A DNA stretch of 27,466 nucleotides. Source: a virus. This document shows, piece after piece, positions 1-27,466 of this stretch (the stretch's first letter is position 1; every line of letters begins with the position of its first letter). Under the pieces are notes generated by a model that was given only the letters and a program-made list of their open reading frames with translations, did no database searches and was not told where the DNA came from. The position numbers were made by a program, and so were the translations under genes. The DNA lies in IMG/VR virus record IMGVR_UViG_3300005747_000146, positions 1-27,466 of that record; one strand, given 5' to 3'.

Positions 1-323
1 TGCCCTGAACCAGAGTGAGATGATGATCCTAAGGCATACATTGTCCAATCAGAGGCAAGTTCAGTAAAGGTATGAGTTGAAGTGTTATATGAAATTGGTG
101 TTGTTGCATAAAGGTTGGTATTATATGGCGCAACCATCATCAGCCAATTATCAGCTGTGCCTGACTGACTATTAGTTTCGTCAGTGTCATAAACCCAATC
201 ACCACCAACTGACCAAATACCAGCATCAGATGAGCTTGTAAGCGTAGTGGTGTATACTACTGCTTCAGGTATAGATACGCCCCCTGAAATATGCACTGCT
301 GGTAATAATGTAGGGACAGCCAT
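1..323 (-). CDS. Putative tail-fibre or structural protein, C-terminus cut off by window edge
   Basis: An open frame on the minus strand starts with ATG at 323 (MAVPTLLPAVHISGG...) and runs off the window after about 107 residues with no stop. The start codon overlaps the stop of the upstream 199-aa gene by one base (TAATG), which suggests translational coupling. The visible part is rich in Ser, Thr, Asn, Gly and aromatic residues and has no charged helical segments, as in beta-structured fibre or head-decoration proteins. I do not recognise a family. Its place at the end of the baseplate and fibre gene string is the only functional hint: a virion surface protein is likely, but this is inference. 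Confidence 0.6.
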   Translation of the reverse strand, partial: MAVPTLLPAVHISGGVSIPEAVVYTTTLTSSSDAGIWSVGGDWVYDTDETNSQSGTADNWLMMVAPYNTNLYATTPISYNTSTHTFTELASDWTMYALGSSSHSGSG

Positions 324-922
324 TAGTTCTTTCCATAGTTTTGAGCAATGTTGCCGAACATGTAGAGACCATCAGAAACGAATGAAACAATATCAGTTGC
401 ATTTGTATTTGCAGTAATCGTAGGATACGTATTACCAGGAAAGCTATAATTGCTACCCCAAGAAATAGTCGTATTTGTACCAGCAGTATTGGCAACACTT
501 ATCATCATAAGATAAGTACCACCATCAACCTTATTCGTTGGATTGCTGATATTATACACAAAATTATCTGCAGTGAGATTTACTCGGACAACAGGCGTAT
601 TTAAGTCCCAAGCAAACGTATTTGCTGGAGAACCTGTTGCGGTCAATGCTATTGACTGATATTGATGCTGCTGTGTATAGGCAGTTGTTGCTCTATCATA
701 ATGAGCGGTATTTGCATTCAGCTTATTATAAGTAACTGCACTATCAGTAATCTTGACTGTGGTTACTGCATTTGTATCAAGTTTAGCAGATGTAACTGCA
801 CCACTCGCCAGCGCATGCGGCGTAATTGCCCCTGCCGCCATATCAGTATTTGCGATAGATCCATCTGTAATATCGATGCTCGTAACTGGAGCAACAGGAG
901 GTCTTGAACCAATATAAGGCAT
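323..922 (-). CDS. Tail-fibre-like structural protein with 10-residue repeats
   Basis: This 199-aa protein has two parts. Residues about 15-75 are a run of degenerate 10-residue repeats of the type GAVTSAKLDT / NAVTTVKITD / SAVTYNKLNA, typical of the shafts of phage tail fibres. Residues about 85-199 form a Ser/Thr/Asn/Gly-rich beta domain (FAWDLNTPVVRVNLTADN, TNTTISWGSNY) that could be a jelly-roll-like tip. Several fibre-associated phage proteins share this plan. The gene lies 12 bp downstream of a small structural gene and overlaps the next one by 1 nt. It probably binds the host surface or decorates the virion. The fibre-like character is clear from the repeats, but the exact role is not known. 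Confidence 0.65.
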   Translation of the reverse strand: MPYIGSRPPVAPVTSIDITDGSIANTDMAAGAITPHALASGAVTSAKLDTNAVTTVKITDSAVTYNKLNANTAHYDRATTAYTQQHQYQSIALTATGSPANTFAWDLNTPVVRVNLTADNFVYNISNPTNKVDGGTYLMMISVANTAGTNTTISWGSNYSFPGNTYPTITANTNATDIVSFVSDGLYMFGNIAQNYGKN

Positions 923-934
923 TTACTTAACTCC

Positions 935-1267
935 TTATGTCTGCTGTAGTAGTGACATTACAGCATCAACAGATGAAGCAGTATTAGATGATACCTTTAA
1001 TGAATCACCAACTGTTAGTACGATCTTTTGATCGCCACCGATTGGCGTGAGAGCACCACCAGAGGGAACTGGTGCGTCTTTAACAATGTAGGTATCATTA
1101 GACCCATCATTGTACACGACATTGACATTAACAGCTGTGCCTGTAACATTAGAAACAGTCAAGCCAATAATTGTCTCGGTTGTTCCTGCTCCTACAATAT
1201 GAGTACCAACAGCGGTCAAGGAATTGCCAACGCCACGGGATGTGAAAGTTTCAAATACGTTTGCCAT
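935..1267 (-). CDS. Small virion structural protein (110 aa)
   Basis: This is a compact, all-beta-looking protein of 110 residues. The segment TETIIGLTVSNVTGTAVNVN is followed by YIVKDAPVPSGGALTPIGGD, then QKIVLTVGDSLKV and a Ser/Ala-rich end. From memory, proteins with the 'TETIIGL...YIVKDAPVP.GGAL...GGDQK' pattern recur in marine phages next to tail and fibre genes and are annotated only as structural. There is no signal peptide or membrane segment. It sits between two other small fibre-region genes on the same strand, with gaps of 5 and 12 bp, so it is surely in the same operon. No enzymatic motif is visible. Confidence 0.65.
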   Translation of the reverse strand: MANVFETFTSRGVGNSLTAVGTHIVGAGTTETIIGLTVSNVTGTAVNVNVVYNDGSNDTYIVKDAPVPSGGALTPIGGDQKIVLTVGDSLKVSSNTASSVDAVMSLLQQT

Positions 1268-1272
1268 TTATC

Positions 1273-1659
1273 CTATCCTAGTGCGATTGCGAAAGCGAGT
1301 GCGTTATCGTCGGATCCTGGTGCTACGCCTTGGATTAGCACTGTTCCGGTAAAGTTTGTATTGGAGGTGACGAGTAATGACCCACCCTGAATATTTGTAT
1401 TAGCACCATTAATTTGAGTGTTAGATGTGACGAGGAACGATCCGCCACGAATATTTGTATTAGCACCAGTAATCTGTGTATGGGTTGAGAATACAGTGTT
1501 AGCTCTCGTAATTGATGTATTGCTACCTACACTGAATGAGTTTGCACTCACGACATTTGCCGTAGGATTGATTGCAAACAGATTCGTAAATGATTGGTTT
1601 GACCTTATTCGCCAAACATCAAAAGTGTCGGTTAGCCCTACATTAGCGACCTGGCCCAT
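1273..1659 (-). CDS. Repeat-containing fibre-like structural protein (128 aa)
   Basis: The N-terminal part (MGQVANVGLTDTFDVWRIRSNQ, then NLFAINPTANVV) resembles the opening of phage fibre or trimerising structural proteins. It is followed by two near-identical 20-residue repeats (TQITGANTNIRGGSFLVTSN and TQINGANTNIQGGSLLVTSN) and a partial third copy (TNFTGTVLIQG). Such Asn/Gly/Thr ladders usually form beta-solenoids or triple-stranded fibre shafts. The protein lies 2 bp downstream of a small coiled-coil gene and 5 bp upstream of the 110-aa structural gene. A TATAAATA motif 74 bp upstream, inside the preceding gene, could give it its own late promoter. The receptor, if any, is unknown. Confidence 0.65.
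   Translation of the reverse strand: MGQVANVGLTDTFDVWRIRSNQSFTNLFAINPTANVVSANSFSVGSNTSITRANTVFSTHTQITGANTNIRGGSFLVTSNTQINGANTNIQGGSLLVTSNTNFTGTVLIQGVAPGSDDNALAFAIALG
1368..1490 (-). repeat. Two 60-bp tandem coding repeats
   Basis: Two tandem copies of a 60-bp unit encode the 20-residue ladder of the 128-aa fibre-like protein. The segment coding for GANTNI is nearly identical in the two copies, starting near 1389 and 1449. A degenerate third copy follows. The period is exactly 20 codons, so unit gain or loss would stay in frame. Confidence 0.6.
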
Positions 1660-1661
1660 AT

Positions 1662-1874
1662 TCAGTTACCTTTTTGAGAAGAAATTACTAACTTTAACAT
1701 CTCACGTAATTCTCCAAGTTCTTCTTTAATACTATTTATATCGCTCAAAATATTATTTTGTTTCTGCTTTTTGATTTTGTATGCTTCGAGCGCAGCATTA
1801 TCGACAGAAAGAATTGCTCCTGACGATTCGTCTCTCTTAAAACCATCAACGTCTTTAATTGCTTGTAGCTTCAT
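1662..1874 (-). CDS. Small coiled-coil structural or accessory protein (70 aa)
   Basis: This 70-aa protein begins MKLQAIKDVDGFKRDESSGA, and its second half (KIKKQKQNNILSDINSIKEELGELREMLKLVI) shows clear heptad spacing of Ile, Leu and Met, that is, a coiled coil of about 30 residues. Very similar short proteins lie in the baseplate and fibre regions of T4-like marine phages without an assigned role. It begins 11 bp after the stop of the 2034-aa structural gene and ends 2 bp before the 128-aa fibre-like gene, all in one orientation. It may be an oligomerisation or assembly factor, but this is a guess from the coiled coil and the position only. Confidence 0.6.
   Translation of the reverse strand: MKLQAIKDVDGFKRDESSGAILSVDNAALEAYKIKKQKQNNILSDINSIKEELGELREMLKLVISSQKGN
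1733..1740 (-). promoter_or_regulatory. Possible late promoter (TATAAATA), inside a coding region
   Basis: An exact T4-type late promoter octamer is read on the minus strand, 74 bp upstream of the 128-aa fibre-like gene. It lies within the 70-aa gene (codons for DINSI), so it may be chance. It has the correct strand to boost the last three or four structural genes. Confidence 0.3.
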
Positions 1875-1885
1875 TTATTTATTTC

Positions 1886-4800
1886 CTAGATTTGGAGCGC
1901 TACAGCTCGGAAGTCACGGATCCGAGGCACACGAGATGTTGATGTTGAAAGCAAGACAACCTTAATTTTGAATCTCTTGAATCCAGTAAATGTCACGCCA
2001 TCAGTTGTTGTATACTGCACCTCGCCGTTATCTCCAGTGAGATTGGCAGTTGGTAGTGTATATTCATACTCTTCGAAGTCTTGTTGATTTTCACTATCAG
2101 AGTATACTGTTGCTGGTGTAACCTGAGTCATATCGATCCAAGTTTTGTCATCCATATCCTGGCCATCTTCACCATTCAAGAGTTTTGCATAGACCTTGAT
2201 TGTAGCAGTGGCTGGCTTATATGCACCGACAAACACCTTGAGATCTTCAGCGTCTTGGCCATCATCAAGCGTAACTGTTCTCATTACATATCGAGCAAGA
2301 GCATTACCAACATCCTGCGTATCTTCATTTGTTGAATCGTTGTTAATCAGGTTTTCAACTGTAAGAACTGCTGCTCTATCATTGTCAATAACAGGAGACA
2401 ACTCAGACTGACTGTTACCCAAAGTAAACCTTACTTCACCAGACTTCTGGCTTGAGATATTTGCGACCTCATTCGATCTACTAAAGATATATTTACGGTT
2501 AGCATAGATATTGTCACCAGAGATATTGAATGTTCTGAATGCAGTGTCAAGAGATGCTGGAGCTGTTGCAAACTTGGCAGTCGCAGACAATGATGTTCCA
2601 TCAGGAATCAGTTTACCTACTCTTGCATTAAACAAGTCAGCATTTAGATTTTCAACTGTTTTGATTCTCGCATCAAGCCCAGAAATCTGACCACGAACCC
2701 AAGTATTGGCTGCGAATGAACCGCTTGGCTCGCTGAGATGCAAGAATGTATTTGACTGTGTTACTGCGTCATAGAAGTATACTTTACCAGTTGGTGTTGT
2801 TACACTATGAATAGTAGCAGTAGTTCCTGTAGCAGAACCATCTGCGTTCATAACTGTTATAGTGTCACCAGCCTGGAACTTAGTAGCTGTAGTAACTTCT
2901 TTGACTCTGACAGTATTAGCACTATTGAATGTTAGAACACCATTTGCACCTGTACCAGATCCTGCAGTACTCAGTAGACTGAGTCCTACGTTTGCACTTG
3001 GCTGAGAAGTAAAGGTAATTGTAGATTCACCATGAACAGTTTCCCCAACTCGATTGAAGATTGAGATACTGTCAGTATTTGCAAGAGTAAAGTATTCCTT
3101 ATCAACATTTTTGAATACCGCTGTACCAGTTTGGTTTGACCCAAAGTTAGCGAAATACAACTTAAACTTCAGATCTTCTTCCTGAACAGGAGTATACTGC
3201 AGATCATTGGCAGAAGCGAATAACATACCAGCAGCTGGCTGTTTGGTAATTCTGTTTCCTGTAATGAAATCATCTTCACCGAGCCTTGCAGTCCAAACTG
3301 CAACATTTGGATTGTTGCCGCCAGGTTTAACTTTTATAGCATATTGCTCGCCTCGAAGCAGATAAATTGGCGTTTCAAAAATGATTGGTGTAGGAGCTGA
3401 ACCGTCATCGCTGACATTGATATCAGCTGCGGGAACTTCTATCTTACTAAATGGGACAACTCGGTTTGTGAGATAAGATGTTGATGGATCAACCTCAATA
3501 ATTTCTAACTGAACAGGTAGAGTTGGATCTTTTGTCCTAAAGTAAAGATCAACCTTAGTTAAGAAAGCTGCACTGCTCGAGCTTGAATTACCATCATCAA
3601 CTCTAAATGATTGTGCGATTGGGTCGCCACCATCACCACCATCACCAGCATCACCATCACCATCACCACCACTGTCTGCAGGTGGTGGGAAGGCAACGAA
3701 GCTCGAAGAAGTTCTTGTATCAAAAACTTGCCTTGAAGAAACATCAATATCTCTTGTAGAAATAACAGCGCCTTGCTTGAATACTTCTAGACCCTGTGCA
3801 CTATAAACAGCAGCTGTTGATGTTGTGAATAGCCCCTGTAATGTTTCGTTTGTTGGGCTATCAGATAACCTCAACCTTAGATTACCATTCAAAAATCTAA
3901 GTTGATCGTTGTTGGGTAGCCGGAAGATACCATAGACATTACCGTTTGCATCGCTCAAAAGATTTGAGCCTTCATTTGCAGTATTTGCAAAAGAAGAATC
4001 TGTTGGAGTGATATAAGATGTTACATCCTCGTTATCGAAGAAAGCATACAAACGAGTGCTTGGCTTCATGCCAGAAGCATTAAATTGAATTTCACGTGAC
4101 CTCATATGAGGAATAATATTCAAATCTTGAATTGACTCGCCAAGATCAGTTTGTCTTAGCTGACCAGCCTGTACTACAAGCTGAGTGCCAGAACGCCTCT
4201 GATTCGTAACAGTAGTAATACCAGCGGCATTAATATTAGTTGCAACATTAACAGTATTCCAACCATTCCATTGGGTACCGACTTGGTTTGCAATTTGCTG
4301 TAGAGCTTCTGCAAAATTACCAAAATCAATTTGAACGGCAGGTGCCACTGTTACATCCTGCCAGTAGTCAGTGTCAGGATTCAGAGTTAGCTGGCCTCTA
4401 TAACTATAAAATAATCCGGCTGCATTTCTTGTCGTAGAAGCAGTAGATTGATCAATAGCTAGACTATGAGTATATGGTAGCGTAATGAGTTTACCAGCTG
4501 CTGGCGATGCAACAGAAGAAACTGCCCTTGAAGTAGAGGAAGTACCACCAACAACATTAGCTGAGGTTGTGAATGTGCCACTTACGTTTTCAAGATAAAG
4601 TCTTGTTCCAACTTGATACACGAGCGTACCAGAGGCAGCGCCCTGTGTAACTGTTTCGCCGTTAGAATATGAACCAGAAACAGCAATTGTAACTGTTGTA
4701 TCTTTAGAAGTTGCAGTTGCATTTGTTGAGTTTGCTGAGAGGAACTCTAGCTGGATATCATCAATTTTATATGATGGTCTCGCTTCTTTCTTATCTCTAT

Positions 4801-7800
4801 CGATAGAAATTTTATATCCCTCGTTATAGAAATCAGAAGAAGTAAAGTCAACAAACTGATCAACGATAATACCGTTCTTGAATCGATCAATACCAGAACC
4901 GTCGGCAAGGAACAGAGACTTTGTATCTGCTTCAAGTAGAGAAAGCGAGGTATAATATTCGAGATTGTCAATTCTTTCTTCAAGACCACCAATATCACGC
5001 ATTGTGTATCTGCGAATACGTCGAGGCTCAATACGAACTGCAAGATCTGCTCTGCCCTGTTTTGCGGTTGCTGTTGAAATCCTACCAGCATTTTCTTGTG
5101 GTAATGATGGATATGGCTTCACGTGGACAATGGCAATGGTCATACCATCAGCAGCTTGTGCTGGTGTTCTTGGCTCAAGGTCGGGAACACCCTTGATAAC
5201 ATGTACATTACCAGTTTTTGTAATTACAATTCTATCTCTTCTTGGGAGATAATACTGATAATCAATTGTGAAGTTTTCGTTTGGAGCAGGATAACGTAGT
5301 CCACTTGCTGGCTCAACAACTGCAGTTGAGGTTGCTGGGTTTCTTGTAATATTTGTTATAGATGATACGTTATTTGCAGTATCTGTTATACGAGGACGAA
5401 TATCGATGCAATTTCTAAGATCGAATCTATTGCCTGTTGTTGGTGAAGTAAACACAGGGATCTCAGCAGTTTGAATTGCATTAGTATTTGCTGTATTCAC
5501 ATCATCAATAGGATATGAATCTACAGAGAAGTAACCAACACCAGATGATGTATCGTGAGTGAAGAAGTCAAGTTTAACAAGATATACGTTACCGTTTGCA
5601 ATCGTATGTGTAGAACCTGGCTTCAGAAGAAGTTTTGAGTGCGTATACAGATTATCACGCATACCTGTATCGAGTTCAAACTCTCTTGTTACATCTGTGC
5701 CTTCGCTTGTATTTGCGAAGTAAGTGTTGCCTGTTTTTACTCGAATTTCACGTAGCTTGTGTCCATCAGAAAGACCAAGGTTATATGGACCAGAAGTTCC
5801 AGGCGAACCAACCTGTGTATTTGAGTGTCCCTGCGAAATATTCAGCTCAACATAGCGACCTTCGTTAATGGTCTTAGCAATTTCTTGACCGTTTTGCTTT
5901 TTCAGTTTGGCAAATACTCTTGCTGTTGTACCAGATGAAAGAGTTTCATCAATGTCAATAGATGCTTGTGTTGAAGAGTCAATCGTAACAGATCTTGAAC
6001 CACCATCACCACCAACACCAGAAAGGTTGATTACCTGTCCTGGCTGGAATGATTTGGTAAGAGCGCCAGCTGTTGCATTTAGCCCAAGCTCGTAGGTTGT
6101 GAATGAGTTTGTTGCAACACTGTTAATTGTGAACGTATTTGAGTAACCAGCAACGGCAATGACCTCACCAACATTAAGTTTGGAAGATGCGCCTGTGAAG
6201 CTGATTGTATGGCCCTGATCAGAAAGTGTAGCTGTTCCAAGAGTGGCAGAGCTCGTCGCCGAACCCTTGAGAACCATATGGAAATTTGCTTTCTTGTTTG
6301 TTGCACTTACGGCACCAGTTGATAAATTGAAGATCTCATCTGCGCCATCGGTTGTAACTGTAACAGTACCATCGGCAGCAAGCGTAACATCAAATTCATC
6401 ATAGAAGATGAAGTCATTATCAATCGTAGTTCCATCTGCTTCACGAACTGTTTTGACATAAGAAGATGGAATATTAAATACGCCAGTATTAAACTTGGTT
6501 TCAATAAGTACAGTATTACCACTTGTCACTACAGTGTCTGCAACACCATCATATGTGCTATCATCAAAGTAAACGCCACGGACTGCACTGATATTGTTTG
6601 CAGTCTCTACGATGTCATAAATGTACATGTTATATGTACAATCAGCATCACCCTTTTCGCCGGATGAATGTTCAAATGCTCTTATACGAGCTTCACCAAT
6701 TTTTGTTCTGCCAGTAACACTTGAGGTAGAGAATGTACCGTTTGAAATCGCATTGAATGGAGTATTGTAGAAAGAAACTCTATCGTGACCATTGATATCC
6801 CATGTGCCAACTGCTTCATTCACCTGAATATAGTTGCCATACTGCATTGTAATAGGTAGATCATCAACTGTTTCGTAATCTGTACCCTTATCAACTGCAG
6901 CGACACGAGATGATACAAGATCAGTTTCAAATCCTTTGATGTATGCCTTACCTGGAGCAACTGTCACTACGAGTTTATTTGAATCGCCGCCCTGGCCAGC
7001 AGTATAGTAACCACCATTATTTGCACTGTTAAGATGTTCTCTTACCTTTGCATATAAACCCTTTACGATATAATCACCGGATTCGTCGTAGGTTCTTCTT
7101 GCAATGTATTCGTTAATGATTGAATACATTGGCTTATCTTGTTTCATATACGGATCGCCGTTCTTAATCCGCATTCTTTCTACAAAGTTTGCATCGTCAA
7201 CATCAGTGAGATTTTTGACGGTAAGAACAGGAGTTAGCTTAAGACGATTGGCGCCTGGAGCCGCATAGTTGTATGCGCCCTGCGCTGGATCGAGTAGAGT
7301 TGTATCGGTGTCAGAGTTGACAAGAGTTTCGTTGATTGTAAAACCGACTTTGGCATTTGTGTTTGCATCATATCGGCCAATAATTGTATTAGATGTTGGA
7401 ACACGAATGAAGTGATCCTTGGCATATAAAATACCTTCGCCGAAAATAATTCTCGAACCCGTACCAGTTGCAGTAACGGTTGCGTTTGCTGTAACAACAT
7501 TAGCAGAAAGAGCAGTATTAGATGTTAGAACTTCTCCGCTCTGAAATGCAGCAGTTGTTCCAGCCGTTCCTGATCCAGTATATCGAATGTAAAGAGTTTT
7601 GATATTAGGATTGTTTGCCTCAGCACCATCGAGAGAATCAAGAACATAAGCTGTCACGCCACTTGTTGCGCCAGTAACAATTGAGCCAACGAAAGCAGCG
7701 GCATTTACTGTTGTTCCAGATGAATCTGCATCTCTCAGTTTGACGAATTTTGCATTTCTATCATATACCATTTCGAGTCCACGAACAGTACTACCTTCTT

Positions 7801-7990
7801 TGAAGATATGTTCGCCAAACCTATCGATCTGGTTCTGGAGAATGGTTTGCAGCTGAGTAAGCTCACGTGCCTGAACTGCTAGCCCAGGACGAAATAGCAC
7901 TCGATGAAAATTTTTTGACTCGTCAAAATCATCATAGTATGGATCGACGTTGAGGTTTGTCGATAATGATGCGGTATTTGCAAATGCCAT
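1886..7990 (-). CDS. Giant DUF4815-like baseplate/tail structural protein (2034 aa)
   Basis: This is the largest gene in the window. The N-terminus (YYDDFDESKNFHRVLFRPG, then AVQARELTQLQTILQNQIDR) is what I recall as the DUF4815 signature of large phage structural proteins. A conserved central block follows near residue 1030 (RRYTMRDIGGLEERIDNLEYY). An Asp/Gly-rich linker lies around residues 1440-1460 (GGDGDGDAGDGGDGGD), followed by a beta-rich C-terminal half. The protein is low in Cys and rich in Asn, Thr and Ser, and carries several short 'TGATSGVTAYV'-like beta units. Its place right after gp7 and gp8 matches where T4 encodes gp9, gp10 and gp11, so it may be the outer baseplate component that holds fibres. 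Sequence similarity to T4 gp10 is not evident to me. The structural assignment is firm; the gp10-like role is inferred. Confidence 0.75.
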   Translation of the reverse strand: MAFANTASLSTNLNVDPYYDDFDESKNFHRVLFRPGLAVQARELTQLQTILQNQIDRFGEHIFKEGSTVRGLEMVYDRNAKFVKLRDADSSGTTVNAAAFVGSIVTGATSGVTAYVLDSLDGAEANNPNIKTLYIRYTGSGTAGTTAAFQSGEVLTSNTALSANVVTANATVTATGTGSRIIFGEGILYAKDHFIRVPTSNTIIGRYDANTNAKVGFTINETLVNSDTDTTLLDPAQGAYNYAAPGANRLKLTPVLTVKNLTDVDDANFVERMRIKNGDPYMKQDKPMYSIINEYIARRTYDESGDYIVKGLYAKVREHLNSANNGGYYTAGQGGDSNKLVVTVAPGKAYIKGFETDLVSSRVAAVDKGTDYETVDDLPITMQYGNYIQVNEAVGTWDINGHDRVSFYNTPFNAISNGTFSTSSVTGRTKIGEARIRAFEHSSGEKGDADCTYNMYIYDIVETANNISAVRGVYFDDSTYDGVADTVVTSGNTVLIETKFNTGVFNIPSSYVKTVREADGTTIDNDFIFYDEFDVTLAADGTVTVTTDGADEIFNLSTGAVSATNKKANFHMVLKGSATSSATLGTATLSDQGHTISFTGASSKLNVGEVIAVAGYSNTFTINSVATNSFTTYELGLNATAGALTKSFQPGQVINLSGVGGDGGSRSVTIDSSTQASIDIDETLSSGTTARVFAKLKKQNGQEIAKTINEGRYVELNISQGHSNTQVGSPGTSGPYNLGLSDGHKLREIRVKTGNTYFANTSEGTDVTREFELDTGMRDNLYTHSKLLLKPGSTHTIANGNVYLVKLDFFTHDTSSGVGYFSVDSYPIDDVNTANTNAIQTAEIPVFTSPTTGNRFDLRNCIDIRPRITDTANNVSSITNITRNPATSTAVVEPASGLRYPAPNENFTIDYQYYLPRRDRIVITKTGNVHVIKGVPDLEPRTPAQAADGMTIAIVHVKPYPSLPQENAGRISTATAKQGRADLAVRIEPRRIRRYTMRDIGGLEERIDNLEYYTSLSLLEADTKSLFLADGSGIDRFKNGIIVDQFVDFTSSDFYNEGYKISIDRDKKEARPSYKIDDIQLEFLSANSTNATATSKDTTVTIAVSGSYSNGETVTQGAASGTLVYQVGTRLYLENVSGTFTTSANVVGGTSSTSRAVSSVASPAAGKLITLPYTHSLAIDQSTASTTRNAAGLFYSYRGQLTLNPDTDYWQDVTVAPAVQIDFGNFAEALQQIANQVGTQWNGWNTVNVATNINAAGITTVTNQRRSGTQLVVQAGQLRQTDLGESIQDLNIIPHMRSREIQFNASGMKPSTRLYAFFDNEDVTSYITPTDSSFANTANEGSNLLSDANGNVYGIFRLPNNDQLRFLNGNLRLRLSDSPTNETLQGLFTTSTAAVYSAQGLEVFKQGAVISTRDIDVSSRQVFDTRTSSSFVAFPPPADSGGDGDGDAGDGGDGGDPIAQSFRVDDGNSSSSSAAFLTKVDLYFRTKDPTLPVQLEIIEVDPSTSYLTNRVVPFSKIEVPAADINVSDDGSAPTPIIFETPIYLLRGEQYAIKVKPGGNNPNVAVWTARLGEDDFITGNRITKQPAAGMLFASANDLQYTPVQEEDLKFKLYFANFGSNQTGTAVFKNVDKEYFTLANTDSISIFNRVGETVHGESTITFTSQPSANVGLSLLSTAGSGTGANGVLTFNSANTVRVKEVTTATKFQAGDTITVMNADGSATGTTATIHSVTTPTGKVYFYDAVTQSNTFLHLSEPSGSFAANTWVRGQISGLDARIKTVENLNADLFNARVGKLIPDGTSLSATAKFATAPASLDTAFRTFNISGDNIYANRKYIFSRSNEVANISSQKSGEVRFTLGNSQSELSPVIDNDRAAVLTVENLINNDSTNEDTQDVGNALARYVMRTVTLDDGQDAEDLKVFVGAYKPATATIKVYAKLLNGEDGQDMDDKTWIDMTQVTPATVYSDSENQQDFEEYEYTLPTANLTGDNGEVQYTTTDGVTFTGFKRFKIKVVLLSTSTSRVPRIRDFRAVALQI

Positions 7991-8002
7991 TCTTTGTAAT
8001 CC

Positions 8003-9580
8003 TTAGAACTTCACTACGATTTTAATATCTTCTATTTGATCGGCAGCACGTGATACTGGAACACGGTTTTCAATATATATATGATCTCCAGTATACGGTA
8101 CTAGGTTATCTGTTTGTGGTAAAGTAATTGTGTCCAACACAGCTGTGATATTGCTAGACAATCCCGTTAGAGTTTCTGTTAGAGTAAATGATCCATTTGA
8201 AGCACTGTCCGTGATTGTTAGTATACCAGCAGTATTTGATGTATTAGTGTTGGCAAAACTCACAATTTTACCAGCAGCACCAGATGTACCGCCACGCACA
8301 GTTTCATCAAGAGTATAAGCTCCAGTTCCAGAAACACTTGAGACTGTAAGTCTAGTTGTTTGATTGTAGCGAGGTCCAACTGCAACTGAGCCATTAGCAA
8401 CAAGAGGATCACGAATAAGACCAATCGTTCTATAGTCGTTAACAGTCGGGAAAGTGTTTGATTCACCGCCATCTAGTTGCACGTTTAAAATAACATTATG
8501 TGCAGCAAATTCTCCTACTGGATCTGATCCATGTCCGCCTGGAGGTGCAACAAATGCTGTGGCAGTTGCGCCGGACCCATGGCTAGTATTACCAGTAATT
8601 GTAACTGTCGCTTCAGAATAATTAGAACCAGTAGAAATCATATTTACATAATTAACTGAGTTCGATGTTGTAGTGTCAACGTTACAATATGCCAAAGCTC
8701 CTGTGCCATCACCAGAAATAGTGATCAAAGGACTTACTATGTAGGTAGAAGCTGTATTTGGTGTAATAGTAAAATTTGTTTTGAGTCGAGCAACCTTTGT
8801 TGTTCCAACATAATCAATAATTTCTCTGACCTGACCAGCTCCAAGACCAGAAGAAACATAAAGAGCTGAGCCATTGTAAATGTTGTCAGAAGTATTTGCG
8901 CTTGTTGCAAGCGTAACTGTATTGGCTGCAGCTGCAGCCAAAGTTCCTGAATCATTCATATAAGAATTGCCACTCACAGTGACATCAATAACATCAATTG
9001 AGCCATTAGCAGTCGTTGCCTGAACATCAAATTGCGCTGATCCGTCATCAGCGGTAAGAGTTTTGATTGGAATAAAGTCTTCGGTCAAAAACTTCAAAGA
9101 AGCAGCAGCATCAATTGTGTACATAAATTTCCACTGATAACCATCAGCTGTTGCGAGCGTAGCTGTCGAAGTTCCTGTTGGCTCTACGGTAGAAGATACA
9201 CCTTTATTATTGAACAAACACTTATATACATTATACTGGTTGTTTACAACATAAAATGTATTTGAGCTTGCAGGATCATCCCAAAGAGTTGTCGAAGTTG
9301 TGTTGTATTCTCTATAAACTGTATTGTTTACCCAATTATAACGAGGAACTGCGAATGTGACATCAGAACCCTGTAGCTTTTTTGCAGCAAGCATTTTTTT
9401 CCAACTGTCATATTCAGTTTGTTGCACTGAATCTGATGGTGTTGGTGGGCTGTTGTCGTCATCCCATGGTGAAACACGAGCAATGTATAGATACATGCTC
9501 GTGCCTGAGCTTTCACTGAACGCTTCGTGAAATTGTTCGGCGTTATGAACACGAAAACGTCTTGTTACAATTCCTGGCAT
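8003..9580 (-). CDS. gp8: Baseplate wedge protein gp8
   Basis: This is a T4 gp8 homologue, the wedge subunit that binds gp7 and gp10 in the baseplate. The N-terminal region keeps the gp8 pattern: YLYIARVSPWDDDNSPPTPS followed by SDVTFAVPRYNWVNNTVY and the DGYQWKFMYTI motif near residue 150. The last 30 residues (HIYIENRVPVSRAADQIEDI...) line up with the gp8 C-terminus (MENRPPI...DQTEEI). It is 525 aa, whereas T4 gp8 is 334. The extra length lies between about residues 190 and 480 and is made of repetitive beta material (YSEATVTITGNTSHGSGATA, VRGGTSGAAGKIV). The gene has its own TATAAATA late promoter in the 40-bp gap behind gp7 and lies 12 bp before the 2034-aa gene. The identification rests on motifs recalled from T4. 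Confidence 0.85.
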   Translation of the reverse strand: MPGIVTRRFRVHNAEQFHEAFSESSGTSMYLYIARVSPWDDDNSPPTPSDSVQQTEYDSWKKMLAAKKLQGSDVTFAVPRYNWVNNTVYREYNTTSTTLWDDPASSNTFYVVNNQYNVYKCLFNNKGVSSTVEPTGTSTATLATADGYQWKFMYTIDAAASLKFLTEDFIPIKTLTADDGSAQFDVQATTANGSIDVIDVTVSGNSYMNDSGTLAAAAANTVTLATSANTSDNIYNGSALYVSSGLGAGQVREIIDYVGTTKVARLKTNFTITPNTASTYIVSPLITISGDGTGALAYCNVDTTTSNSVNYVNMISTGSNYSEATVTITGNTSHGSGATATAFVAPPGGHGSDPVGEFAAHNVILNVQLDGGESNTFPTVNDYRTIGLIRDPLVANGSVAVGPRYNQTTRLTVSSVSGTGAYTLDETVRGGTSGAAGKIVSFANTNTSNTAGILTITDSASNGSFTLTETLTGLSSNITAVLDTITLPQTDNLVPYTGDHIYIENRVPVSRAADQIEDIKIVVKF

Positions 9581-9608
9581 TTACAAATTCCTATGGGCGT
9601 ATTTCTTT

Positions 9609-9616
9609 TATTTATA
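9609..9616 (-). promoter_or_regulatory. Late promoter (TATAAATA) upstream of gp8
   Basis: An exact T4-type late promoter octamer on the minus strand lies in the intergenic gap between gp7 and gp8, ending 29 bp before the gp8 ATG. The expected start site about 6 bp downstream leaves a leader of about 20 nt. Confidence 0.65.
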
Positions 9617-9620
9617 ATGG

Positions 9621-11477
9621 TTATGCGCTCGTATTGGACACATAATAGTAATCAGCAGCAGCATTAGTCTGCCCTTCATATCCAACATTCGCACTTGTGC
9701 CATGAATAGTCATAGCTGTATTGGTTGAGATTGTATTCACAAAATACATACCATTCGCTGATGTACCAACCGTCAGGATTTGTGAGTTGGCTTCTAGCTC
9801 TGATTCGAATAGTGTTGAAGTACCAGTAACATTGAAAGAACTGTTTGTAAGACCAAGTGTTCCAGTACCCTTTGTATAGATTCTAACCTTTGACTCAACG
9901 ACTGTATTGCTTTGAACAGCATTTGCAAAGAGACGTACTCTACCAAATATTTTGGTTCCTGCTGGGTGGAGAATACTGTTGACCAAATCACGATACGTTT
10001 CGTTGAACTGATTGCTCTTGATTTCGTATGAGAATTCTTGATAGTAGAAGTTATCTTGTAGTTTGTTGTTCCAAGATAACCAACCCTTCGTATCAATATA
10101 GCGTCCAGGATAATTAATAACACCTGTTACGTTTGGCGCACCAGTCGCATTTTCTGTTCCGCCTCTGCTTATGTTTGTAATTGTAACTGTGTCAAAACGA
10201 TTATAGTTTTGTCCTGGGAAGATAACACGGACGGCATCAATAGCACCAGCAACATGCTCTGAAAATACTGCAGAATTTCTACCTTTGAACCCTCCATCTG
10301 GATCGGGAATATCCATAACAGAAATATTTGTTTGAACAACATTCGCTGAAGGTAAAGTTGGGCTGTAACCAGAGCCAGAAGCTGTTGTTGTTAATGTCGC
10401 AATACTACCAGTAATTGTATTTTGATAATTTAACCCAGAAATTAATGTCGATGACACGTTTGCGCTAGCAAGATTAGCAGAAACAGAAGCTGAGTTGGCG
10501 CCCAATGAAACAAATGTTGGACCTGTATTTAAAACAACAGAAGCCATAGGACCGATTATATCTTGGCCCACTAAGATAGTTTCTGTGTTTGCGATACTAC
10601 CTACAACGAAATTGGTTCCTGTACCAGAACCTTGATCATAAATATTTATGGTTGCGCCTGTTGTGTAGCCAGACCCACCTCTTTCCACAAGCCATCGAAC
10701 AGCACTATCACCAGAAGTTTGTGTAACAACGCCATTAGCGCCTGATCCGGATGTACTCGTAAAGGTTACAGAATCGCCTTCTTGGTGAAACGCACCCGCC
10801 GTTTGAATGTTAACACTCCGAAGAGCGCCTGAGGTCGCAAAGATAGTTGCGAATATTGTTCGGTCATCAAATAATGCAACGACTTCATTGTCTTGGAAAT
10901 TGCCATCGATATCAATTAAAAACAATTCGTCAACAAGTGTACCACTACTAATACCCTCTGAAATTCGAGTTACACGAGCAGTTGCTCCACTTGTTAAACC
11001 GATTATTCTTTCATTCAAAAAGGCAGAAACAACATATGTAGAGGCTCTTGGTGGACCAAGGCGAATAGCATTTTCGATTACCCAGCGACCATCCGAGGCT
11101 CTGAGCATATCTTCGCCTGGATAATAAAATTCAATTTCTTCATTATACAATACACGAAAAAGCAAACGATATGAGAGTTCAGAACCTCTGCCTCTGTGTA
11201 GATCTTTTACATGCTTTGCAAGTTTTTTGCGATCTGCGAGTGTGCTCCGAGGAATCGTCCCCATAATTTCACGATGAAAATACTCAAGATATTTGTCATA
11301 CGTGTCGTCAATGTCTTGATAATTGAGTAGGTTTTGTGAAACCTCAATCGCATTGTTAGCTTGTTCCATCCACTCATAATATGCTTTGACAAAAGCAATA
11401 AGGTTCGGACCATCGTCACGAACGAAGAATGGAAACTGTTGATCAACTAACGTCGATATTTTTTTGTCAGTAGACAT
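9621..11477 (-). CDS. gp7: Baseplate wedge protein, gp7-like (short form)
   Basis: This 618-aa protein corresponds to the C-terminal portion of T4 gp7, the wedge initiator. Residues about 20-120 (LIAFVKAYYEWMEQANNAIE, then RDRKKLAKHV-type helices and YRLLFRVLYNEEIEFYYPG) match the recalled T4 gp7 stretch containing FLFKVLYNEEVEIE. Near residues 470-510, QDNFYYQEFSYEIKSNQ and SILHPAGTKIFGRV match the T4 segment with SYYVMKIKSN and HPVGF. In between is a beta-rich insert with 'GGSGYTTGATINIYDQGSGTG' type units. T4 gp7 has 1032 residues, so the large N-terminal region is absent here. It follows gp6 by 3 bp. Older annotations might call it simply a virion structural protein. Confidence 0.75.
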   Translation of the reverse strand: MSTDKKISTLVDQQFPFFVRDDGPNLIAFVKAYYEWMEQANNAIEVSQNLLNYQDIDDTYDKYLEYFHREIMGTIPRSTLADRKKLAKHVKDLHRGRGSELSYRLLFRVLYNEEIEFYYPGEDMLRASDGRWVIENAIRLGPPRASTYVVSAFLNERIIGLTSGATARVTRISEGISSGTLVDELFLIDIDGNFQDNEVVALFDDRTIFATIFATSGALRSVNIQTAGAFHQEGDSVTFTSTSGSGANGVVTQTSGDSAVRWLVERGGSGYTTGATINIYDQGSGTGTNFVVGSIANTETILVGQDIIGPMASVVLNTGPTFVSLGANSASVSANLASANVSSTLISGLNYQNTITGSIATLTTTASGSGYSPTLPSANVVQTNISVMDIPDPDGGFKGRNSAVFSEHVAGAIDAVRVIFPGQNYNRFDTVTITNISRGGTENATGAPNVTGVINYPGRYIDTKGWLSWNNKLQDNFYYQEFSYEIKSNQFNETYRDLVNSILHPAGTKIFGRVRLFANAVQSNTVVESKVRIYTKGTGTLGLTNSSFNVTGTSTLFESELEANSQILTVGTSANGMYFVNTISTNTAMTIHGTSANVGYEGQTNAAADYYYVSNTSA

Positions 11478-11480
11478 TGA

Positions 11481-13352
11481 TTAGTATACCACTGTGTTAA
11501 CACCAGAGTCTGGCGTGTTTACAGTAACACCCGACGTTGTTGCTGTAATTGTTGCTGCGACTAGTCTTGTTGTTGCATCATCGAACATAGTGATCTGAGC
11601 ATTTGCGATCAAAAGAATTTGATTTCGAATCGCATTTACATCATTTCTATTTGGTGTAGCATAGATACTGAGCGCAGAGCCAGTAAATGCTGACGGCTGG
11701 AAACTGTTAAGTGTAACCAAACCAGTAGCATAATCAACTGTACCAACGGTAGCAATGTAAACTACATTTGATCCACCAGAAAAATAATAAACTCTCATAT
11801 TACCTTCGCCATCATCATCTAAGAAACAATTACTGATTCCTCTATATGTAAATGCACTTGATGCTATAAAGTGAGAACCAGAGTGCGTGGTATGTCCCTC
11901 AGACACTGGCTTTTTAATTGGATTATTGAAAGCAATATTATATGTAGCAGAAAGAGAAGTATTTGGAACGAACCTTCTCTCCATTTTAAAATCAATCAAA
12001 CTACTTGTGATAGATGCATCTGCAAAATCTACTGCATTTACGAATCGTGAATAGCGAAACCTTCTGTTCGTAAATGTTCCGAGGTTTGTACTTTCGAATG
12101 AAGCAACTGCATTGGCAATTTTAGTTTGCACCTCTGCGGCTGATAAAGTAGTTCTCGTTGAGTCATAATATGAAGCAATTGATGGTACGATATAGAGATA
12201 GTTTGCGTCAACGAACTCAGGATCAATACTCATTACATTATATTTTTTGAGCTGAGATTTGATCGAATCTTTTCTATCAACAGAAATCAATGTTCCATTA
12301 TTTGGTTTTACGGAGATATATACCTTACCATAAATGGGAGGACTGTTTTCCTCTCCACCCCAAACAGAAACCGAATCAAAGTCTGAGTTGTCACGGAGAA
12401 TGATTCGCTTGTAATCGTCAGCAAGAACAGCTCTATTTTGCGTTTCAAAGTTCTTTGGCGCATTGAACTTAATTGAGTCGATGCTTTCGGGCGCTACCCC
12501 ACCAGATGTTGTTGAATTGACGGTGGCGGTGAACGTGCTATAACCAGCAACTGTTGATGGATCGGTAAAGGCTGAAATGGAATTACCATCTTCGCCATTA
12601 CAAACACGATACTGTGCAATTATAATATTACCATCATCAGGCTGCTTACCAATTACTCCATCGCCGAAATAAATCTCAAACTGCTGATCCTCTGTTTCTT
12701 GTAAAAAGAATACATTTGATGTAGCCGTGACTTCTGTAATATCATCGGCAATATTCCAACGAGCAGAGGTAGTATCCCCAGAACTGACTTGTACATCAAC
12801 AACGATCGAACGTGTGTCAATGTTTTCGTTTGGAAGAATATATTTTACAGGAGCATTTGTATCAACGGTAAATCGATGAGTGATAGGACGACCTTCAACA
12901 ATTTCTACATTTGCTGTAAATACGCCTGTCGTTGAATAAATTGTTGTTGCTTCAGGAGTAACAAATTTAAGAGTTCTTCCATCAACAGTAGCTGACCACT
13001 CTGTATTTTTAGCAATCGTTACTGATGTTGGATCATCGTCTGGAGTGATTCCAACATTCAAGTATGTGCTCGCACCACGTGCAGATGTTGGTGTGTAGTT
13101 AAGCATCTTTGCTCTTGAAACAACACTCTCACGTAGCTGAGCAGAGTCGAGGAACATTTCGTTACCGACCATACTTGTATAAAATGCATTTTGGTAGGTG
13201 TTGTATGCAAGAAGATCCAGCAACATAGAAATTGTGGAACCTTCAAAATTGTAATCAGTGAACTCTGGCTTTGCAGAAATATAGTTCTTCATCGACGTTT
13301 TGATGTCGTCGAAATCCAACTCTGTTACACTTATTGATGAGTTTGCAGCCAT
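11481..13352 (-). CDS. gp6: Baseplate wedge protein gp6
   Basis: This 623-aa protein is the size of T4 gp6 (660 aa), which forms the continuous inner ring of the baseplate as dimers. The N-terminus (SSISVTELDFDDIKTSMKNY followed by FTDYNFEGSTISMLLDLLAY) is the classic gp6/gpJ-type opening. A central block YFGDGVIGKQPDDGNIIIAQY is the conserved core of the baseplate J family, and a C-terminal helical and beta region follows. It is separated by one base from gp25, its direct structural partner in the wedge core, and is followed 3 bp later by gp7. The order gp25-gp6-gp7-gp8 is the T4 wedge order and supports all four assignments. It is transcribed from the late promoter upstream of gp25. Confidence 0.9.
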   Translation of the reverse strand: MAANSSISVTELDFDDIKTSMKNYISAKPEFTDYNFEGSTISMLLDLLAYNTYQNAFYTSMVGNEMFLDSAQLRESVVSRAKMLNYTPTSARGASTYLNVGITPDDDPTSVTIAKNTEWSATVDGRTLKFVTPEATTIYSTTGVFTANVEIVEGRPITHRFTVDTNAPVKYILPNENIDTRSIVVDVQVSSGDTTSARWNIADDITEVTATSNVFFLQETEDQQFEIYFGDGVIGKQPDDGNIIIAQYRVCNGEDGNSISAFTDPSTVAGYSTFTATVNSTTSGGVAPESIDSIKFNAPKNFETQNRAVLADDYKRIILRDNSDFDSVSVWGGEENSPPIYGKVYISVKPNNGTLISVDRKDSIKSQLKKYNVMSIDPEFVDANYLYIVPSIASYYDSTRTTLSAAEVQTKIANAVASFESTNLGTFTNRRFRYSRFVNAVDFADASITSSLIDFKMERRFVPNTSLSATYNIAFNNPIKKPVSEGHTTHSGSHFIASSAFTYRGISNCFLDDDGEGNMRVYYFSGGSNVVYIATVGTVDYATGLVTLNSFQPSAFTGSALSIYATPNRNDVNAIRNQILLIANAQITMFDDATTRLVAATITATTSGVTVNTPDSGVNTVVY

Positions 13353-13353
13353 A

Positions 13354-13749
13354 TTATCGGACTCTTTCTAGAAACACGTTTACCGAGACGGGATTAATAT
13401 CGTTTACTACTCTGAACGTAATCGTAACATTTAGAGCATTCAAATCATCTTGTGCGTCAACCTTTATTTCATCAACCTCTGCTCTTGGCTCAAAGTTGTC
13501 TAATGCCTCACGAATATTGTTTGAAATCTCATATTCCGTAATGGGGGAAAAGTTTTCAAACAACTGTGCTAATACATCACCTCCAAGAATAGGATTGTAT
13601 GGGCGTTCATAAAAGTTAGTCAGAACGATATTCTTTACGCTCTGTTTCACTGCTTCACGATTTGTCAATGCCTTTACATTACCAGTTACTGGATGGGCAT
13701 TAAAACTTAATGGTATATCCTTGAATACTGGTTCTTTCAGCTCTGGCAT
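13354..13749 (-). CDS. gp25: Baseplate wedge protein gp25
   Basis: This is a gp25-family sheath-initiator protein of 131 aa (T4: 132). The signature EPR motif is at residues 87-89 (NFEPRAEVDEIKV), after the typical NIVLTNFYERPYNPILGG segment (residues 40-57). gp25 sits in the wedge core next to gp6 and gp53 and provides the first strand onto which the contractile sheath polymerises. The same family includes type VI secretion TssE. The start is MPELKEPVFK, preceded by a purine-rich leader. A TATAAATA promoter lies 22 bp upstream, so this gene probably opens a late transcript covering gp25, gp6, gp7 and beyond. Confidence 0.95.
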   Translation of the reverse strand: MPELKEPVFKDIPLSFNAHPVTGNVKALTNREAVKQSVKNIVLTNFYERPYNPILGGDVLAQLFENFSPITEYEISNNIREALDNFEPRAEVDEIKVDAQDDLNALNVTITFRVVNDINPVSVNVFLERVR

Positions 13750-13770
13750 TTGACTTCTCTATTTTTCTTT

Positions 13771-13778
13771 TATTTATA
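13771..13778 (-). promoter_or_regulatory. Late promoter (TATAAATA) upstream of gp25
   Basis: An exact T4-type late promoter octamer on the minus strand sits in the 32-bp gap between the 379-aa gene and gp25. It ends 22 bp before the gp25 ATG, leaving a leader of about 15 nt. Confidence 0.65.
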
Positions 13779-13781
13779 AAG

Positions 13782-14921
13782 CTACTCTGCGAGTATACTG
13801 TTATTGGATCCCCATTCACCAGCTGGTTTTGGAACTGCGCTACGAGTTGCTTGTTCTATACTGACTGAGAACTTATTTCCTTCTTTCGTAAATGTCCCCT
13901 CTGGACCGGAAGCATTTGGTAGCCCATTTCTGACAAATTTGATACATGCGTCAGCAAGCTGCTGCCAATTATTTGCATTCCATTTTTCAGGATCTCTGGC
14001 TACTAAATTTTCCCTTACTGAATCACTTAGATCATTTATCGCTTTAATTCTTTGATACGCAAATGAGAATATACCAAACACCTTAAAAACAACATATTCC
14101 TCAAAGGCTAACTGAGTTGGGAACATCGCTGGTTTCCAATAATCATTCTTTTTTGTAAACACAACTGGTCTCGTTTCATAATCATCAACATTCATCTTAA
14201 CTTTTTGTTTCAGTTTGACGATATCTTTGAACAAATCTGGCCAATCTACAGTAGTAGTTGTGGGAGCTTCTGCTTTTGGTTTTTGAGCAGGTTTTTCTGT
14301 CGCAGCTACATTTGGAGGAAGCAGTTTTTTATCCTCAGGCGTAATATTAGCAGGAACCGTCTCATCTTTCACTGGCTTAACTTCCTCTTCTTTTTTTGAA
14401 GGAGGAGGTGTTGGTATTTTTTTAGCATCAGTAACTGGAACCTTTGGTTTCTCGCCTTTTTTGATAGGATTGTATGCAATAATTTTACCAGTATCATCTC
14501 GTTGCGGTTCAACATCGAAGTTCGGAACCTCCTTGCAAGGATCGAATCCAAGAGGATTAGACTTCAAATTATTAACAAGATCATCAATATTAACATCTGG
14601 AATATCACCAAATTTTTCTTTTATTGAATCCAGTTGATTTAAAAAGCTGATAGGATTGGTCAACTGCCCAAGAAGTTTATTGATCTCAACCTGTAAATTC
14701 GGTAGCTCTGCTTTTATTTCAGGAATCAATCCTTCCATTTTACCTTGCATTGCGGAAAGCTGATTTTGTAGATCTCCTTGGATACTACTTAAACTACCAG
14801 CAATACCCTTTCCCTGAGATGTCAATTCTCCTAGTTTCTTTTCGACATCAAGCATTGCATTGTCAATACCTTGAATCTTAAGATCAACTCCACAGAGATC
14901 TAATTTAACTGGTATAGCCAT
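13782..14921 (-). CDS. Unidentified hub-region structural protein (379 aa)
   Basis: I do not recognise a named T4 homologue. Residues 1-20 (MAIPVKLDLCGVDLKIQGID) look like a small beta-domain. Residues about 25-125 are helical and coiled-coil-like (MLDVEKKLGELTSQGKG, SIQGDLQNQLSAMQGKMEGL, EINKLLGQL). Residues about 145-225 form a Lys/Pro/Glu-rich disordered linker (KKIPTPPPSKKEEEVKPVKD). Residues about 230-379 make up a folded C-terminal domain (DWPDLFKDIVKLKQKVKMNV, EEYVVFKVFGIFSFAYQRIK, ADACIKFVRNGL). It starts 9 bp after gp5 and ends before the gp25 promoter. Similar proteins of unknown role sit at this place in marine T4-like phages. A baseplate hub accessory or internal tail protein is plausible, but this is inferred from position only. 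Confidence 0.6.
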   Translation of the reverse strand: MAIPVKLDLCGVDLKIQGIDNAMLDVEKKLGELTSQGKGIAGSLSSIQGDLQNQLSAMQGKMEGLIPEIKAELPNLQVEINKLLGQLTNPISFLNQLDSIKEKFGDIPDVNIDDLVNNLKSNPLGFDPCKEVPNFDVEPQRDDTGKIIAYNPIKKGEKPKVPVTDAKKIPTPPPSKKEEEVKPVKDETVPANITPEDKKLLPPNVAATEKPAQKPKAEAPTTTTVDWPDLFKDIVKLKQKVKMNVDDYETRPVVFTKKNDYWKPAMFPTQLAFEEYVVFKVFGIFSFAYQRIKAINDLSDSVRENLVARDPEKWNANNWQQLADACIKFVRNGLPNASGPEGTFTKEGNKFSVSIEQATRSAVPKPAGEWGSNNSILAE

Positions 14922-14930
14922 CTATTTCTC

Positions 14931-16418
14931 CTATGGCGCCGTTGGTGTTTCGGGTGTGGAGCAATCATTATCGCTTGTACGAGCTGGGTCGGTTGAGCAT
15001 GAATAGTTAGTACCAGCATCGTGCCTTGCATATGTGTCTGCCTTGATGTAGATTTTTCTATCACCAACATGAGTGAATGAGTTGACACCGCCATACTGTG
15101 TATAGTGAGTTGAGCCAAACGTAAAGTGAGAAGCACCAGTGACTTGTTCTTTTAATGTGCTATCAAAGTCCATTGTCGCAGCTCCTCCGGCTTTTAGATC
15201 ATATGTACTACCAGAAGCAATACCCATTTTTTGCCCAGAACCCATATTTAAATTTTTGATTGTAACAATATCTGTATTTGAAAGTACGGTTGTTTTGCTA
15301 TTGACGAATACAGTTTTGACTTCGTTCTTTTTGATTTGGATCTTATTATCTTTACCGATCGTTTCAGTATAAGAACCATCAACGATTGTCTTTCTATCGC
15401 CAGACACACGCATAGTTTTGTTACCATTGATCTGCGTGAACTCGTCGGTCATCACCTCTTTCTTATCATTGCCTTGAATCTTTGTCACTCGGTCGCCACG
15501 AACCGTAACGTATTGATTGCCATCAACTTCAGTGTAATGATCGCCTTGTACATATAGCTTACAATCACCAACGATCGTAACGGTTTGATTGCCCTGAATA
15601 TAAACCTTTTCGTCGCTGACTGTGACACGATAATCCTTACCAACTACCTTTGTCACACGAGTACCATCAGGCTGAATCTCTTCAAATGTTCCTGTTCTAT
15701 GATATTGATGGATTCTTTCAACGCCAGCAGTGTCATCTATTTCAAATACATGACCAGATTCTGACTTGTGAACGTGGTTATATGGATACGATGAGCTAGT
15801 TGTGATGTTATCTGGATATTCATTTACCGTTTCACCGCCATATCTGGGATTCGGTTCTTCCCAGGTTGGTCTTGTGTCTTCTACATCATTTTCATCCAGA
15901 GCATAATCTGCAGTGTATCGTTCACCAAGCGAATCAGTATCGGGTGCGGTTGCTGTTGGAACCTTACCAAGACTCGATTTGGCTGCTCTTTTATTTACAA
16001 GCGTGTTGTCTTCTTCTGCATCATCCCGAGCAAGTAATGGTGTATCAGGCGCATTAAAAACTTTTGGATAAACAGCTGCTGGATCAAAAAATCCCTTTGG
16101 AGTGTCTGTCCCCTCAGTTGGAATGCCAGCCAATGTGCCCATGATCACTGGTCTTTGTGCTTCTGCACCATCAGCAAAAAAACCGATTACCCAAGTACCT
16201 TCTAAAATGCCTGTTGCGCTTTTACCTATACCTCCAAGAGCAGCAGAGGTAACATCTTGAATCGGCTGCGCCCATGGAAGAGAACTGGTCGGTATCTCAT
16301 CTAGGTTGTCAGTATGCCAGCCATAACAACGCACACGTACCCGACCGAGCTCGAGTGGATCAGCTCTATCTTCAACGACACCATACCACCAAATAAACTG
16401 TTCGCCAAGATTTTTCAT
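14931..16418 (-). CDS. gp5: Baseplate central spike gp5, lacking the lysozyme domain
   Basis: This is a T4 gp5 homologue. Residues 1-100 are the OB-fold (QFIWWYGVVEDRADPLELGR, SLPWAQPIQDVTSAALGGIG, ILEGTWVIGFF). Residues 110-210 form a linker. The conserved segment GHVFEIDDTAGVERIHQYHR with TGTFEEIQPDGTR follows at about 222-254. Residues 265-390 carry VXGXX octad repeats (VYIQGNQTVTIVGDCKLYVQ, MRVSGDRKTIVDG), the triple beta-helix needle shared with VgrG. T4 gp5 has 575 aa with a T4-lysozyme domain between the OB-fold and helix. Here only about 120 linker residues lie there, with no lysozyme motif, so this spike appears purely mechanical. The C-terminal tail has two Cys (C473, C486). The start overlaps the gp27-like stop by 1 nt. 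Confidence 0.9.
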   Translation of the reverse strand: MKNLGEQFIWWYGVVEDRADPLELGRVRVRCYGWHTDNLDEIPTSSLPWAQPIQDVTSAALGGIGKSATGILEGTWVIGFFADGAEAQRPVIMGTLAGIPTEGTDTPKGFFDPAAVYPKVFNAPDTPLLARDDAEEDNTLVNKRAAKSSLGKVPTATAPDTDSLGERYTADYALDENDVEDTRPTWEEPNPRYGGETVNEYPDNITTSSSYPYNHVHKSESGHVFEIDDTAGVERIHQYHRTGTFEEIQPDGTRVTKVVGKDYRVTVSDEKVYIQGNQTVTIVGDCKLYVQGDHYTEVDGNQYVTVRGDRVTKIQGNDKKEVMTDEFTQINGNKTMRVSGDRKTIVDGSYTETIGKDNKIQIKKNEVKTVFVNSKTTVLSNTDIVTIKNLNMGSGQKMGIASGSTYDLKAGGAATMDFDSTLKEQVTGASHFTFGSTHYTQYGGVNSFTHVGDRKIYIKADTYARHDAGTNYSCSTDPARTSDNDCSTPETPTAP

Positions 16419-17791
16419 TATTTTTCCTCAATCGCTTTCTTCGCATATGTATCTTTCACACACTCTAACACTGTAAAATATACATTATCCTGCTTTTGAT
16501 ATGTGTGTCGGACTGCAGTAACAAGGAACTTCTTATCCCAAAGCAGCTTTAATTTCTTAGCATATTCTGCATTTTCACTCGCAATAGGAACATGCAGGTT
16601 AACAACCTGACCGATTTCAATGTCACTATTACCTGGAATACTTACGCTGACAACGATGTTAGATAACTGATACCTCGAAGCAACATTATATTTGAGCCGT
16701 GTATGCATTCTTCTTGGATTACGGATTTGCGGATCGGTTTCTATTGATTGTGAAATACTATTGATCTTTGGATAATTCTCGCCGATATTACTGATGTTAT
16801 AATATTTTATTGTTGTGTCAGCGTCAGAATTGAAAAAAGAGTCTTTTGCAATCAGAAACTCGCTGCCGAAATTTTTCTTTGCCTTTTCTAAATGAGCTAT
16901 TTCATTCAGCTCGTTTGAATACACAAACGTCTCTTCTGTAAATCGTTTTAAGATAGGATCAATTGTCTCAACCTTATGTGCATATAACCCATTTTCCAGA
17001 TTGTCAATGGTGTCAAGCTGACTTACAATGTCAAGCGAACTGATCTTTTGATAGTCATGAATCTTGTTGGTCTTGCTGGTTTCTTCTGAGTTTGCAGGAG
17101 CGAGATAAAAATCGTCAAACACTTCCCCTTCAATCAACGAGTCAATCGTTTTGAAGTACCAGCCATCCTCTCTCTGAAAGAAGATAAAATTGGGAGATTC
17201 TGAATCTTGAGTTTGACTCGCTGGAAATGTTTCCTGGCTAACATAATCGATCACATCAAACGGCTTTTCGCCAGGAAATACAAAGGAATGATTTTGTATA
17301 GTTTCCTGAACGTCTAAATTAATCTTCTTTTTTACAATGCCATATTCTTCTTCGGTTGGACGAAGAAAGTTCTCATAAACAGCAGAAACAACCTGACTTC
17401 CCTTTAAATCAATAAAGCTCTTATTGACTGACTTTCTTAAATTGCTTATGACTTCTTGGCTGATACCATGAAGAATGTACCCCTCAGATCTTTGCTCAAC
17501 CTGCTCTCTGTCTGAGATCTTATAGACTCGGAAAACATAATTGAGTTTCTTTTTGAAGGTAGGCGTTTTAAATGAGATCACAAGCGTCTCATCACCGACG
17601 ATTGGCATAAAATCAATCAGAGCATTTGCGTCGCTCAGATAAACTTCGCATTTAATACCTTTTGTGAACAGGTCATTATAGATGCTGAACTCAATCATCA
17701 ACTCTTTGACGCTGACGAAGTTCCTTTGTGAATTATAAAGGATGACATTGTCTAATTCAATGTCATTTGCTTTGTAGGTCAATGTGGTCAT
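16418..17791 (-). CDS. gp27: Baseplate hub protein, gp27-like
   Basis: This 457-aa protein precedes gp5 with a 1-nt TAATG overlap, the position expected of the gp27 torus that holds the gp5 spike. The N-terminal half has the tail-tube-like hub fold pattern (VSVKELMIEFSIYNDLFTKG, KCEVYLSDANALIDFMPIVG, VFRVYKISDREQ...YILHGIS). The middle part (DLKGSQVVSAVYENF, FPGEKPFDVIDYVSQETF) and the C-terminal part (SVSIPGNSDIEIGQVVNLHV, KFLVTAVRHTY) match the general plan of gp27 and phage 'gpD' hubs. T4 gp27 has 391 aa. Pairwise similarity to T4 is low, so the call rests on fold-like motifs plus the gp53-X-gp5 context. Confidence 0.75.
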   Translation of the reverse strand: MTTLTYKANDIELDNVILYNSQRNFVSVKELMIEFSIYNDLFTKGIKCEVYLSDANALIDFMPIVGDETLVISFKTPTFKKKLNYVFRVYKISDREQVEQRSEGYILHGISQEVISNLRKSVNKSFIDLKGSQVVSAVYENFLRPTEEEYGIVKKKINLDVQETIQNHSFVFPGEKPFDVIDYVSQETFPASQTQDSESPNFIFFQREDGWYFKTIDSLIEGEVFDDFYLAPANSEETSKTNKIHDYQKISSLDIVSQLDTIDNLENGLYAHKVETIDPILKRFTEETFVYSNELNEIAHLEKAKKNFGSEFLIAKDSFFNSDADTTIKYYNISNIGENYPKINSISQSIETDPQIRNPRRMHTRLKYNVASRYQLSNIVVSVSIPGNSDIEIGQVVNLHVPIASENAEYAKKLKLLWDKKFLVTAVRHTYQKQDNVYFTVLECVKDTYAKKAIEEK

Positions 17792-18357
17792 TATTCAAAA
17801 ATGCTCTCGGCTTCAGCAAGGAATTGATCGAGGTATTCTCTTTGAAGGATTTTGATTTGCCGTTTCTTTTCGTTTTCTCGCTCTTCATATGTATAGTTTG
17901 ATACTTCACGCTTTTCATTCGCTCCAAGAGAAGCATATGTCGTTGCATCTACGTTAATTGTATCTTCTGGAATCAGTGTTCCATCAAAAAGTACTTGCTG
18001 ATCCTGATAAATCCATTCATAATGATGTACGGTATTAAGCGCAGACTCTATAGACCCATACTTTGATTTTACGAACTCTGTGAATACTTGATAATCCAAT
18101 GGCCAACCATAAATTGGATCTTGAATATCATTGACGAGGTAAATTACCCAATCTAATGTGACATCTTGATAATAGCGATTTGCAATAAACTGAGCTGACT
18201 GTCCCTCTTCAACAATGTGTTCATAATATAATGCGCTTCTATTTTGTAAAATGTCAAGGAGTTTGAATCGCAAAAGAGGGTTCTGAACCGTGTTAAAACG
18301 ATTTGTCTTTTCAATATCGTATTGAACCAAAGGAAAGTTATTAAAGAAATGAGCCAT
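17791..18357 (-). CDS. gp53: Baseplate wedge protein gp53
   Basis: This 188-aa protein is close to T4 gp53 in length (196). The N-terminal FFNNFPLVQYD followed by FKLLDILQNRSALYYEHIVE, and then GQSAQFIANRYYQDVTLDWV with IYLVNDIQDPIYGWPLDY, form the typical gp53 pattern with a LysM-like segment. The C-terminal third is charged and helical (NYTYEERENEKKRQIKILQR). gp53 clamps the wedge core (gp6, gp25) to the hub. It is joined by 1-nt overlaps to gp48 upstream and the gp27-like gene downstream. In T4 it is likewise encoded next to gp5. Confidence 0.85.
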   Translation of the reverse strand: MAHFFNNFPLVQYDIEKTNRFNTVQNPLLRFKLLDILQNRSALYYEHIVEEGQSAQFIANRYYQDVTLDWVIYLVNDIQDPIYGWPLDYQVFTEFVKSKYGSIESALNTVHHYEWIYQDQQVLFDGTLIPEDTINVDATTYASLGANEKREVSNYTYEERENEKKRQIKILQREYLDQFLAEAESIFE

Positions 18358-19280
18358 TATCTGTTACTCTTTTCGATTGAGTCTTTTGTAACAATAGAGA
18401 TTTCTTGGAATGTGAGTGACAAATTGACCGACACAGGTGATTTTTCAGATGCACTGAAATCATGATAAAGAGGTTGTCCCTCTGCATGATAGTTTACTTC
18501 TACTGTTTTACAAACAGATGGAGCTGGATTGAATAGATGCTTGGCGTGATGAAAATCAATATCAAACTGCTCTGGATAATCAAAGAAGTGTTTGTTATTT
18601 GAGTTTATACCAGGAGCAGCATGAAACTTGAATGCCTTAATAATATCTTCAATAGCGAGAGTTTCTTCTCTACTTTTCGCTACGAGCTTCCACTGAAATG
18701 TATATTCTCGGAACGATGGCTGAGAATACAACACAGCCATATATGGGTTGCGAGCGATACCAGCGCCAGCAATAGCACCCTTTACTGCCTGTCCAGCCGC
18801 CGCACCAGCGAGTGCTCCAGCAATACCACCGAGCTGAGCACCGACCAACGCCCCAGCATTTTGTTCTGCTGCCATCAGTCCATAATATTGAGTTGCTGCT
18901 CCAAGATCGGCTCTTGAAACACTTGCCGCCATATCAATCACAGAACTGATACCGCCAGCAGCACCTGCTCCACCTGCCGCTGCGCCAGCCATGCCAGCAA
19001 TACCAAGACCTTCTGTATTGTATTCCTGGCCATACTGAGTGCCAAGGTTAGCAGGAATAGGTAAATAAATCAAACGAATGCTTGATTTCTTAGGAAAATC
19101 TTCTTTGCGTGCAAATTTTGGGTGATTGACCTTAAACACCATCCAGTGATCCAACCGATCAATGTCAAGAGGGTATCTCAGTTCTCTTCTTTTACTCGCC
19201 AGTGACTTAGCAAGAGGAGACTTCGGAGTATCCTTGCTATTCGATGGGAGTGTTACTTCGTCTGCTACTGCCTCTGGCAT
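18357..19280 (-). CDS. gp48: Tail tube cap / baseplate protein gp48
   Basis: This 307-aa protein carries a Pro/Ser/Lys-rich start, then the block LRYPLDIDRLDHWMVFKVNH with IRLIYLPIPANLGTQYGQEY (residues about 35-85). An Ala/Gly-rich stretch of about 80 residues follows (AGMAGAAAGGAGAAGGISS ... GALAGAAAGQAVKGAIAGAG). The C-terminus is tube-like (FREYTFQWKLVAKSREETL, KFHAAPG, NLSLTFQEIS). This architecture matches gp48-type caps of T4-like phages (T4: 364 aa), which sit on the hub and support the first tube ring. It is the first gene of the minus-strand baseplate operon and has a TATAAATA promoter 34 bp upstream. gp54 has a similar fold, so gp48 and gp54 could be swapped between this gene and the one at 20389. 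Confidence 0.75.
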   Translation of the reverse strand: MPEAVADEVTLPSNSKDTPKSPLAKSLASKRRELRYPLDIDRLDHWMVFKVNHPKFARKEDFPKKSSIRLIYLPIPANLGTQYGQEYNTEGLGIAGMAGAAAGGAGAAGGISSVIDMAASVSRADLGAATQYYGLMAAEQNAGALVGAQLGGIAGALAGAAAGQAVKGAIAGAGIARNPYMAVLYSQPSFREYTFQWKLVAKSREETLAIEDIIKAFKFHAAPGINSNNKHFFDYPEQFDIDFHHAKHLFNPAPSVCKTVEVNYHAEGQPLYHDFSASEKSPVSVNLSLTFQEISIVTKDSIEKSNR

Positions 19281-19281
19281 C

Positions 19282-19289
19282 TATAAATA
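19282..19289 (+). promoter_or_regulatory. Late promoter (TATAAATA) upstream of gp4, divergent pair
   Basis: An exact late promoter octamer on the plus strand begins one base past the gp48 start codon, with its 3' end 33 bp before the gp4 ATG. It pairs with the opposite-strand copy at 19314-19321, so gp4 and gp48 are fired divergently from one 41-bp region. Confidence 0.7.
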
Positions 19290-19313
19290 CCTTTACTGGA
19301 AACTGTTTTCATA

Positions 19314-19321
19314 TATTTATA
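19314..19321 (-). promoter_or_regulatory. Late promoter (TATAAATA) upstream of gp48, divergent pair
   Basis: An exact late promoter octamer on the minus strand directly abuts the gp4 start codon and ends 34 bp before the gp48 ATG. Together with 19282-19289 it forms a symmetric, back-to-back pair in which each element lies close to the opposite gene's start. Confidence 0.7.
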
Positions 19322-19762
19322 ATGGCTACATACAAAGGTCGCTATAGACCATCAAATCCAAAGAAATATAAAGGCGATCCTACGAACATCATTTACCGCA
19401 GTTCTTGGGAACTGAAGTTTATGAAATGGTGTGATCTCAACGAGGCTGTAATTGAATGGCAATCCGAAGAGTTCTGCATTCCTTACAAAAGCCCAATCGA
19501 TGGTCGATTTCATAGATACTTCCCTGACTTTCTTGTTAAGATTAAAAACAAGGACTCGCTAGTGGAAACATGGGTTGTTGAAATAAAGCCATTATCACAG
19601 ACCAAAGAGCCAAGACCACAGAAACGATTGACCAAGAAGTATTTGAATGAGGTCAAAACATATGCCATTAACAAATACAAATGGGATTATGCGCTAGAGT
19701 GGTGTAAGGACAGAAATTACAAGTTCGTGATCTTTACAGAGAGAGAATTAAATATACGCTGA
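19322..19762 (+). CDS. gp4: Head completion nuclease-like protein gp4
   Basis: The protein has 146 aa when started at ATG 19322 (MATYKGRYRPSNPKKYKGDP), matching T4 gp4 (150 aa). The upstream in-frame ATG at 19244 would run through the promoter region and into gp48, so it is rejected. Motifs fit a PD-(D/E)XK nuclease fold: E30 in YRSSWELKFM, D69 in RYFPDFLVKI, and E87-x-K89 in WVVEIKP. The N-terminus is strongly basic. gp4 acts in head completion before the tail joins. In T4 it neighbours gp53; here it is divergent from the gp48-gp53 operon. Confidence 0.85.
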   Translation: MATYKGRYRPSNPKKYKGDPTNIIYRSSWELKFMKWCDLNEAVIEWQSEEFCIPYKSPIDGRFHRYFPDFLVKIKNKDSLVETWVVEIKPLSQTKEPRPQKRLTKKYLNEVKTYAINKYKWDYALEWCKDRNYKFVIFTERELNIR

Positions 19763-19766
19763 GCAT

Positions 19767-19774
19767 TATAAATA
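19767..19774 (+). promoter_or_regulatory. Late promoter (TATAAATA) between gp4 and the 197-aa gene
   Basis: An exact late promoter octamer on the plus strand lies in the 29-bp gap after gp4, 18 bp before the next ATG. The ribosome binding site AAAAGGAG lies at 19778-19785, almost at the expected start site, so the leader would be very short. Confidence 0.6.
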
Positions 19775-19791
19775 ATGAAAAGGAGTTTTAG

Positions 19792-20385
19792 ATGCCAGCG
19801 TTTACGTTTGACCAGTTACTAGCAAAGGGTGTCAGTGCCGGAAAGATTCCAGCTCGCACGCAAGATGCTAGAGATTGGTATCGTAATACAGCAAAGAAAG
19901 CAACAGTGACTGACAGTCAGTTGATGCGTTCAGACAGAGATAAGTTGAGAAATGCAACAGCTGTTGGTAAAATGTATGCATTTTTCTATGACCCAAAGCA
20001 TAAAGAAACACTACCATATTATGATCGCTTTCCTCTAATCTTTAAAGTAAAGAATGTTCCAGGTGGATTTCTCGGTATCAATTTACATTATCTTCCACCG
20101 CAGCTCCGTGCAAGATTGATGGATGCCCTTTATGATTTGACAACAAATGAAAGATATGATGAAAACACGAGGCTACGTTTGAGCTATGACATTCTAAATG
20201 GTGCATCAAAATATAAATGGTTCAAGCCAACGCTGAAAATGTATCTAAACAAACACGTGCGTTCAAGATTCTTACTGATCGATGCGGTAGAATGGGACAT
20301 GGCTCTCTTTCTCCCAACTGAAAGATTCGAGAAAGCAAGCAAGTCTGCTGTCTGGGCTGACAGCCGTAAAATTATTCGAGGTTAA
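19792..20385 (+). CDS. Conserved T4-like phage protein, role unknown (197 aa)
   Basis: I recall close relatives of this protein in marine T4-like phages next to gp4, but cannot give it a reliable T4 name. It begins with a short acidic and hydrophobic stretch, then DWYRNTAKKATVT. A conserved block MYAFFYDPKHKETLPYYDRF with FKVKNVPGGFLGINLHYLPP and a helical RARLMDALYDL follow. The C-terminus (RSRFLLIDAVEWDMALFLPT, FEKASKSAVWADSRKII) is also strongly patterned. There are no Cys residues, no membrane segment and no catalytic motif that I can name. A strong SD (AAGGAG) precedes the ATG. It sits between gp4 and the gp54-like gene, 3 bp from the latter, so a virion assembly or tail role is likely. 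Confidence 0.6.
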   Translation: MPAFTFDQLLAKGVSAGKIPARTQDARDWYRNTAKKATVTDSQLMRSDRDKLRNATAVGKMYAFFYDPKHKETLPYYDRFPLIFKVKNVPGGFLGINLHYLPPQLRARLMDALYDLTTNERYDENTRLRLSYDILNGASKYKWFKPTLKMYLNKHVRSRFLLIDAVEWDMALFLPTERFEKASKSAVWADSRKIIRG

Positions 20386-20388
20386 CAA

Positions 20389-21165
20389 ATGGCTTTTGAT
20401 GTCAACCGATTCTCCGGAGAGATGGCCAAGAACGGAATCGCTAAGACCAGTGATTTTGAAGTAGAAGTTACAGGCGTACCTACCGCTGGTGGAGGTGGTG
20501 GTTTTTCTGTCGGTAATCTGATTCGAACAGTAACCAGCGCAGTTAGTGGAGGATTCCCACCGAGTATTGGTGGATTGTTCGGCGGTGGAGCTGGAACTGC
20601 ACAGTCACTAACTCTACGGATTGATTCTATTCAGTTTCCGGGCAGAAACATCAACAACGTTGATTATCTCGATTATGGCGCACCATATAAGGTCGGCGGT
20701 AAAACGAATTATGGCAACAGTGTAGCAATGACTGTTATCTGTAGCCCAAACCTTGTTGAGCGTGAGTTCTTTCTTGCATGGCAGGATCTCATTGGCGGCG
20801 ATCATAGAACCGGAACAACGAACTTTGATCTTGGGTATTATGAAGAATATGTTTGTAAGCAAGGATTTCAGATCTATCAGCTTGACCCAAATGGAAATAG
20901 AACAAGAGTTATCAAGCTGATTGATTCATATCCTGCTGCGATTGGCGATATGTCTGCATCTTGGGCATCAACAGAAGTTGTAAGAATGCCGGTGACAATG
21001 TCATATAGATATTTTGAAGAAGAAGATGTTGCATCAACGCCATTTAGTCTTACAGGCGGCATTGAGAATATTGCCTCGACTGTGAATGCTGTTCGGAACC
21101 TTCCCGCACAAATTAAGGGAAGATCAAGAGCAGCACTCGATAGAGCGGGGATTCCTAGATTTTAA
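20389..21165 (+). CDS. gp54: Tail tube initiator, gp54-like
   Basis: This 258-aa protein has the tail-tube-initiator plan. Residues 1-30 (FDVNRFSGEMAKNGIAKTSDF) resemble the start of tube and initiator proteins, and a Gly/Ser-rich insert occupies about residues 31-70 (GGGGGFSVGNLIRTV ... GGLFGGGAG). The tube domain runs about 75-215 (LRIDSIQFPGRNINNVDYLD, YGAPYKVGGKT, VEREFFLAWQDLI, YQLDPNGNRTRVIKLIDSYP, EVVRMPVTMSYRYFEEED). T4 gp54 (320 aa) has the equivalent 'AMQDWVNSV' and 'VTFAYRVM' elements. It is encoded directly before gp26 and the tape measure. gp19-type tube protein is the main alternative, but the long N-terminal insert and the company of hub genes favour gp54. Confidence 0.7.
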   Translation: MAFDVNRFSGEMAKNGIAKTSDFEVEVTGVPTAGGGGGFSVGNLIRTVTSAVSGGFPPSIGGLFGGGAGTAQSLTLRIDSIQFPGRNINNVDYLDYGAPYKVGGKTNYGNSVAMTVICSPNLVEREFFLAWQDLIGGDHRTGTTNFDLGYYEEYVCKQGFQIYQLDPNGNRTRVIKLIDSYPAAIGDMSASWASTEVVRMPVTMSYRYFEEEDVASTPFSLTGGIENIASTVNAVRNLPAQIKGRSRAALDRAGIPRF

Positions 21166-21183
21166 ATTGAATTGGAGTAGAAT

Positions 21184-21903
21184 ATGGCTTTACCACAATT
21201 AAGTACACCTGAATTTGAGACTGTTATTCCTTCGACAAAAGACAGAATTAAGTTTCGTCCATTCTTGGTGAAAGAAGAAAAGATTTTGTATATGGCTCTC
21301 GAGGGTGGCGAACAGAGAGACATTTATAATGCGACAATGAATATTATGGAGTCATGTATTTTGACTCCTGGCGTAAACTACAAAGATCTGACTTCATATG
21401 ATCTTGAGTTTTTGTTTCTACAGCTGAGATCAAAATCAGTTGGCGAAAAGATCGAGCTGAACATTCGTCATATGAACGAAGAGTATGCTGAAAAATGCAA
21501 AGAAGCTACTCAGGTTTCGATTGATATTGATGATGTCAAAGTTGAATATGACGATCAGCATGTTGACAAGATTGACTTGGGTAATGGTATTGGTATTAAG
21601 TTAAAAGATCCTAATGCCTCTATCTTTACCAAGATTGATCAGAACGCCAATGACTTTGATCAAATGCTGACAATGGTTTATGACTGTGTTGACATGGTGT
21701 ATGATGCTGAAGACGTTTATACTGACTTTACGATGGAAGAGCTTGATGCGTTTCTCGGGCAGCTCACAAAGGATCAGTTTGAAAAGATCACTGGGTTCTT
21801 TAACACTCTGCCGACAATGAGGCACAAGGTGAAGTTTAAGTGTTCGGAATGTGGTGAAACAGAAGAAGTGACACTCGAGGGTCTACAAAGTTTTTTTACA
21901 TAG
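21184..21903 (+). CDS. gp26: Baseplate hub assembly / tail assembly chaperone gp26
   Basis: The zero-frame product is 239 aa (T4 gp26: 208). It starts at MALPQLSTPEFETV with a GGAGTAG-type SD just upstream. The N-terminal IKFRPFLVKEEKILYMALEG block is the family signature, helical and acidic segments follow, and a C-terminal half zinc-knuckle lies at C220 and C223 (KFKCSECGETEEVTLEGLQS). The reading frame ends with TTT TTT ACA TAG on a run of seven T (21891-21897). An open -1 frame continues directly past this stop to the tape-measure start. This is the arrangement of tail assembly chaperone pairs such as lambda G/GT. The protein probably acts on gp29 during hub and tube assembly rather than being a major virion part. 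Confidence 0.8.
   Translation: MALPQLSTPEFETVIPSTKDRIKFRPFLVKEEKILYMALEGGEQRDIYNATMNIMESCILTPGVNYKDLTSYDLEFLFLQLRSKSVGEKIELNIRHMNEEYAEKCKEATQVSIDIDDVKVEYDDQHVDKIDLGNGIGIKLKDPNASIFTKIDQNANDFDQMLTMVYDCVDMVYDAEDVYTDFTMEELDAFLGQLTKDQFEKITGFFNTLPTMRHKVKFKCSECGETEEVTLEGLQSFFT
21891..21897 (+). other. Candidate -1 ribosomal frameshift site (T TTT TTT)
   Basis: Seven consecutive T residues are read in the zero frame as (ag)T TTT TTT, giving Ser-Phe-Phe, followed by ACA TAG. Both tRNAs can re-pair perfectly after slipping back one base, so reading continues as TAC ATA GCG CTC (YIAL). The zero-frame stop is only two codons after the run. Only a weak 4-bp stem (21902-21905 with 21919-21922) is seen downstream. 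Confidence 0.6.
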
Positions 21904-22076
21904 CGCTCAGTCATGATTCGCTGTTCAATATGTACTATACGAATTTTAGTTTGATGCAGCACCATAAGTATAGTTTGACTGAGTTGGAAAACATGATACC
22001 GTTTGAACGACAGATTTATGTCAATTTGTTATTACAATATCTTGAGGAAGAAAAAGAGAGATTGGAACAACAATAA
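21897..22076 (+). CDS. gp26 -1 frame extension (59 aa), frameshift-expressed assembly chaperone tail
   Basis: In the -1 frame relative to gp26, an open stretch encodes YIALSHDSLFNMYYTNFSLM, then QHHKYSLTELENMIPFERQI and a helical end (YLEEEKERLEQQ), with TAA at 22074-22076. The upstream stop in this frame is at 21855, and between it and the 'SHDSL' motif there is no ATG, GTG or TTG. The first ATG (21930) lies inside the motif and has no SD. From memory, 'SHDSL..YYTNF.LM.HH..SLTE...PFER' is a recurrent motif in small hub assembly proteins encoded before tape measures. The natural reading is a 297-aa gp26-extension fusion made by slippage at 21891-21897. The stop overlaps the gp29 ATG by one base. 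Confidence 0.7.
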   Translation, partial: YIALSHDSLFNMYYTNFSLMQHHKYSLTELENMIPFERQIYVNLLLQYLEEEKERLEQQ

Positions 22077-23833
22077 TGGCTTTACCGAATCCTAACCCTG
22101 CTGGTGCTGCTGGTGGCAGCGGCGCTGCAGTAATGACATCTAATGATAAAACATTTTCTGCTATGGCGAAAGATCAGTCTTTTGCAACAGATTCATTACA
22201 AGTTCTTGTTTCTCTGACTGATAAACTTGTTGATGGGCAGCAAAAACTATTCGAAATGTTTTCGAAAATGTTCGAACGTGAATCAGAAAAGAGAACCGTT
22301 GAAGATACCGCTGGCGCTGTAACAGGCGAAAAACTTGATTTGAAATCTGCTTTAGAAAAAGCAGGTGGATTTGGTACTATCTTAGGAGCTGCTCTTGCAG
22401 CATATGCGCTCGACCTCGACAAGTATATTCGTACTGCCTTTGCTGCTCCTGTAATTTTCAAAGGAGTAGGAGCAGCATTTCGATCTGTGTTTGGTGGCTT
22501 GAGAGAAACCAAATTGTTTAAGGATATAGCAGGGTTTGTGAGATATTGGACTGTGCCTCTACAAAATATTGCAATAGGTTTCAAAAATATTGGGAAAGAA
22601 CTGAATGCGTTTGGAAAAACAGTAACAGTGAGTTTCAAGTCTCTCAATATCTTCGGTAAAATTGGAGCCACGTTGAGAATGATTGTTAACCCATTCGTGA
22701 ATTTTTTTAATTTCATTAGAGGATTGGGTCCAGTAGCATCTGCAGTTGGCAAAGCAGGTGCATTGTTTGCAAAAGTTATGCCTATATTGAAAGGTATTGC
22801 GTCTAAACTTCTCTTACCTTTGTTTGCAATCTTTGATTTTATTTCAGGATTCATATCTGGGTTTGCGAGTCAGGGCGAAGGTGATACAAGGTCGACGATG
22901 GAAAGATTACTGGACGGTCTTGGTTCAGGTCTATTGAAAATGTTAAAGGGTATCTTCATCGTTCCTCTTGACTTAATACGACAAGGAATTGCTTATGTAG
23001 CAGAACAATTGGGATTCGAGGGTATCGCTGAAGCATTGAGAAGTTTTTCGTTCAATGATCTCGTCGATGGCGTATTAAAGTTTGCCAGAAATCTTTTTGC
23101 AGCAGAACCAGAGGATGGCACTTTCAGTATTCGAAAATGGATCAATGATACTATCGATACGGCAATGACTAATGCTAAAAACAACCTCGCTGCTGTTGGT
23201 GATGTTTTCAGTGGAATCTGGAAATTTGCCACAAATCTCTTTTCTGCTGATCCAGAAAATGGCTATTTCAGCATTGTGAAATGGGTAGGCGATAAGATCA
23301 AGAGCGTTAGAGAAAGCATTACAAACCTATTCAGTAGTAGCGACACAGATGGTGGTGGTAGCTTTGATCTTTCCAGTATTTTACCTTCATTAGATTTCGA
23401 GTTCCCTTCTGTCGATAACATCTTACCAATGATTGGCGAGAGAATCAATGATCTTTTCCAAGGTATGGCAGAGGGAATTAATGATGTAAGATTTGTGGGT
23501 GGAACACTCGCTGGGTTTTTCTCAGATGCTGGTGCTGCAGCCGCTAATCTTTTTGGCGCACAGTCTATACAAAAATACAATCCCGATACAGGCACAAGAG
23601 AAACTATGCAGCTGAGAGAAGCTACGTCTGGACCTGCTATTAAAGCTGATGGCGCAGCTACTGGTCAGCTCTCTCAAGATGTCGCTCAGAAGAAAGAGGG
23701 TGGGGGAACAACAGTGATTAATGCCCCATCAAAGGGTGGCGATACAGTTGTTCAAAGTTCAACGACCAATGTCGCAAAAGAAAAGGTTGCGGCAAGAACA
23801 ATGAATCCTGCAGCTGGTACAGTAGGAAGATAA
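22076..23833 (+). CDS. gp29: Tail tape measure protein gp29
   Basis: This 585-aa protein is nearly the length of T4 gp29 (590), the tape measure that fixes tube length and is assembled into the hub. It has an Ala/Gly/Pro-rich start, a helical segment (LVSLTDKLVDGQQKLFEMFS) and hydrophobic stretches (GGFGTILGAALAAYAL; residues about 240-265, LPLFAIFDFISGFISGF). It also has a tandem repeat at about 335-420 and a low-complexity Gly/Thr/Ala/Lys C-terminus ending PAAGTVGR. Only a weak SD precedes the ATG. The ATG overlaps the stop of the -1 frame extension (TAATG), so its translation may depend on ribosomes that have shifted frame in gp26. A terminator follows directly. Confidence 0.8.
   Translation: MALPNPNPAGAAGGSGAAVMTSNDKTFSAMAKDQSFATDSLQVLVSLTDKLVDGQQKLFEMFSKMFERESEKRTVEDTAGAVTGEKLDLKSALEKAGGFGTILGAALAAYALDLDKYIRTAFAAPVIFKGVGAAFRSVFGGLRETKLFKDIAGFVRYWTVPLQNIAIGFKNIGKELNAFGKTVTVSFKSLNIFGKIGATLRMIVNPFVNFFNFIRGLGPVASAVGKAGALFAKVMPILKGIASKLLLPLFAIFDFISGFISGFASQGEGDTRSTMERLLDGLGSGLLKMLKGIFIVPLDLIRQGIAYVAEQLGFEGIAEALRSFSFNDLVDGVLKFARNLFAAEPEDGTFSIRKWINDTIDTAMTNAKNNLAAVGDVFSGIWKFATNLFSADPENGYFSIVKWVGDKIKSVRESITNLFSSSDTDGGGSFDLSSILPSLDFEFPSVDNILPMIGERINDLFQGMAEGINDVRFVGGTLAGFFSDAGAAAANLFGAQSIQKYNPDTGTRETMQLREATSGPAIKADGAATGQLSQDVAQKKEGGGTTVINAPSKGGDTVVQSSTTNVAKEKVAARTMNPAAGTVGR
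23078..23335 (+). repeat. 48-residue tandem repeat inside the tape measure
   Basis: Two adjacent copies begin at residues 335 and 383 of gp29: KFARNLFAAEPEDGTFSIRK and KFATNLFSADPENGYFSIVK. Each continues with W-(I/V)-x-D-x-I. The offset is exactly 144 bp (48 codons). The second copy degenerates before a Gly-rich segment. Confidence 0.7.
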
Positions 23834-23836
23834 AAA

Positions 23837-23863
23837 AAAGAGGGGGAACGAATCCCCCTCTTT
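23837..23863 (-). terminator. Rho-independent terminator between convergent gp29 and gp32
   Basis: A perfect 10-bp inverted repeat (AAAGAGGGGG / CCCCCTCTTT) has a 7-nt loop. On the minus strand it is followed by an eight-T run (23839-23832), so it mainly ends the gp32 transcript. It can also stop the gp29 transcript on the plus strand, where three T end the stem. Confidence 0.85.
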
Positions 23864-23886
23864 CCATAAGAGCATTGCACTCTCAT

Positions 23887-24786
23887 TTAGTCGTCTTCAG
23901 CCATCGCCTTAAAGAAATCGAGGCTGTCATCTGACTCATCGTTGCTCCAAGAGGTTTCCTCTTTTTCTACCTTTGGAGCTGGAGCCTGACGAGGCGCAGG
24001 AGCAATGTCCTCGTCAACCTCCTCTGCAGTAGAGGATACTGCAGTGGCACCAAGAACTCGATTGAGTCGAGTCTGAAGTTCTTCAAAACTCTTGAAGTTC
24101 TTGGCATCGAGAAAATCTTGGAGTGAATATTCAGTACCCCAAATCTTCTCCATCTCATCGTCGTCTTCCAAGAGAGCAGATGGTGAATCGAACTCAGACT
24201 TATCATAGTTACGATAGCCTTCTACGTTACGAATCTTCATCTTGAAGTTAGCACCTTCCCAAAAGTCGAAAGGATTGACCGGAGTTTCATCCTCAAACTC
24301 AGGATTCATCTGGTCGTTGATCTTATCAAAGATCTTCTTTCCGAACTTGTATAGGAATACCTTACCTTCATTCTCTGGGTGAGCAGGATCCTTTACCACA
24401 TAGATGTTTGCGATATAGGATAGACGACGCTTCTGCTTACGAGCCTGTTCCTTACCAGCTTCGTCACCACGATTCCACAGAGTGGAGTTATACTCGCCGA
24501 CAGGATCCTTCTTGCCGAGAGTGGTTAGAGAGTTCTCAATGTACCAGCCACCTGGACCCTGAAAACCATGCGAGAATAAACGTACCCAAGGAATGTCTTC
24601 GCTCTTTGGTGCAGGAAGGAAACGGATAACGGCATAACCATTACCAGCCTTATCAACCTCAGGTTGCCAGAACCGAGTATCAGCTCCACCACTCTGATTG
24701 CCACCCTGTACCTTATTGGTTTCCTGTACGATCTTATCGTACATGGATTTGCGAGAACGCTTGAGATCTGCGAAAGATGTAGTCAT
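23887..24786 (-). CDS. gp32: Single-stranded DNA-binding protein gp32
   Basis: This 299-aa protein matches T4 gp32 (301 aa). An N-terminal basic motif KRSRKS (residues 9-14) corresponds to the LAST cooperativity motif. The core contains SYIANIYVVKDPAHPENEGK, then VFLYKFGKKIFDKINDQM and PFDFWEGANFKMKIRNVEGY, which follow T4 closely. The C-terminus is acidic (SNDESDDSLDFFKAMAEDD), the arm that recruits replisome partners. The whole protein contains no cysteine, so the zinc site of T4 gp32 (His and three Cys) is absent; in its place lies GPGGWYIENSLTTLGKKDPV and a basic segment. A clear SD (GGAG) precedes the ATG, and a hybrid sigma70/late promoter lies 60 bp upstream. gp59 is upstream in the same operon. 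Confidence 0.95.
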   Translation of the reverse strand: MTTSFADLKRSRKSMYDKIVQETNKVQGGNQSGGADTRFWQPEVDKAGNGYAVIRFLPAPKSEDIPWVRLFSHGFQGPGGWYIENSLTTLGKKDPVGEYNSTLWNRGDEAGKEQARKQKRRLSYIANIYVVKDPAHPENEGKVFLYKFGKKIFDKINDQMNPEFEDETPVNPFDFWEGANFKMKIRNVEGYRNYDKSEFDSPSALLEDDDEMEKIWGTEYSLQDFLDAKNFKSFEELQTRLNRVLGATAVSSTAEEVDEDIAPAPRQAPAPKVEKEETSWSNDESDDSLDFFKAMAEDD

Positions 24787-24845
24787 TTATATTTCTCCGT
24801 ATTAGATATATTTTGTCTTGTCCACATAAGCATCATATAACAGTT

Positions 24846-24876
24846 TATTTATACTACGCATGAGAGGAAAAGGCAA
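24846..24876 (-). promoter_or_regulatory. gp32 promoter: sigma70 -35/-10 whose -10 is also a late octamer
   Basis: On the minus strand, TTGCCT (24876-24871) is followed after exactly 17 bp by TATAAATA (24853-24846). The hexamers fit a host sigma70 promoter, and the octamer alone fits the T4 late consensus. It lies in the 98-bp non-coding gap before gp32, giving a leader of about 55 nt. Confidence 0.6.
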
Positions 24877-24884
24877 TAGATTTA

Positions 24885-25046
24885 TCAGAAAAATTTATCC
24901 TGTTGAACAGTCATTTCGTCATACGACAAATTGTCTTGATTGAAATAATTCTCCTTTTGTAAATAACTAAGGTCCATTTCTAGTTCCTTAACTCTATTTC
25001 TGAGGTAACGAAGTTCCCCTTCGTATTTTTCTAATTCAAGATTCAT
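24885..25046 (-). CDS. Short coiled-coil protein (53 aa) between gp59 and gp32
   Basis: This small gene runs from ATG at 25046 to TGA at 24885. The SD is strong (AAGGAGATGATCC then ATG), and the start overlaps the end of gp59 by 11 bp, as in coupled genes. The product begins MNLELEKYEGELRYLRNRVK and continues ELEMDLSYLQKENYF with Leu, Tyr and Val at heptad spacing over residues 3-32, so a coiled coil is likely. The remainder is polar (NQDNLSYDEMTVQQDKFF). I do not recognise a family. Its position suggests a partner or regulator of gp59 or gp32, which is inference. Confidence 0.65.
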   Translation of the reverse strand: MNLELEKYEGELRYLRNRVKELEMDLSYLQKENYFNQDNLSYDEMTVQQDKFF

Positions 25047-25653
25047 GGATCATCTCCTTAATCATGTTACGATACTGATTGGTATCATAAGTAAGAAATT
25101 TACGGTACTTAGAGATAAGTCTAGCCTTTTCCTCCCATACTATGTCATCAAGTTTGACATTCCAGTATCGAATAAATTTCAAAACACTATCCATTATGAT
25201 AACAGTTTCGATATCGACCTTTTTTTGAAGCAACAGCTTCAGTAGTAGAGGATGATTGCCATCCTCTACCAATAATAATTTATTAAAGTCAAGATCCCTA
25301 TTCCGGCAGTAATCAAACAAAAAATATAACTCGTTACGAAAATGATAGCTAAGAGATTCCATGCGTTTTTTAAATTGAACATAATTCTCCTCACTTTCCT
25401 GTGAAACCAGATTACCAATCCAATTATCGCTGATGACAAAGTTGCTAACAAAGAACTTTACCAACTCCTCATTGTCATATTTTTTAGCAAGTTTACGAAA
25501 GAAGAACTTATCCTTTCGTTTTAAAAACGATTCGACGTTTGCCCGAACCTTGCCATTGTATTTGAAGTAATCGTAGTCACTTGAAAAGTGTCTCTTCAAC
25601 GCAAGGTAAGTTTTATAGGCATCATAACCTTCAGCAACGTCATACATGGTCAC
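25036..25653 (-). CDS. gp59: Replicative helicase loader gp59
   Basis: This 205-aa protein follows T4 gp59 (217 aa) along most of its length: AYKTYLALKRHFSSDYDYFK, KRKDKFFFRKLAKKYDNEEL, VKFFVSNFVISDNWIGNLVS, and near the C-terminus IMDSVLKFI with DDIVWEEKARLISKYRKFL. gp59 binds forked DNA and gp32 and loads the gp41 helicase. It is strongly basic and all-helical. It overlaps gp33 by 4 nt (ATGA-type) and the 53-aa gene by 11 nt. The gp33-gp59-gp32 order is the same as in T4. Confidence 0.93.
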   Translation of the reverse strand: MTMYDVAEGYDAYKTYLALKRHFSSDYDYFKYNGKVRANVESFLKRKDKFFFRKLAKKYDNEELVKFFVSNFVISDNWIGNLVSQESEENYVQFKKRMESLSYHFRNELYFLFDYCRNRDLDFNKLLLVEDGNHPLLLKLLLQKKVDIETVIIMDSVLKFIRYWNVKLDDIVWEEKARLISKYRKFLTYDTNQYRNMIKEMIHES

Positions 25654-25877
25654 ACCGGAAGTTTGTTAATCTTTTCCTTCATCATATTCAGATCGCTTGC
25701 TTCAGAGGCGATCGACTGTTTAATCTTTGTGTTAATAAGTTTTGCTGCAACCTCAATCTCCATATCATGCCTTTCGCAATAATGAACGATAGCGTCCATA
25801 TATGGTATCTTGAGTTCGCATACCATCTCCTCGATTTTCATCGAGAAGGATTTCATATTGATCATTTCTTTTCCCAT
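25650..25877 (-). CDS. gp33: Late transcription co-activator gp33
   Basis: This is a short (75 aa; T4: 112 aa) gp33-like protein. The helical segment FSMKIEEMVCELKIPYMDAI followed by VHYCERHDMEIEVAAKLI resembles the T4 gp33 core (IEKMVEEFGMSYLEA...), followed by a conserved acidic/helical end (SIASEASDLNMMKEKINKL). gp33 bridges RNA polymerase, the gp55 late sigma and the sliding clamp at TATAAATA promoters. The 5' end overlaps the hydrolase gene by 16 bp. Three in-frame ATGs (codons 1, 5 and 8) are possible starts and none has a strong SD; the first is used here. The call depends on similarity recalled from T4 and on the neighbouring gp59 and gp32. Confidence 0.75.
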   Translation of the reverse strand: MGKEMINMKSFSMKIEEMVCELKIPYMDAIVHYCERHDMEIEVAAKLINTKIKQSIASEASDLNMMKEKINKLPV

Positions 25878-26365
25878 TTGTAAAATATGTGATCCTCGAT
25901 TTTAGTAGTGCGTGTTTTGGTTTTTGCCCATGCTGGTGATACATAGTAAGCATGGTAGTGTGTCGCACCAGTTGTAATGTCAATCATATCTTGATTCAAC
26001 AACATACGAGCTAGGCGATAAATGGTGCGATACTTATCCTCGTTATGGATCTTATCCGATTTACCATCACAGTACCAGGAGAACTGGCAGCGATTACGGA
26101 TAGGGATCATTTCCCCCGATCCACTCCAAGAAGCTCGGTGCGGACCCTCCATTACAACATCACAGACTGTATCTGGGAAGCGAGGGTCATTTACTCGATT
26201 GAGTGTTACCTGACCAACTGCAACCTGGCCAGCAATGGACTGACTCCTTGCCTCGTGATAGATATTCAATGCGAGGCAGGAGACTTCCTGGTTTGATGCG
26301 CTTACCTGACCGCTACCGCCAATCAGAATTGCGCCTAACAATAGTTTTGCGAGTGCTTGTTCCAT
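25862..26365 (-). CDS. SleB/CwlJ-type cell wall hydrolase (probable endolysin)
   Basis: This 167-aa protein has a hydrophobic N-terminus (LAKLLLGAILIGGSGQVSA) that looks like a signal or signal-anchor segment. It then has the Hydrolase_2 (SleB) family pattern: CLALNIYHEARSQS, with E38 the likely catalytic acid, VAVGQVTLNRVNDPRFPDTV, QFSWYCDG, and GATHYHAYYVSPAWAKT near the C-terminus. It should cut peptidoglycan, acting in the periplasm if exported. It is the first gene of the hydrolase-gp33-gp59-gp32 group. A near-consensus sigma70 promoter ends just before its ATG, and no SD is visible, so it may be read from a leaderless or very short-leader mRNA. It could serve in lysis or as a substitute for the lysozyme missing from gp5. 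Confidence 0.85.
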   Translation of the reverse strand: MEQALAKLLLGAILIGGSGQVSASNQEVSCLALNIYHEARSQSIAGQVAVGQVTLNRVNDPRFPDTVCDVVMEGPHRASWSGSGEMIPIRNRCQFSWYCDGKSDKIHNEDKYRTIYRLARMLLNQDMIDITTGATHYHAYYVSPAWAKTKTRTTKIEDHIFYKWEKK

Positions 26366-26371
26366 TTTTTA

Positions 26372-26400
26372 ATTCTACGCCATTTAGTATTAAAAGTCAA
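26372..26400 (-). promoter_or_regulatory. Strong sigma70-type promoter before the hydrolase/gp33/gp59 operon
   Basis: On the minus strand, TTGACT (26400-26395) and TAGAAT (26377-26372) are separated by exactly 17 bp. This is one mismatch from consensus in the -35 and one in the -10 box. The expected start site falls at or next to the hydrolase ATG (26365). The promoter lies immediately after a terminator, so it starts an independent unit. Confidence 0.65.
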
Positions 26401-26403
26401 TGG

Positions 26404-26435
26404 AAAAAAATGGGGAGCTGACCGTTGGCTCCCCA
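26404..26435 (-). terminator. Terminator after the outer-membrane-like gene (hairpin copy A)
   Basis: An 8-bp perfect stem (TGGGGAGC / GCTCCCCA, 26411-26418 with 26428-26435) with a 9-nt loop is followed on the minus strand by seven T (26410-26404). It ends the 124-aa gene's transcript. Its core is identical to the hairpin at 26866-26888. Confidence 0.8.
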
Positions 26436-26463
26436 CGTGTCTATTAAGCGACAAACCTGACTG
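26409..26463. repeat. Imperfect 55-bp direct repeat, copy A
   Basis: This copy shares a block of 26 identical bases (26409-26434) with 26863-26888, then 19 of the next 29 bases with the second copy. It ends exactly before the stop codon of the 124-aa gene. Confidence 0.75.
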
Positions 26464-26838
26464 TTAAAACTGAATACGTGTTTTAACACCAACGATCTTA
26501 GAGACTTCCTCGAAGTCCTTATTGACATTGTATTCACCGTAAGGTGATACGGTCAAACGATCCATAACGTCAATATCATACTGAGCGCCGAAGGCAACAT
26601 TATTGATGTCGCTGGCGTCCCAATCCATGGTTGGCTTGGCCGATAAAGAGAAACCGGAAATACCAGCTTCAATGCCGAACTCGGTCTGCGCCTTTTCAGT
26701 ATCAATGTTATATTCAGTGTCAGTTACAAATGCCAAATCAATCTTATCCATCATAGAAGGTGCTGGGGCTGGATCAGCAGCATATGCTGCGGTTGATAAC
26801 CCTAGCACAGCTGCGAGGGTAACGATTGTCTTTGTCAT
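26464..26838 (-). CDS. Small secreted outer-membrane beta-barrel-like protein (124 aa)
   Basis: A Sec signal peptide is clear: MTKTIVTLAAVLGLSTAAYA, with cleavage likely before ADPAPAPS. The mature part (about 104 aa) has alternating polar and hydrophobic beta strands (AFVTDTEYNIDTEK, QTEFGIEAGISGFSLSAKPT, VAFGAQYDIDV, LTVSPYGEYNV) and ends KTRIQF with a terminal Phe, the usual outer-membrane-protein ending. It is shorter than a standard 8-stranded barrel, so it may oligomerise or be a reduced porin-like protein. Near-identical hairpins bracket the gene, and a TATAAATA motif lies 95 bp upstream. The SD is AAGGA. Phage outer-membrane proteins (for example lambda Lom) can alter the host surface or block superinfection; that role here is inferred. 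Confidence 0.7.
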   Translation of the reverse strand: MTKTIVTLAAVLGLSTAAYAADPAPAPSMMDKIDLAFVTDTEYNIDTEKAQTEFGIEAGISGFSLSAKPTMDWDASDINNVAFGAQYDIDVMDRLTVSPYGEYNVNKDFEEVSKIVGVKTRIQF

Positions 26839-26862
26839 TGAATTATTCCTTGTTATTGAAAG

Positions 26863-26917
26863 AATGGGGAGCTGACCGTTGGCTCCCCCCGTGCGTATTA
26901 CGGCGCAACCCGAACTG
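26863..26917. repeat. Imperfect 55-bp direct repeat, copy B, with hairpin
   Basis: This is the second copy of the 26409-26463 repeat. Its hairpin (26866-26872 with 26882-26888, 7 bp) is followed on the minus strand by ATTCTTTC, a poor T-tract, so it would be a weak terminator for the upstream genes. It lies in the leader of the 124-aa gene if the late promoter at 26933 is used. Confidence 0.7.
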
Positions 26918-26921
26918 AATC

Positions 26922-27155
26922 TCAGTCTTTGTTATTTATAAATGACTGAAGTTTTTCCGCCTGAGCAATAATCTCCTCAGGTGTGAACATCTTAGGCACG
27001 TATTTATCAACGTCCTTGTAGATATCCTTATTTGACTCCATAGCCTTGGTCATTGCTTCCCATGCCATATTTGAAGCCTGTTCATACTGACGGTCAAGCA
27101 TTTCCTTGGCCATTGTCAATAGATCAAAACGAATTTCATATGGATTCTTGCTCAT
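26922..27155 (-). CDS. Conserved T4-like marine phage protein, unknown role (77 aa)
   Basis: The protein begins SKNPYEIRFDLLTMAKEMLD and is helical throughout, with a C-terminal YVPKMFTPEEIIAQAEKLQS segment. From memory, similar 70-80 aa proteins with 'NPYEIR...MAK..L..QY' occur in many T4-like cyanophages without an assigned function. Its start overlaps the previous gene by 4 nt (ATGA), so the two are coupled. No Cys, membrane segment or catalytic motif is seen. The end of this gene contains the TATAAATA motif thought to drive the 124-aa gene. Confidence 0.65.
   Translation of the reverse strand: MSKNPYEIRFDLLTMAKEMLDRQYEQASNMAWEAMTKAMESNKDIYKDVDKYVPKMFTPEEIIAQAEKLQSFINNKD
26933..26940 (-). 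promoter_or_regulatory. Probable late promoter (TATAAATA) for the outer-membrane-like gene
   Basis: An exact late promoter octamer on the minus strand lies within the last codons of the 77-aa gene (SFINN), 95 bp before the 124-aa gene. A transcript from here would carry hairpin copy B in its leader. Confidence 0.5.
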
Positions 27156-27364
27156 GATATAGCTCCTTTTACAAAGGTCTTCATATCCTCACCAGCCTTT
27201 TCAACAGCCTTTGTCATCTCCTCGAGCTGGTTACTAAAGAACCGATAGGTGTATATATCCGATGCTTCAGCAAAGGACTTCCAGCCCTGCACCTTAAGAT
27301 CAATCATAGCATCAAAGAACATACGATTATGAGTCTTAGCAGTTTCAACATTATAAAACATCAT
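27152..27364 (-). CDS. Small helical phage protein, unknown role (70 aa)
   Basis: This 70-aa protein begins MMFYNVETAKTHNRMFFDAM and continues LKVQGWKSFAEASDIYTYRF with an amphipathic C-terminal helix (EEMTKAVEKAGEDMKTFVKG). The composition and helix pattern are slightly phasin-like, but I cannot name a family. The start overlaps the stop of the upstream partial gene by 1 nt (TAATG) and the end overlaps the 77-aa gene by 4 nt, so all three are one translational unit. Confidence 0.6.
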   Translation of the reverse strand: MMFYNVETAKTHNRMFFDAMIDLKVQGWKSFAEASDIYTYRFFSNQLEEMTKAVEKAGEDMKTFVKGAIS

Positions 27365-27466
27365 TACTCTCCTGCAAACTTTGCCATCTGGCGTAGAGCA
27401 GCAGCCTCTTTGGGATACCCCTCACGTTCCATTTCAATAGCTGCACGAGTGTAACCATATGGTTGC
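27364..27466 (-). CDS. C-terminal fragment of a small phage protein (partial)
   Basis: The last 33 codons of a gene entering from the right edge read QPYGYTRAAIEMEREGYPKE and then AAALRQMAKFAGE, with stop TAA at 27366-27364. The stop overlaps the next gene's ATG. It is helical and charged. The family cannot be judged from this fragment. Confidence 0.6.
   Translation of the reverse strand, partial: QPYGYTRAAIEMEREGYPKEAAALRQMAKFAGE

Follow-up and report, generated by a model that had tools for sequence, protein, structure and literature searches.

Duplicated repeats around a probable outer-membrane-protein gene of a marine T4-like phage are copies of a covarying two-hairpin RNA element

Introduction

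Why does a phage carry two similar repeats on either side of a single small gene? We addressed this question for a window of 27,466 nt, the whole stretch of DNA analysed here, which is part of a marine T4-like phage with gp32, gp59 and gp33 at 23887–25877. Its gp32 is only about 59% identical to the closest among the matches listed for named phages (cyanophages and marine single-cell records). The minus strand reads p70, p77, repeat B, a 124-aa protein here termed OMP, repeat A, a SleB-type hydrolase, gp33, gp59 and gp32 (Table 1). The first-pass annotation had proposed that the OMP gene arrived or is exchanged as a unit between similar terminators, or that the terminator was duplicated on insertion. 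Intergenic stem-loops have been linked to such events before: the promoter early stem-loops (PeSLs) of T4-like phages (Arbiol 2010; Comeau 2014) are reported to act as joints of gene shuffling (cited in PMC4503421).

Table 1. Features of the repeat locus and its neighbourhood in the window.
Feature	Position	Strand	Evidence or remark
p70, 70-aa gene	27152..27364	-	left block p70+p77 99% identical to OMP-less phages L086-L088
TATAAATA, T4-type late-promoter-like box	26933..26940	-	p77 3' end, ~33 nt before hairpin 1 of copy B
p77, 77-aa gene upstream of copy B	26922..27155	-	regular neighbour of phage permuted tmRNA
Copy B of two-hairpin RNA element	26852..26916	-	R2 covariance-model match, 68.9 bits, E 4e-19
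OMP, secreted, Phe-terminated, outer-membrane-barrel-like, exchanged gene	26464..26838	-	124-aa ORF; family alignment A4; AlphaFold2 model
Copy A of two-hairpin RNA element	26398..26462	-	R2 match, 69.3 bits, E 3e-19
Sigma-70-like promoter TTGACT-17-TAGAAT	26372..26400	-	directly behind U-tract of copy A, ahead of SleB gene
Cell-wall hydrolase (SleB / Hydrolase_2), first gene right of cassette	25862..26365	-	Pfam PF07486 E 3.5e-25
gp33-like late-transcription coactivator	25650..25877	-	Pfam PF16805 E 1.3e-18

Results and Discussion

The repeats flanking the OMP gene

A block of 26 nt is identical in both copies (26409–26434 and 26863–26888), and the homology extends beyond it over 59 nt at 81% identity (26405–26463 and 26859–26917). 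When up to 3 mismatches were allowed, the 23-nt core of the repeat gave 2 matches in the real sequence versus none in 100 shuffles. Read on the minus strand, each copy starts 0–4 nt past a stop codon, copy B behind p77 and copy A behind OMP, and the pair brackets exactly one gene, the secreted-type, Phe-ending ORF at 26838–26464. Copy A carries a strong U-tract (ATTTTTTT) and copy B a weak one (ATTCTTTC). The motif TATAAATA stands ahead of copy B at 26940–26933 on the minus strand, within the 3' end of p77. All of this agrees with the first-pass annotation, which had also described the homology around the identical block as decaying. The weaker homology is real, but the flank upstream of the GC-rich hairpin proved to be a second hairpin that had been overlooked.

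This hairpin, hereafter hairpin 1, pairs TGCG with CGCA in copy B (TGCG-CCGTAATA-CGCA, 26907–26892) and TGTC with GACA in copy A (TGTC-GCTTAATA-GACA, 26453–26438), that is, the pairing is kept and the sequence is changed. The GC-rich hairpin 2 follows at 26888–26866 in copy B and at 26434–26412 in copy A. Hairpin 2 pairs slightly better on the plus strand (two G-U pairs). Since covariation, gene orientation and U-tracts all indicate the minus strand, we take the latter as the strand of the element.

A covarying two-hairpin RNA element

The repeat is not just a terminator that was duplicated: both copies are instances of a two-hairpin RNA element that covaries and is widespread. Its layout, a 4-bp hairpin 1 covarying in all pairs followed by a terminator-like hairpin 2 with a conserved loop, recurred in many viral contigs in pattern scans. 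In a MAFFT alignment of 27 copies (A2) hairpin 1 is 100% paired with 4 of 4 pairs changed on both sides, and the structure score is 0.308 compared with at most 0.088 for slid controls. A covariance model recovered more diverged copies. In the resulting alignment of 59 copies, which is fitted to the model and leans towards the structure, 10 of 11 pairs are changed on both sides and the score is 0.626 versus at most 0.142 for the controls. Conserved positions comprise a GGU that precedes hairpin 1 in the majority of copies, a hairpin-1 loop ending mostly in AAUA, a CGY between the hairpins and the loop CxNGGUNA of hairpin 2. A search of Rfam 15 gave no match over the element at the gathering threshold and none credible at a relaxed threshold; the element constitutes a previously uncatalogued RNA family, supported by covariation, that Rfam does not contain.

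Two further pairings, a kissing loop CCGU/ACGG and an outer stem GGGU/AUUU, fit many sequences but showed no two-sided changes and were discarded as unsupported. In L065 (463–527), where the element lies between tRNA genes and an IscA/HesB-like gene, an outer pairing AAGGU/ACCUU is possible, unlike in most other copies. By eye, hairpin 2 looks like a tRNA D-arm.

Genomic context of the element

Each of 13 IMG/VR records gave one strong match, as did the complete genome of Methylophilales phage Melnitz (14 records, up to 151 kb); the window, L001 and L002 were the only ones seen with two copies. No element was present at E <0.1 in nine further named phage records (cyanophages, a pelagiphage and single-cell records), and a pattern search of bacterial genomes did not find it. 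For nearly all elements the distance from stop codon to stem is −2 to 39 nt, and 47 of 57 have at least 5 T within the 9 nt after hairpin 2. A clear U-tract is missing in about one element in five and is poor in copy B.

The genes behind the element are very diverse and include gp33, SleB, p77-like and other genes, among them, judged by sequence, clamp-loader-, radical-SAM- and aldolase-like genes. Often the gene before it codes for a small, secreted protein with a terminal Phe that can be aligned with the OMP of the window. At 56 of 65 OMP-family loci the element directly follows the stop codon, a count biased upwards by an OMP profile (A5) that was built solely from element-linked OMPs. In a count restricted to new and untruncated contigs 29 of the 65 were left aside as already seen (by contig name), as were 3 of the 36 new ones, which end at OMP, and the element was present in 27 of the remaining 33. 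The six exceptions carry a plain terminator instead (four loci) or run straight into the next gene (two loci). Many contigs are near-duplicates from related samples and overlapping metagenomes, so that these counts do not stand for independent events; the IMG/VR records are mostly fragments.

Linkage to permuted tmRNA

Among element loci that are long enough to tell, nearly all have a permuted tmRNA, in two pieces, upstream of the element and on its strand. Per record, tmRNA was present in 15 of 16 element records versus 5 of 12 element-less records (Fisher p 0.004), and in 12 records it is separated from the element by 212–823 nt on the same strand. Exceptions to this close spacing are G001 and G006, where the tmRNA is 4.4 kb away, G005, where it is not adjacent, and G004, in which no good tmRNA was found. 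Several genes lie in the 4.4 kb between tmRNA and element in G001 and G006 (L169 and L165), suggesting an insertion or a moved element. For p77 there are 39 relatives, and in many of them the tmRNA is located just upstream; the contig of the window ends short of the position that the tmRNA occupies in L086, about 160 nt beyond p70. A candidate leader RNA of OMP in a second group was in fact the tmRNA's 3' part.

Melnitz (L178) is the only cultured phage found to carry the element (40 bits, E 1.6e-9), which lies at MZ577097.1 46,557–46,614 between the tmRNA, 212 nt away, and gp33. Its ssrA / glutamine-riboswitch / coactivator region resembles the window group in the permuted tmRNA and the two-hairpin element followed by gp33, but differs in having no OMP between tmRNA and gp33 and an AU-rich hairpin 2. 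The excerpts of PMC9004378 that describe this region note the riboswitch and the tmRNA and make no mention of the two-hairpin element. A minus-strand hypothetical gene annotated over the element (46492–46593) is probably spurious.

Exchange of the OMP gene at the elements

The first-pass annotation had suggested looking for relatives with a single hairpin in place of the gene. Such relatives exist: L086–L089 have p77, one element and SleB. Their element is a hybrid, with hairpin 1 of type B and a right flank after hairpin 2 that equals the one after copy A in L002. Compared with the OMP-less L087 the window is 98–100% identical across p70, p77 and element B and about 82% on average from SleB onward, and its right block stays at about 82% to all relatives compared. 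Compared with L001/L002 it reaches 97–98% over OMP (98–100% in most blocks) and mostly 73–93% outside OMP. L002 and L089 in turn share 99.7% on the right side and 84% on the left side. These identity profiles therefore indicate three blocks of different history that meet at the two elements.

L003 has OMP with element B and a plain terminator in place of A. In another group OMP and element are 94–100% identical while the upstream and downstream neighbours have been swapped independently, and here the right-hand identity switch falls at the end of hairpin 2. The hybrid OMP-less site, the identity switches and the swapped neighbours argue for exchange of an OMP cassette at the elements, which is well supported by these comparisons of sequence. 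What had been proposed thus holds for exchange as a unit, given the hybrid site and the switches at both elements, but the repeats are two-hairpin RNA elements and not merely similar terminators. Copy A is OMP's own 3' element, and copy B is part of the tmRNA-p70-p77 side that is kept in OMP-less relatives. The picture would be identical whether OMP was inserted into an existing element or deleted between two elements.

Promoter-like and terminator-like sequences

An exact TATAAATA is present within 45 nt upstream of 10 of 49 elements versus 0.5% of control positions. As the box occurs in a minority of copies, a late promoter was rejected as a fixed part of the element. Where the element comes next, the last codons of p77 spell TATAAATA (window 26922–26945, L003, L144, L090 and L101), and the p77 end is free of it in L092–L095 and L135, where another gene follows, with L099 as an exception. 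This tie to the downstream element suggests a late promoter inside p77. Sigma-70-like boxes similar to those behind copy A stand at the same place in the SleB group, with box matches of 9–11 of 12 that are only moderately better than shuffles and weak on their own; by eye, an early promoter behind the other copies was not seen as a rule.

Based on its position, the U-tracts and its replacement by plain terminators, we regard the element as a 3'-end element that usually ends the upstream transcript. It has the sequence features of an intrinsic terminator, hairpin 2 with a U-tract and a stop codon a few nt upstream, and termination would be its likeliest role in cis. The strong conservation of hairpin 1 and of the loops, together with the single copy per genome, indicates that termination is not the whole story; a small RNA and a role tied to the tmRNA are the alternatives to be considered.

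Possible roles of the element

We consider it probable, with considerable room for doubt, that the repeats represent one conserved RNA element that ends tmRNA/small-OMP transcripts and also serves as recombination joint for the OMP cassette. The element would normally end the transcript of the phage tmRNA / small-OMP neighbourhood as a terminator-type 3' end, with hairpin 2 and the U-tract presumably terminating transcription. Because closely related marine T4-like phages carry a nearly identical element at this site, it would provide a short homology patch. Recombination within it, presumably homologous, would insert, remove or swap OMP along with its own 3' element, and the window would show the locus with OMP inserted (p77, element B, OMP, element A, SleB). 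Against this explanation, neither a covarying hairpin 1 nor conserved loops are required of an ordinary terminator, and a generic terminator would hardly be expected just once per genome. Moreover, copy B stands between the late-promoter-like box and OMP, and strong termination at B would therefore silence OMP from that promoter.

Loops conserved beyond the needs of termination, one strong copy in 14 of 14 element records next to widely differing neighbour genes, and the enrichment of TATAAATA upstream (10/49 versus 0.5%) would all suit a phage-encoded small RNA of about 50 nt that acts in trans. Such an RNA would arise at the 3' end of the tmRNA/OMP operon, either by cleavage or by transcription, in some cases driven by a late promoter of its own; hairpin 2 would terminate it, and the conserved loops would be its working parts. 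We regard such a small RNA as rather unlikely: about 70% of the copies have no obvious late promoter, the element and the upstream gene's stop codon overlap in Melnitz, L131 and L142, and the CCGU/ACGG loop-loop pairing that a compact RNA could use lacks two-sided changes. It appears improbable that the element serves the tmRNA by acting, within the permuted pre-tmRNA transcript, as a structure for processing, stability or regulation. The same-strand tmRNA upstream of nearly all elements, 212 nt away in Melnitz, would fit this role, but whole genes (p70, p77, OMP) separate the two, G007, G008, G010, G015 and Mosig have a tmRNA and no element, and the distance grows to 4.4 kb in two records, with no good tmRNA found in G004.

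We regard it as very improbable that the element has no further function and is simply a duplicated terminator or an ordinary promoter/terminator composite of the PeSL type. Like the PeSLs as cited in PMC4503421, the element is an intergenic stem-loop in T4-like phages that acts as a joint for gene shuffling, as seen from identity switches and swapped neighbours. In the SleB group its terminator-like hairpin and U-tract are followed by a putative sigma-70-like promoter. Unlike PeSLs, which occur in many similar copies per genome in shuffled regions, it has one strong match per record in the 13 IMG/VR records and Melnitz. It further differs in its extra covarying hairpin, its conserved loops and its linkage to tmRNA and OMP, and an early promoter directly behind it is absent from most copies.

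Tentatively, the element might represent a new class of phage structured RNA, single-copy beside permuted tmRNA and small OMP in marine T4-like phages, in which a regulatory RNA doubles as joint for surface-protein cassettes; we would sooner doubt than assert this. A guess from one sequence has become a documented presence/absence polymorphism in uncultivated marine phages, with breakpoints at a defined RNA element. It ties an RNA family absent from Rfam to the phage tmRNA, and with Melnitz in culture the element RNA is directly testable.

The exchanged protein and its slot

The product had been described as a signal-peptide protein ending in Phe, and this is borne out by its signal-peptide-like start (MTKTIVTLAAVLGLSTAAYA) and its end (...TRIQF). 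A β-barrel had been expected for it. The AlphaFold2 model predicts six long antiparallel strands (pLDDT 64, core 75–81) and resembles cyanophage OMP-like barrels, which are among the best viral matches in Foldseek (E 1e-3 to 6e-3); however, confidence is moderate and non-OMP barrels match too, the structural matches in the PDB being general barrels at Z 6–9 tied with non-OMP folds. The cyanophage barrels (for example S-CAM3 A0A1D8KJB2, MedDCM D6PH08 and the P-SSM4 DUF680 protein Q58LB0) are small and their predicted fold aligns with the OMP model, but they share 12–18% identity with the OMP of the window and were not found by sequence, and the cyanophages searched have no element. Sequence searches of Pfam, PHROGs and PDB gave nothing significant for OMP, and tblastn did not find it in named phages. 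For the effect on the infected cell's surface that the first-pass annotation had suggested, superinfection exclusion or envelope remodelling, the only database hint, PHROG 'Cor superinfection exclusion', is at noise level (E ~0.2). The protein is likely to sit in the outer membrane.

In L166 (236–1024) and L140 (6675–7463) a 263-aa secreted Phe-ending protein precedes the element and replaces the small OMP. Other secreted-looking proteins were found after the element in L090 (560–1081), L096 (4725–5255) and L101 (4321–5271), two of them matching PHROG 20531 (unknown function); the slot behind the element may therefore be a general one for envelope proteins.
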